This document shows positions 1 to 64,000 of a stretch of 64,000 bases of DNA, piece after piece. This DNA is from Thioalkalivibrio sp. ALJ21. Lineage in GTDB: Bacteria; Pseudomonadota; Gammaproteobacteria; Ectothiorhodospirales; Ectothiorhodospiraceae. The stretch is from contig NZ_KB905157.1 in the NCBI RefSeq assembly GCF_000378605.1, forward strand, positions 1 to 64,000, given 5' to 3'. Each line of letters begins with the position of its first letter. The stretch's first letter is position 1. The notes beneath the pieces are model-generated. The model was not told where the DNA came from. It saw only the letters and a list, made by a program, of their open reading frames with translations, and made no database searches. The position numbers and the translations under genes are program-made.

Positions 1-516
1 CGCGGCACTGTGGTGACCGGTCGTATTGAGCGCGGTGTGGTCAAGGTGGGCGAGGAGATCGAGATTGTCGGTATCCGCGACACCCAGAAGACCACCGTCA
101 CGGGTGTCGAGATGTTCCGCAAGCTGCTGGACCAGGGCGAAGCGGGCGACAATGTGGGCATTCTGCTGCGTGGTACCAGGCGCGACGAAGTGCAGCGTGG
201 TCAGGTGCTGTGCAAGCCGGGTTCGATCACCCCGCACACGCATTTCGAGGCCGAGGTGTACATCCTGGGCAAGGACGAGGGCGGTCGTCATACCCCGTTC
301 TTCAATGGTTATCGTCCGCAGTTTTACTTCCGCACGACCGATGTGACGGGTTCGGTGGAGCTGCCGGAAGGCACCGAGATGGTGATGCCGGGTGACAACG
401 TGAAGATGACCGTGTCGCTGATCAGCCCGATCGCGATGGAAGATGGTCTGCGCTTTGCGATTCGCGAAGGCGGCCGTACCGTCGGCGCCGGCGTCGTATC
501 CAAGATTATTGAGTGA
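1..516 (+). CDS. tuf: Elongation factor Tu, C-terminal part (5' end outside window)
   Basis: The frame is open from base 1, and the start codon lies upstream of the window. The 171 residues correspond to roughly residues 226-396 of the usual 394-396 aa protein, that is domains 2 and 3. The domain 2 opening [11 protein letters not shown] and the tail [11 protein letters not shown] are typical. EF-Tu carries aminoacyl-tRNA to the ribosomal A site as a GTP complex; the GTPase domain itself is not in view. The stop is only 5 nt before rpsJ, so the str and S10 operons appear to be joined here. Confidence 0.98.
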
Positions 517-521
517 GTGAG

Positions 522-833
522 ATGGCAAACCAGCGTATCCGAATTCGCCTGAAGGCCTTTGACCATCGACTGATCGACCGTTCCGCGGCCGAGATCGTCG
601 AGACCGCGAAGCGCACGGGCGCCCGCGTGAAGGGGCCAATCCCGCTCCCGACCAAGCGTGAGTCGTACACGGTCCTGATCTCGCCGCACGTCAACAAGGA
701 CGCGCGAGACCAGTACGAGTTGCGTACGCACAAGCGCTTGATGGACATCCTCGATCCGACCGACAAGACCGTGGATGCCCTGATGAAGCTGGATCTCGCC
801 GCCGGCGTGAATGTTCAGATTCGACTTAACTAA
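522..833 (+). CDS. rpsJ: 30S ribosomal protein S10
   Basis: The protein has 103 aa, the usual length, and begins [19 protein letters not shown], which is characteristic. S10 sits in the 30S head and, as NusE, also takes part in antitermination with NusB. A GTG nine bases upstream (513) is in frame, but the ATG at 522 gives the family N-terminus. It lies 5 nt after tuf and is followed by an unusually long 111-nt gap holding a strong hairpin before rplC, so it is separated from the rest of the S10 genes. Confidence 0.98.
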
Positions 834-856
834 CTCGTAACTTTCTGCCATACTAT
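826..856 (+). promoter_or_regulatory. weak candidate promoter between rpsJ and rplC
   Basis: TACTAT at 851-856 resembles a -10 box, with TTAACT at 826-831 as a possible -35 box. The spacer is 19 nt, longer than ideal. It would start a transcript just before the 865-898 hairpin. The placement suggests an internal promoter for rplC onwards, but the match is modest. Confidence 0.3.
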
Positions 857-864
857 TGGGCTTT

Positions 865-898
865 CCGTGGCCCGGCGGGATTGTTCGCCGGGCCACGG
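865..898 (+). promoter_or_regulatory. 13-bp GC hairpin in the rpsJ-rplC spacer
   Basis: Bases 865-877 (CCGTGGCCCGGCG) pair perfectly with 886-898 across an 8-nt loop. Only CTTTA follows, so it is not a classical intrinsic terminator. In Escherichia coli the L4-responsive leader that controls the S10 operon lies upstream of rpsJ; here rpsJ is fused to tuf, and the only structured spacer lies after rpsJ. It may therefore be a displaced attenuator, which is inference. Confidence 0.6.
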
Positions 899-944
899 CT
901 TTAGGGCGCTTGCCAGCGCCGTTCGATACGGAAGGGGTTTTGCA

Positions 945-1589
945 ATGGCCATTGGACTCATCGGTCGCAAACTAGGCATGAGCCGCGTCTTCACTGACGA
1001 CGGCGTCTCCGTGCCGGTGACTGTGCTGCAGGTGGACAACAATCGCGTGGTCCAGATCAAGCGCAGTGAAGGCGACGGCTACAACGCGGTCCAGGTGACG
1101 GCCGGCGCACGCAAGGCGTCCCGGGTCAGCAAGCCCGAAGCGGGGCACTATGCTGCGGCCTCGGTCGAGCCTGGGCGCGGTCTCTGGGAATTCCGTGTTG
1201 AGGCGGATGAGCTCGAGGGCCTGGCCCCGGGTGACGCCATCACGGTCGATCGCTTTGAGGAAGGTCAGGTCGTTGATGTGACCTCTCAGAGCAAGGGCAA
1301 GGGTTTCCAGGGTGCGGTCAAGCGTCATAACTTCCGCACGCAAGACGCGACCCACGGTAACTCGCTGGCGCACCGCGCCCCGGGTTCGATCGGGCAGAAC
1401 CAGAGCCCGGGTCGTGTGTTCAAGGGCAAGAAGATGGCGGGCCACATGGGCGCCGAGCGCAAGACGATCCAGAACCTGAAGGTTGTTCGGGTGGATGCGG
1501 ATCGCAGCCTCGTGCTGATCCAGGGCGCGGTGCCGGGTGCGCCCAGCACTGACGTGATGATTCGTCCGGCCGTCAAGGCGAAGGGTTGA
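945..1589 (+). CDS. rplC: 50S ribosomal protein L3
   Basis: The protein has 214 aa (E. coli 209). The start [16 protein letters not shown] is the family N-terminus; an in-frame start 26 codons upstream would run through the hairpin and is rejected. The segment [20 protein letters not shown] contains the glutamine that PrmB methylates in other bacteria. L3 binds 23S rRNA early in 50S assembly, close to the peptidyl transferase centre. AAGGGG at about 931 serves as ribosome binding site. rplD follows after 5 nt. Confidence 0.97.
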
Positions 1590-1594
1590 AGACA

Positions 1595-2200
1595 ATGCAA
1601 GTAACGACAGCCGATACCGGTGCCAGCGTGGAGTTGTCGCCCGTGTGCTTCGAGCGCGACTTCAACGAGTCGCTGGTGCACCAGAGCGTGGTCGCGTTCC
1701 TCGCGGGGCAGCGCCAGGGTACCCGTGCGCAGAAGACGCGCTCCGACGTGAGCGGCGGTGGTGCGAAGCCGTTTCGCCAGAAAGGTACGGGCCGCGCCCG
1801 GGCCGGTACGATCCGCAGTCCGCTGTGGACCGGCGGCGGCAAGGTCTTCGCGGCGCGCACCCGGGACTTTTCGCAGAAGCTGAACAAGAAAATGTATCGC
1901 GCCGCAATGGCCTCGATCCTCTCCGAGCTGGTCCGTCAGGAGCGGCTGAAGGTGGTGGCGGACTTCGCGGTGGCGTCGGGCAAGACCCGCGACGGCGTGG
2001 CCAAGCTCAAGGAGCTGGGGCTCGCGAAGGGGCTGGTCGTTCTCGCCGAGGCCGATGACATGACCGCTCGTGCGCTGGGTAACGTCCCGCACATCGACGT
2101 CGTCGACGTAGCCGGCATCAACCCGGCCAACCTGGTCGGCGCGGAGACGGTCGTGATGACCGAGGCGGCGATCCGCAAGGTTGAGGAGTGGCTGGCATGA
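1595..2200 (+). CDS. rplD: 50S ribosomal protein L4
   Basis: The 201 aa match the E. coli length exactly. L4 lines the exit tunnel; the extended loop [20 protein letters not shown] (about residues 50-70) is the tunnel-lining arm. In E. coli L4 also represses its own operon by acting on the S10 leader. The start ATG at 1595 has AAGGG upstream, overlapping the rplC end. The stop overlaps the rplW start by four bases (ATGA), indicating translational coupling. Confidence 0.97.
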
Positions 2201-2493
2201 ATGCGCGTCTGATGCAGGTAATTCAGGGCCCGGTGGTTTCCGAGAAATCCACCATGGCCGGCGAAGTCGGTCAGTACGTCTTCCGCGTGCTGCCCGATGC
2301 GAGCAAAGAAGAGATCAAGGCGGCGGTGGAGCATCTTTTCCAGGTGCGGGTCGAGAATGTCCGCACCCTGAACCAGCAGGGCAAGAAGAAGCGCTTTGGC
2401 CGCCTCTTCGGGCGCCGCAATCACTGGAAGAAGGCCTATGTTGCGCTGGCCGAAGGCGAGAGCATCGACATGGGTGAAGGAGACCAGGTCTAG
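2197..2493 (+). CDS. rplW: 50S ribosomal protein L23
   Basis: This 98-aa protein (E. coli 100) sits at the tunnel exit, where trigger factor and the signal recognition particle dock. The N-terminal [13 protein letters not shown] and the loop [17 protein letters not shown] are typical. ATG at 2197 overlaps the rplD stop and has GAGGAG upstream; a GTG three codons earlier is less likely. rplB begins 2 nt after the stop. Confidence 0.97.
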
Positions 2494-2495
2494 TC

Positions 2496-3317
2496 ATGGC
2501 GATTATCAAGACGAATCCGACTTCGGCCGGTCGTCGTCACGCGGTCCAGATCCGTGGCGACAACCTGTACAAGGGTGCGCCGCATGCCGCGCTGGTCGAG
2601 AAGAAGACCCGCACCGGTGGCCGCAACAATACGGGCCGTATTACGACGCGGCACGTGGGTGGTGGGCACAAGCAGCGCTACCGCGTGGTCGACTTCAAGC
2701 GCAACAAGGACAACGTGCCGGCGCGGGTCGAGCGGCTGGAGTATGATCCGAACCGCAGCGCCCATCTGGCCCTGCTGCTGTACGCCGACGGCGAGCGTCG
2801 CTACATCATCGCGCCGAAGGGTCTGAACCAGGGCGACCAGGTCGCGAGTGGCAACCAGGCCCCGATTCGCCCGGGTAACGCCATGCCGCTGCGCTCGATC
2901 CCGGTCGGTACCACTGTCCATTGTGTCGAGCTCAAGCCCGGCAAGGGCGCCCAGATGGTCCGCTCCGCCGGGACGTCCGCACAGGTCGTCGCCCGAGAAG
3001 GACAGCACGCGACCCTGCGCCTGGGTTCGGGCGAGATGCGCCGCGTCCTGTCCGAGTGCCGCGCCGTGGTGGGCGAAGTCGGTCACTCCGAGCACAGCCT
3101 GAAGAAATACGGCAAGGCCGGCGCCAAGCGCTGGAAGGGTGTTCGCCCGACTGTGCGTGGTACCGCCATGAACCCGGTCGACCACCCGCATGGTGGTGGC
3201 GAAGGCCGTAACTTTGGCCGTCATCCGGTGACCCCGTGGGGTCGTCCGACCAAGGGTTACAAGACCCGCAATAACAAGCGTACCGACGGCATGATCGTGC
3301 GTCGGCGTAAGAAGTAA
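2496..3317 (+). CDS. rplB: 50S ribosomal protein L2
   Basis: The 273 aa equal the E. coli length. L2 is needed for subunit association and peptidyl transfer. The C-terminal [18 protein letters not shown] carries the conserved histidine in HPHGGGEG. The start is supported by GAAGGAGA about 15 nt upstream, inside the end of rplW. The C-terminus is basic (MIVRRRKK). Confidence 0.98.
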
Positions 3318-3329
3318 CGGAGTCCCAGC

Positions 3330-3602
3330 ATGCCGCGTTCACTGAAGAAAGGCCCGTTCGTCGACCATCACCTGCGCAAGAAGGTGGAAGACGCGGTCGA
3401 GAAGAACGATCGTCGACCGATCAAGACCTGGTCCCGGCGCTCGATGATCATCCCGCAAATGGTCGGGCTGACCATCGCCGTCCACAACGGCCGGCAGCAC
3501 GTGCCTGTCCTCGTCAACGAGAACATGGTGGGCCACAAGCTGGGCGAATTTGCCTTGACGCGGACCTTCAAGGGTCATATCGCGAACAAGAAGTCGCGCT
3601 GA
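3330..3602 (+). CDS. rpsS: 30S ribosomal protein S19
   Basis: The protein has 90 aa and opens [19 protein letters not shown], the family signature. S19 lies in the 30S head next to S13 and contacts A-site tRNA. GGAG is 8 nt before the ATG. It is preceded by rplB (12-nt gap) and followed by rplV (9-nt gap), the usual S10-operon order. Confidence 0.98.
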
Positions 3603-3611
3603 GGACGAACG

Positions 3612-3950
3612 ATGGAAACGATTGCAAAACTGCGTTTCGCGCGGATCTCCCCGCAAAAGGCCCGCCTGGTCGCTGACCAGGTGCGGGGCCTGCGGGTCGA
3701 GGAGGCGCTCAACGAGCTCACGTTCAGCGCGAAGAAGCCGGCTGCCATTGTGAAGAAGGTGCTGGAGTCGGCGATCGCGAACGCGGAGAACAACGACGGC
3801 GCCGATATCGACGAGCTGCGCATCTCGCGCATCCAGGTCGATGAAGGGCCGGTGCTCAAGCGGATGCATGCGCGTGCCAAGGGCCGCGGTAACCGCATCC
3901 TCAAGCGTACCAGCCATATCGTCATCGGCGTCAGCGAGAAGGGAGCCTAA
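3612..3950 (+). CDS. rplV: 50S ribosomal protein L22
   Basis: The protein has 112 aa (E. coli 110). The beta-hairpin that reaches into the exit tunnel corresponds to the segment around [14 protein letters not shown] (residues about 84-97), where macrolide-resistance changes occur in other bacteria; nothing abnormal is visible there. The stop is 2 nt before rpsC. Confidence 0.97.
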
Positions 3951-3952
3951 GC

Positions 3953-4633
3953 ATGGGTCAGAAAGTACATCCGACCGGCATCCGCCTGGGCATCTCTCGC
4001 CCGTGGTCGGCCACCTGGTACGCCGACGGTCGCGAGTTTGGCGAAACGCTGAACAACGACATCAAGCTGCGCGAGTTTCTGCAGAAGAAACTGGCCCACG
4101 CGTCGGTGAGCCGCATCAGTATCTCGCGCCCGGCAAAGGCCGCGCACATTACGATCCAGACCGCGCGTCCCGGTATCGTGATCGGCAAGAAGGGCGAGGA
4201 CATCGAGAAGCTGCGCCAGGACGTGGCCCGCGAGACCGGGCTGGAGAAAGGCACGGTCAAGATCAATATCGAAGAGGTGCGCAAGCCCGAGATCGAGGCC
4301 CAACTGGTGGCCGAAGGGATCGCCCAGCAGCTGGAGCGCCGCATCATGTTCCGCCGCGCGATGAAGCGCGCCGTCGGGAACGCGATGCGCCTTGGGGCCC
4401 AGGGCATCAAGGTGCACGTGTCTGGCCGCCTGAACGGCGCCGAGATCGCACGCTCCGAATGGTACCGCGAAGGCCGCGTGCCGCTGCATACCCTGCGTGC
4501 CGATATCGACTACGGGTTTGCGGAAGCGCGGACCACCTACGGGATCATTGGCGTGAAGGTGTGGATCTTCAAGGGCGAGGTCTTTGGCCTGGAGCCGACC
4601 GAAGGGACCCGTGCCGCCGCCAACGCGAGCTAG
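3953..4633 (+). CDS. rpsC: 30S ribosomal protein S3
   Basis: At 226 aa it is slightly shorter than E. coli S3 (233) and lacks part of the variable C-terminal tail. The start [14 protein letters not shown] is characteristic. The KH domain is marked by [17 protein letters not shown] (about residues 63-79). S3 helps form the mRNA entry channel and its helicase activity together with S4 and S5. It is tightly packed between rplV and rplP. Confidence 0.97.
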
Positions 4634-4645
4634 GACTGAAAGATC

Positions 4646-5059
4646 ATGCTGCAGCCAAAAAGAACCAAGTTCCGCAAGCAGTTCAAGGGCCGTAACCGAG
4701 GCATGGCCTCGACCGGCGCCAAGGTCAGCTTCGGCGAATACGGCCTGCAGGCCGTCGAGCGGGGCCGCATTACGGCGCGCCAGATCGAGGCCGCGCGTCG
4801 CGCGATGGTCCGTCACATCAAGCGTGGCGGGAAGATCTGGATCCGGGTGTTCCCGGATGTGCCGGTGACCAAGAAGCCGCTTGAAGTCCGTATGGGTAAG
4901 GGTAAGGGCGGCGTCGAGTACTGGGTCTGCAAGGTGCAGCCTGGTCGCATGCTCTACGAAATGGAAGGTGTGCACGAGGACGTGGCGCGTGAGGCGATGC
5001 GTCTGGCGGCCGCCAAGTTGCCGGTGAAGACGGTGTTTACCCGTCGGCAGGTGATGTGA
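4646..5059 (+). CDS. rplP: 50S ribosomal protein L16
   Basis: The protein has 137 aa (E. coli 136), with [19 protein letters not shown] at the start. L16 helps position A-site tRNA on the large subunit. The segment [20 protein letters not shown] contains the Arg (R of LEVRMG) hydroxylated by RoxA in E. coli. The stop overlaps the rpmC start by one base (TGATG). Confidence 0.98.
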
Positions 5060-5250
5060 TGAAAGCGAGCGAACTGAGAAAGAAATCCGACGACGAGCTC
5101 AACACCGAGCTCGAGGCGCTCTACAAAGAGCAGTTCGGGCTGCGCATGCAGAAGGCCGTTGGCCAGCTGGCGCGCCCCGATCGGGTGGGCAAGGTCCGGC
5201 GCGAGATCGCGCAGATCAAGACGCTGATGAACGAACGAAAGGCAGGCTAA
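5059..5250 (+). CDS. rpmC: 50S ribosomal protein L29
   Basis: It is 63 aa, the standard length: two helices with the motif [18 protein letters not shown]29 sits beside L23 at the tunnel exit. The ATG at 5059 overlaps the rplP stop, and a GTG one codon earlier is also in frame. rpsQ follows after 4 nt. Confidence 0.97.
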
Positions 5251-5254
5251 GAAG

Positions 5255-5521
5255 ATGACCGAGCAAGTCTCCAAAACCCAGCGATCCGTCGTTGGGCGCG
5301 TTATCAGCGACAAGATGGACAAGACCCGCACGGTCCTGGTCGAACGCCGTGTGCGTCATCCGCTGTATGGCAAGTTCATTCGGCGCAGCACCAAGCTGCA
5401 CGTCCATGACGAGGAAAATGTCTCGCGCATGGGTGACCGGGTGCGTATCCGTGAGTGCCGGCCGATGTCCAAGCAGAAGCGCTTTGCCCTGATCGAAGTG
5501 GTCGGGCACGACGCGCTCTAA
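5255..5521 (+). CDS. rpsQ: 30S ribosomal protein S17
   Basis: The protein has 88 aa (E. coli 84) and an OB fold. The motif [19 protein letters not shown] is diagnostic. S17 is a primary 16S rRNA binder in the 30S body. A 21-nt gap follows, the longest within this part of the block, with GGGAGAG before rplN. Confidence 0.97.
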
Positions 5522-5542
5522 TCGGCCGCTGGGAGAGAAGTC

Positions 5543-5911
5543 ATGATTCAAATGCAGACCGTTCTCGAGGCCGCCGACAACAGTGGCGCCCGTCGCATCC
5601 AGTGCATCAAGGTGCTGGGTGGCTCGCACCGTCGCTATGCACGCGTGGGCGATGTGATCAAGGTGAGCGTCAAGGACGCCATCCCGCGTGGCAAAGTCAA
5701 GAAAGGCGACGTCTACAATGCGGTCGTCGTGCGCACCGCCGCGGGCGTTCGGCGCCCCGATGGTTCGATCATTCGTTTCGACCGCAATGCGGCGGTGCTG
5801 CTGAACAATCAGCACCAGCCGATCGGCACTCGTATCTTCGGGCCGGTGACGCGTGAACTGCGAGGGGAGAAGTACATGAAGATTATCTCCCTCGCCCCGG
5901 AAGTGCTGTGA
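5543..5911 (+). CDS. rplN: 50S ribosomal protein L14
   Basis: The protein has 122 aa and begins [18 protein letters not shown], as expected for L14, which forms an intersubunit bridge and is the docking site of the silencing factor RsfS (encoded here at 32581). In E. coli this gene opens the spc operon with its own promoter; no convincing promoter is visible in the 21-nt gap upstream. Confidence 0.97.
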
Positions 5912-5918
5912 GGTCGTC

Positions 5919-6233
5919 ATGAATAAGATTCGCAAAGGCGACGACGTCGTCGTGATCGCAGGAAAGGACAAGGGCCGTCGCGGCACCATCATCAAGGTGC
6001 TGGAAGGCAAGGTCCTGGTCCAGAATATCAACATGGTGAAGAAGCATCAGAAGCCGAATCCGCAGCGCGGGATCGGTGGCGGGATCATCGAGAAGGAAAT
6101 GCCGATCGATGTCTCCAACGTAATGCTCTTCAACCCGGCAACCGACAAGGGTGATCGCGTGTCGTTCAAGACACTGGAAGACGGCCGCAAGGTGCGTGTC
6201 TTCCGATCGAACGGCGAGGTCGTGGACGCATAA
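5919..6233 (+). CDS. rplX: 50S ribosomal protein L24
   Basis: The 104 aa match E. coli. The KOW motif lies at the N-terminus ([18 protein letters not shown]). L24 is one of the two assembly initiators on 23S rRNA. It is followed by a 16-nt gap to rplE, the region where S8 binds to repress the spc operon in E. coli; I did not model that structure here. Confidence 0.97.
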
Positions 6234-6249
6234 CGCGGACGGACGGTTT

Positions 6250-6789
6250 ATGGAACGCTTGAGAGAAGAATACGAGTCCAACGTGAAGCAGGCGCTGCAG
6301 AAGCAGTTCAGCTATGCCAACGTGATGGAGATCCCGCGTGTCACCAAGGTGACCCTGAATATGGGTCTGGGTGATGCAGTTGCGGACAAGAAGATCATTG
6401 AACACGCGGTCAGTGACATGACGGCCATCGCCGGGCAGAAGCCCGTGGTGACGAAGGCCCGCAAGTCGATCGCCGGGTTCAAGATCCGTGACGGCTATCC
6501 GATCGGTTGCAAGGTGACCCTTCGTAGCCGGCAGATGTACGAGTTCCTCGATCGCCTGATCAACGTGGCGTTGCCGCGCGTGCGAGACTTCCGTGGTTTC
6601 AGCGCTAAGGCGTTCGATGGCCGTGGGAACTACTCCATGGGTATCAAGGAACAGATCATCTTTCCCGAGATTGATTATGACCGTGTCGACAAGATTCGCG
6701 GCATGGACATCACGATCACAACCAGCGCGAAGACGGACGAGGAAGCCAAGGCCCTGCTAGAAGCCTTCCGTTTCCCGTTCCGGAACTGA
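6250..6789 (+). CDS. rplE: 50S ribosomal protein L5
   Basis: The 179 aa equal the E. coli length, starting [17 protein letters not shown]. An in-frame extension upstream overlaps rplX and is rejected. L5 binds 5S rRNA in the central protuberance and contacts P-site tRNA. The motif [13 protein letters not shown] is typical. Confidence 0.97.
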
Positions 6790-6802
6790 GAGGTAGGCGC
6801 AC

Positions 6803-7108
6803 ATGGCGAAGACATCGATGATCGAGCGCGAGAAGAAGCGCGCCCGTCTGGTCCAGAAATATGCCGCAAAGCGGGCGGAACTGAAGGCCATCCTGGTGGA
6901 CGAAACCAAGTCCTCCGAGGAGCGCCTGGCCGCGATGCATGCATTGCAGAAGCTGCCGCGCGATTCCGCGGCGGTGCGACAGACCAACCGCTGTGGCGTC
7001 ACCGGTCGCCCGAAAGGTTATTACCGTCGGTTCGGCCTTGGGCGGAACAAGCTGCGGGAGCACGCCATGAAGGGCGAAATCCCGGGCCTGCGCAAGTCGA
7101 GCTGGTAA
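6803..7108 (+). CDS. rpsN: 30S ribosomal protein S14 (zinc-independent form)
   Basis: The long 101-aa form is present. It has a single Cys (in [20 protein letters not shown]) rather than the two CxxC pairs of the short zinc-binding paralogue. S14 binds late in the 30S head. It shows the usual C-terminal [18 protein letters not shown]. The start is preceded by GAGGTAG. Confidence 0.97.
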
Positions 7109-7121
7109 GGAGACAGAAGCA

Positions 7122-7514
7122 ATGATGACCGATCCGATTTCCGACATGCTGACCCGCGTGCGCAATGCGCAGCGCGCGAACAAGGAGCAGGTCGCGATCC
7201 CGTTCAGCAAGGCCAAGGAGCGAATCCTCAAGGTGTTTGCCGACGAGGGCTATGTGGGCGACGTCCAGGTGGAGGGCGAGGCCGCGCAGAAGAAGCTGGT
7301 GGTGAAGCTGAAATATTTCGAGGGACGTCCGGTCATCGAGAGCGTTGAACGGATCTCCCGCCCGGGCTTGCGGATCTACCGCGGCAAGGACGAGCTCCCG
7401 CGCATTAACCAGGGGCTCGGTGTCGCGGTGATTTCCACGCCGCAGGGTGTCATGAGTGATCGCGCAGCCCGGGCCGCCGGCCAGGGCGGCGAGGTCCTCT
7501 GCAAGATTTACTGA
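7122..7514 (+). CDS. rpsH: 30S ribosomal protein S8
   Basis: The protein has 130 aa. The start is either the first or second of two consecutive ATGs (7122 or 7125), with AAGGAGAC upstream. The C-terminal motif [20 protein letters not shown] is diagnostic. S8 organises the central domain of 16S rRNA and is the spc-operon repressor in E. coli. Confidence 0.97.
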
Positions 7515-7524
7515 GGAATCAGCC

Positions 7525-8055
7525 ATGTCGCGCATTGCAAATCTGCCGATCAAGCTGCCCAACGGCGTGGCCGTGGAGCAGGCGGACGGCGAGATCAAGG
7601 TCAAGGGCCCGAAGGGCGAGTTGCAGCTGAGCTGCCCCGAGGCTGTCACGGTCACCGTCGAAGACGGTGTCGTACAGGTCAAGCCCAACGAGCACGCCAA
7701 GAACACGGCCCTGGCGGGCACGATCCGTGCCATCCTGGGCAACCATGTGCATGGCGTGAGCGAAGGCTTCGAGCGCAAGCTCGAGCTGGTGGGCGTCGGC
7801 TACCGCGCGCAGATGCAGGGCGCGAAGCTGAACCTGACGCTGGGCTATTCGCACCCGATCGAGTTTGAAGTGCCCGAAGGGGTCACGATCGAGACGCCCA
7901 GCGCGACCGAGGTCGTAGTGAAGGGGACGGATCGCCAGAAGGTGGGCCAGGTGGCTGCGAACATTCGCGCCTTCCGCCCGCCGGAGCCCTACAAGGGCAA
8001 GGGCGTGAAGTACAAAGACGAGCGCATTGTGCGTAAAGAAGCCAAGAAGAAGTAG
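7525..8055 (+). CDS. rplF: 50S ribosomal protein L6
   Basis: The protein has 176 aa (E. coli 177). The start [15 protein letters not shown] was chosen over a longer in-frame version that overlaps rpsH. The C-terminal signature [19 protein letters not shown] is present. L6 sits near the sarcin-ricin loop and the GTPase centre. Confidence 0.97.
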
Positions 8056-8065
8056 GTAGGCACCA

Positions 8066-8416
8066 GTGGACAAGAAAGAGGCCAGACTTAAGAGGGCGCG
8101 TCGCGCGCGGTTCAAGATCCGCGAGCTGGGGGTGCATCGTCTCTGTATTCACCGGACGCCCCGCCACATGTATGCGCAGATCATTGCCCCTTCGGGTGAC
8201 GCGGTCGTGGCTGCGGCCTCCACCGTCGAGAAGGAGCTGAAGAGCGCCGGCAACACCGGGAACGCCGATGCGGCGGCCCGCGTCGGGCAGGCGATCGCCG
8301 AGCGCGCAAAGAAAGCCGGAATCGAACAGGTCGCGTTCGATCGTGCGGGCTTTCGTTATCACGGACGGGTGAAGGCCCTGGCCGACGCCGCCCGTGAAAA
8401 CGGCCTGCAGTTCTAG
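8066..8416 (+). CDS. rplR: 50S ribosomal protein L18
   Basis: The protein has 116 aa (E. coli 117). It starts at GTG 8066, giving [20 protein letters not shown]; no ATG would give the family N-terminus. L18 binds 5S rRNA with L5. The C-terminal [20 protein letters not shown] is characteristic. Confidence 0.97.
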
Positions 8417-8443
8417 TCCAACGCGACCCACCGGAGAAGATAA

Positions 8444-8950
8444 ATGGCACGTAATGATGTAAGCGAAGCCACCGACGGCCTGCAGGAAAAGCTGATCGGC
8501 GTGAACCGCGTGGCCAAAGTGGTCAAGGGCGGCCGTCAGTTCCGTTTTGCGGCGTTGACCGTGGTAGGCGATGGCGAAGGCCGCGTTGGTTTCGGCTACG
8601 GCAAGGCCCGCGAGGTCCCGCAGGCGATCCAGAAGGCGATGCAGCAGGCGCGTCAGGAGATGCGCGACGTCTCGCTGAAGGACGGCACTCTGCACTATGC
8701 GGTCAACGGCCGTCATGGCGCCGCCAAGGTCTACATGCAGCCGGCCTCCGAGGGTACGGGTGTCATCGCCGGTGGTGCGATGCGCGCGGTCCTCGAGGTG
8801 GCGGGTGTGCACAACGTGCTGGCCAAGTGTGTTGGCTCGCGCAATCCGATCAACGTCGTGCAGGCGACCATCGACGGGCTCACCAAGGTGAACTCGCCGG
8901 AACGTGTCGCTGCCAAGCGCGGCAAGTCTGTCGACGAAGTGACGAGCTAG
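8444..8950 (+). CDS. rpsE: 30S ribosomal protein S5
   Basis: The protein has 168 aa (E. coli 167). The N-terminal double-stranded RNA-binding part contains [20 protein letters not shown], the region where ram and spectinomycin-resistance changes map in E. coli. S5 contributes to decoding accuracy and the mRNA entry helicase. GGAGA precedes the ATG. Confidence 0.97.
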
Positions 8951-8952
8951 TC

Positions 8953-9132
8953 ATGAGCAAGCTGAAACTGACCCTGGTGCGCAGCACCGCCGGACGGCTG
9001 AAGAACCACAAGGCCTGCGTCCGCGGCCTCGGCCTGCGCAAGACCCACAGCACCTCTGTGATCGAGGCCACCCCCGAGAATCTCGGCATGGTCCGCAAGG
9101 TGTCGTACCTGCTGAAGGTAGAGGAAGTCTGA
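8953..9132 (+). CDS. rpmD: 50S ribosomal protein L30
   Basis: The 59 aa match the standard length (E. coli 59). The core is [20 protein letters not shown] followed by [11 protein letters not shown] 8953 lies 2 nt after the rpsE stop; upstream in-frame codons overlap rpsE and are discarded. rplO starts 3 nt after the stop. Confidence 0.97.
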
Positions 9133-9135
9133 CCT

Positions 9136-9570
9136 ATGCGACTCAACGATATTTCCAGTCCCGCCGGCGCCCGCAAGCCGGGCAAGCGTGTGGGTCGTGG
9201 TATCGGCTCCGGTCTGGGCAAGACCGGCGGTCGTGGCCACAAGGGCCAGAAGTCCCGCTCGGGCGGTTTCACCAAGACCGGATTCGAGGGCGGCCAGATG
9301 CCGTTGCAGCGCCGTCTGCCCAAGGTGGGCTTTCGTTCGCGCAAGCGGCGCTATTCGGCGGAGGTGCGCCTGAGCGAGCTGGCCAAGGTTGACGGCGAGA
9401 TTACGCTGGAGAGCCTGAAGAAGGCCGGCGTGATCCCCGAGATTACCCAGACCGCGAAGATCTTTGCGTCCGGTGAAGTCACCCAGGCCTGCGTCGTCAA
9501 GGGCGTGGGCGTGACCAAGGGGGCCAAGGCAGCCATTGAGGCGGCCGGCGGGAGCGTCGAGGCCGAATAA
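9136..9570 (+). CDS. rplO: 50S ribosomal protein L15
   Basis: The protein has 144 aa, as in E. coli. The Gly/Arg/Lys-rich N-terminal extension ([20 protein letters not shown]) threads into 23S rRNA. Its TAA stop overlaps the secY ATG (TAATG), coupling translation of the last ribosomal protein of this stretch to the translocase gene. Confidence 0.97.
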
Positions 9571-10916
9571 TGGCGCGTGGAGCGACAGCACGATCCGGTG
9601 GCGGGCTCACCGGCTTTACCGAGTTGCGTCAACGCCTGCTGTTCGTGCTGGGCGCTCTGGTCGTCTACCGCATCGGGACGTTCATCCCGGTGCCGGGGAT
9701 CAACCCGGTCGCCGTATCGCAGTTCTTCGAACAGCAAAGCGGCACCATCCTGGACATGTTCAACATGTTCTCCGGGGGTGCGCTGGAGCGGCTGTCGATC
9801 TTTGCCCTGGGCGTGATGCCGTATATCTCGGCCGCGATCATCATGCAGTTGCTGGCTGCGACCGTGCCTGCGCTGCAACAGCTGAAGAAGGAAGGCGAGC
9901 AAGGCCGCCGCAAGATTACGCAATACACGCGCTACGGGACCGTGGCGCTGGCGCTGTTTCAGAGTATCGGCATCGGGATCGCGCTGAACGGGCAGACCAT
10001 TCAGGGCATGCCGATGGCGCTGAACCCGGGTCCGATCTTTATCTTTACGGTGGTCGTATCGCTGGTGACCGGGACGCTGTTCCTGATGTGGCTGGGTGAG
10101 CAGATCACCGAGCGCGGGATTGGCAACGGGATCTCGATCATTATCTTCGCCGGGATCGTGGCGGGGCTTCCGGGGGCCATTGGCGGGACCCTGGAGCTGG
10201 CGCGTACCGGTGAACTGGCAGCGGCGTTTGTGGTGATCCTGATCGTGCTGGCGCTTGCGGTGACCGCCTTCGTGGTGTTTGTCGAACGCGGGCAGCGGCG
10301 GGTCACGATCAACTACGCCAAGCGTCAGGTCGGAAGAAAGGTCGTCGGTGGCCAGTCTTCCCACTTGCCGCTGAAGCTGAACATGGCGGGCGTGATCCCG
10401 CCGATCTTCGCGTCGAGTATCATTCTGTTCCCCTCGACCCTGGGGCAATGGTTTGGGCAGGCGGAAGGCATGGACTGGCTGCGCGAGCTGTCGACGACGC
10501 TCGCGCCCGGTCAGCCGCTGTACGTGGGCTTCTACGCGGCGGCCATCATTTTCTTCTGTTTCTTCTATACCGCGCTGGTGTTCAACTCGCGCGATACGGC
10601 GGAGAACCTGAAGAAGCAGGGCGCCTTTATCCCGGGGATCCGGCCGGGCGTCCAGACGGAACGGTTTATCGACGGGGTCATGACCCGGTTGACCGCGGTC
10701 GGTGCGGTGTACATTACCGCCGTGTGTCTGCTGCCGGAGTTCCTGATCCTGTACTGGAACGTGCCCTTCTACTTTGGTGGGACGTCGCTGCTGATCATCG
10801 TGATCGTGGTGATGGACTTCATGGCCCAGCTGCAATCGCACCTGGTGTCGCACCAGTACGAAGGACTGATGAAAAAGGCGAATCTGAAGGGGTTCGGCGG
10901 GACCGGGATCCGCTAG
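9570..10916 (+). CDS. secY: Protein translocase subunit SecY
   Basis: This 448-aa inner-membrane protein has ten hydrophobic segments and forms the Sec channel with SecE and SecG. Hallmarks are [15 protein letters not shown] near the first periplasmic loop, the plug/TM2 region [20 protein letters not shown], and the cytosolic loop [18 protein letters not shown] used by SecA and ribosomes. The position between rplO and rpmJ is the universal spc arrangement. Confidence 0.98.
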
Positions 10917-10952
10917 ACCATCCCGTTGGGAATCCGTTGAAGGAGAAAGACC

Positions 10953-11066
10953 ATGAAGGTACGGGCATCCGTAAAGCCGATCTGCCGCAACTGCAAGGTG
11001 ATCCGGCGTAATGGCGTGGTCCGCGTGATCTGCTCGGACAAGCGCCACAAGCAACGCCAGGGCTAA
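10953..11066 (+). CDS. rpmJ: 50S ribosomal protein L36 (zinc-binding form)
   Basis: This 37-aa protein starts [16 protein letters not shown]. Zinc ligands Cys11, Cys14, Cys27 and His32 are all present, so this is the zinc-binding (C+) version. It is one residue shorter than E. coli L36 between Cys27 and His32. AGGAGAAAG gives a strong ribosome binding site. It ends the spc group; a promoter and new transcription unit follow. Confidence 0.96.
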
Positions 11067-11069
11067 GGC

Positions 11070-11098
11070 TTGGCGTCACTGGTATTCATTGCTACTAT
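11070..11098 (+). promoter_or_regulatory. Promoter of the alpha operon (rpsM onwards)
   Basis: TTGGCG (11070-11075) and TACTAT (11093-11098) are separated by an ideal 17 nt, just after rpmJ and 35 nt before rpsM. E. coli has its alpha-operon promoter in the same place. A short GCCGGC-TTT-GCCGGT hairpin follows at about 11100-11114. In E. coli the rpsM leader is the S4 repressor target. Confidence 0.65.
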
Positions 11099-11132
11099 AG
11101 CCGGCTTTGCCGGTTTCTGATGGAGATGTTGG

Positions 11133-11489
11133 ATGGCTCGCGTCGCTGGAATCAATATTCCTGACCAGAAGCACACCGTGGTTGCGCTGACCGCGATCTA
11201 TGGCATTGGCCCGACTCGGGCCCGCCAGATCTGCGAGGCCGCCGGTGTGCGTCCGGAAATCAAGGTGCGGGATCTGACCGATGCCGAAGTCGACGCTCTG
11301 CGTGCGCAGATCGATCGCATTCCGGTGGAAGGGGATCTGCGTCGCGAGATCAGCATGAACATCAAGCGGTTGATGGATCTGGGCTGCTATCGCGGGGTGC
11401 GTCATCGTCGCGGCCTGCCGCTGCGCGGCCAGCAGACGCAGACGAACGCCCGGACCCGCAAGGGCCCGCGTCGCCCGATTCGTAAGTAA
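11133..11489 (+). CDS. rpsM: 30S ribosomal protein S13
   Basis: The protein has 118 aa, as in E. coli. The N-terminal [20 protein letters not shown] and the basic tail [20 protein letters not shown] are typical. S13 bridges the subunits and contacts P-site tRNA. First gene of the alpha group, under the promoter at 11070-11098. Confidence 0.98.
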
Positions 11490-11510
11490 TCAGACTGGGA
11501 TCACAGGTAC

Positions 11511-11900
11511 ATGGCACAAGCGCAGACCCGGACCAAGAAAAAGGTCCGCAAAAATATCGCCGAGGGCGTGGCACACGTGTACGCCACGTTCAACAACACG
11601 ATCATCACCATCACCGATCGTCAGGGCAACACGATCAGCTGGGCGACCTCTGGTGGCTCCGGCTTCCGTGGCTCGCGCAAGTCGACCCCGTTCGCAGCCC
11701 AGGTGGCCGCGGAACGCGCCGGTTCGGCTGCGGCCGAGCACGGCGTGAAGAATCTCGACGTGATGGTGCGCGGTCCGGGCCCGGGTCGCGAGTCGGCGGT
11801 ACGTGCGCTGAACAATGCGGGGTTCAAGATCACCAACATCAGTGATGTCACCCCGATCCCCCACAACGGCTGCCGGCCGCCCAAGAAACGCCGCGTTTAA
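11511..11900 (+). CDS. rpsK: 30S ribosomal protein S11
   Basis: The protein has 129 aa. Characteristic segments are [19 protein letters not shown] and the C-terminal [17 protein letters not shown]11 forms part of the platform near the E site. An Asn-Gly (HNG) pair, a known isoaspartate site in E. coli S11, is kept. Confidence 0.98.
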
Positions 11901-11915
11901 GGCTGGAGTTCAAGA

Positions 11916-12536
11916 ATGGCTCGTTACATTGGACCGAAATGCAAGCTGAGTCGCCGCGAAGGCGTGGACCTGGGGCTGAAGAGCCGGGCGCGCGCGCTGG
12001 AGACCAAGTGCAAGCTGGACAAGGCCCCGGGGCAGCACGGCGAACGCCGCACCCGCCTGTCCGACTACGCCGTGCAGCTGCGCGAAAAGCAGAAGCTGCG
12101 CCGCATCTACGGGGTGCTGGAAAAGCAGTTCCGCAACTATTACAAGAAGGCCGCCCAGCGCAAGGGCTCCACGGGTGAGAACCTGCTGAAGCTGCTGGAA
12201 GGCCGTCTGGACAACGTCGTTTATCGCATGGGCTTCGGCAGCACTCGCTCCGAGGCGCGTCAGCTGGTCTCGCACCGCGCGGTGCTGGTCAATGGCCAGG
12301 TGGTGAACATCGCCGCCTACCAGGTGCAGCCGTCGGATGTAGTCAGCATTCGCGAGAAGGCACGCAAGCAGGTGCGTATCCAGGACTCCATGACCCTGGC
12401 CGAGCAGAGCGGTTTTCCGTCCTGGGTGGAAGTGGACACGAGCAAGTTCGAGGGCACCTTCAAGGCGATCCCGGACCGCTCCGACCTGCCCGCCGACATC
12501 AACGAGTCGCTCGTCGTCGAGCTGTACTCGAAGTAA
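11916..12536 (+). CDS. rpsD: 30S ribosomal protein S4
   Basis: The protein has 206 aa, identical in length to E. coli. The N-terminus [16 protein letters not shown] and the S4 RNA-binding domain (about residues 95-160, with [20 protein letters not shown]) are clear. S4 nucleates 30S assembly and in E. coli represses its own alpha operon. Confidence 0.98.
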
Positions 12537-12566
12537 CCGTATAGCGGCCTTCCGCCAGGAGACACC

Positions 12567-13553
12567 ATGCAGTCCAACGAACTGGTCAAGAAACAACAGA
12601 TCGAGGTCGAGGCCGAGAATCGGAACCAGGCCAAGGTCGCGCTGGAGCCGCTCGAGCGGGGCTTCGGTCACACGCTGGGCAACGCCCTGCGCCGCGTACT
12701 GCTGTCGTCGATCCCGGGTGCCGCGATCGTCGAGGCCCGTATCGAGGGCGTGCTGCACGAGTACACCGCGATCGAGGGCGTGCAGGAAGACGTGGTCGAC
12801 ATCCTGCTGAACCTGAAGGGTGTGGCGCTGCGCATGCACAGCCGCGAAGAATCGACGCTGAGCCTGAAGAAAAAGGGCCCGTGCGTGGTGACCGCCGGTG
12901 ACATCACCGTGGATCACGATGTCGAAGTGGTGAACCCGGAGCATGTGATCGCGACGATCACCAAGAACGTCGAAATCGACATGACCCTGACCGCCCGTGC
13001 CGGGCGCGGCTACGAGCCGGTGAGTACTCGCCGTCAGGCCGAAGGCGACGAGACCGGTATTGGTCGTCTGCTGCTGGATGCCAGCTTCAGCCCGATCCGC
13101 CGCGTGGCCTACCGTGTCGAGAGCGCCCGTCTGGCGCAGCGTACCGACATGGACCGTCTGGTGCTGGAGCTCGAGACGAACGGTGCGATCGCGCCGGATG
13201 ACGCGGTTCGTCAGGCCGCGACGATCCTGCAGGGTCAGCTGGCCCCGTTCGTGGATCTTCAGGAAGAGACGGGCGAGGTGCCTGGTACGACCGCGGGCGC
13301 GATCGATCCGATCCTGCTGCGTCCGGTGGACGAGCTGGAACTGACCGTGCGTTCGGCGAACTGCCTGAAGGCCGAGAATCTGTACTACATCGGGGATCTG
13401 GTGCAGCGCACCGAGGTTGAGCTGCTGCGTGCGCCCAACCTGGGCAAGAAGTCGCTGACCGAGATCAAGGACACGCTGGCCACTCACGGTCTGTCGCTCG
13501 GGATGCGTCTCGAGAACTGGCCGCCGCCGGGTCTGCGCGACGACAACGAGTAA
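12567..13553 (+). CDS. rpoA: RNA polymerase alpha subunit
   Basis: The protein has 328 aa (E. coli 329). The N-terminal dimerisation domain (residues about 1-235) contains [17 protein letters not shown]. The C-terminal domain (about 250-328) has the DNA-contacting helix-hairpin-helix region [20 protein letters not shown] and the segment [16 protein letters not shown]. It provides the polymerase scaffold and UP-element/activator contacts. It lies between rpsD and rplQ. Confidence 0.98.
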
Positions 13554-13595
13554 TCACGGCGCTTCGCGCCAACCGTATTTCAGAGGAAATCTCTC

Positions 13596-13991
13596 ATGCG
13601 TCATCGTCATTCCGGCCGTCAGCTGGGCCGTAACAGCTCGCACCGCAAGGCCACCTTTCAGGCCCTGTCCGTGGCCCTGTTCCGGCACGAACTGATCAAG
13701 ACCACGCTGCCGAAGGCCAAGGAGCTGCGCCGTGTGGCCGAGCCGCTGATCACCCTCGCGAAGGAAGACAGCGTGCACGGTCGTCGTACCGCGTTCGCCC
13801 GCCTGCGTGACAAGGAGATCGTGGGCAAGCTGTTCACCGAGCTGGGTCCGCGCTACGAGGGCCGTCCGGGTGGCTACCTGCGCATCCTGAAGTGCGGCAA
13901 CCGCGCAGGCGACAACGCGCCGATGGCGTATGTCGAGCTGGTCGACCGGCCGGAGCCGAGTGCGGATCAGGAGAACGGCGAAGCCGCCTGA
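13596..13991 (+). CDS. rplQ: 50S ribosomal protein L17
   Basis: This 131-aa protein (E. coli 127) starts [20 protein letters not shown], the family signature. It is the last gene of the ribosomal block and is followed by a strong intrinsic terminator. The acidic last 15 residues are a variable extension. AGAGGAAA precedes the ATG. Confidence 0.98.
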
Positions 13992-14016
13992 TCGAGTACG
14001 GCACCCGCATTCAATA

Positions 14017-14043
14017 GCCGGCCTTCTGGGCCGGCTTTTTTGC
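14017..14043 (+). terminator. Intrinsic terminator after rplQ
   Basis: An 8-bp stem AGCCGGCC (14017-14024) pairs with GGCCGGCT (14030-14037) around a 5-nt loop, followed directly by a run of T (14037-14041). It ends the alpha operon and separates it from the convergent uvrA gene, which stops 37 bases further on. Confidence 0.9.
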
Positions 14044-14077
14044 GTTTGGGGGGCAGGCCCCGGCCTGAACGGAACGA

Positions 14078-16927
<2,850 letters not shown>

Positions 16928-17096
16928 GGATCGGTATCGACTCCACCTGGTTGTGCGAGGGGCGCCCGACAGACTGCGTTGGGGCGCAAACCGCTCATGG
17001 TAACACTGCGGCGATCGCCGCCATGGTTTCCGTGGCGTTGTTGCCGGTAAACTCGGCACGCATGACAGCCCGTCCTTCCCTGCGGATTCCACCGGC

Positions 17097-18485
17097 ATGA
17101 CGCCCCGCGAGCTGCGCGCGACCTCCGGGCTCGCGGCCATCTATGGCGTGCGCATGGCCGGTCTGTTCATGGTGCTGCCGGTGTTCATGCTGCACTTGGA
17201 CACGCTCGCGGGTGCCACGCCGTTCCTGATGGGGCTGGCGCTGGGGATCTACGGGCTGACCCAGGCCCTGCTGCAGATCCCGTTCGGGCTGTTGTCCGAT
17301 CGGCTGGGGCGCAAGCCGTTGATCCTCGGCGGGCTCGTACTCTTCGTGCTCGGGAGTCTGGTCGCGGCCCTGGCGGAGACCGTGCACGGGGTAATCCTGG
17401 GGCGGGCGCTGCAGGGCGCCGGGGCGGTGGCCGCGGTGATCCTGGCGCTGACCGCCGATCTGGTGGGCGAGGAGCGGCGTATGCGCGCGCTCGCGGTGAT
17501 CGGGCTGACCATCGGGCTGACCTTTACCGCCTCGATGGCGCTGGGGCCGGTGGTGGATCGCGCGGCCGGCTTGAGCGGCGTCTTCGGCCTGTCCGCATTG
17601 CTCGGGGTGCTGGCGATCGTGATCCTGCTGTTCTGGGTGCCCAACCCGGAGCGTGCGCGGCAGCACCCGGACATGGTCCCCATCTGGTCCGCGCTGCCGC
17701 AGGTGCTGCGCGAACCGGAGCTGTTGCGCCTGAATCTCGGCATCTTCGTGCTGCACCTGGTGCTGGCCGCCAATTTCCTCGTGATCCCGCTGCTGCTGGT
17801 CGAGTATCTGGGGCTGGCCGGCGCCGAGCACTGGCGCTTTTACGTGCCCGTGCTGCTGGCGGGCTTTGCCCTGATGCTGCCGGGTATCATCCTGGGCGAG
17901 CGCCGCCGAAGGGTGCATATGGTGATGCGCGGGGCGATTGGCCTGCTCGTGCTGGTCCAGCTCCTGCTGGCGCTGGTCCTCTTCAATGGCATGGGCATGT
18001 GGCTCTTTGTGGCCCTGATGGTGGCGTTTTTCGCCGCCTTCAATCTGCTGGAGGCCGGGCTGCCGTCGCTGGTCGCGCGGGCGGCGCCGGTCGCGCACAA
18101 GGGGACGGCCATGGGCGGCTTCGCGACCGCGCAGTTCCTGGGGATCTTCGCCGGGGGGCTGGTCGGGGGTGGCGTGCTGACGCTGGCGGGGCCCGCCGGT
18201 GTCTTTCTGGCCTCCGTCCCCCTGCTGCTGATCTGGTTTGTGATCGCCTGGCGCATGCAGCCGCGCTACCGTTCCAACCGTGTACTGGGGGTTCCTGCCC
18301 ACTGGGCCGGTCGCGAGGCCGAGCTGCGCTACGCGCTGGTGGGCTGGCCCGGCATCGTGGAGGTGGCGCTGTCGCCCGATGCACGCTCGCTGTACCTCAA
18401 GGTCGACCCCGGCGGGCCGGATACGGAGGCCCTGGTGGCCTGGCTGGCGCAGCCACCCGATGTGGTTGCCGCACGCGGCGGCTGA
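17097..18485 (+). CDS. YajR-like major facilitator transporter with C-terminal soluble domain
   Basis: This 462-aa inner-membrane protein has twelve hydrophobic segments; motif A ([16 protein letters not shown]) lies between TM2 and TM3. After TM12 a soluble tail of about 70 residues (from [20 protein letters not shown]) has the beta-alpha-beta pattern of the YAM domain found in E. coli YajR. The substrate is unknown. The uvrA-MFS-ssb neighbourhood is conserved in pseudomonads. It is transcribed divergently from uvrA, with a 169-nt spacer. Drug export is possible but unproven. Confidence 0.85.
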
Positions 18486-18525
18486 GCCACTTCGCCCGGT
18501 TGGCGCACAAAACCGCCCACGGGCG

Positions 18526-18554
18526 CTGCCGGCTGGCGGGCGCCCTGCTACAAT
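18526..18554 (+). promoter_or_regulatory. Candidate ssb promoter upstream of the structured element
   Basis: TACAAT at 18549-18554 with TG one base before it (an extended -10) lies 17 nt after CTGCCG at 18526-18531, a weak -35. The structured element begins at the last base of this box, so a transcript to ssb would start inside the element and carry nearly all of it as 5' leader. Modest evidence. Confidence 0.4.
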
Positions 18555-18826
18555 TAAGGAAACACTGACCAATGTACGCGCTCGCGCTCGAGTCGCTTTT
18601 GCGTGCGAACAAGGCGCGGTGACTGCCGTGCAGTCATTCTGCACAAGGGAGCCGCAACGCCGTTCCCGCGCAAAAGCGGCCGAGCCCCTCCGGGGTTGGT
18701 ACCCCAGGTTCCCCGATCCTGCGTTGCGCCGCTTGCGGGTAAAACCACTACCCGCTGCACGACGCGCCTTGTCTCGGAAAACCTGGGGTACCAACGCGAG
18801 CGTGTACATTGATCAGTGTTTCCTTA
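18555..18826 (+). mobile_element. Structured TA-flanked palindromic element, copy A
   Basis: A noncoding element of 268 bp between TA dinucleotides. Terminal arms 18554-18586 and 18795-18827 are complementary at 31 of 33 positions. One of the two exceptions would be a G-U pair in RNA. Internal stems: 18609-18620 with 18761-18772; 18695-18710 with 18780-18795 (16 bp, perfect); 18735-18741 with 18749-18755; hairpin 18621-18635. The second stem crosses the first. A second copy lies at 58134-58420 in the same orientation, with compensatory changes. Any open frames through it look accidental. It fills most of the 391-nt gap before ssb. Its family is unknown to me. Confidence 0.85.
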
Positions 18827-18876
18827 ACGGTTCGTTTCCCGCGCCCTGCAAAGGCGTCAGACACTAAGGAGTTCCC

Positions 18877-19359
18877 ATGGCCCGCGGCGTCAACAAAGTC
18901 ATCCTGCTCGGCAACCTCGGGGCCGACCCGGAAAAGCGCGAGACCCCCAACGGGGTTACCGTGACCAATCTGCGTCTGGCCACCTCGGAGCAGTGGACCG
19001 ACAAGAACTCCGGCGAGAAGCGGGAGAACACCGAATGGCACCGGGTGGTGATGTTCGGGCGTCTGGCCGACATCGCCGCGCAGTACCTGTCCAAGGGCTC
19101 GCAGGTCTACATCGAGGGCAAGATCCAGACCCGCAAGTGGCAGGACCAGTCCGGCAATGACCGCTACAGCACCGAGATCGTGGCCAACGACATGCAGCTG
19201 ATCGGCGGCCGCGGGGGCAGCGGCGGTGGCGGCGGGTTCGACCAGGATCCGGGCTATGGCGGCGGCAGTTCCTACGGCGGCGGTGGCCAGCAGGGCGGCA
19301 ACCGCAGCAGCGCCCCGGTCTCCGGCGGCGCCTTCGATGACGACGACGTCCCGTTCTGA
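18877..19359 (+). CDS. ssb: Single-stranded DNA-binding protein
   Basis: This 160-aa protein has an N-terminal OB fold ([39 protein letters not shown]), a Gly-rich linker (about residues 112-145) and the acidic tip AFDDDDVPF that recruits repair and replication partners. TAAGGAG is the ribosome binding site. The gene follows the transporter across a gap filled by the structured element, so its expression could be affected by it. Confidence 0.97.
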
Positions 19360-19395
19360 GAAGTACCTGACGTCCACCAACACAAGTACGCACGC

Positions 19396-20748
19396 ATGAT
19401 CCGCAAGGTCTACATCCAGACACACGGGTGTCAGATGAACGAGTACGACTCCGACCGCATGCTCGACGCGCTGCGCGAGCTGCACGGGGCGGAGCGTACC
19501 GATGACCCTGAGCAGGCCGATGTCTTGCTGATGAATACCTGCTCCATCCGCGAGAAGGCACAGGAGAAGGTGTTCTCGCTGCTGGGGCGCTGGCGGCAGA
19601 TCAAGGAGCGCCGGCCCGAGGTGATCATCGGGGTTGGCGGCTGTGTGGCCAGCCAGGAGGGCGATGCCCTGCGCGAACGGGCCCCGTACGTGGATCTGGT
19701 GTTCGGCCCGCAGACGCTGCACCGCCTGCCGGCGATGATCCAGTCGGTGCGCCGCGAGCGGGCGCCGGTGGTGGATATCTCCTTCCCCGAGATCGAGAAG
19801 TTCGACCGTCTGCCCGAGCCGAAGGCCGATGGCCCGACCGCGTTCGTCTCGGTGATGGAGGGCTGTTCCAAGTACTGCAGCTTCTGCGTGGTGCCCTATA
19901 CCCGCGGCGACGAGATCAGTCGGCCGTTCGACGACGTGATCGCCGAGGTCGTGGCGCTGGCCGGGCAGGGGGTCAAGGAGATCAACCTGCTGGGGCAGAA
20001 TGTGAATGCCTACCGCGGGCCGATGGAGGACGGTGATACCGCCGACCTCGCCCTGCTGATCCACTACGTCGCCGCGGTGGACGGGATCGAGCGCATCCGC
20101 TTCACCACCTCGCACCCGGTGGAGTTCTCCGATTCGCTGATCCAGGCCTATGCCGACGAGCCCAAGCTGGTCAGTCACCTGCACCTGCCGGTACAGAGCG
20201 GTTCCGACCGCATCCTGGCGCAGATGAAGCGCGGCCACACGATCCTGGAGTACAAGTCCAAGATCCGCCGCCTGCGCGAGGCGCGCCCGGACCTGGACCT
20301 GTCCTCCGACTTCATCGTCGGCTTCCCCGGCGAGACGGACGCCGACCATGCGGCGACCATGAAGCTGATCGAGGAGCTGCACTTCGATTTCTCCTTCAGC
20401 TTCATCTACAGCGCCCGTCCGGGTACGCCGGCGGCCTCGCTGCCGGACGACGTTCCGCTGGCCACCAAGAAGGCCCGCCTGGCCGAGCTGCAGGCCCTGA
20501 TCGAGCAGCACGGGCGCGAACGCAACCAGGCCATGGTCGGCAACATCGAGCCCGTGCTGGTCGAGGGCCCGGCCAAGCGCAATCCCGGCGAACTGGCCGG
20601 GCGCACGGCGAACAACCGCATCGTGAATTTTGCGGGCGACCCCAGCCTGATCGGACAGATGATCCCGGTCGAGATCACCGAGGCCCTGGCGCATTCCCTG
20701 CGCGGCCGTGCGGTCGAGCGGGCGATGCCCGCCGCCGTCGGCGCCTGA
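19396..20748 (+). CDS. miaB: tRNA-2-methylthio-N6-isopentenyladenosine-37 synthase MiaB
   Basis: This 450-aa radical SAM methylthiotransferase adds the ms2 group to i6A37 in tRNAs reading UNN codons. Cys12, Cys49 and Cys83 of the N-terminal domain bind one Fe-S cluster; Cys157, Cys161 and Cys164 ([16 protein letters not shown]) bind the SAM cluster. A TRAM domain occupies about the last 65 residues. It is followed 3 nt later by ybeZ, as in many gammaproteobacteria. Confidence 0.96.
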
Positions 20749-20751
20749 TTG

Positions 20752-21747
20752 ATGAGTAATCGTCTGGATTTCACCCTGGAGCCGGGGGACCAGGAGACGC
20801 TGGCGCGTCTGTCCGGTCCGCTGGATGCCCATCTGCGCCTGATCGAATCCCGTCTGGGCGTAGCCGTGCACAATCGCGGGCCGCGCTTCAACCTGACCGG
20901 GCCTAAGGCCGCAGTACAGGCCGCCGGCGCGCTGATTCACGACCTCCACCGCATGGCGCAGGAGGAGCCGGTCAGCCTGGAACAGGTGCACACCGCACTG
21001 CAGACCGCGCACATGGAAGGACTGGCGGAGGCCGAGCCGGCCGCAGCCGATCCCGCCCTGCGCCTGAAGCGCGCGGTGATCCGGGGCCGTGGTCCGCGCC
21101 AGAGCGGCTACCTGGCCTCGATCCAGCAGCATGACCTGAGCTTCGGGATCGGACCCGCCGGGACCGGCAAGACCTTTCTCGCGGTCGCCGCCGCCGTCGC
21201 GGCGCTCGAACAGGACCGCGTGCAGCGCCTGGTGCTGGTGCGCCCGGCGGTGGAGGCGGGCGAGCGCCTGGGCTTCCTGCCCGGTGACCTCGCGCAGAAG
21301 ATCGACCCCTACCTGCGCCCGATGTACGACGCCCTGTACGAACTGATGGGCTTCGACCAGACCGCGCGCCTGATGGAGCGCCAGGTGATCGAGGTGGCCC
21401 CGCTGGCCTACATGCGCGGGCGCACGCTGAACGAGGCCTTCATCATCCTCGACGAGGCACAGAACACCACCGTCGAGCAGATGAAGATGTTCCTCACCCG
21501 CATCGGCTTTGGTTCCACGGCGGTAGTCAACGGCGATATCACCCAGGTGGACCTGCCGCGCGGCCAGCGCTCGGGCCTGAAACACGCGATGCAGATCCTG
21601 CAGGGCGTGGAGGGTGTGAGCATTACCCGGTTCCAGGCTGGCGATGTGGTGCGCCACCCGCTGGTGCAGCGCATCGTCGAGGCCTATGACGCGCACGAGG
21701 ATGACGCGGCACGGGAGGGCGGACCCCGAGGCGATGGCGACGCTTGA
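20752..21747 (+). CDS. ybeZ: PhoH-like ATPase YbeZ
   Basis: The protein has 331 aa. Walker A is [12 protein letters not shown] (about residue 140) and Walker B is FIILDEAQN; an N-terminal KH-like segment ([20 protein letters not shown]) suggests RNA binding. Members act with YbeY in rRNA or RNA metabolism. I chose ATG 20752; a TTG directly before it is also in frame. The 3' end overlaps ybeY by 14 nt, a sign of translational coupling. Confidence 0.93.
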
Positions 21748-22249
21748 GGTCGTGGTCCAGTATGCCCTGCCGCGCCGGGGGCTCCCGTCCGCCGTTACCC
21801 TGCGCCGGGCTGCGCGCGCCGCATGGCGCGGGGCCGGCCGGGCCGGCGTAACCCTGCGCGTGGTGGATGTCGACGAGGGCCTGGAACTGAATCGGGGCTT
21901 TCGCGGGCGTGACTACGCCACCAACGTACTGTCCTTCCCCGCCCCCGATCTGCCCGCGCTGGCGGCGGGCGAGCCGCACTATCTCGGCGATATCGTGCTC
22001 TGTGCGCCGGTGCTGGCGCGCGAGGCGGCCGAGCAGGGCAAGTCCCTGCGGGCCCACTACAGTCACATGGTGGTGCATGGCCTGCTGCATCTGCAGGGCA
22101 TGGATCACCAGGAACCCGGCGAGGCCGAGGCGATGGAGGCCGTTGAGCGCTCGATCCTGGCCGGGTTAGGCTATCCCGACCCCTACCAGACCGGCTCTCC
22201 GGCCCGTGACCCAAGCGCGCCCGCCACCGGAACCGTCCCCAATGCCTGA
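21734..22249 (+). CDS. ybeY: Endoribonuclease YbeY (rRNA maturation)
   Basis: The 171-aa zinc-dependent RNase matures the 16S rRNA 3' end and acts in ribosome quality control. The metal motif [15 protein letters not shown] supplies the three histidines. NVLSFPAPD and [10 protein letters not shown] are family segments. ATG 21734 lies inside the end of ybeZ. The C-terminus has a 20-residue Pro/Ala-rich tail whose codons overlap the start of ybeX. Confidence 0.95.
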
Positions 22250-23177
22250 ACCCGTACCTGACGAGCAACCTGCCTGGCGGCGCTGGCTGGAGCGCGCGAA
22301 GACGCGCCTGTGGCCGCGCCGCGATCCCGCTACCCGGCCCGAATTGATCGAGACGCTGCGCGATGCGCACGGTCGCGAGCTGGTCGACCCCGAGGCCCTG
22401 ACCATGCTCGAGGGCGTGCTCAACGTGGCCGACATGCAGGTGCGCGACATCATGATCCCGCGCGCGCAGATGGAGGTCGTGCGCCGCGACGCGCGTCTGT
22501 CCGAGTTCCTGCCCGACGTGGTCGCCTCTGCCCACTCGCGCCTGCCGGTGGTCGGGGACCACCGCGACGAGGTCGTCGGCGTCCTGCTGGCCAAGGACCT
22601 GCTGCGCTTTTTCGGCGAGCCCGACGATGCCGCCTTCGACATGCAGGAGATCCTGCGCCCGGCCGTGTTCGTGCCGGAGAGCAAGCGCCTGAACGTGCTG
22701 CTGAAGGAGTTCCGCCTGAGCCGCAACCACATGGCGATCGTGGTGGACGAGTACGGTGGCGTGGCCGGGCTGGTGACCATCGAGGACGTGCTGGAGCAGA
22801 TCGTCGGCGAGATCGAGGACGAGCACGATGTCGAGGACTACCTGACCCAGATCATGCAACACCCCGGCGGGCGCTACACCATCAAGGCGCTGACGCCGAT
22901 GGAGGAGTTCAACGCCTACTTCCAGACTGCCTACAGCGAGGATGACTTCGACACCATTGGCGGACTGGTACTGTCGCACTTTGGCCATGTGCCGCGCCGC
23001 GGCGAGCAGATCGTGATCGACGGGATGCGCTTTCGCGTGCTGCGCGCGGACAACCGCCGCCTGCATCTGCTGGAGATGCGCCTGCCGGAGCCCGACGTGG
23101 CCCCGGCCTCGGATGACCCGGGCCAGACCTTCGAGGGCCAGCCGGCCGACGGCGGCGGCGAGCACAAGGGGGGCTGA
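22242..23177 (+). CDS. ybeX: CorC-like CBS-domain protein (YbeX)
   Basis: The protein has 311 aa from ATG 22242; a GTG 36 nt upstream is also in frame. The order is a cytosolic N-terminus, two CBS domains (about residues 60-180; [17 protein letters not shown] and [20 protein letters not shown]) and a CorC_HlyC domain (about 200-290). Family members are linked to Mg/Co efflux and ribosome health. It has no membrane segments. It overlaps ybeY by 8 nt and lnt by one base. Confidence 0.92.
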
Positions 23178-24679
23178 TGCAGCCACTGGCCGAGCGTCTG
23201 CCCGCCTGGGTCATCGCGGTGCTGGCCCTGGTCGCCGGGGCGGGGGCGACCCTCGCCTTTGCCCCGGTCGGCTGGTTTCTGGCCGCGCCCCTGGGCCTGG
23301 CCGTCTGGTTCGGCCTGCTGATCGGTGCACCGACACGGCAGGCCGCCTGGACCGGCTATGCCTTCGGGCTCGGGTTCTTCGGGACCGGGGTGACCTGGAT
23401 CTTCAACAGCCTGCTGGTGTTCGGGCAGGCCCCCCTGGTGGTGGCCTCGTTCATCACCGTGCTCTTCGTGCTGGTAATGGCCCTTTATCCGGCCCTGCTC
23501 GCGGCGCTGGCCGCCCGTTTTCTGCCGCTGACGCGACCGGCCGGTCTGCTGGCCCTGGCCGGGGGTGTGGTGTTGATGGAGCTGGCCCGCTCCTGGCTGT
23601 TCTCGGGCTTTCCCTGGCTGTTGTTCGGGCACACGGTGCTGGACACCCCGCTGCAGGGCTGGCTGCCCCTGGCCGGGGAGCTGGGCGCCGGCCTGATGGT
23701 CGCGTTGCTGGCCGTGGCCGTGGTCAGCGTATTTCTGCCGGGGAAGCGCTGGCTGGGAGCAGGGTTGGCCGTCACCGTGGTGATCGCATCGCTGGCACTG
23801 GGGCTCGTGCGCTGGGTGGAGCCCACCGGCGAGGAGATCCCGGTTGCGATGGTGCAGGGCAACATCGACCAGGCCCGCAAGTGGGCCCCGGATGGCATCG
23901 AGCATTCGCTGGACATCTACCGGGAGCTGACCCGCGAGGCCGTCGGGGACGCCCTGATCGTCTGGCCGGAGACCGCGATCCCGGCGTTCTACACCGAGGT
24001 GCATGATCCCCTGGAAGGCATTGCGAGCGAGCTGGCCGAGGCCGGTGGCGAGCTGGTGGTCGGTATCTTCGACTACGAGGCCGAGGGGCGGGATGTCTTC
24101 AACTCGGTGGTGCATGTCGGCAGTGGCGCGGGCTACAACAAGCGTCAGCTGGTGCCCTTTGGCGAGTACATCCCGCTGCGCGACCGCCTGGCCTGGCTGG
24201 ACCGGCTGCTGCAGATCCCGATGTCGGATCTCTCCGCGGGTACGGGCGATGGCCGCATGGAGATGGCCGGGACGACCGCTGGGGTCAGTATCTGCTACGA
24301 GTCCGCCTATGCCCGCCACATCCGCGCGGCACTGCCGGAGGCCGGATTCCTGGTCAACGTCTCCAACGACGCCTGGTTTGGCGACAGCCTGGCCCCGGCC
24401 CAGCACCTGCAGATCGCCCGGGTGCGGGCGGTGGAGACCGGGCGTCCGATGGTGCGCTCGACCAACACCGGAATCTCGGCGCTGATCGATGCCGATGGCC
24501 GTATCCTGGAGCGTTCGGGGCTTTTCACCCGCGAGGTGGTCCGCGGGACGCTGGAGCCGCGCACCGGGCTGACCCCCGCCGCCGCGCTGGGTGAGGGCCC
24601 GGCGGTGCTGGCCGCGCTGGTACTGGTGGTGCTGGGTGCGGCGGTGGGTCGCCGCCGCACTCCGTCACCGTCGGTGTGA
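23177..24679 (+). CDS. lnt: Apolipoprotein N-acyltransferase
   Basis: This 500-aa inner-membrane enzyme adds the third acyl chain to lipoproteins. About six N-terminal hydrophobic segments are followed by a periplasmic nitrilase domain (residues about 215-480). The catalytic triad is visible as Glu in IVWPETAIPAF, Lys in GYNKRQLVPFGEYIP and Cys in GVSICYESAY. Substrates in this window could include LptE, the M48 protease, the GDSL lipoprotein and perhaps the Spy-like protein. Confidence 0.96.
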   Translation: MQPLAERLPAWVIAVLALVAGAGATLAFAPVGWFLAAPLGLAVWFGLLIGAPTRQAAWTGYAFGLGFFGTGVTWIFNSLLVFGQAPLVVASFITVLFVLVMALYPALLAALAARFLPLTRPAGLLALAGGVVLMELARSWLFSGFPWLLFGHTVLDTPLQGWLPLAGELGAGLMVALLAVAVVSVFLPGKRWLGAGLAVTVVIASLALGLVRWVEPTGEEIPVAMVQGNIDQARKWAPDGIEHSLDIYRELTREAVGDALIVWPETAIPAFYTEVHDPLEGIASELAEAGGELVVGIFDYEAEGRDVFNSVVHVGSGAGYNKRQLVPFGEYIPLRDRLAWLDRLLQIPMSDLSAGTGDGRMEMAGTTAGVSICYESAYARHIRAALPEAGFLVNVSNDAWFGDSLAPAQHLQIARVRAVETGRPMVRSTNTGISALIDADGRILERSGLFTREVVRGTLEPRTGLTPAAALGEGPAVLAALVLVVLGAAVGRRRTPSPSV

Positions 24680-24685
24680 CGGCCC

Positions 24686-25231
24686 TTAGGCCTCCGCGGC
24701 CTCGGGGCCGCCCGGGCCGCGGCGGAAGGTCGTATTGTGGCAGTTGGAGCAGGGCGGGATGCGCGCGACCTTGGTCATGTGCAGCGCGTGGCCGCACTTC
24801 TTGCACAACAGCTCGCCGGGGCCGGTGATCTCGCCGGTGTGCCATTCGCCCATCACCTGGGCGCGGGCGGTTAGCTCGGTGATCTCGATGCGGGTCCTGT
24901 CGGCGATGCGCTCCAGCGCATTGAGAACGCTGGCCTCGATCAGCCCGAGATCGATCCGCAGCCAGCCGCGCCAGTCCTCGCTGCGGCTGTCCAGGTAGGC
25001 CCCCAGGTCCTGCAGGTCGCGGCGCAGATAGTCCATGACCTCGTGCGCCTCCTCGCGCGTGAGGTCGCTGGCCTTCTGTACGCGGTCGCGGGCGTTTTCC
25101 AGTGTCTCGGTGATTGCCTTGCTGGTCTTGTCTTCCAGCTTCTCGAGGTCCTCGGTGACCTCGTGCAGCATCCGGTGGTAGGCGCTGCTCAACCGGTTCT
25201 CGCGTTCCTCTTCACTGCGTTCTTCGCTCAT
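24686..25231 (-). CDS. Zinc-ribbon protein of the YbeL/DUF1451 family
   Basis: The protein has 181 aa. The N-terminal 115 residues are charged and largely helical (coiled-coil-like). The C-terminal 35 residues carry CKKC and CSNC pairs of a zinc ribbon. E. coli YbeL lies beside leuS as well. The function is unknown. It is downstream of the DUF2189 gene on the same strand, from which a 12-bp hairpin separates it; GGAGG precedes the ATG. Confidence 0.85.
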   Translation of the reverse strand: MSEERSEEERENRLSSAYHRMLHEVTEDLEKLEDKTSKAITETLENARDRVQKASDLTREEAHEVMDYLRRDLQDLGAYLDSRSEDWRGWLRIDLGLIEASVLNALERIADRTRIEITELTARAQVMGEWHTGEITGPGELLCKKCGHALHMTKVARIPPCSNCHNTTFRRGPGGPEAAEA

Positions 25232-25249
25232 CGATTCCTCCGTCGATTG

Positions 25250-25277
25250 CTGGGGAGGGGCGGACGCCCCTCCCCAG
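25250..25277 (-). terminator. 12-bp hairpin between two minus-strand genes
   Basis: CTGGGGAGGGGC (25250-25261) pairs perfectly with 25266-25277 around a 4-nt loop. It begins 13 nt after the DUF2189 stop and ends 18 nt before the DUF1451 start (minus direction). There is no T-run on that strand, so it may be an attenuator or an mRNA stability element rather than a full terminator. Confidence 0.5.
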
Positions 25278-25290
25278 GATTAGAGCCTTT

Positions 25291-26145
25291 TTACGCAGTT
25301 TCGACCAGATCCCGGTAGCCGTGCCACATCGCAAAGCCGAGCCACGGGAAGATCACGATCAGTGCCAGCAGGGCCGTGGCCACCGAGATTGCGAACAGGG
25401 CGGTAATGATCAGCCCCCACAGGATCAGCGTGCCCCGGTTGTGGCTGAAGGCCTTCAGGCTCATCCCGATCGCGTCAATCAGCGTGGTCTGCGGGGCCTC
25501 CTCGCGGGCACGATGATCGATCATGGCGGGCAAGGTGACGAGGCTCAGCACGAAGACAATGAGCCCGAACACCACGGCGGCCACAATCACCCCGATCAGG
25601 GAGATAATCCCGGAGCCCGTGGTCAGCATGGTGCCCACCAGGTGATGCAGCTGCCCGGTCACGCCCAGTTCGCCGATATTCAGCACGGCGATCCACATCC
25701 AGACAAAGCTCGCCCAGATGACGAAGATCAGGGCCAGGAGCAGGGCGAACACCCAGACCGAGCCTCCCAGATGGGTAAGCCATCCCAGCCCTGCACCCGT
25801 GGAATGCCCCTGTTCGCGTTCCATCGCCAGGTAGTTCACGCCGACGGCGAGTACTGGCCCCAGAAACAGGAAACCGGCCAGGAAGGAAAAGGCCATCCAG
25901 GGCTGGTTCCATGACATTCCCAGCAGCACCAGGCCGACGATCGCGATGACCAGGCCGTGTATCAGGGCCACGGGGGTTTTCCAGAGGTCTCGCCAGCCCT
26001 TGCCCAGCCAGGTCCCGAGATGGTCGGGTTCCACCGTGCGTATCGCGGGACTCTCGGTCTCGGGTGTGTGTTCCCTTTCGACTTCGCCCAGATCTTCGGG
26101 GTAGGCGCGTTTTACAACGGGGATTTCGTCCTTTTCCTCACTCAT
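25291..26145 (-). CDS. DUF2189 integral membrane protein
   Basis: The protein has 284 aa. A 70-residue acidic cytosolic N-terminus (MSEEKDEIPVVKRAYPEDLG) is followed by six hydrophobic segments, with the C-terminus WLGFAMWHGYRDLVETA typical of DUF2189. AAGGAGTTGAGGAC before the ATG sets the start; longer in-frame options are rejected. Its role is unknown. It is divergent from leuS. Confidence 0.85.
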   Translation of the reverse strand: MSEEKDEIPVVKRAYPEDLGEVEREHTPETESPAIRTVEPDHLGTWLGKGWRDLWKTPVALIHGLVIAIVGLVLLGMSWNQPWMAFSFLAGFLFLGPVLAVGVNYLAMEREQGHSTGAGLGWLTHLGGSVWVFALLLALIFVIWASFVWMWIAVLNIGELGVTGQLHHLVGTMLTTGSGIISLIGVIVAAVVFGLIVFVLSLVTLPAMIDHRAREEAPQTTLIDAIGMSLKAFSHNRGTLILWGLIITALFAISVATALLALIVIFPWLGFAMWHGYRDLVETA

Positions 26146-26226
26146 GTCCTCAACTCCTTGGGACTTTTTTCGTGGGCTCACTGATTCCGTCCGTCGTGAT
26201 GCGCAGTGGTTCCGGTCATTTTTTGA

Positions 26227-29506
<3,280 letters not shown>

Positions 29507-29507
<1 letters not shown>

Positions 29508-30544
29508 TGGCCCAGGATCTCGCCCGCCTGGAACAGGATCTGGCGCGCGGCGTGGCGCCGATCTACCTGCTGCTGGCCGAGGAGCCATTGCAGGCGATTG
29601 AGGCGGCCGACGCGATCCGTGCGGCGGCCCGCGACCAGGGCTTTCTGGAACGGACCGTGCTGGATATGACCGCGCAGTCCGACTGGGCGCCGTTCGAGTC
29701 CGCGATCCGCGACCGGTCCCTGTTCGCCGAGCGCAGCGTGCTGGACCTGCGCCTGGCCACCGGCAAACCGGGCAAGGTGGGCGGCGACCACCTGAAGGCC
29801 TATGCGGCCGAGCCCCAGGATGACCTCGTGCTGCTGTTGCAGCTCCCGCGGCCGGATCGGGACATGCGCCGGGCGGCCTGGTTCAAGGCGCTGGAGAACC
29901 GCGCGGTGGTGCTCCACGCGCGTCCGATCCCGCCATCCCAGCTGGGTCCGTGGGTCCGCGCTCGCCTGCAGCGCCACGGCCTGAAGATTACGGAGCCGGC
30001 GCTGGCGCTGCTGGTCTCGCGCATCGAGGGCAATCTGCTGGCCGCGCGCCAGGAGATCGAGAAGCTGGCGCTGGCGGGCGTGACCGACATCGACGAGGCC
30101 GTGCTGGCGGAGGCCACCACCGACGCCGCGCGCTTCGAGCTGTTTGCACTGGCCCCGACGGCACTGCGCGGCGATGCCCGCCATGCTCTGCGCATGCTGG
30201 AGGGGCTGCTCGACGAGGGGCAGCCGGAGCCCCTGATTCTCTGGGCGCTGGCGCGCGAATGCCGCCTGCTGGTGCAGGCGATGGAACGCAAGGCGGCCGG
30301 GGCACCGGATCGCGAGGCCTTTCAGGGCAGCTTCGGGGACGGTCAGAAGGCCCTGCGCCAGGCGATGTCGCGGCTGAGCCTGCCGGCGGCGCGTGGCTTG
30401 CTGGGCGAGGCCGCGCGTGTGGATCGGGTCATCAAGGGTCAGGAAAACGGCAACGCGCGGCAGGGGTTGCTAGACTTGGTGGCCCGTATGGCGGGACGCC
30501 GGTTGTCCCGGCCATTGCCCGCACTGAACACCGAACGAGTCTGA
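29507..30544 (+). CDS. holA: DNA polymerase III delta subunit
   Basis: This 345-aa clamp-loader subunit opens the beta clamp. The N-terminal module has [20 protein letters not shown] and the middle [19 protein letters not shown]; both are family features. ATG 29507 overlaps the lptE stop (TGATG). leuS-lptE-holA is the conserved order. The chi subunit gene holC is also in this window (45332-45751). Confidence 0.94.
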
Positions 30545-30548
30545 TTGC

Positions 30549-31853
30549 ATGAACGCTGCCGTACACCCGACCGAATCCGCTGCCGCCGACGTGATCGCCC
30601 AGGTCGAAGCCCTGGGGCGCGCCGCTCGCGTGGCCTCGCGGCGCATGGCCGAGGCCGAGCCGGGCGCGAAGAACGCGGCACTGCACGCGATCGCCGAGGG
30701 TATCGCCGCGCGGCGTGCGGAGCTGGTGGAGGCCAACGGCCGCGATCTGGAGGCCGGGCGCGCGCGCGGCCTGGACGCCGCGATGCTGGACCGCCTGGCG
30801 CTGACCGACGCGCGCATCGACACCATGATCGAGGGCTGTCGCCAGGTGGCCGGGCTGCCCGATCCGGTGGGCACCATCACCGACATGGCCTATCAGCCGA
30901 GCGGCATCCAGGTGGGTCAAATGCGTGTGCCGCTGGGCGTGATCGGCATCATCTACGAGTCGCGTCCGAACGTGACCATCGACGCCGCCGCCCTGTGCCT
31001 GAAGTCCGGCAATGCCGCGATCCTGCGCGGCGGCTCCGAGGCCCTGCACTCGAATCAGGCCCTGGCCGCGATCATCCAGGCCGGGCTGGAGCAGGCCGGG
31101 CTGCCGCGCGAGGCGGTGCAGGTGGTGCCGACCACCGACCGCGCGGCGGTGGGCGCGCTACTGCGCATGCCGCAGTACGTGGACGTGATCGTCCCGCGCG
31201 GTGGCAAGGGCCTGATCGAGCGTGTCAGCAACGAGTCGCAGATCCCGGTGATCAAGCACCTGGATGGTGTCTGCCACGTGTACGTGGATGGCGGGGCCGA
31301 TCTCGACAAGGCGCTGGCCGTGGCGGTGAACGCCAAGACCCAGCGCTACGGCACCTGCAACACCATGGAGACGCTGCTGGTGCACGCGGATCAGGCCGAG
31401 GCCTTCCTGCCGCGCCTGGCGACGGCCCTGGGCGAGCACCAGGTGAGCCTGCGTGGCTGTGCGCGTACCCGGGCCATCCTCGCCGACAGCGGGGCGGACA
31501 TCGCCGAGGCCACCGAGGACGACTGGGTGGCCGAATACCTGGGCCCGATCCTCGCGATCCGCGTGGTCGACGACCTGGACGCGGCGATCGACCACATCAA
31601 TACGTACGGTTCGCATCACACCGACAGCATCGTGACCGAGGACTATACCCGGGCCCGGCGCTTCCTGCGTGCGGTGGACTCCAGCTCGGTGATGGTGAAT
31701 GCCTCCACCCGCTTCGCCGATGGCTTCGAGTACGGCCTGGGCGCGGAGATCGGTATCTCCACCGACAAGCTGCACGCCCGTGGCCCGGTGGGCCTGCACG
31801 GCCTGACCACCCTCAAGTACGTGGTGTTCGGCGACGGTCATGTGCGTAGCTAG
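30549..31853 (+). CDS. proA: Gamma-glutamyl phosphate reductase
   Basis: The protein has 434 aa. It performs the second step of proline synthesis, reducing gamma-glutamyl phosphate with NADPH. The catalytic cysteine is in [12 protein letters not shown] (about Cys270); [20 protein letters not shown] and [14 protein letters not shown] mark the fold. It stands between holA and nadD; proB is not in the window. In halophiles proline can serve as a compatible solute, which is only context. Confidence 0.97.
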
Positions 31854-31886
31854 GGGCCCGACGGGTTTGGGGCTGATCTGCTGCGC

Positions 31887-31908
31887 GCGATTGAACCGGC
31901 GTCTCCCT
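31887..31908 (+). repeat. Possible solo end of the structured element
   Basis: These 22 bases match the right end of element copy B (58397-58418) at 19 positions and end in the same GCGTCTCCCT. They lie in the 69-nt spacer between proA and nadD. No partner arm or interior is present, so this would be a decayed remnant; chance similarity cannot be excluded. Confidence 0.35.
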
Positions 31909-31922
31909 GGGGCGATTCCCGC

Positions 31923-32573
31923 GTGATCGGGGTTCTCGGCGGCACCTTCGACCCGATCCACTTCGGCCACCTGCGGCCCGCGCTGGAGATTCAGCAGCAC
32001 CTGGGGCTGGAACGGGTGCATTTCATCCCCTGTCACGTGCCGCCGCATCGTACGAGTCCGGGTACCGGCAGCGATGACCGCCTGGCGATGGTGGAGCGGG
32101 CGATCCGCGATGTGCCCGGTTTCGTGGCCGACCGCCGCGAGCTGGACCGCGAAGGGCCCTCCTACACGGTCGATACCCTGCTGAGCTTTCGCGAGGAGCT
32201 GGGATCCGAGGCGCCGCTGGTGCTGATCATGGGCATGGATGCCTTCGCCGGTCTGCCGTCGTGGAACCGCTGGGAACAGCTGTTCGATCTGGCCCATATC
32301 GTGGTCTCGCACCGCCCGGGCAGTCCGGCCTCGCAGGAGCTGGGCGGCTGGCTGGGCAATGCGGCCACGCATGACTCGGCCGCGCTGCGTTCCAGCCCGG
32401 CGGGCCGGGTGTATTTCCAGCCGGTGACGCAGCTCGATATCTCCGCCACGGCCATCCGCGAAGAACTGCTTGCCGGGCGCAGCCCGCGCTTCCTGCTCCC
32501 CGGCGCCGTCAACCGCTACATTCAGGACCACGGCCTGTACCGGGCCGGGGTCCAACGACATCACGGAACCTGA
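31923..32573 (+). CDS. nadD: Nicotinate-nucleotide adenylyltransferase
   Basis: The protein has 216 aa. It converts nicotinate mononucleotide and ATP to deamido-NAD. The GTG start at 31923 gives MIGVLGGTFDPIHFGHLRPA, which holds the nucleotidyltransferase motif (H)xGH. The second motif is ISATAIREEL near the C-terminus. The frame is open upstream, but the family N-terminus fits the GTG. rsfS follows after 7 nt. Confidence 0.95.
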   Translation: MIGVLGGTFDPIHFGHLRPALEIQQHLGLERVHFIPCHVPPHRTSPGTGSDDRLAMVERAIRDVPGFVADRRELDREGPSYTVDTLLSFREELGSEAPLVLIMGMDAFAGLPSWNRWEQLFDLAHIVVSHRPGSPASQELGGWLGNAATHDSAALRSSPAGRVYFQPVTQLDISATAIREELLAGRSPRFLLPGAVNRYIQDHGLYRAGVQRHHGT

Positions 32574-32580
32574 TCGATAC

Positions 32581-32973
32581 ATGAACAGCGAACAACTGCT
32601 TGAACTCGTGACCACCGCGCTGGAAGACATCAAGGCGCAGAACATTCGCACTATCGATGTGCGTGGCAAGACCACACTGGCCGACTTCATGGTGATCGCC
32701 TCCGGGACCTCCGGGCGGCATGTGCAGTCGGCGGCCGAATCGGTCGCACTCGAGGCGAAGAAGGCCGGCATCCAGCCGTTGGGGGTCGAGGGCCAGGAGA
32801 GCCAGGAGTGGGTGCTGGTGGACCTGAACGACGTGATCGTCCACGTGATGCTCCCGGAGACCCGCGACTTCTACAACCTGGAAAAGCTCTGGCTGGCCGA
32901 GGAGGCCGCGGATACCGAAAAGGCCGCCCCGGAGGACCCCAGCCTGGAACGCGTCCGCCGCCTGCGCGGCTGA
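32581..32973 (+). CDS. rsfS: Ribosomal silencing factor RsfS
   Basis: The protein has 130 aa. RsfS binds L14 (rplN, 5543) and blocks subunit joining when nutrients are scarce. The core DFMVIASGTSGRHVQSAAES and DVIVHVMLPETRDFYNLEKL are characteristic. The last 20 residues are an acidic-basic tail. It sits in the conserved nadD-rsfS-rlmH order. Confidence 0.95.
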   Translation: MNSEQLLELVTTALEDIKAQNIRTIDVRGKTTLADFMVIASGTSGRHVQSAAESVALEAKKAGIQPLGVEGQESQEWVLVDLNDVIVHVMLPETRDFYNLEKLWLAEEAADTEKAAPEDPSLERVRRLRG

Positions 32974-32988
32974 CCGGGCCGCGCCGCC

Positions 32989-33459
32989 ATGCGCCTGGAC
33001 CTGATCGCGATCGGCAAGCGCATGCCCGACTGGGTGGCGGCCGGTTTCGACGAATATGCCGGTCGCCTGCCGCGCGAGCTGAACCTGAACCTGCAGGTCC
33101 TGGCCGGTCCCTCCGGGGCCAAGTCCATGGATACGGCCACGCTGCTGCGGCGCGAGGGCGAGATCCTGCTGAAGGCCATACCCGAGGGCGCCCGCGTGAT
33201 TCTGCTGGACGAGCGCGGCAAGGGTGTGGACACCAAGGGCGTCGCGCGGCGTCTGGCGGACTGGCAGCAGGACGGGCGCGATATCGCACTGGTGATCGGT
33301 GGGGCCGCGGGGCTGGATGAGGCCGTGCGCGCCCGCGCGGAATGGGCCTGGTCGCTGTCGCCGCTGACCTTCCCGCACATGCTGGTGCGGGTGCTGGTCG
33401 CCGAGCAGATCTACCGTGCCTGGTCGCTGCTGAACAACCACCCCTACCATCGCGCGTGA
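32989..33459 (+). CDS. rlmH: 23S rRNA pseudouridine-1915 N3-methyltransferase
   Basis: This 156-aa SPOUT methyltransferase has the knot region VIGGAAGLDEAVRARAEWAW and the C-terminal SLLNNHPYHRA. It modifies helix 69 at the subunit interface. Its TGA overlaps the GTG start of maf. In E. coli mrdA follows instead; here maf takes that place. Confidence 0.95.
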   Translation: MRLDLIAIGKRMPDWVAAGFDEYAGRLPRELNLNLQVLAGPSGAKSMDTATLLRREGEILLKAIPEGARVILLDERGKGVDTKGVARRLADWQQDGRDIALVIGGAAGLDEAVRARAEWAWSLSPLTFPHMLVRVLVAEQIYRAWSLLNNHPYHRA

Positions 33460-34052
33460 CGCCCGTGTCGCACCCGCTGCTGCTGGCCTCCGCATCCCCG
33501 CGCCGTCGCGAACTGCTGGAGCAGATCCAGCTCGCCTTCGAGGTGGCCCCGATGGATGTGGACGAGACCCCGCGGCCGGGCGAGTCACCAGAGGCGCTGG
33601 TCGAGCGCCTCGCCATCGCCAAGGCGGAGGCGGCCCTCGAACGCAGCGCCCCGGGGCAGTGGGTGCTGGCCGCGGATACCCTGGTCGCGGCGGGCGACGA
33701 GGCCCTGGGAAAGCCCGAGGATTTCGCCGATGCGGCGGCTATGCTGCAACGCCTCTCCGGCAGGGAGCACCGGGTGGTGTCCGGCATGGCCTTGTGTCGG
33801 CCCGGTGAATCCATGCGGGCATGCACTGTGACGACCCGCGTGCGCATGCGGCCGCTGACGCCATCCGACATCGAGCACTATTGGGCGACGGGCGAGCCGC
33901 GCGGCAAGGCCGGGGCCTATGCGATCCAGGGGCGCGGTGCCGCCTTTGTCGAGTGGATTGCCGGGTCCTACACCAACGTGGTGGGGCTTCCGCTGTTCGA
34001 ACTGGAGCAGTGGCTGGCGGCGATCCCTGACCCGCCGCCGCGCCGCGCCTGA
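33456..34052 (+). CDS. Maf-type nucleoside triphosphate pyrophosphatase (dTTP/UTP type)
   Basis: The 198 aa start at GTG 33456 (overlapping the rlmH stop); GTG 33465 is an alternative. The signature LASASPRRRELLEQ opens the protein; ADTLVAAGDEALGKP and GKAGAYAIQGRGAAFVEWIA contain the catalytic Asp and the features of the YhdE (dTTP/UTP) subgroup rather than YceF. It sanitises nucleotide pools and may affect septation. Confidence 0.9.
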   Translation: MTPVSHPLLLASASPRRRELLEQIQLAFEVAPMDVDETPRPGESPEALVERLAIAKAEAALERSAPGQWVLAADTLVAAGDEALGKPEDFADAAAMLQRLSGREHRVVSGMALCRPGESMRACTVTTRVRMRPLTPSDIEHYWATGEPRGKAGAYAIQGRGAAFVEWIAGSYTNVVGLPLFELEQWLAAIPDPPPRRA

Positions 34053-34062
34053 TCTGTCCCTT

Positions 34063-35487
34063 TTACTCGATCCCGAGCTTCTTGAGCCGATAGCGCAGCT
34101 GGCGAAAGCTGAGCCCGAGCAGGCGCGCCGCCGCCGTGCGGTTGCCGCCGGTCTGCTGCAGCGCCGTGGCGATGGCCTGGCGTTCCTGCTCGGCCAGGCG
34201 CTGGTCCAGGGCGACGTCGTCCGCCGTTGCCGTCGGTATCTCGCGCCGGGGCGGGGGGGGGACAAAGCCCGGGGCCTCGGCCGATGGCAAGGGTTCGCCA
34301 TGTGCGGAACGGGGCAGGTCAATGCTGTCGGCGTGAATCGTGGGGCCCTCGCTGAGGGTGGCCGCGCGTTCGAGGATGTTCTCCAGTTCGCGCACGTTCC
34401 CCGGGAAGGGATGCCGGGCGAGGACCTCGAGTGCGTCCGGCGCCAGTTCCAGCGGTTCGGTACCCCACTGGTCGCTGATCCGTGCCAGCACGCACTGGGC
34501 CAGCACCGGGATGTCCTCGCGTCGTTCACGTAGCGCAGGGACCTTCAGTTCGATTACGTTCAGGCGGTAGTAGAGGTCCTGGCGGAAGCGCCCCTCGGCC
34601 ACCGCGCGCTCCAGGTCGTGGTGGGTGGCCGACAAAAGGCGCACGTCCACCGGGATCTCGCGCGTGCCCCCGACCGGCTTGATCGCGCGTTCCTGGATCG
34701 CGCGCAGCAGCTTGACCTGCATGGGCAGCGGCAGGTCGGCGACCTCGTCGAGAAACAGCGTGCCGCCGCTGGCGGCCTGGAACAGCCCGGTGTGATCCTG
34801 CGTGGCCCCGGTGAAGGCCCCCTTGCGGTGGCCGAAGAACTCGCTCTCCATCAGCTCGCCGGGGATGGCCCCGCAATTGACCGGCACGAACGGGCGATCA
34901 CTGCGCGGCCCCAGGCGGTGGATCTCGCGTGCCACCAGCTCCTTGCCGGAGCCGGATTCGCCACGGATGAACACTGGCGCCTGGCTGCGCGCCAGCTTCT
35001 GGATGGTCGCGCGCAGGGTCTGCATCGGTGGGGCCTGACCGAGCAGGGGGCTGTCGATGCGGGTGGTTTCGGCGTCCGGGACCGTGCCGGCATTCAGCGC
35101 GCCGGGCAGGTCGGGGGCGGGTTCCATTCGCAGTGCGGTGTCGATCAGCTCGCGCAGCTGCTGCAGGTCCACGGGCTTGCTGACAAAGTCGAATGCACCG
35201 AGCTTCAGGGCCTGGACGGCGGTGTCCACGCTCCCGTGGGCGGTGATCACGGCCACCGGCAGGTCCGGGCGCTGGCCCTGGATGTGGCGCACCAGATCCA
35301 GGCCGTCGCCGTCGGGCAGGCGCATGTCGGTCAGGCAGAGGTCGAAATCCTGCTGGGCGAGCAGTTCGCGCGCCGCGTTCAGGCGTTCGGTCGTGGTGGC
35401 CTCGATCCCCATGCGGGAGAGCGTGATCTCGAGGAGTTCGCAGATGTCCGGTTCGTCGTCCACGACCAGGACGTGGCGAATGCTCAT
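34063..35487 (-). CDS. pilR: Sigma-54-dependent response regulator, PilR-like
   Basis: The protein has 474 aa. The receiver domain (about 1-120) has VVDDE and phospho-acceptor Asp in LTDMRLPDGDG. The AAA+ domain (about 145-385) has Walker A GESGSGKELVAREIH and the sigma-54 contact loop GAFTGA. The C-terminal Fis-type HTH reads NRTAAARLLGLSFRQLRYRL. In Pseudomonas PilR activates pilin transcription. It overlaps pilS by four bases; no pilin gene is in the window. Confidence 0.9.
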   Translation of the reverse strand: MSIRHVLVVDDEPDICELLEITLSRMGIEATTTERLNAARELLAQQDFDLCLTDMRLPDGDGLDLVRHIQGQRPDLPVAVITAHGSVDTAVQALKLGAFDFVSKPVDLQQLRELIDTALRMEPAPDLPGALNAGTVPDAETTRIDSPLLGQAPPMQTLRATIQKLARSQAPVFIRGESGSGKELVAREIHRLGPRSDRPFVPVNCGAIPGELMESEFFGHRKGAFTGATQDHTGLFQAASGGTLFLDEVADLPLPMQVKLLRAIQERAIKPVGGTREIPVDVRLLSATHHDLERAVAEGRFRQDLYYRLNVIELKVPALRERREDIPVLAQCVLARISDQWGTEPLELAPDALEVLARHPFPGNVRELENILERAATLSEGPTIHADSIDLPRSAHGEPLPSAEAPGFVPPPPRREIPTATADDVALDQRLAEQERQAIATALQQTGGNRTAAARLLGLSFRQLRYRLKKLGIE

Positions 35488-37118
35488 GCGCGTTCCCTCG
35501 CGGGCTCCGTCGACGATGCTTCCGTGCTGCCTTCCGTCGGGGCGAACAGGATGCGGAAGCACCCGCCGGTGGGTGTGCTGACGTACTCCAGGGTTGCCCC
35601 GTTGTTCTCGCACAACATGCGCGAGATGTACAGGCCCAGCCCGGAACCCCCGCCGCTACTCGAGACAAACGGTTCGAACAGGTCGGAGCGCTGATCCGGC
35701 GCAATGCCGGGTCCTGCGTCGAGGATATCGAGACTGACAACCCGGGCGACCTGGCCGGCGCCGCCACGCAGCACGATCGGCGGTGTGCCTGGCTGGTCGT
35801 GGCCCCCGTGTATGCGGGCATTGGTGCACAGGTTCCAGAGGACCTGATTCAGCTGCGACGGGTCGAACAGTACCTCGGAATCATACGGCTCGATCCTGGC
35901 GTGCAGCGCGACGCGCGGGATCTGCAGGGCGCCGCAGAACTCGTCGACGAAGCGGTCGAGGAACTCCTGCAGGTTCAGCCGCTCGCGTTGCCCGGTATCG
36001 CGTCGGGACAGGCTCAGAACGTTGGAGATCAGCTCGTTCACGCGCTTGCTCTGCTTGTTGATGATGGTCAGCAGACGCTGGTCGGGGCGGGTCAGCTGGG
36101 GGGACTCGGCGAGCAGCTGGGCACTGTGGCTGATCGCGCCGAGCGGGTTGCGGATCTCGTGGGCGATGCTCGCGGTCAAGCGGCCCAGCGCCTGCAGCTT
36201 GCTGGCCTGTGCCTGACGCTGGATCTCCGCGAGATCCTCGAGGATCAGGAGCGTCCCGCGGTCGCCCAGGGGGGTCAGGCGGACCTGCAGGGCGGGCTGG
36301 TCACGATCCCCCGGCAGCTGTTGCGTGTCCGTGCGCATCCCCGTGCTTTGCCATTGCTCGACCCGCTGGGCCAGCGCGGGGGAGATCGCGGCCAGTTGGC
36401 GGCCGGGGCGGGGCGGGAGCAGGCGGCGAGCGGCCTCGTTGATCGAACGGATCTCGCCATCCGGGTCGACTGCGATGACGCCGGCGCTCATGCGCGCGAT
36501 GATCTGGGCATTGAGTTCGGCGAGGTTCGCCAGGTCCTCTTCCTGACGCTCCACCTGGGCGCGGGTCGCCCCCGCGCGGCGCGCGACATGCCGGGCGAGA
36601 AGCCCGGCGGCGAATAGCGTGGCGCCGAGCAGCCCGGCCTGAGTCAGGCCCGAGCCGTCCTGGTCCAGCAGGAAGATCGCCGCCGCCTCGGCCGTGAGCA
36701 GGCCAAGGGTGGCGACGGCGGCCAGTGACAGGCTCAGCCGTCCTCCGGAGAGCAGGGTGGCGGCCACCACCGCGGGGATCAGCAACAGGCCGATGCCGGT
36801 GCCCACGCCGCCTGCGACCAGGACCAGCGCGACCAGGCTGATGGTGTCGCCAATCCCGCCCAGTAGCGCGAGAGCCGCCAGACTGGTCGTGTTGGGGTCG
36901 CGGGCCGGGCGCCAGGTCATCGCCGCGACGAACAACGCAAAGACCAGATAGCCGCCGGCGAGCGCGGGATACATCTCCGGTGCCGCGGCTTGCAGCCCCA
37001 CGGGGCCCTCGGGTACCAGCCCCAGGATCAGCAGGACGCTGGCGACAAAGACCCGGTAGAGCGCGAACAGCCAGGCCGAGCGGCGCGTGTCGGCATCAAG
37101 CGCGATGGGCCCCCCCAT
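35484..37118 (-). CDS. pilS: Sensor histidine kinase, PilS-like
   Basis: The protein has 544 aa. Six hydrophobic segments (about residues 15-185) anchor it; a PAS-like segment (about 205-305) precedes the H-box SIAHEIRNPLGAISHSAQL with the phospho-acceptor His. ATP-binding boxes are NQVLWNLCTNARIH, DAGPGIAP and GGGSGLGLYISR. It pairs with the overlapping PilR gene to control type IV pili in related bacteria. The start is near the small zinc-binding gene. Confidence 0.9.
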   Translation of the reverse strand: MGGPIALDADTRRSAWLFALYRVFVASVLLILGLVPEGPVGLQAAAPEMYPALAGGYLVFALFVAAMTWRPARDPNTTSLAALALLGGIGDTISLVALVLVAGGVGTGIGLLLIPAVVAATLLSGGRLSLSLAAVATLGLLTAEAAAIFLLDQDGSGLTQAGLLGATLFAAGLLARHVARRAGATRAQVERQEEDLANLAELNAQIIARMSAGVIAVDPDGEIRSINEAARRLLPPRPGRQLAAISPALAQRVEQWQSTGMRTDTQQLPGDRDQPALQVRLTPLGDRGTLLILEDLAEIQRQAQASKLQALGRLTASIAHEIRNPLGAISHSAQLLAESPQLTRPDQRLLTIINKQSKRVNELISNVLSLSRRDTGQRERLNLQEFLDRFVDEFCGALQIPRVALHARIEPYDSEVLFDPSQLNQVLWNLCTNARIHGGHDQPGTPPIVLRGGAGQVARVVSLDILDAGPGIAPDQRSDLFEPFVSSSGGGSGLGLYISRMLCENNGATLEYVSTPTGGCFRILFAPTEGSTEASSTEPARERA

Positions 37119-37139
37119 GGATGCCGACCTCCCGCGGGA

Positions 37140-37421
37140 TCAGTCGGCGCCCGAGTCGGAACCGGGCCCGGCGTTCTGCCGGTTGCGGTCGACCTCGGCG
37201 TGTTGCGGGGAGCAGTAGAGGCGATCGCCATCGCGGTAGGCCTCGGCCTCCGGGACGTGTACGCCACAGTAGGCGCAACGGATCACCGCGCCGCCTTCCT
37301 TCAGGCGTTCGGGGCGGGTGTCACGCGAGACGGACTCCTTGCGTGCGCTGGTGGAGCGCACCAGGGTGCGGACCGCCAGAAAGACAGCGACGATGGCAAC
37401 GATGAGCAGCAGCAGGCGCAT
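37140..37421 (-). CDS. Small membrane-anchored zinc-binding protein (PP0621 family)
   Basis: The protein has 93 aa: one N-terminal hydrophobic segment (residues 1-20), then a treble-clef-like module with Cys49-x2-Cys52 and Cys70-x3-His74. Family members commonly precede pilS in gammaproteobacteria, as here. The function is unknown; a role in pilus or envelope control is a guess from context. The C-terminal 15 residues are low complexity. Confidence 0.75.
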   Translation of the reverse strand: MRLLLLIVAIVAVFLAVRTLVRSTSARKESVSRDTRPERLKEGGAVIRCAYCGVHVPEAEAYRDGDRLYCSPQHAEVDRNRQNAGPGSDSGAD

Positions 37422-37450
37422 GCCGCGATTCTAACGCAAGGCGGTGCGCA

Positions 37451-37478
37451 CCGCCCCCCGGGTCCAGCACGGGGGCGG
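37451..37478 (-). terminator. Hairpin downstream of ppc
   Basis: CCGCCCCC (37451-37458) pairs with GGGGGCGG (37471-37478), loop 12 nt, 10 nt beyond the ppc stop on the minus strand. There is no T-run, so termination by it alone is uncertain. It lies just before the PP0621-like gene. Confidence 0.35.
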
Positions 37479-37488
37479 ATGACTGTGC

Positions 37489-40329
37489 TCAGCCGGTGTT
37501 GCGCATCCCTGCAGCGATCGCGTTGATCGAGCGCAGCAGTGGCGACAGCCAGGGGTTGTCCGCGTCATCGTCGGCCTTGGCGTCGAACTGGCGCGACTCG
37601 CGCAGCAGGTGGATCTGGATGCTGTTGAGCGGGTCCAGATACGGGTTGCGCCGTTGCAGCGAGCGCGCCAGCAGTGGCGTCTCGTCCATCAGGTTGTCCA
37701 GCCGGGCGACGCGCAGGACCTCGTTGACCGTGCGCGTGTGTTCCTCGCGTACGCGCGAGTACAGGCGTTCGGCCAGTGCCGGATCGCTGCAAAGGCGCGC
37801 GTACTCGGCCGCGGTGCGCATGTCGGCCTTGGTCAGCGCCATCTGGCAGTTCGACAGCAGGGACCGGAAGAACGGCCACTCCTGGTACATCCGCTGCAGC
37901 TGTTCCAGGCGTGCCGGATCCTCGCCCCGCCACTGCTCCAGCGCCGATCCAATCCCGTACCAGGCGGGCAGGGTATGGCGCGACTGCGCCCAGCCGAACA
38001 CCCAGGGGATCGCCCGGATCGAACTCTTGGAACGGTCCGTCTTGCGCCGGTGCGAGGGCCGCGAGCCGATGTTCAGGAAACCGATCTCCTGCACCGGGGT
38101 GATCTCGTAGAAGTAGTCGAGAATCCCCGGGGTGCGGTCGATCAGGTCGCGGTAGGCATCCTCGCCGGCGCGGGCCAGCTCGTCCATCGTGGCGCGGTAT
38201 TCGTCGCGGTCCTGGCGTGCCGGGCGGATCAGGCTGCGCGAGGCGAGCATCAGCCCGGTCGCCCCCATGCCCAGTTCGTAGACTGCCGTCTCCGCGTTGG
38301 AGTACTTGTACGACAGCACCTCACCCTGCTCGGTGAACTTGATCCGGCCCTGCACGGTAGCCGGGGGCTGGGCCAGGATGGATTCATGGGTCGGGCCGCC
38401 ACCGCGGCCCACGGTACCGCCGCGCCCGTGGAACAACTGGCAGCGCACGCCAAAGCGGTCGGTGATCCCGACGATCTTCTTCTGCGCCTCGTAGAGGTTC
38501 CAGCTGGAGGCGAGGATGCCGCCATCTTTGCAGGAATCGGAGTAGCCAAGCATCACGTCCTGGACGTTGCCGGAGGCGGCCAGCAGGCGGGCATAGACCG
38601 GGTTGGACAGCAGGCCTTCCAGCACGTCCTCGACATGCAGCAGGTCCTCGATGGTCTCGAACAGCGGCGAGATGCGCAGGTGGCAGAACGGCTCGCCGTT
38701 CTCGTCCTCGCCGGCCAGGCCCGCCAGGCGGCCCAGCAGCAGGACCTCCAGCACATGCGAGGCGGCATGGGTCATCGAGATCACGTAGGTGCCGATGCCA
38801 TCCGGGCCGATCTCGCGGCGCATCGCCTGGATGACCTCGAATACGCGCAGGGTCTCCTGCGCACCCTCGTCGAGGGCCTCGCGATTCAGATCGGCCAGCG
38901 CCGGTGCCGCGATCAGATCGCTCAGGACCTTCTGACGGTCGGACTCGTCCAGCGTGTTGTAGTCGACTTCCGGGGCCAGCTGCTGCAGCAGCTGGGCGAC
39001 GGCCTCGCCATGGACCGTGGACTCCTGGCGTACATCCAGGTGATGCAGGTGGAAGCCGCAGGTCTCGACCAGGCGGATCAGGTCGGTCAGCGCGCCGGAG
39101 GCGATGTTGCGGTCGCCATGGCTGATCAGCGAGTCGCGGATCAGGTTCAGGTCCTGAAGAAAAGCGTCGGCGTCCGCGTAGGCGCTGTTGGTCGGCAGCA
39201 CGGCCGCTTCGCCCTGGATGCGCCGGCAGACCGTCTCCAGCGTCTCGCGCAGGCGGTAGCGCATGATGTACAGCTTGCGCCGGTACGGCTCGCTCTCGAA
39301 ACGGTCGGAGGCGCCGTGGAACACGGCGTTGGCGATGTTGCTGTCGGCGTCCAGGCTGTCGAGGAACTCCTGCGACGGCTGGCACATATAGGCCGAGTGG
39401 GTGAGGACATTGCGCAGGTGATTGACCCGCTTGATGTATTCGCGCAGGACCTGCTCCATCGCCAGGCGGCAGGCCAGTTCGGTGACTTCCGGGGTGACGT
39501 TCGGGTTGCCGTCGCGGTCACCGCCGATCCAGGAGCCGAAGTGCAGAAAGGCCGGGATGCGCACGGGCAGGCTGCCGTCCGGGTGTACCCCGTAGATGCG
39601 CCGGATCGCCTTCTCCAGGAAGCGGTAGGACTGCGGTATCGCCTCGAACAGGCTCTCCTCGAAATAGAACAGCCCGTACTTGATCTCGTCCTGGACCTGC
39701 GGCTTTTTCACCCGCACCTCGTTGGTGCGCCACAGGAGCTGGATCTGGGTCTCCAGCTCCTCGATGATCAGACGGCGCTCTTCCTCGCCCAGCTCGGGCT
39801 GGTTGAGCCGGTCGGCCGTCTCGAATACGCGGCGCTGGTTCTCCATCGTGGTCCGGCGACGGGCCTCGGTGGGGTGCGCGGTGAACACCGGCTGGTAATG
39901 CAGTTCCGCGAGCAGGCGTTCCAGTTCGGCAGCGGTCACCCCCTCGTTGTGCAACTCGCGCAGCGTCTGGTCGAACGAGCCGGTCCACAACGGTTCGCCG
40001 CTGGAGACCTGCGCGCGGCGCCAGCGGTAGAACAGGTCTTCCTCGGCGATGTTGACCAGGCTGAAGTAGATGCTGAACGCGCGGATTACGCGTTCGGTCA
40101 GGGCTGCGTCGAAGTGGGTGATGTCCGCCATCAGACGCTGGCGCAGCTGGGGATCTTCGTCCTTGCGCAGGCTCACGAAACCGCGGCGGAGCTTTTCCAC
40201 CGCGTCGAATACGGTCTGGCCTTCCAGCTTGCGAATTACGTTACCCAGCAGTTCGCCGAACAGGCGCACGCGGGCGCGCAGTTCCTTGTCCTTGGGCAGG
40301 AATCGGTCGTCTAGGTCGGTTTGAGTCAT
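37489..40329 (-). CDS. ppc: Phosphoenolpyruvate carboxylase
   Basis: At 946 aa, this is longer than E. coli Ppc (883). It carboxylates PEP to oxaloacetate, an anaplerotic reaction. Catalytic landmarks: VFTAHPTEARRRT (His about 160), GGDRDGNPNVT, GYSDSCKDGG and FHGRGGTVGRGGGP; the C-terminus ends with the usual Asn-Thr-Gly. Start MTQTDLDDRFLP with AAGGGC upstream; an in-frame start six codons earlier is less likely. It lies downstream of glgA on the same strand. Confidence 0.97.
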   Translation of the reverse strand: MTQTDLDDRFLPKDKELRARVRLFGELLGNVIRKLEGQTVFDAVEKLRRGFVSLRKDEDPQLRQRLMADITHFDAALTERVIRAFSIYFSLVNIAEEDLFYRWRRAQVSSGEPLWTGSFDQTLRELHNEGVTAAELERLLAELHYQPVFTAHPTEARRRTTMENQRRVFETADRLNQPELGEEERRLIIEELETQIQLLWRTNEVRVKKPQVQDEIKYGLFYFEESLFEAIPQSYRFLEKAIRRIYGVHPDGSLPVRIPAFLHFGSWIGGDRDGNPNVTPEVTELACRLAMEQVLREYIKRVNHLRNVLTHSAYMCQPSQEFLDSLDADSNIANAVFHGASDRFESEPYRRKLYIMRYRLRETLETVCRRIQGEAAVLPTNSAYADADAFLQDLNLIRDSLISHGDRNIASGALTDLIRLVETCGFHLHHLDVRQESTVHGEAVAQLLQQLAPEVDYNTLDESDRQKVLSDLIAAPALADLNREALDEGAQETLRVFEVIQAMRREIGPDGIGTYVISMTHAASHVLEVLLLGRLAGLAGEDENGEPFCHLRISPLFETIEDLLHVEDVLEGLLSNPVYARLLAASGNVQDVMLGYSDSCKDGGILASSWNLYEAQKKIVGITDRFGVRCQLFHGRGGTVGRGGGPTHESILAQPPATVQGRIKFTEQGEVLSYKYSNAETAVYELGMGATGLMLASRSLIRPARQDRDEYRATMDELARAGEDAYRDLIDRTPGILDYFYEITPVQEIGFLNIGSRPSHRRKTDRSKSSIRAIPWVFGWAQSRHTLPAWYGIGSALEQWRGEDPARLEQLQRMYQEWPFFRSLLSNCQMALTKADMRTAAEYARLCSDPALAERLYSRVREEHTRTVNEVLRVARLDNLMDETPLLARSLQRRNPYLDPLNSIQIHLLRESRQFDAKADDDADNPWLSPLLRSINAIAAGMRNTG

Positions 40330-40344
40330 AAGCCCTTCTGCACG

Positions 40345-40374
40345 CACAAGGCCGGCCCATGGGCCGGCCTTGTG
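40345..40374. repeat. Perfect 30-bp palindrome between glgA and ppc
   Basis: CACAAGGCCGGCCCA is followed at once by its exact complement, centre at 40359/40360. It sits 15 nt before the ppc start and 42 nt after the glgA stop (minus direction). As RNA it would form a long hairpin with a minimal loop; there is no T-run. It could act as a weak terminator for glgA, a protein-binding site, or an mRNA stability element. Confidence 0.7.
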
Positions 40375-40416
40375 GGGAACGTTGCTAGCGCGAAAAGAGG
40401 ATGATTATAGCGCAGA

Positions 40417-41892
40417 TTAGCCGGTCGTAGCCTGTCGCCTGCGGGGAACCAGTTGGCGATACAGCGAGAGGTAGTGCTCGGCGCTGGCGGTCCAGTCGAA
40501 TTCCTGGCTCATGCCGGTGCGCAGGAGCTGTTCCCAGCGCCCGTCGGCGCGCTGCTGGTACAGCTCGAGGGCGCGTTCCAGGGCCTGCGTCAGGGCGCTG
40601 ACCGTGTCGGGCGTGAAGCTGAAACCGGTGGCCGTGCCGTCGGCCAGGTTTGCGGGGCTGGCGTCCACGACGGTGTCCGCCAGCCCGCCCGTGGCATGCA
40701 CCACCGGCGGGGTGCCGTAGCGCAGGCTGTACATCTGGTTCAGGCCGCAGGGCTCGAAGCGCGAGGGCATCAGGAACAGGTCGGACCCGGCCTCGATCTG
40801 GTGCGCCAGCGGCTCGTCGTAGCCGATATGCACCCCGACGCGGCCGGTGTAGGTCCGGGCCAGGGCGCCGGTCGCATGTTCCAGGTCCTTCTGTCCGGAA
40901 CCGACCAGGGCGAGTTGCACGCGTCCGGACTCCAGCAACGGGGTGCAGGCCGCATGGATCAGGTCCACGCCCTTTTGCTCGACCATGCGCCCGACATGGC
41001 CGAGGATCGGCACGTCCGGATCCACGTCCAGCCCCATGCGCTTTTGCAGGGCGGCCTTGCATTGGGCCTTGCCGGCCAGATCCTCCGACGAGTACGTCTG
41101 AGCGATGTGGCGATCGCGGGAGGGATCCCAGGCGCGGTAGTCGACCCCGTTCAGGATGCCGTAGAGATCCTTGGCGCGGGCGCGCAGCACGCCGTCCAGG
41201 CCCATGCCCGATTCCGGCTCCTGGATTTCGCGGGCGTAGGTGGGCGAGACGGTGGTGATGGCATCGGCGAAGACCAGTCCGGCCTTCATGAACGACAACT
41301 GGTCGTGGAACTCCAGGGCGTCCGGGGTCCACAGATCGGGCGGCAGCCCCAGATCGTCCATCGCCTGCGCCGGGAACAGGCCCTGATAGGCGAGGTTGTG
41401 GATCGTGAAGATCGTGCGCGGGCGCGGGGCGCCACTGCGCTCGGGGTCCAGGAACACGGGCACCAGGCCGGTCTGCCAGTCGTTCAGGTGCACCAGTTCC
41501 GGTGCCCAGTCGAGCCCGGCCTCGTCGCGGGCGATGGCGGTGATCGCCCGCGCGAACCCGGCGAAACGCTGGGCGTTGTCCGGCCAGTCCATGCCATTGC
41601 TGGCGCTGTAGGGGTTGCCGGCCCGCTGGAAGTACTCCGGCCAGTCGACCAGGTAGACCGGCAGTTTGGTGCCGGGCAGGTGGCCTTCGATCAGCTTCCA
41701 GGGCGCATCCGGGGGACCGGGCAAGGGTTGCGCGTGGGCCAGCTGGCTGCAGGCCTCCGGATAGCCGGGCACGACCAGCCGCACATCCTGTCGACGCCGG
41801 CGCAGGGCGACGGGCAGGCTGGCGCTGACGTCGGCGAGGCCCCCGGTCTTGGTCAGGCCGTATGCCTCGCTACTGGCGAAAAGGATGCGCAT
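40417..41892 (-). CDS. glgA: Glycogen synthase (ADP-glucose type)
   Basis: The protein has 491 aa (E. coli 477), a GT5 family glucosyltransferase. The start MRILFASSEAYGLTKTGGLA holds the ADP-glucose-binding KTGGLA motif; longer in-frame starts add 55 atypical residues. Other motifs are LNDWQTGLVPVF, GRMVEQKGVDL and SRFEPCGLNQMYSLRYG. It is divergent from pgi, with a 172-nt spacer containing no clear promoter. glgB and glgC are not in the window. Confidence 0.95.
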   Translation of the reverse strand: MRILFASSEAYGLTKTGGLADVSASLPVALRRRRQDVRLVVPGYPEACSQLAHAQPLPGPPDAPWKLIEGHLPGTKLPVYLVDWPEYFQRAGNPYSASNGMDWPDNAQRFAGFARAITAIARDEAGLDWAPELVHLNDWQTGLVPVFLDPERSGAPRPRTIFTIHNLAYQGLFPAQAMDDLGLPPDLWTPDALEFHDQLSFMKAGLVFADAITTVSPTYAREIQEPESGMGLDGVLRARAKDLYGILNGVDYRAWDPSRDRHIAQTYSSEDLAGKAQCKAALQKRMGLDVDPDVPILGHVGRMVEQKGVDLIHAACTPLLESGRVQLALVGSGQKDLEHATGALARTYTGRVGVHIGYDEPLAHQIEAGSDLFLMPSRFEPCGLNQMYSLRYGTPPVVHATGGLADTVVDASPANLADGTATGFSFTPDTVSALTQALERALELYQQRADGRWEQLLRTGMSQEFDWTASAEHYLSLYRQLVPRRRQATTG

Positions 41893-42064
41893 AACAGTTC
41901 CCTGGGGAAACAAGGGTGGAACCGGGAGCCCCGGCTGTGTTTCCAAGAGTGTAACGCACGCGCCCGGAGCGATATGGAACGGGACGGGCGACGACACGCG
42001 CCTGGGCATTGAACGGACGGGCGGCGCGCTGCAATCTGGAGTCACCATCGCGAGGGGCACACGG

Positions 42065-43723
42065 ATGATCTCAGGGAACGAAGCGGCACGGAGTGATGAT
42101 CTGGCTGCACATGCAGGGCGGCTGAACGAGCGCCCCCTGCGAAACCTGCTGGAAGAAGACTTGGGCCGCGTGCAGCGGGATGTGCAGGAGATCGCGGGTC
42201 TGCGCCTGGACTGGACGCGCCAGCGGCTGGACGGCCCGGCCTGGCAGGCCCTGACGGCGCATGCGGATCACTGCGGTGTGGCCGGGGCCCTGGGGCGCCT
42301 GTTCGCGGGCGCGCGCGTGAACATCACCGAGGACCGTGCGGCTCTCCACACGGCGCTGCGCCTGCCATCCGGCGCTCGCTGCGAGGTCGCGGGCGAGGAC
42401 CTGGCGCGGGTGGTGCACGCGGAACTCGAGCGCATGGAGACCTTCGTGCGCCGGGTTCACGCGGGCGAACACACGGGCCATACCGGCCAGCCGATCCGGC
42501 GCGTGATCAATATCGGTATCGGCGGCTCCGACCTGGGGCCGCGGATGGTCTGCCGTGCCCTGGCCGCACATGCCCGTCCGACCGCTGCGGGCGCTCCGCT
42601 GACCGTGCGCTTTGTCTCCAACGTGGATGGCGCCGCGCTGTCCGCCGAGCTGCGCGAGGCCGACCCCGAGACGACCCTGTTCATCGTCGCCTCCAAGACC
42701 TTCGGCACGCAGGAGACCCTGACCAACGCCCGCGCCGCGCGCGACTGGCTGCTTGGCCGCTTTCCCGAGGAGGCGGTCGCGCGCCACTTTGTCGCGGTGT
42801 CCACCGCGCGCGAGCGGGTAGTGGAGTTCGGGATCGACCCGGCCAACATGTTCGGCTTCTGGGACTGGGTCGGCGGGCGCTACTCGGTGTGGTCGGTGAT
42901 CGGTCTGCCGGTGGCGCTGCTGCTGGGTATGGATGGCTTTCGCGCCTTCCTCGGCGGGGCGCACAGGATGGACGAGCACGTGCGCGGCACGGCCCTTGCC
43001 GACAATGCCGCTGTTCGCATGGCCCTGGTCGACTACTGGAACCAGAACCTGCTGGGGGCCTGCGCCCGTGCGGTCCTGCCCTATGACGAGCGCCTGGCCC
43101 TGCTGCCCGCCTACCTGCAGCAGGCGGAGATGGAGAGCCTCGGCAAACGGGTGCGGCTGGATGGCCACCCGGTGGATGAGGATACCGGCAGCATCGTCTG
43201 GGGGGCGGTCGGCACCGATGGCCAGCACGCGTTCTTCCAACTGCTGCATCAGGGTACGCGGGTGATCCCGGCGGAATTCATCGGTGTGGCCCGGCCGGAG
43301 CACGACCTGCCGGCCCAGCACCCGCTGCTGCTGGCGAACCTGGTGGCGCAGGCGCAGGCCCTGGCGCTGGGCAAGGACGAGGACACAGTGCGCGCGGAGA
43401 TGGCTGCGGCCGGTGTCGCGCCCGAGCAGATCGATGCCCTGGCCCCGCACCGTACCTTCCCGGGCAACCGGCCCAGCACCGTGATCCTGCTCGAGCAACT
43501 CGATCCGGCCACGCTCGGGGCCCTGATCGCGCTGTACGAGCACAAGATCTATGTGCTCGCGACGCTCTGGGGCATCAATGCCTTCGACCAGTGGGGCGTG
43601 GAGCTTGGCAAGCAGCTGGCCGGCGAGGCCCTGCAGGCCCTGCGCGGCGAGGGCGGACAGCCGGACGCGGCCACGGCCGCGACGCTGGACTGGCTGCGCT
43701 CGCGGCTGCCGACTGCCGACTGA
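42065..43723 (+). CDS. pgi: Glucose-6-phosphate isomerase
   Basis: The protein has 552 aa (E. coli 549) with two SIS domains. Motifs: NIGIGGSDLGPRMVCRAL, FIVASKTFGTQETLTNA, WVGGRYSVWSVIGLP and QGTRVIPAEFIG. It interconverts glucose-6-P and fructose-6-P, linking glycolysis/gluconeogenesis to the glycogen branch (glgA next door). GAGGGG lies 7 nt before the ATG. Confidence 0.97.
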   Translation: MISGNEAARSDDLAAHAGRLNERPLRNLLEEDLGRVQRDVQEIAGLRLDWTRQRLDGPAWQALTAHADHCGVAGALGRLFAGARVNITEDRAALHTALRLPSGARCEVAGEDLARVVHAELERMETFVRRVHAGEHTGHTGQPIRRVINIGIGGSDLGPRMVCRALAAHARPTAAGAPLTVRFVSNVDGAALSAELREADPETTLFIVASKTFGTQETLTNARAARDWLLGRFPEEAVARHFVAVSTARERVVEFGIDPANMFGFWDWVGGRYSVWSVIGLPVALLLGMDGFRAFLGGAHRMDEHVRGTALADNAAVRMALVDYWNQNLLGACARAVLPYDERLALLPAYLQQAEMESLGKRVRLDGHPVDEDTGSIVWGAVGTDGQHAFFQLLHQGTRVIPAEFIGVARPEHDLPAQHPLLLANLVAQAQALALGKDEDTVRAEMAAAGVAPEQIDALAPHRTFPGNRPSTVILLEQLDPATLGALIALYEHKIYVLATLWGINAFDQWGVELGKQLAGEALQALRGEGGQPDAATAATLDWLRSRLPTAD

Positions 43724-43744
43724 CTTCTTTCCTGGCCAGATCCG

Positions 43745-44611
43745 CTACACCGCCAAGGCGTCGTCCGACTCCTCGATCTGCGGGACATCGGTGGGCAGGG
43801 TGATGGTGCGTTCCTCGCCGTCTAGCCAGAAGCGGATCTCCGCCTCTTCGCCATCCGGGGTCGCGGAGACCGCATCCAGAAACTCGATCGGGGTCTCGGG
43901 GGTTTGCCCGTTCACTTCCAGGATCAGCGCGCCCTGCGCCAGGCCGGCGGCTGCGGCCGCGCCCTGGGCACGGCTGACCAGCACGCCGGGTTCATCCGGC
44001 AGTTCCAGCGCATCGCGCAGGTCGTCGCGCACCGCGATTACGGTGATACCGAGTGCGGTCACCACCTCGTCGTCACCGGGTGGACTGAACTCGAACGGCA
44101 CGTCGGCCTCGAGGACGTCGGGCGAGACCGCAATCGTGGCACCGGTGCGCACGGCCAGGGCCAGGCCGTCACTGGGGCGGGTGTCGATGTAGCGCGGATC
44201 GTCCTCTCCCTCCACGCGCAGTTCCAGCCAGCCAAGGTAGGTGCCGTCGACCAGGCCGTCGACGATCACGCGCTCAAGGGTCGCATCCAGTTCGTCCAGC
44301 AGGTTGATCATCAGGTCGTGCGTCTGCGGGCGTGACAGCTGGACCTCGTGCATCGCCAGCAGGATGGCCTGTGCCTGGTCGGGGCCGATCACGATCGGTA
44401 CCACCTCGCCGGAGTCGGGGTCGCGCAGCAGGGCGATCGGGGCGCCGGTCTGGGCATCCATGCCGACGGTCGCCAGCTCCACCGGGAGCACGCGTTCCAG
44501 AGCCTCCGGATCGACTTCGCGGGCGAGGGCGTCACTAGCGGCGAGCGCGAGGGTGAACACCAGGGAAACGATCAGGACTCGGGGCCAGGCAAACCAGCGG
44601 GAATGCGACAT
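43745..44611 (-). CDS. Secreted bifunctional-nuclease-domain (DUF151) protein with C-terminal PDZ
   Basis: The protein has 288 aa. A typical signal peptide (hydrophobic core LIVSLVFTLALA, likely cleavage after residue 30, DALA/REVD) precedes a DUF151/BFN domain (about residues 38-175; ERVLPVELATVGMDAQTGA, DTRPSDGLALAVRTGA). A PDZ-like domain follows (about 190-265; PGVLVSRAQGAAAAAGLAQG, ALILEVNGQTPE). DUF151 proteins of known function are cytosolic or plant nuclear proteins; an exported PDZ fusion suggests a periplasmic role, not a nuclease. Function unknown. Confidence 0.8.
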   Translation of the reverse strand: MSHSRWFAWPRVLIVSLVFTLALAASDALAREVDPEALERVLPVELATVGMDAQTGAPIALLRDPDSGEVVPIVIGPDQAQAILLAMHEVQLSRPQTHDLMINLLDELDATLERVIVDGLVDGTYLGWLELRVEGEDDPRYIDTRPSDGLALAVRTGATIAVSPDVLEADVPFEFSPPGDDEVVTALGITVIAVRDDLRDALELPDEPGVLVSRAQGAAAAAGLAQGALILEVNGQTPETPIEFLDAVSATPDGEEAEIRFWLDGEERTITLPTDVPQIEESDDALAV

Positions 44612-44701
44612 GGGGCGGGCCTGTGTTCGGGATGTCCCTCGATCATGGCAGTCCGCCCCGGGTGCGTCCAGAATGACCCGAAATCGTATGCAGGAGAGAT
44701 G

Positions 44702-45301
44702 ATGTCCCGACACAAGCCGTACGCCCCGGCCGCAGAGGAGAACCGCGACCCCATCCTGTCCGTGTTGCGCGAGCGTTTTGCCGCACCGGGGCGTGTGCTG
44801 GAGGTCGGGGCGGGAACGGGGCAGCACGCGGCGTATTTCGCCGGCGCCCTGCCACACCTCGACTGGCTCCCGAGCGATGTCGCGGAGAACCTTCCGGGGG
44901 TGGAGGCCTGGCGCGCGGACGCGGCGCTGCCGAACCTGCGGGTGCCGGTGGCGCTGGACGTGCTGGCCGACCCCTGGCCCGAGGGGCCGTTCGACTACGT
45001 CTACAGCGCGAATACCGTGCACATCATGCACTGGCCGGCGGTCGAGGTCTTTTTTGCCGGCGTGGGGCGGGTGCTGGCGCCGGGTGGGGTCTTCGCCCTG
45101 TACGGCCCGTTCGCGCATGACGGCGCGCACACGGCGCCGTCCAATGCCCGTTTCGACGCGATGCTGCGCCAGCAGGACCCGGGCATGGGCGTGCGCGACC
45201 GCGCCGATCTGGACGCGCTGGCCGGGCAGCACGGGCTTGGCCGGGCCGAGGTGGTGGACATGCCGGTCAACAACCAGGTGCTGATCTGGCACAAGGCCTG
45301 A
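44702..45301 (+). CDS. DUF938 SAM-dependent methyltransferase
   Basis: The protein has 199 aa. The Rossmann motif I is VLEVGAGTGQHAAYFA (about residue 33); the N-terminal KPYAPAAEENRDPIL is the DUF938 hallmark, and YSANTVHIMHW follows motif II. The substrate is unknown. Of two adjacent ATGs, 44702 has the better spacing to AGGAG (44692-44696). It is divergent from the DUF151-PDZ gene. Confidence 0.85.
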   Translation: MSRHKPYAPAAEENRDPILSVLRERFAAPGRVLEVGAGTGQHAAYFAGALPHLDWLPSDVAENLPGVEAWRADAALPNLRVPVALDVLADPWPEGPFDYVYSANTVHIMHWPAVEVFFAGVGRVLAPGGVFALYGPFAHDGAHTAPSNARFDAMLRQQDPGMGVRDRADLDALAGQHGLGRAEVVDMPVNNQVLIWHKA

Positions 45302-45331
45302 AGAGTTCGTGTTTCCCTGGCGTGGTGCGTG

Positions 45332-45751
45332 TCAGATGTTGTGGTGCTGCAGCGGGTAGCCGCGTTCCTTGAAGTAGCGGTAGCGGGCGCGGCCCGCCTC
45401 GCGTTCCGATTCCTCGCCGCCGACGATATCCGCGACCCGCTCGAAGCGCCCGCAGTACTCCGGCACCTCCGGCGCCAGGTTGATCAGCACGTCGCAGCGA
45501 TCCGACGGGGCATGGGCCTCGTGCAGGGAGACCGGGACTTCCGCATCGCGCACATCGGTGCTGTGCGGCAGGAAGGCGGTGTCCTCGAAGGTCCACAGCC
45601 ACTCGTCCAGCGTGCGCGTCAGCTCCGGCGAGCCGGTGTGGATGTGCACGCGATGGCCCTGGCCGCTGGCCTTCTTCGCCAGGCGGCAGGTGAAGCGCAG
45701 CCGCGCCTCTGGGGCCGGGTCCTGCAGCAGGTAGAAGCTGACGTGGGTCAT
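45332..45751 (-). CDS. holC: DNA polymerase III chi subunit
   Basis: The protein has 139 aa. Chi links the clamp loader to the C-terminal tip of SSB (encoded at 18877-19359). The N-terminal VSFYLLQDPAPEARLRFTCR and the central LDEWLWTFEDTAFLPHS are family features. It lies immediately downstream of pepA (16-nt gap), the usual pairing; the often-adjacent valS is not here. Confidence 0.92.
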   Translation of the reverse strand: MTHVSFYLLQDPAPEARLRFTCRLAKKASGQGHRVHIHTGSPELTRTLDEWLWTFEDTAFLPHSTDVRDAEVPVSLHEAHAPSDRCDVLINLAPEVPEYCGRFERVADIVGGEESEREAGRARYRYFKERGYPLQHHNI

Positions 45752-45767
45752 CCGCGCCCGACCCGGA

Positions 45768-47261
45768 TCAGGCCTGGTCGAGCAGGTAGCGCATCAGCAT
45801 CGGTACCGGGCGGCCGGTCGCGCCCTTCTCCTTGCCGCTCTTCCAGGCCACGCCGGCGATGTCGACATGCGCCCAGGTGTAGTCCTCGGTATAGCGCGAC
45901 AGGAAGCAGGCGGCGGTGATGGTGCCGGCGGGGCGCCCGCCGATATTGGCCATGTCGGCGAAATTGCTCTTCAGCTGTTCCTGGTACTCCGGCCACAGCG
46001 GGAGCTGCCAGCCGCGATCGCCGGTCTCCTCGCCGGCGGCCAGCAGGCCCTTCGCCAGGCGCTCGTTGTTGCCCAGGATCGCCGCGCCCTGATGGCCCAG
46101 CGCGACGATGCAGGCCCCAGTCAGGGTGGCGATGTCGATTACGGCCTTCGGCTTGTAGCGCTCGACCCAGGTCAGCGCATCGGCCAGCACCAGGCGCCCC
46201 TCGGCGTCGGTATTCAGGATCTCGACGGTCTGCCCGGACAAAGTGGTGACGATGTCGCCGGGGCGCGTTGCGCGGCCGTCGGGCATGTTCTCGGCGCTGG
46301 TGACCACGCCGACTACGTTGATCGGCAGCCCCAGCTCGCAGCAGGCCTCGATCACCCCGAACACGCTGGCCGCGCCGCACATGTCGTACTTCATCTCGTC
46401 CATCTCGGCACCGGGCTTCAGCGAGATACCGCCGGTGTCGAAGGTGATGCCCTTGCCGACCAGCACCACCGGGGCGTCGCCCTTCTTGCCGCCGGAGTAC
46501 TCCATCGCGATCAAGCGCGGCGGGCGCTCGGAACCCTTGCCTACCGCCAGGATGGCCCCGGCCCCGAGCTTCTCCAGGTCCTTCTCGTCCAGCACTGTGG
46601 CCTTCAGTGTGTTGTGCTGCTTGGCCATCTCGCGTGCGGTCTCGGCCAGACTCTCCGGGTAGCAGACATTCGGCGGGGTGTTGCCCAGGTCCTTCGCGCG
46701 GTTCACGCCGGTGGCGATGGCCGCGGCCTCGGTGCAGGCCTTCTTAGCGGCCTCGGCGTCCTTGCGCTCCACGCACAGCTGGATCTTGTCCAGCTTCACC
46801 GGGGTGGTCTTCTCCTTGCCCTTGAACGGGGTGAAGCGGTAGGCGGCCTCCGAGATCGCCGCGACCAGGGTGTGCACCACCCAGGCGATGTCCTTGCCGC
46901 GCGGCTGGAAGTCCGCGACTGCGACCGCGGCGCTGGCGGCCGGGCGCTCGACCAGCGCGGCGGCCAGGGCCTGCGCCGCCTTGCGCGCGGCGCGGGCGTC
47001 GAAGTCCTTCTTCGCCCCCAGGCCGATCAGGAGTGCGCTACCCTTCCCTTGATTGCCTGGGGTTCCACCGCCGGGCAGCAACAGCCGGCTGCCGGCCTCG
47101 CCATCCATCTCGCCGGCCTTCAGCAGGGCCGCGATCTCGCCGTCGCGCGCGGCATCCAGGGCGCTGGCGCCCGCGGCCAGCTTGCGCTTGTGGGCGATCC
47201 CGGCGGCGCGGATGCCGACGCGGGGTTTGTCGAGGGTCGAGGTGGTGACGGAGAATTGCAT
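45768..47261 (-). CDS. pepA: Leucyl aminopeptidase (M17)
   Basis: The protein has 497 aa. The dimetal catalytic domain shows KGITFDTGGISLKP, YDMCGAASVFGVIEA and the signature NTDAEGRLVLADAL. It cleaves N-terminal residues; in E. coli PepA also acts as a DNA-binding accessory factor in Xer recombination at cer. It is divergent from lptF, with an 88-nt spacer, matching the conserved pepA/lptF arrangement. Confidence 0.97.
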   Translation of the reverse strand: MQFSVTTSTLDKPRVGIRAAGIAHKRKLAAGASALDAARDGEIAALLKAGEMDGEAGSRLLLPGGGTPGNQGKGSALLIGLGAKKDFDARAARKAAQALAAALVERPAASAAVAVADFQPRGKDIAWVVHTLVAAISEAAYRFTPFKGKEKTTPVKLDKIQLCVERKDAEAAKKACTEAAAIATGVNRAKDLGNTPPNVCYPESLAETAREMAKQHNTLKATVLDEKDLEKLGAGAILAVGKGSERPPRLIAMEYSGGKKGDAPVVLVGKGITFDTGGISLKPGAEMDEMKYDMCGAASVFGVIEACCELGLPINVVGVVTSAENMPDGRATRPGDIVTTLSGQTVEILNTDAEGRLVLADALTWVERYKPKAVIDIATLTGACIVALGHQGAAILGNNERLAKGLLAAGEETGDRGWQLPLWPEYQEQLKSNFADMANIGGRPAGTITAACFLSRYTEDYTWAHVDIAGVAWKSGKEKGATGRPVPMLMRYLLDQA

Positions 47262-47349
47262 GAATGCCTCCCGAAAATGAGTCCGAGCATGTTACCAGCG
47301 CCGAGCGGCGCCCGACCACGCGTCGCGTCCGACGCGGGGTGATGCGCGC

Positions 47350-48465
47350 GTGATTCTGCGTCGTGCCGAGCGTTTCATCGCCCGCGAGCTGTGGCTGACC
47401 CAGGCTGCGGTGAGCGTGGTGCTGCTGCTGGTCATCATCGGCGGCGTACTGGCGCGGGTGCTGCGCGACGTCGCCGAGGGCAGCCTGCCGGTCGATTTCC
47501 TCCCCGGCATGGTCGCGTTCGGGGCGTTCAAGGGCATCGTGTTCCTCTGGCCGGTCGCGCTGTTTCTGGCGTTCATGCTGGTGTTCGGGCGCATGCAGCG
47601 CGACAGCGAGATGACCGCGCTGCAGGCCAGCGGGATGTCGTTCGCGGCCCTCTACCGTGCGCTGTTCTGGGTGGCGGCCCCGGCCGCGATCCTGTTGCTG
47701 GTGCTGATGACCATGGTGGTGCCCCGTACCGAGGCGCAGATCGACCAGCTGCGTGACCTGGCCGAGCAGCGCTCCGACCTGGTGGGGATTGCCCCGGGGC
47801 GGTTCCTGCGCTCGCGGGTGGGCGATCAGGTCTTCTTCGCCGAGCGCATGAGCGCGGATCGCGAGGCCTTGCTGGAGGTCTTCATCTATCGCGAGGTGGA
47901 CGGCGAGTCGCAGATCACCGTGGCCGAGCGCGCGGTGCCCGATCCCGAGGCCGAGGGCAGCGGCTTCCTGCTGCTGGAGAATGGCTACCGCTATGTCGGC
48001 GAGCCCGGCACCGCGAGCTTCCGCATGCTGGAGTTCGAGCGCCTGCGCACCCAGATTACCGAGCCCGACCCAACCACGCGGCGCGCCAGCCTGGATGCGC
48101 TGCCGACCTCCGCGCTGTGGGCGCAGCGCGACGATCCCGAGGCGCGTGCCGAGCTGGAATGGCGTCTGGCGATGCCGCTGTCAATCCTGGTGCTGGCATT
48201 GCTTGCGCTGCCGCTGGCGCAGGTACCGCCCCGCACCGGGCGCTACGCACGCATCCCGGCCGCGATCGGTGTGTACGTGCTGTACGCAAACTTCCTGATC
48301 CTCGGGCAGGGGCAGCTGGCCGACGGCCGCACGCCGCTGGCCCTGGGGCTGTGGTGGACCCATGGCCTGATGCTGGTGCTGTGGGTGGTGCTGGCCTGGC
48401 ACAAGGGCCTGTTGCGGCTGCGGTCGGCCACTCCTCGTTTGCGTGATGCCGGAGGGGCGCCATGA
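47350..48465 (+). CDS. lptF: LPS export ABC transporter permease LptF
   Basis: The protein has 371 aa from GTG 47350. Six membrane segments with a large periplasmic beta-jellyroll domain in the middle (about residues 125-265) that delivers LPS to LptC/LptA. DSEMTALQASGMSFAALYRA is the cytosolic coupling helix that meets LptB. It overlaps lptG by four bases (ATGA). Confidence 0.94.
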   Translation: MILRRAERFIARELWLTQAAVSVVLLLVIIGGVLARVLRDVAEGSLPVDFLPGMVAFGAFKGIVFLWPVALFLAFMLVFGRMQRDSEMTALQASGMSFAALYRALFWVAAPAAILLLVLMTMVVPRTEAQIDQLRDLAEQRSDLVGIAPGRFLRSRVGDQVFFAERMSADREALLEVFIYREVDGESQITVAERAVPDPEAEGSGFLLLENGYRYVGEPGTASFRMLEFERLRTQITEPDPTTRRASLDALPTSALWAQRDDPEARAELEWRLAMPLSILVLALLALPLAQVPPRTGRYARIPAAIGVYVLYANFLILGQGQLADGRTPLALGLWWTHGLMLVLWVVLAWHKGLLRLRSATPRLRDAGGAP

Positions 48466-49535
48466 CCACGGTGCTGGGGCGCTATGTGATCCGCCAGGTG
48501 CTGATCGGCACGGCGTTGGCCGTGGTATTGCTGGTCGCGCTGGACGCGGTGTTCGCGATGATCGACGAGCTGCGCGATACCGGCACCGGCACCTACGGGG
48601 TCACCGAGGCGATGCTCTACGTGGCCCTGACCCTGCCACGGCGGATGTACGAGATGCTGCCTTCGGCAGCCCTGCTGGGCGGGCTTCTGTGGCTGGGCAA
48701 TCTCGCGGCGAACAGCGAGCTGACGGCGATGCGGGCCGCCGGCATGACGCTGGGCCGGTTCATCGTCTGGGTGCTGCAGGCGGGGCTGGTGGTGGTGATG
48801 GTGATGCTGATTATCGGCGAATTCTTTGCTCCGGCCTCGGAGACGCGCGCTCAGGCGCTGAAGGCCTCGGCCTTCGACGAGGAGATCAGCGTGGGGTCGA
48901 TGGGGCTTTGGGCGCGCGATGGGCAGCGGATGATCCACGCCGAGTCGGTGCTGGCCGGGAATCAGTTGATCGGGGTGCGCATCATCGAGTTCACCGGGGA
49001 TCGCGAGCCCAGCCGCATCACCCGCGCGGCGCGGGCCCAGTTTGTCGATGGCGACTGGCGCCTGGAGGACGTGGAGCGCTCGCAGCTGTCGCATGACCGC
49101 GTGGTTGCCGAACACCGTGAGCAGGAGACGATCGACCGGCTGATCGCCCCCGAATATTTCGACGTGCTGGTGGTCGAGCCCAGCCAGATGGCCGCGCTCG
49201 ACCTCTCCCGCTACATCGACTATCTGCAGCAGAACCAGCTGGACGCCGCCCCGTACGAGGTCGCGTTCTGGCAGCGCTTTACCCTGCCAGCCAGCACCTT
49301 CGTGATGCTGCTGCTGGCGATTCCGTTCCTGTTTGGCTCGCAGCGCGAGGGCGGCGCCGGCCAGCGCCTGTTTATCGGGATCGCGATCGGGGTCTCGTTC
49401 GTGATCGTGATGCGCGCGATCACTCACCTAGGGCTGGTGTACAACCTGCCGCCGCTGCTGGCGGCCAGCCTGCCGGTGTTGCTGTTTCTGGCCATCGCGC
49501 TGTTCGCGCTGCGACGCATGGCGGTGCGGGCGTGA
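48462..49535 (+). CDS. lptG: LPS export ABC transporter permease LptG
   Basis: This 357-aa partner of LptF has the same topology. The coupling helix region is NSELTAMRAAGMTLGRFI. It forms the LptB2FG extraction complex in the inner membrane; LptE (28941) acts at the outer-membrane end of the same bridge. It overlaps the downstream lipoprotein gene by four bases (GTGA). Confidence 0.94.
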   Translation: MTTVLGRYVIRQVLIGTALAVVLLVALDAVFAMIDELRDTGTGTYGVTEAMLYVALTLPRRMYEMLPSAALLGGLLWLGNLAANSELTAMRAAGMTLGRFIVWVLQAGLVVVMVMLIIGEFFAPASETRAQALKASAFDEEISVGSMGLWARDGQRMIHAESVLAGNQLIGVRIIEFTGDREPSRITRAARAQFVDGDWRLEDVERSQLSHDRVVAEHREQETIDRLIAPEYFDVLVVEPSQMAALDLSRYIDYLQQNQLDAAPYEVAFWQRFTLPASTFVMLLLAIPFLFGSQREGGAGQRLFIGIAIGVSFVIVMRAITHLGLVYNLPPLLAASLPVLLFLAIALFALRRMAVRA

Positions 49536-50188
49536 TCGTTTGTTCGCGACGGCGGTTTCTGGCAGGCGGGATGGCGGGGCTGCTGGCGCTGCTCGCCGGC
49601 TGCGGTGGCAGTGGCCCCGGTGACCTGGAGCCGCTGCCGCGCGCGGCCACCGTGCTGGCGTTCGGGGACAGCGTGACCCACGGGACGGGTGCCTCGCGCG
49701 GGGAGGATTTTCCGGCACGGCTGGCCGAGATCACCGGCTGGCAGGTGGTGAACGACGGCGTGCCCGGCGACCGGGCGGACAGCGCGCGCGACCGACTGGG
49801 CCCCAGCTTGCGCGAGCACGAGCCCGACCTGGTGATTATCGGCCTCGGCGGCAATGACTTCCTGCGCCAGCGCGCCGCGTCGTCGGTCAAGGAGGACCTG
49901 CGGGCCCTGATCCACGAGGTGCGCGAGCATGGCGCCCAGCCCCTGTTGCTTGGTGTGCCCTCGGCCTCGGCCTTTGCGGCCGCGACGGGGCGCCTGCGCG
50001 ACGACGATATCTATGGCGAGCTGGCGCGCGAGGAGGAGGTTCCGCTAATCGACGGGGTGCTGTCAGGGGTGCTCTCGAACGGCGACCTGCGCGCGGATCG
50101 CATCCACCCGAACGCGGCCGGCTATCAGCAAATGGCGGAACAAATCGCCGAAGGGCTGGAGGATCTCGGCCTGTGGCTTGCCCCCTGA
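49532..50188 (+). CDS. GDSL/SGNH esterase, predicted Tat-exported lipoprotein
   Basis: The protein has 218 aa from GTG 49532. The N-terminus SRRRFLAGGMAG matches the twin-arginine consensus and is followed by a lipobox (LLAGC, Cys24). The SGNH catalytic blocks are AFGDSVTHG (Ser), GVPGD, GLGGNDFL and DRIHPNAAGY (Asp, His). Relatives are TesA-like thioesterase/arylesterases in the periplasm. Its coupling to lptG suggests envelope lipid turnover, which is inference. Confidence 0.88.
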   Translation: MIVCSRRRFLAGGMAGLLALLAGCGGSGPGDLEPLPRAATVLAFGDSVTHGTGASRGEDFPARLAEITGWQVVNDGVPGDRADSARDRLGPSLREHEPDLVIIGLGGNDFLRQRAASSVKEDLRALIHEVREHGAQPLLLGVPSASAFAAATGRLRDDDIYGELAREEEVPLIDGVLSGVLSNGDLRADRIHPNAAGYQQMAEQIAEGLEDLGLWLAP

Positions 50189-50198
50189 TGTAAAGGAC

Positions 50199-50221
50199 CC
50201 TGCGGGCTCCGGGGCCGCAGG
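50199..50221. terminator. Hairpin in convergent gap of esterase and RDD genes
   Basis: CCTGCGG (50199-50205) pairs with CCGCAGG (50215-50221) around 9 nt. Located between the two stop codons, it could serve either strand; neither side has a T-run, so strength is doubtful. Confidence 0.35.
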
Positions 50222-50231
50222 CGGCGTCGGT

Positions 50232-50768
50232 TCAGGCCGCCTTGTCCTTTTTCCAGCGCGGTTTGGCGAGGCCCGGGATGCGTACCAGCTCGGTCCCGGA
50301 CAGCCAGTCGTGCAGCATCCAGCGCCGTGGATGGAACTGCGACAGCCCCAGCGCGAAGATTGCCGCGGCGGTGACCGCTACGGTTGCCACGGCGCCGTGT
50401 TCGCGCACCGCCCAGATCGCCATCAGCACCACCAGCCACTGGGCGGCCGCCACCAGATAGCGCAGCGTGGCCTGCCAGGCATTGACCGGCTGGCCATGCT
50501 CGGTGCGCAGCTGGATGTTCCAGGTCTGCAGGCCCAGGGTCTGCCCGGTGCGCGTCCAGAACCAGAAAAAGAATGCCCAGCCCACGAACAGGTTGGCGAT
50601 GAAATGCGCGCGGGTGGAGTACCAGCCGGTCAGGTTGCCCAGCGCCACCACGATCATGCCCAGCACCATCCAGATCGCGATCAACAGCAAGGCGTCGTAG
50701 ATGATCGCGCCGAAGCGGCGCAGCAGGCCGGCGGGCAGGCCTTCGATATTCTTGGGGTCTTGGCTCAT
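50232..50768 (-). CDS. RDD family membrane protein
   Basis: The protein has 178 aa. Near the N-terminus RRFGAIIYDALLLIAIWMVL holds the Arg and Asp of the RDD family; three or four further hydrophobic segments follow, with RTGQTLGLQTWNIQL between them. The C-terminal 20 residues are basic. The function is unknown; some relatives are ion antiporters in halophiles. MSQDPKN is preferred to a start 14 codons upstream. Confidence 0.82.
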   Translation of the reverse strand: MSQDPKNIEGLPAGLLRRFGAIIYDALLLIAIWMVLGMIVVALGNLTGWYSTRAHFIANLFVGWAFFFWFWTRTGQTLGLQTWNIQLRTEHGQPVNAWQATLRYLVAAAQWLVVLMAIWAVREHGAVATVAVTAAAIFALGLSQFHPRRWMLHDWLSGTELVRIPGLAKPRWKKDKAA

Positions 50769-50830
50769 GGGCAGGGTCGGGATCGGTATGCAGGTTGGTG
50801 GAATGGGCAAGGAGCGCGTAGTCTTCCTGT

Positions 50831-51196
50831 ATGGAGCGACGGTTTCAACGTATTCCCCTGGAGTTTCCGGCCACCCTGATCCATGCGAACGGGGAGTGTC
50901 CTGTGCGCGTCGAGGATATCTCGCTGCGCGGTGTCCTCGTCGAAGGCACGCAGATCCCGGTGCTGGAGTCGGGTGCCGTGGTCACGCTGGATATCCCGCT
51001 GTCGGACGAGGCGCGCATCGCGTTCGAGGGCCGCGTGCGCTGGCAGGAGGGCCTGTGGCTGGGGCTCGAGATCGAGGCGATGCCGCTGGAATCGGCGACG
51101 CACCTGCGTCGGCTGGTCGAACTCAATCTGGGTGACGAGGCCCTGCTGGAGCGGGAGTTCGCCGCCATGGCCGAGTCCGTTCCGACTCGCGAATAA
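50831..51196 (+). CDS. Single-domain PilZ protein (predicted c-di-GMP receptor)
   Basis: The 121 aa comprise one PilZ domain. The c-di-GMP motif RxxxR is at residues 3-7 (ERRFQRI) and DxSxxG is in VEDISLRGVLVE. It may link c-di-GMP to motility or pili; pilSR lies 14 kb away, so no direct link is shown. It is divergent from the RDD gene (62-nt spacer). Confidence 0.88.
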   Translation: MERRFQRIPLEFPATLIHANGECPVRVEDISLRGVLVEGTQIPVLESGAVVTLDIPLSDEARIAFEGRVRWQEGLWLGLEIEAMPLESATHLRRLVELNLGDEALLEREFAAMAESVPTRE

Positions 51197-51238
51197 GTCG
51201 GCCGCCCAAGTAAAGGCCCCAGTTCGTATCCCCGATGT

Positions 51239-51259
51239 CCGCATCCCCGATGGATGCGG
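51239..51259. terminator. 8-bp hairpin between pilZ and moeA
   Basis: CCGCATCC (51239-51246) pairs with GGATGCGG (51252-51259) around a 5-nt loop, just before the moeA stop in the convergent gap. The ten bases ATCCCCGATG occur twice here (51229-51238 and 51243-51252). No T-run, so function as terminator is tentative. Confidence 0.4.
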
Positions 51260-51262
51260 CGA

Positions 51263-52513
51263 TCAGAAGACCTCTCGGAACGGGAGCACCTCCACCCATT
51301 CGCCCACGCGCGCCCCGTCGGACTCGCGCGGCAGCACGATGTAGGCATTGGCCTGGCTCATCGCGCGCAGCTGGTGCGAGCTCTGACCGCCGGCCGAGCG
51401 CACGATCCACCCTCGGTCATCGGTTGCGAGCACGGCCCGCTGGAAGTCCTTGCGCCCGGGGGTCTTGTGCAGGTCCTCCACCAGGCGCGCGCTGACGGCC
51501 TTCGGCGGCGCGGTGTCCCGTCCGGCCAGGGCCTGCAGGGCAGGGCGGACCAGCAGGGCGAAGGTCGTCATCACCGCGACCGGGTTGCCGGGGAGACCAA
51601 AGAAATGCGCGTCGCCGATGCGACCGAAGGCCAGCGGTCGGCCCGGCTTGATCGCCATCTTCCAGAAGCAGACCTGGCCCGAAGCCCGCAGCACGCGGGT
51701 CACGTGGTCGGCATCGCCGACCGAGACGCCGCCGGTGGTGATGATCAGGTCCGCCTCCTGTCCGGCGCGCTCCAGCGCCTCGCGCACCGCGGCCTCGGTA
51801 TCGCGGATCACGCCGTAGTCCAGCGCCTCGACCGGGTAGGACGCCAGCAGCGCGCGCAGCGTGTGGCGGTTGGAGTCATGGATCTGGCCAGGGCCTAGCG
51901 GCTGTCCCAGCGGCACCAGTTCGTCGCCGGTGGAGAAGAACGCGACCCGCGGCTTGCGCAGCACTTGCAGCTCGGCAATCCCCTGGCTGGCCAGCACGCC
52001 GATCTCGGCGGCGCCGATGACCTGCCCCTGGGCGAACAGGGCGGTGCCGCTGGCGGTGTCGCTGCCCGGGCCGCGGATGTTGTGCCCGGGCGCCAGGCCG
52101 CCGTTGTTCAGGCGAATCCCGGCCTCGCCGACGCGCTCGACCTGTTCCTGCATGATTACGACATCGGCGCCGTCCGGGACCACGGCGCCGGTCAGGATGC
52201 GCACACACTGGCCCGGTTCCACGCGGCCATCCCAGGGGTGCCCGGCGGCCGAGGTCCCGGCCAGCATCAGCTCGCGACCCGCGATGGCATCGTCGGCGCG
52301 CAGGGCATAGCCATCCATCGCGGAGACGGCGGCCGGCGGGACGTCGATGCGGGCGGCGATCGGCTCGGCCAGGGTGCGCCCCAGCGCGGATTCCAGCGGC
52401 ACGGTCTCGGACTCGGTCAGCGCATCGCAGGCCTGCAGGATGGCCGCGCGTGCCTGTTCCAGGGTCAGGGCGTTGGGATCGAACTCGTCGCAGCTGGGTG
52501 CGGCCTGGGCCAT
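51263..52513 (-). CDS. moeA: Molybdopterin molybdenumtransferase MoeA
   Basis: The protein has 416 aa. It inserts molybdate into adenylated molybdopterin. Motifs: AMDGYALRADD, the loop TTGGVSVGDADHV and HFFGLPGNPVAVM. It is the last gene of moeA-mobB-mobA as read on the minus strand (mobA first). The moaA-E genes for earlier steps are not in the window. The cofactor serves enzymes such as nitrate or sulfite oxidoreductases elsewhere. Confidence 0.95.
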   Translation of the reverse strand: MAQAAPSCDEFDPNALTLEQARAAILQACDALTESETVPLESALGRTLAEPIAARIDVPPAAVSAMDGYALRADDAIAGRELMLAGTSAAGHPWDGRVEPGQCVRILTGAVVPDGADVVIMQEQVERVGEAGIRLNNGGLAPGHNIRGPGSDTASGTALFAQGQVIGAAEIGVLASQGIAELQVLRKPRVAFFSTGDELVPLGQPLGPGQIHDSNRHTLRALLASYPVEALDYGVIRDTEAAVREALERAGQEADLIITTGGVSVGDADHVTRVLRASGQVCFWKMAIKPGRPLAFGRIGDAHFFGLPGNPVAVMTTFALLVRPALQALAGRDTAPPKAVSARLVEDLHKTPGRKDFQRAVLATDDRGWIVRSAGGQSSHQLRAMSQANAYIVLPRESDGARVGEWVEVLPFREVF

Positions 52514-52526
52514 GGAGGTCTCCGGA

Positions 52527-53063
52527 TCAGGGATTCAGGTTGAAGTAGTCAATGATAAAACGCGCGACTGCATCGGGGTCGTTGACCGGCAGCAGGGGGC
52601 CGTCGAAGTCGAGTTCGGTGGCATCGGTCGCGACCGCGATCACGCCGGGGATCTCCGGGTAGAGCGGGGGCTTGCCGACGGCCGGACGGTGGACCTCGAT
52701 CTTTGGCAGGTCGGCCTGCTTGAAGCCCTCGACCAGGATCAGGTCCGCGCGCTCCGGGTCCAGGCGCGAACAGAGCATGTCCAGGTCCGGTACGCCGCCA
52801 TCGTCGGTCTCCGGGGTCTCCACCATCAGCGCATAGCGGCGGCAGGAGGCGACCAGCATCTGGTCCGCGCCGGCGTGGCGCAGCTCGTAGCTGTCCTTGC
52901 CGGGGGTGTCCACGTCGAAGGCGTGATGGGCATGCTTGATCACGGCCGGGCGCTGGCCGCGGGCGCGCAGGGCGGGGATCACCGCCTTGAGCAAGGTGGT
53001 CTTGCCGCTGCCGCTCCAGGCGGCAAAGCCGATGCGCGGGAGGTTGGTCGGGATTGGGTTCAT
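52527..53063 (-). CDS. mobB: Molybdopterin-guanine dinucleotide biosynthesis adaptor MobB
   Basis: The protein has 178 aa. Walker A is WSGSGKTTLLKAVI near residue 20; IKHAHHAFDVDTPGKDSYEL and ILVEGFKQADLPKIEVHR are family signatures. It assists MobA in making the MGD cofactor. ATG 53063 is preferred over a GTG two codons earlier. A -10-like TATACT (complement of 53092-53097) lies upstream on this strand. Confidence 0.93.
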   Translation of the reverse strand: MNPIPTNLPRIGFAAWSGSGKTTLLKAVIPALRARGQRPAVIKHAHHAFDVDTPGKDSYELRHAGADQMLVASCRRYALMVETPETDDGGVPDLDMLCSRLDPERADLILVEGFKQADLPKIEVHRPAVGKPPLYPEIPGVIAVATDATELDFDGPLLPVNDPDAVARFIIDYFNLNP

Positions 53064-53127
53064 GGTCACCTGCTTGCGTTATGCACGCCCGAGTATAGCG
53101 ATAACCGCTGGCAGCGGGAGGGAGCGC

Positions 53128-53721
53128 TCAGCTAACCAGATCCTCGGGCGTGTTCAGGTTGACGAAGGCGCCGGGCTGGTCGGAAAAGTCGACCACCGTG
53201 GCCCCGGTGTCCCGAAACCAGCGTCCGACCGCGAGTGAGCCATGGGCGAGATCCGCCTCCAGGCGTGCGGACAGCTCGGGTCTGAGCAGGGCGAACAGCG
53301 GTTGCAGGCGTTCGCCGTCATGGGCGATTGCGGCGGGAGCGTCGCCATCACCCAGCGCCTGACCCAGCCGTTCGGCCAGGCCGGGCGGCAGGTGCGGGGC
53401 ATCCACCGGGACGCTGAGCAGGATGTGCCCGGGGTAGTGCGCCCATGCCGCGGCGATCCCGGCCAGTGGTCCCGGGTAGTCCGGACGGGTATCCGGCAGG
53501 CAGGGAAACCCCAGCGCCTGATAGCGGTCGATATCGGTGTTGGCGCTGATCACGATGGAGTCCACTTGCGGCCGCAGACGTTCGATCACCTGTTCCACCA
53601 GTGGGCGGCCCTGGTACTCCACCCAGCCCTTGTTGCGCCCGCCCATGCGCCGACCCTGTCCGCCGGCCAGGACCAGACCGAGTGGCGGATGCATTGCCTT
53701 GTTCGTGGAAGATGCGGGCAT
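53128..53721 (-). CDS. mobA: Molybdenum cofactor guanylyltransferase MobA
   Basis: The protein has 197 aa. It attaches GMP to the molybdenum cofactor. The nucleotide loop is LVLAGGQGRRMGGRNKGWVE; the usual Asp before KG in GGxDKG is Asn here. The metal-binding Asp is in SVPVDAPHLP. An ATG nine codons downstream (MHPPLGLV) is an alternative start. Divergent from nfeD. Confidence 0.93.
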   Translation of the reverse strand: MPASSTNKAMHPPLGLVLAGGQGRRMGGRNKGWVEYQGRPLVEQVIERLRPQVDSIVISANTDIDRYQALGFPCLPDTRPDYPGPLAGIAAAWAHYPGHILLSVPVDAPHLPPGLAERLGQALGDGDAPAAIAHDGERLQPLFALLRPELSARLEADLAHGSLAVGRWFRDTGATVVDFSDQPGAFVNLNTPEDLVS

Positions 53722-53831
53722 CGGGATTGGGGGGTCAGCGGCGCAATAGCCTATGGTTTAGGGTGGGAGCACGTACCGGGTGAAGCGTTGCCGAGTGTAC
53801 GACGAAACAGGACCGACGGGAGAGGAAGCCC

Positions 53832-55382
53832 ATGAAGCGAGGCGGCATGCGCCTCTGGCGAACCGTAATCTGGTTGGCATTCCTGCTGCTGGGGGCCGGC
53901 TGGCTGGCGATGTCCACGCTGGCGGACACCGGGCAGCGGCAGGCACTGGTGCTGACCGTGGAAGATGCCATTGGGCCGGCCACCGGCGATTACATCCGCC
54001 GCGGTATCGAGCGCGCGGAGGCCGAGGATGCCGAGATCATGGTCCTGATGCTGGATACCCCGGGCGGGCTGGATTCCAGCATGCGCAGCATCATCCGCAA
54101 CATCCTGCAATCGGATGTCCCGGTGGTCACCTATGTCCACCCTTCGGGTGCCCGCGCGGCCAGCGCCGGGACCTACATCCTCTACGGTTCGCATGTCGCG
54201 GCGATGACCCCGGCCACCAACCTCGGCTCCGCCACGCCAGTGCAGATGGGCGGGGGTGGTCTGCCGGGCATGGATCCGCCGGAAGAGGAGGAAGAAGAGG
54301 CCACCGACGAAGCCAACGACAACGGCAGCGGGGGCAATGACACCAACGGGGCCGAGGAGCAGGACAACGGCGAAAACGGCAACGGCAACGGCAACGGCGA
54401 CAACGGCGAGGTCGAGCCGGCCACCGAGGAGGAACTGCTGGAGGACGATCCCCCCTCGCCCCGCCGGGGCGGCGACGCGATGGAACGCAAGGTGCTGGAA
54501 GATGCGGTGTCTTACATCCGCGGCCTGGCCGAGCGCTACGATCGCAACGCCGAGTGGGCCGAGGAGACAGTGCGCGAGGGCTCCAACCTGACCGCGACTG
54601 CCGCGCTGGAACAGAACGTGATCGACTTCGTCGCGGACAACCTCGACGACCTGCTGGCGCAGATCGACGGCCATACCGTGCGCATGCACGACGGCGAGCG
54701 GACGCTGTCGACCGAGGGGCTGGAGATCGTGCGCATGGATCCGGACTGGCGCACCCAGCTGCTGTCGCTGATCACCAACCCGAACATCGCCTACATCCTG
54801 ATGCTGATCGGGATCTACGGCATCATCTTCGAGCTGGCCAATCCGGGCGCGATCTATCCCGGGGTGATCGGCTCGATCGCGCTGATCCTGGCGTTCTTCG
54901 CGCTGCAGGTGATGCCGGTGAACTACGCGGGCCTGGCGCTGATGCTGCTGGGCATGATTTTCATGATTGCAGAGGCCTTCGTACCCAGTTTCGGGGCGCT
55001 GGGCATAGGAGGAATCGTGGCCTTTACCGTTGGCTCCATCATCCTGTGGGACGACCCGCAGCTGAATGTGGCGATCCCGCTGGTGATCGGCACCGCCATT
55101 GCTATTGGCATCCTGTCGGTCTGGGTGCTGGGCCGGCTGTTCAGCCTGCGCGGCAAGAAGCCCGCCACCGGCTATGAAGAGATGATCGGCATGATCGGCG
55201 AGGCGCGCGAGGACTTCGACCAAAGCGGTCGGGTCTGGGTCCACAGCGAACAGTGGAACGCGGAGACCTCGGCGCCGGTCCGCGAAGGACAGAAGGTGCG
55301 CGTGACCGCCATCGAAGGACTCAGGCTTCGGGTCGAACCCGTGACTGAAGAAGACACCCCGGGCACTGCCTCGGCCGGTTAA
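53832..55382 (+). CDS. nfeD: NfeD-type membrane serine protease (ClpP-like) with low-complexity insert
   Basis: The protein has 516 aa. A signal/anchor (10-30) is followed by a ClpP-class protease domain with Ser111 ([13 protein letters not shown]) and likely catalytic Lys220 ([14 protein letters not shown]). Between them lies an insert of about 75 residues (138-215) rich in Glu, Asp, Asn and Gly. Four hydrophobic segments (about 318-440) and a C-terminal OB-fold NfeD domain follow. Relatives cleave slipin C-termini; the slipin gene is next, 35 nt away. Confidence 0.92.
54375..54398 (+). repeat. Four tandem AACGGC units inside nfeD
   Basis: A 6-bp unit repeated four times exactly (54375-54398), encoding alternating Asn-Gly in the linker. 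Copy-number change would add or remove whole Asn-Gly pairs without a frameshift, so the linker length could vary between strains. Confidence 0.85.
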
Positions 55383-55417
55383 CCGGCGCGGCACCCTCAA
55401 CACAGAAGGAGCAGGAC

Positions 55418-56233
55418 ATGAACGATCTCGGTTTCTTTGTCGTCCCGCTAGTCATCCTGGTCGCCATCATCGTGATGTCGATCAAGGTGCTGCGCGAGTA
55501 CGAGCGCGGCGTCATCTTCTTCCTCGGCCGTTTCCAGTCGGTGAAGGGCCCGGGCCTGATCATCGTGATCCCGGGCATTCAGCAGATGGTGCGGATCGAC
55601 CTGCGTATCATCACCCTGGACGTGCCCAGCCAGGACGTGATCTCGCAGGACAACGTGACGGTTCGGGTGAACGCGGTGCTGTACTTCCGCGTGGTGGATT
55701 CCGCCAAGTCGGTGATCCAGGTCGAGGACTACTACGCCGCGACCAGCCAGCTCGCGCAGACCACGCTGCGCTCGGTGCTCGGCAAGCATGACCTGGACGA
55801 GATGCTCTCCGAGCGTGACAAGCTGAACAACGACATCCAGGAGATCCTCGACTCGCAGACCGATGCCTGGGGCATCAAGGTCACCAACGTCGAGATCAAG
55901 CATGTCGACCTGGACGACTCGATGATCCGCGCGATCGCGCGCCAGGCCGAGGCCGAGCGCGAACGTCGGGCCAAGGTCATCCACGCCGAGGGCGAACTGC
56001 AGGCGGCCGAGAAGCTGGTGCAGGCGGCCCAGAAGATGGAGGCAAGCCCGGCCGCGCTTCAACTGCGCTACATGCAGACGATGTCCGACATGTCGACCAA
56101 CGGCAACGCCAACTCGATCTTCTTCCCGCTACCGCTTGAACTGACCAAGGTGTTCGAGAACCTCGCCGGCAAGTTCCGCGCGGAGAACCCCGAGGCCCCG
56201 GGTAACCCCGGCAATCCGGGGGGCAACCCGTAG
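55418..56233 (+). CDS. Slipin / SPFH (stomatin-like) membrane protein
   Basis: The protein has 271 aa. N-terminal membrane segment (about 5-25), SPFH domain (about 28-180; [20 protein letters not shown] and [20 protein letters not shown]) and a helical tail (180-230). A short Pro/Gly/Asn-rich end ([14 protein letters not shown]) resembles a protease-sensitive tail. The nfeD-slipin pair organises membrane microdomains or quality control in other prokaryotes. AAGGAG is 8 nt before the ATG. Confidence 0.93.
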
Positions 56234-56247
56234 GCCGCGCGCGGGCC

Positions 56248-57153
<906 letters not shown>

Positions 57154-57200
57154 CGTCTATTACCCCAGTTTCGTGCCAGAGCCAGGCGGGCCGTATGGTC

Positions 57201-57227
57201 GGGCCTGCTAGACTGGCCCCCTTTTTT
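57201..57227 (+). terminator. Candidate terminator between xerD and dsbC
   Basis: GGGCC (57201-57205) pairs with GGCCC (57215-57219), loop 9 nt, followed by CC and six T (57222-57227). The stem is short but the T-run is good. The loop contains TAGACT with TGC before it, so the same bases could instead be a -10 box for dsbC. Confidence 0.45.
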
Positions 57228-57247
57228 GTACAGCCACGAGAGAGTCC

Positions 57248-57961
57248 ATGTTTGTAAAACGCGCACTGCCCCTGGCCGTCCTGCTGGCCGCCTTCACCTC
57301 CACTGCCGCTGCGACCGATGCCATTGAGGAGCGCATGGCGGAGGTCATCCCCAATGCCGAGATCGACAGCATCCAGGAAACCGGCATGGACGGGATCTTT
57401 GAAGTGCGTTACGGCACCGAGATCTTCTATGTCTCCGGGGATGGCAAATACCTGCTGCAGGGCAACCTGATTGACCTGGATACCCGCGACAACCTGACTC
57501 AGGGCTCGCTGCGTGGCGTGCGTGCCGACATGTTCGCCGAGATCGACGACAGCGAACTGGTCGTCTATTCACCGAACGGCGACACCCGCGGCGTGCTGAA
57601 CGTATTCACGGATCCGAATTGCCCCTATTGCCGCGAGATTCACCAGGACATCCCGCAGTACCTGGAAGCCGGCATCAAGGTGCGTTACCTGATGTTCCCG
57701 GTGCTGGGGCAGAACTCGCCGGAGATCATGGACCGGATCTGGTGCGCGGATGACCGCGAGGACGCGATGGACCGCGCTAAGACCGGCGATACCCTGGATG
57801 ACATCGATGGCAGCTGTGATACCCCGCAGGACGCGCACATGGCGCTGGGTCAGCAGCTGAATCTGCGCGGCACCCCGGCCCTGATCACCGAGGACGGCCA
57901 GCAGATGTCCGGCTACCAGGAACCGGAGGCGGTGATCGAACGGATCGTCGGTAGCAACTGA
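57248..57961 (+). CDS. dsbC: Periplasmic disulfide isomerase DsbC
   Basis: The protein has 237 aa. Signal peptide (1-22), N-terminal dimerisation domain (about 23-85) and thioredoxin-fold domain with the active site FTDPNCPYCREIH (Cys125, Cys128). The dipeptide between the cysteines is Pro-Tyr rather than the Gly-Tyr of E. coli. The cis-Pro loop is RGTPAL. A second Cys pair (IWCADD, GSCDTP) is the usual structural disulfide. It reshuffles wrong disulfides. Confidence 0.93.
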   Translation: MFVKRALPLAVLLAAFTSTAAATDAIEERMAEVIPNAEIDSIQETGMDGIFEVRYGTEIFYVSGDGKYLLQGNLIDLDTRDNLTQGSLRGVRADMFAEIDDSELVVYSPNGDTRGVLNVFTDPNCPYCREIHQDIPQYLEAGIKVRYLMFPVLGQNSPEIMDRIWCADDREDAMDRAKTGDTLDDIDGSCDTPQDAHMALGQQLNLRGTPALITEDGQQMSGYQEPEAVIERIVGSN

Positions 57962-57971
57962 CCGGACGGAT

Positions 57972-58000
57972 CGCCCGGGCCGCATCGGACGGGCCGGGCG
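57972..58000 (+). terminator. Hairpin after dsbC
   Basis: CGCCCGG (57972-57978) pairs with CCGGGCG (57994-58000); two more inner pairs after one mismatch. CATTCTT follows. A weak terminator-like structure 10 nt after the dsbC stop and 22 nt before the osmC-like start. Confidence 0.35.
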
Positions 58001-58022
58001 CATTCTTCCAGCGGAGGTCTCG

Positions 58023-58707
58023 ATGCTTGAGTACGAGCTGCGCGTTGAACGACTGGATTCGCACGGCAGTGTGGCCAGCGCCAAGCAGGCCGAGGTCACC
58101 CTGGACACCGCCATGGACGGGCGTGACGATGCGTAGGGAGACGCTGATTGAATCGCGCGTCCGCGCTCGAGTCGTTTTTGCGTGCGAACAAGGCGCGGTG
58201 ACTGCCGTGCAGTCATTCTGCACAAGGGAACCGCAACGCCGTGCGCGGGCAAAAGCGGCCGAGCCCCTGCATTGAATGAGTTGTGGGGTTGGCACCCCAG
58301 GTTCCCCGATCCTGCGTTGCGGCCCTTGCCGGTAGAACCACTACCGGCTGCGCACCGCGCCTTGTCTCGGAAAACCTGGGGTGCCAACGCGGACGTGCGA
58401 TTCAATCAGCGTCTCCCTTAGCCCGCCGGAGCTGTTGCTGGCCTCGCTTGGGGCCTGCATGGTCCGGGGTATTCAGCGGGCCCTGCCAATGCTGCGCATG
58501 GAGATCGAGACCCTGTCGATCCAGTTGCGTGGCTGGCGCCAGGACGACCCGCCCGCAATCGCCAGAATCGAGTACCGCATCGAAGTCGGGACCGACGCCG
58601 ACGAGGAGATGCTGGAGATCCTGCACCGCAACGTGCAGAAGGGCACGATCTATTCGACTCTCGCCGCCGGGACCGAACTCACCGGAGAGCTTGTCGCCAG
58701 CGCCTGA
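58023..58707 (+). pseudogene. OsmC-like gene interrupted by the structured element
   Basis: The first 37 codons (58023-58133, MLEYELRVERLDSHG...MDGRDDA) end in TAG formed at the element boundary. After 286 bases the same protein resumes at SPPELLLASLGACMVRGIQ (from 58420) and runs to TGA 58705-58707. Joined at 58133/58420 the two parts give a normal OsmC/Ohr-family protein of about 133 aa. The family reduces organic peroxides. GGAGG before the ATG is intact. Unless the insert is removed from RNA, only a truncated N-terminal peptide and perhaps a C-terminal fragment from GTG 58381 can be made. Confidence 0.85.
58134..58420 (+). mobile_element. Structured TA-flanked palindromic element, copy B
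   Basis: A second copy of the element at 18555-18826, same orientation, 283 bp between TA dinucleotides. Arms 58135-58165 and 58388-58418 are complementary at 30 of 31 positions, the exception being G-U at the same place as in copy A. Stems: 58188-58199 with 58354-58365 (12 bp); 58288-58303 with 58373-58388 (16 bp); 58328-58334 with 58342-58348; hairpin 58200-58214. Left-arm bases differ from copy A at 12 of 32 positions, 11 of them compensated in the right arm. A loop of about 13 extra bases lies near 58270. Confidence 0.85.
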
Positions 58708-58719
58708 GGTCGCGCTATT

Positions 58720-58790
58720 GTAGGAGGCCAGCCCCCTGGCCGATGGGGCGCATGCAGGCGCGCGCTCGCCTGCGAAGCCCCGCCCGAGCG
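58720..58790. repeat. REP-like palindromic sequence
   Basis: Starts GTAGGAG, as REP sequences of pseudomonads and relatives do. Stem GGCCAG/CTGGCC (58726-58731, 58736-58741) is followed by GATGGGGC and a second stem GCAGGCG/CGCCTGC (58754-58760, 58767-58773) enclosed by GGGGC/GCCCC. It fills the convergent gap between the osmC-like gene and cnoX. It is the only copy seen in this window and it may also end both transcripts. Confidence 0.6.
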
Positions 58791-58807
58791 GATTTCCGAC
58801 TGTCTCC

Positions 58808-61703
<2,896 letters not shown>

Positions 61704-61828
61704 GGAAGTCACGTGCCCATGCATGTGCTCGTGCTCGGTTGGTTGCCCGCGCTTGTAGCGGAACCCGACCATCCCTTAGGGGGTCGATCATGCGTTATGC
61801 CCGACGAATCATCCCCAAGGAGTCGCTG

Positions 61829-62404
61829 ATGAAATCTCTGTCCCCGGTGCGCTGGGTTTTCGGGCTGGTGCTGGCCGGCTGTATGGCCCCCGCGCTGGCC
61901 AATTCGTATACGACGTTTCAGGACCGCGAGATCAAGGCCCTGTCGGCCGAGGAGCAGGAGGGTCTGCTGGACGGGCAGGGGCTGGGGATGGCCCTGCCGG
62001 CGGAGCTGCATGGCTATCCCGGTCCGCTCCATGTGCTGGAGGTGGCCGATCAACTGGATCTCAGTGCCGAGCAGCAGGCGGAAACCGAGCGGTTGTTCGA
62101 TGCCATGCGCGAGCAGGCGCGGGAGCTGGGGCAGCGGATCGTCGATCTGGAGCGTGAGCTTGACGAGCGCTTTGCCTCGCGCGAGATCACTAGCGACCAG
62201 ATCGAGGCGCTGACGGTCGAGATCGGCGAGCTGCGTGGGCGGCTACGCCACGTCCACCTCTCCTACCACCTGGAAATGGACGAGCTGCTGTCGGATGAGC
62301 AGAAAGAGGCCTACCAGCGTGCCCGTGGCTACGAGGAGGATCGGTCTGGCGCGCACGGACATCAGCACGGCCACGGTCAACACCACGGCGGCCACGGTCA
62401 CTGA
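61829..62404 (+). CDS. Spy/CpxP-like envelope protein with His-rich tail
   Basis: The protein has 191 aa. The N-terminus has a signal sequence; LVLAGC (Cys18) is a possible lipobox, while PALA/NS at 24/25 is a possible ordinary cleavage site. LDLSAEQQAETERLFDAM and LLSDEQKEAYQRA match the two LTxxQ-type motifs of Spy/CpxP proteins, within a long helical hairpin. The last 18 residues are mostly His and Gly (HGHQHGHGQHHGGHGH), a likely metal-binding tail. AAGGAG precedes ATG 61829. Confidence 0.78.
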   Translation: MKSLSPVRWVFGLVLAGCMAPALANSYTTFQDREIKALSAEEQEGLLDGQGLGMALPAELHGYPGPLHVLEVADQLDLSAEQQAETERLFDAMREQARELGQRIVDLERELDERFASREITSDQIEALTVEIGELRGRLRHVHLSYHLEMDELLSDEQKEAYQRARGYEEDRSGAHGHQHGHGQHHGGHGH

Positions 62405-62418
62405 TCCGCGCCGTTCAA

Positions 62419-62436
62419 GGGCGCGCATCGGCGCCC
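62419..62436. terminator. Short hairpin in convergent gap
   Basis: GGGCGC (62419-62424) pairs with GCGCCC (62431-62436), loop 6 nt, between the Spy-like gene and the small basic membrane protein gene. No T-run on either side; tentative. Confidence 0.3.
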
Positions 62437-62446
62437 CAGTGCTCGT

Positions 62447-62779
62447 TTAGCGGCGCTTGCGGCGTTTGCGGCGTCCGAGCTTGATGCGCTTCAGGGCGGT
62501 TTGCAGCTCGCCCTGCGCCTCGCGGGGGATGGAGCCGGAGGCGCGCAGGCGCGCGCCCTCGCGCGTGCGCATCGCGGTCACGCGCCCGCGCTGGATGCCG
62601 TAGCGCCGGGCGACATCCCGGGCCGTGTGCTCGAAGTGCATGGGTACGTCGCCGCGCCGTGCCCGCGGCTTGCCGTCCACGATCTCGAGGCTGAACAGGA
62701 TGCTGGCCTGCCAGATGATCAATGCCGCTGCGGACAGCAGCAGCGCAATCATCAGCAGTAACGCGGTGAGCATGGACAT
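62447..62779 (-). CDS. Small membrane protein with basic tail, DUF3634-like
   Basis: The protein has 110 aa: one N-terminal hydrophobic segment (about 4-30), then a soluble part (SLEIVDGKPRARRGDVPMHF, then RASGSIPREAQGELQTAL) resembling DUF3634, and the very basic end GRRKRRKRR. The function is unknown. It starts 6 nt after the M48 protease stop on the same strand, so they are probably co-transcribed. Confidence 0.6.
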   Translation of the reverse strand: MSMLTALLLMIALLLSAAALIIWQASILFSLEIVDGKPRARRGDVPMHFEHTARDVARRYGIQRGRVTAMRTREGARLRASGSIPREAQGELQTALKRIKLGRRKRRKRR

Positions 62780-62785
62780 TTCGGT

Positions 62786-63628
62786 CTAATCCGACTCCGG
62801 TTCCGGTAGTGCCTCGACCTCGCGGCGAAAGCGCTGGAAATCATCGCTGTCTCGCGCCAGCCCGTCCAGTGTTTCCTGCGGGAGCGCGTCGATCCGCGCC
62901 TGGGTGTTCTCGACGCGCTCGCGGGTGGTGGGGTGCGTGGCGAAGAATTGCTCGACCCGGCCGGGATCCCGGTCGCGTTCGTCCAGCAGGGTCTCGAAGA
63001 ACGAGACGAGGCCGATGGGGTGGATGCCGGCATCCACTAGATAGCCAATCGCCACGTCGTCTGCCTCGCGCTCCGCCTCGCGACTGTAGCCCGCGAACAC
63101 CCCCGCTGCGCCGACCTGAACGGCCACTTGCTCCGCCGCGCCAGGGTCGCGTCCGAGAATCACGCCGTAGACGACGGCGAGCCCCATTTCCGCCTGCTGC
63201 GCGCGACGCCACTGGTCGATGCCATGGCGCTTCACCACATGCCCGACCTCATGTGCCAGCACGCCAGCCAGTTCGGACATGTCGTCGGCCCGCTCGATCA
63301 GGCCGCGGTAGACATAGATATGGCCGCCGGGCACGGCGAAGGCGTTTACGTCCGGCCCGTTGACGACATAGAAGGTGTAGTCGATCTCTTCGCGATCGTC
63401 GGCCACCGCCGCAATCGAGCGACCCAGCGAATTGATGTAGTCGTTGATGGCCGGCTCTTCGATGATGGGCAGCTCCGCGTTCAGGTCCGCGGCCAGCTCC
63501 TCGCCCAGCTGGCGTTCCTCCTGCACGGAGACCCGCGGTGCGCAGGCGCTTGACAGTACAAATAGACCGACCAGTGCCAGTACCGCAGTCAGTCGTCCGT
63601 ACACCGTGTGCATCCCAATGGCCGTCAT
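62786..63628 (-). CDS. M48 family zinc metalloprotease, predicted lipoprotein
   Basis: The protein has 280 aa from ATG 63628 (GAGGGAC upstream); ATG 63613 is an alternative. A lipobox (LSSAC, Cys29) predicts a lipoprotein. The catalytic motif is LAGVLAHEVGHVVKRHG, with the third ligand Glu likely in EREADDVAIGYLV. VPGGHIYVYRGLIERA is typical of LoiP/YcaL-like proteases that act in outer-membrane quality control. Confidence 0.9.
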   Translation of the reverse strand: MTAIGMHTVYGRLTAVLALVGLFVLSSACAPRVSVQEERQLGEELAADLNAELPIIEEPAINDYINSLGRSIAAVADDREEIDYTFYVVNGPDVNAFAVPGGHIYVYRGLIERADDMSELAGVLAHEVGHVVKRHGIDQWRRAQQAEMGLAVVYGVILGRDPGAAEQVAVQVGAAGVFAGYSREAEREADDVAIGYLVDAGIHPIGLVSFFETLLDERDRDPGRVEQFFATHPTTRERVENTQARIDALPQETLDGLARDSDDFQRFRREVEALPEPESD

Positions 63629-63773
63629 ACCGTCCCTCTTTGTTTGTTGCGTCTGCTTCATCCCCAACATAGAGGGTTTTCTCATGGAGCGGGAGCCCCG
63701 TCACGCGGATGTGCGCCGGGTTCGTGACATCCCACCCGTTACGGAATGCGGGATGGCGTCACGGACCCTTGCC

Positions 63774-63802
63774 TGGCACGCTGAACCCTGTCGTTCTATA
63801 AT
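63774..63802 (+). promoter_or_regulatory. Promoter of the Xre-type antitoxin gene
   Basis: A perfect -10 box TATAAT at 63797-63802. The best -35 at 17 nt spacing, TGGCAC (63774-63779), is weak, so activation or an UP element may matter. It lies 58 nt upstream of the ATG and abuts an operator-like palindrome. Confidence 0.65.
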
Positions 63803-63816
63803 GTGCTATAAGCACA
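63802..63816 (+). promoter_or_regulatory. Operator-like palindrome TGTGCT-ATA-AGCACA
   Basis: A perfect 6-bp inverted repeat with a 3-bp centre that begins on the last base of the -10 box, covering the expected transcription start. This is where an autorepressor would bind; the gene downstream encodes a helix-turn-helix protein of the antitoxin type. The AT-rich stretch here contrasts with the GC-rich surroundings. Confidence 0.6.
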
Positions 63817-63859
63817 AAAATATACGGTATGTGCATGTGGTCATCCCTGGAGGTTGCCC

Positions 63860-64000
63860 ATGAGTGTCGCAACAGTTGCAGCGCCGGAGCGCGCGGATGT
63901 CCTGCGCGAGGCACTGGTCAACGCCGGCAAGGCGCTGGGTCTTACCCAGGCGGATCTGGGCGAGGTCGTCGGGCGCGGACGCACGGATATCAGTCGAGGC
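63860..64000 (+). CDS. Xre/MbcA/ParS-type antitoxin, N-terminal 47 residues (cut by window edge)
   Basis: ATG 63860 with CTGGAGG upstream. The visible protein has a helix-turn-helix segment, KALGLTQADLGEVVGRGRTD. The layout (short N-terminus then HTH) resembles antitoxins of RES-Xre modules, whose C-terminal DUF2384 domain would lie beyond the window, usually followed by a RES-domain toxin that degrades NAD. The toxin cannot be seen, so the module is inference. A plain XRE regulator is the alternative. Confidence 0.6.
   Translation, partial: MSVATVAAPERADVLREALVNAGKALGLTQADLGEVVGRGRTDISRG

Follow-up and report, generated by a model that had tools for sequence, protein, structure and literature searches.

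The window analysed here, a 64,000-nucleotide stretch of contig NZ_KB905157.1 of Thioalkalivibrio sp. ALJ21, carries two copies (A and B) of a structured element. The locus raises the question of what kind of element this is, and why its two arms match each other when the arm sequence differs between the copies. The near-identity of the interiors over 18587-18662, noted in the original prediction, was confirmed by direct reading of the sequence, and the real ends were found to lie three bases inside those first proposed, once the target duplication is left out. By the same direct reading, copy A occupies 18558-18823 (266 bp) with TTAA on either side, and copy B occupies 58137-58416 (280 bp) with TAG to the left and CTTAG to the right. 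The parts of both copies are given in Table 1.

Table 1. Parts of copies A and B and their junctions (window coordinates; CM, covariance model; TIR, terminal inverted repeat)
Feature	Position	Strand	Basis
Copy A, TTAA, left 4-bp target-site duplication	18554-18557	.	Sequence; YTAR pattern over 218 copies
Copy A, left arm; outer 16 nt, IS5-family (ISBmu23-like) TIR	18558-18586	+	
Copy A, hairpin unit 1, motif CAAGGC...AACGC	18588-18687	+	CM R1, 87.2 bits (R1 trained on same family)
Copy A, HP2, small central hairpin CCCC-TCC-GGGG, loop length varies among copies	18685-18695	.	Alignment and fold
Copy A, hairpin unit 2, CAAGGC...AACGC on opposite strand to unit 1	18694-18793	-	CM R1, 92.8 bits
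Copy A, right arm, pairs with left arm except at positions 12 (C-A) and 21 (G-U)	18795-18823	-	
Copy A, TTAA, right target-site duplication	18824-18827	.	Sequence
Copy B, TAG at left junction; stop codon for interrupted osmC-like frame	58134-58136	.	
Copy B, left arm; TIR type IS5-family (ISBmu2-like)	58137-58165	+	
Copy B, hairpin unit 1	58167-58266	+	CM R1, 84.5 bits
Copy B, hairpin unit 2	58287-58386	-	CM R1, 97.4 bits
Copy B, right arm, single G-U at arm position 21	58388-58416	-	
Copy B, CTTAG at right junction; CTGAG at orthologous empty site	58417-58421	.	

Copy A lies between the gene of an MFS transporter (17097-18485) and ssb (18877-19359), as assigned by Pfam. A TACAAT, which is a possible -10 sequence, was observed on one side of the copy and ssb on the other (window 18540-18885), so the ssb mRNA may have copy A in its leader. 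The promoter scan returned no consensus promoter near copy A and ssb. The site of copy A is retained in the orthologues of four other genomes, with different internal modules, and upstream of ssb in genome G010 (L264) a different palindrome of about 70 bp, CTAGGTGTGGAGTCTCACAAGG...CCTTGTGAGACTCCACACCTAG, was seen near the same promoter region.

Copy B splits an osmC-like gene (58023-58136 and 58417 onward; the label was taken from the sequence of the gene, without a database match), and the first 37 codons (58023-58133) end at the junction stop codon. A comparison with sister loci free of the element had been recommended in order to fix the boundaries, and the empty site was found. The sister-genome orthologue is an intact frame of 133 aa that reads GATGCG-CTGAG-CCCG at this point, and the element is missing from the osmC site in seven relatives. 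In genome G021 an element was observed at the same place of the same osmC-like gene, in the opposite orientation (L230/L246).

The window pair is not a chance match, since BLAST in the own genome (G000) located 40 or more copies for each query at E<1e-65, and at least 48 full copies could be placed there. In total, 218 distinct full Thioalkalivibrio copies were collected. Full copies are 262-344 bp long and differ by stem-module indels, and extensions of 15 nt in the stems are present or absent even between orthologues. The arms measure 28-38 bp in every full copy, and no shared ORF was apparent in the alignment of the copies. Among the matches of the species-genome scan are Thioalkalivibrio strains and two gammaproteobacterial MAGs, one of them assigned to Ca. 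Thiodiazotropha.

Truncated ends and short palindromes also appeared in the pattern scan. Six loci (L067, L068, L073, L075, L077 and L080) hold 22-bp palindromes, GGAAACACTGATCAGTGTTTCC or near variants; these are the exact remainder expected from a deletion between the two TGATCA copies in the arms. Palindromes of 26 bp of the type GGAAACGCCGAT..ATCGGCGTTTCC were seen at L069, L083, L088 and L095, and some of them lie next to another repeat (GCGGCACAGGGACGTGCCGC...GGAATC); a REP family may be involved. At L086 (G000:C2 near 28715) and L081, palindromes of about 70 bp have the same ends, lack the units and are probably internal deletion products.

According to the original prediction, pairing was kept at the ends and terminal sequence was not. 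This does not apply to the outermost bases. The outer 11-16 nt are nearly constant within each subfamily, and the outer 16 nt or so of the arms correspond to the TIRs of IS5-family insertion sequences, ISBmu23-like in copy A and ISBmu2-like in copy B. The ends of A and B differ because they represent two TIR types, each of which is kept in sequence within its type. When short arms were compared with plasmids by BLAST, the A arm matched the end of an ISBmu23-family IS5-like element at 20 of 20 nt, CTAG included, and the B arm matched the end of the IS5-like ISBmu2 at 21 of 23 nt. Arms from two other hosts matched the ends of other IS5-family elements. The individual E-values of these short matches are 0.02 to 3, and the matches carry weight because, time after time, they coincide precisely with IS5 termini that have the same CTAG flank. 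In ISBmu23-family elements the transposase gene begins about 90 bp inward from the matched end. Both ends of the ISBmu23-like elements read ctag followed by GGAAAC[A/G]CTGATCAAT, and their proteins show DDE_Tnp_1 and DUF772 domains. In Pseudomonas plasmids, no transposase gene adjoins the best matches of the B arm.

The flanks of the 218 copies follow a YTAR pattern. Identical 4-bp flanks were found in 78 copies, mostly CTAG or TTAA (47 CTAG/CTAG and 21 TTAA/TTAA), and non-identical ones in the other 140. In this set TTAA flanks are mostly intact on both sides and CTAG flanks are often altered on one side, which may reflect selection against CTAG in these genomes. By structure and ends, the element is a MITE family, and ends and flanks together suggest that it was moved by IS5 transposases. 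A known MITE whose transposase recognises fixed ends had been named as an outcome contrary to the original prediction; the TIR match points to such recognition for the outer ends only. No match to the IS5-type transposase PF01609 (DDE_Tnp_1) was obtained in the own genome, which means that the helper either is no longer there or has diverged too far; the element is accordingly classed as IS5-type by its ends, and not as an IS5 derivative that is mobilised at present. A fragment of an IS5 transposase is present in genome G034 (L421). An autonomous version had been suggested by a wide spacing of units at L505; this locus turned out to contain two separate elements, with no transposase among the intervening ORFs as judged by eye.

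Other sources of mobility fit these ends poorly. An IS630/Tc1-mariner MITE with a TA duplication within CTAG, like ERIC, RUP or Correia, is hardly credible. The CTAG and TTAA flanks do contain TA, and at CTAG sites a 2-bp TA is indistinguishable from a 4-bp YTAR, but the TTAG/TTAG pairs fit 4 bp, the matching ends lead into IS5 transposase genes and DDE_3 was found in 1 of 16 genomes searched. It is also very improbable that the element is REPIN- or BIME-like and moved by a RAYT (Y1 transposase). Genes with Y1_Tnp occur in 43 of the 47 genomes of the order; however, they occur in the element-free (g5) genomes as well, so that RAYT does not track the element. GTAG REPs are known from other Thioalkalivibrio strains (PMC3733652) and REPINs have compensatory spacer changes (PMC3116915), whereas the ends seen here are IS5 TIRs with CTAG/TTAA-type flanks and not GTAG/CGTC-tagged REP hairpins.

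The arms raise the second part of the question. The original prediction counted 12 differences between the copies in the left 32 bases, of which 11 were compensated in the right arm, and direct reading gave the same result; the uncompensated exception is arm position 12 of copy A, where C stands opposite A. Inside the TIR, the arm sequence varies between copies, yet the two arms of a copy match each other. Over 125 distinct arm pairs, mismatches with the own arm amounted to 1.66 (A type) and 1.11 (B type) per 28 bp, vs 3.86 and 2.55, respectively, with a random partner arm, and none of 500 shuffles reached the observed value.

Such matching could be classical compensatory evolution, with the whole element, arms included, being a structured RNA under selection, mobile or not. 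The G-U pair at position 21 of both window copies, which had been taken to fit RNA better than DNA, agrees with this, and so do the top-strand total over the arms (G-U 114 vs A-C 49) and the bias of orientation with respect to transcription described below. RNA pairing on one strand as the driver predicts more G-U than A-C mismatches on that strand. The excess, however, is due to positions 21 and 23, which border the core; at the other arm positions the top-strand mismatches number 48 G-U vs 41 A-C. In addition, the outer 11-16 nt are conserved in sequence as IS5 TIRs. We regard this explanation as improbable. The wobble argument stands for the internal units (74 vs 15; 31 vs 11, see below) and fails for the arms.

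Comparison of orthologues points to a process in DNA. One-sided changes make up most of the arm changes in the 30 orthologue groups examined. Matched two-sided changes were found in five groups (L287/L442, with 96% flank identity, L466/L048, L449/L150, L061/L146 and L464/L135), and for these, independent substitution at the observed rates is hardly an adequate source. Whole elements were inverted in place in 4 of the 30 groups; in one of these (L249/L480) the flanks are 98% identical. An HP1 loop module was inverted as well (L262 and L123, which represent a single locus of one strain). Homogenised arms together with an inverted spacer have been published as the mark that template switching leaves on inverted repeats (PMC8604942; PMC8794818). 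The lack of a G-U bias, the one- and two-sided changes in orthologues and the inversions in place therefore argue for homogenisation of the arms at the DNA level, and not for RNA selection on them; we infer that the arm covariation arose in this way, by template switching or conversion. Ectopic conversion between copies also contributes, because some orthologous interiors are far more or less alike than their flanks (96% vs 80% in L228/L246; 86.5% vs 94.6% in L449/L150). Covariation in a mini-element is not itself new, since compensatory spacer changes are already known in REPINs (PMC3116915).

The interior behaves differently from the arms. From alignment and fold, the arms (about 29-33 bp) are predicted to close a four-way junction of HP1, a small CCCC..GGGG hairpin of variable loop and HP3. 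HP1 and HP3, the latter read as its reverse complement, are units of one kind, about 100 nt long, which run from a lower stem of any sequence through an internal loop, CAAGGC, the upper stem and the hairpin to AACGC. The two units are inverted relative to each other, one per strand. The compensated changes noticed between the window copies (T-A to C-G in the long HP3 stem, G-C to C-G in the HP3 tip stem) are both present. Covariation was measured in 69 units outside the training set, among which those of L303, L304, L306, L308, L310, L344 and L385 are relatives within the order. In these, 94.3% of the stem cells pair, vs 34-40% in slid controls, and two-sided changes occur in 28 of the 30 pairs. 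Two-sided cells numbered 764 vs 225 in shuffles, and none of 500 shuffles reached the observed value, in statistics that ignore kinship. The figure leans towards structure because the alignment was fitted to it; the margin is still very large. The presence of real covariation in a structured multi-copy element, as originally proposed, is thus overwhelming in the internal units, across many genera.

A search of related genomes with a covariance model had also been proposed. The unit model R1, built from 19 training sequences, found matches in 35 of the 47 genomes of the order and in 113 of 369 gammaproteobacterial genomes (88 of 271 genera) at E<=1e-6; the E-values are rough by the tool's own statement, and the best distant scores are 70-87 bits. 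Nearly every distant locus has a plus unit followed by a minus unit, usually a few to 20 bases apart; matched arms of about 33 bp surround the pair, with CTAG/TTAA-like tetramers on their outer sides. The arm sequence is wholly different between lineages, and the stem letters of the core are quite different among the genera sharing it. On the Azotobacter chroococcum plasmid pAcX50f a real unit pair was found as a partial match to the whole element; BLAST of whole elements against plasmids and phages gave nothing beyond this match, and the pattern scan of viral contigs gave no element. A Pseudomonas aeruginosa PA83 plasmid (L523, 2003-2267) holds an unannotated MITE of about 265 bp; its ends are of the IS5 type, and a single unit can be recognised in it (52 bits). 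At L512, matches to the TwoAYGGAY RNA (Rfam RF01731) were seen at 1128-1243, 1398-1466 and 2863-2931; two of the three exceed the curated cut-off, and one adjoins an element.

Wobble pairs were counted in pairs common to the folds of both strands, then in ungapped stems with an equal penalty for all mismatches. On the motif strand, the non-Watson-Crick pairs of the lower stem were 74 G-T vs 15 A-C in 62 diverse units. In 28 dissimilar independent stems the counts were 31 vs 11 (p=0.003); half of the excess is concentrated 5-7 nt from the motif, and this part may be a conserved feature rather than tolerance. Several upper-stem pairs of the Thioalkalivibrio copies exist as C-G or T-A, and the intermediate seen between the two is T-G and not C-A. 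The copies located between co-directional genes are oriented 72:21, and 32:12 with a stricter gene caller (p=0.004; control 22:22); the gene strands used here rest on GC3 and open frames instead of annotation. Copies A and B are both in the minority orientation. Relative to replication, as judged by GC skew, no orientation bias was detected (36/70).

The same wobble bias on the motif strand would be expected from folded single-stranded DNA. Double-stranded DNA is the substrate of IS5-type DDE transposition, which speaks against a core that acts, with no RNA part, as single-stranded DNA extruded at replication or as a cruciform and promotes transposition, perhaps through juxtaposition of the TIRs or through binding of a host or transposase protein. 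The orientation bias, relative to transcription and not to replication, also speaks against it. On the other hand, nearly all distant loci show a symmetrical placement of the units within the TIRs, with one unit on each strand, the wobble fits this explanation as well as it fits RNA, and REPINs offer a precedent for hairpin mini-elements (PMC3116915). We consider a DNA role of this kind rather unlikely. The wobble on the motif strand, together with an orientation that follows transcription but not replication, suggests that the core acts as folded RNA; the sequence evidence favours this over folded DNA.

The account that we find probable, with considerable reserve, is that of a MITE moved in trans by IS5-family transposases, with arms copied at the DNA level and a core kept as an RNA fold. 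Copies A and B would be miniature inverted-repeat copies mobilised in trans by IS5-family (DDE) transposases. Their inner arms would drift and yet match because template switching in the course of DNA replication or recombination would copy one arm onto the other, or convert or invert the element as a whole, and transposition would sample copies with matched arms. The core would be maintained for the RNA fold that it adopts whenever read-through transcripts extend across the element. One unit per strand would supply a correctly oriented 5'-side unit whichever the direction of transcription. A plausible benefit would be a lower cost of insertion into operons, through mRNA processing, protection or read-through. 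A bolder reading falls somewhat short of an even chance in our view: the double-hairpin core may be a modular structured RNA parasite or commensal that travels under several IS5-type TIRs across Gammaproteobacteria, takes new ends, as arm copying lets its arms co-mutate, and, by folding in either direction of transcription, protects itself or the host transcript.

Among known systems, ISBmu23 and ISBmu2 (IS5 family, Burkholderia plasmids) share the terminal 16-23 nt, the CTAG flanks and the likely transposase type, whereas they are autonomous ISs of about 1.2 kb with a transposase of 330 aa. The R1 core had no match in the related IS5-family IS loci scanned, a set distinct from the ISBmu loci. 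QMITE1 and QMITE2 of Coxiella (PMC5896051), ERIC, RUP and Correia/NEMIS are similar in length (100-400 bp), TIRs, lack of an ORF, tens of copies and a very stable predicted fold. However, QMITE1 was reported without orthologues elsewhere (PMC5896051), and here one structured core occurs in 88 sampled genera under several TIR types. REPINs also have two inverted hairpin-forming units, compensatory changes in the middle and tens to hundreds of copies; their conserved 16-mer ends are tied to RAYT (PMC3116915), in contrast to the IS5 TIR ends and the conserved internal unit of about 100 nt found here. As in the Rfam 15 families, the secondary structure is backed by covariation. Rfam 15 gave no match to the core in the window at gathering scores, none in eight loci at E<=0.1 and nothing above the curated cut-off over the element in six further loci. 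As far as Rfam goes, the family is therefore undescribed, as first stated. No published description was found in the literature searched, where sequence-string matches were unrelated and mostly of primer type. What is new is the conserved, covarying two-unit core, common to many genera under several IS5-type ends.

A high-copy element covered by no Rfam family is thus present in roughly a third of the sampled gammaproteobacterial genomes. The stems of a single DNA repeat can covary strongly for two different reasons, copying at the DNA level in the arms and strand-specific pairing in the core, which calls for caution in covariation-based RNA discovery. The element is also a case, open to experiment, of one conserved folded core under different transposase ends.
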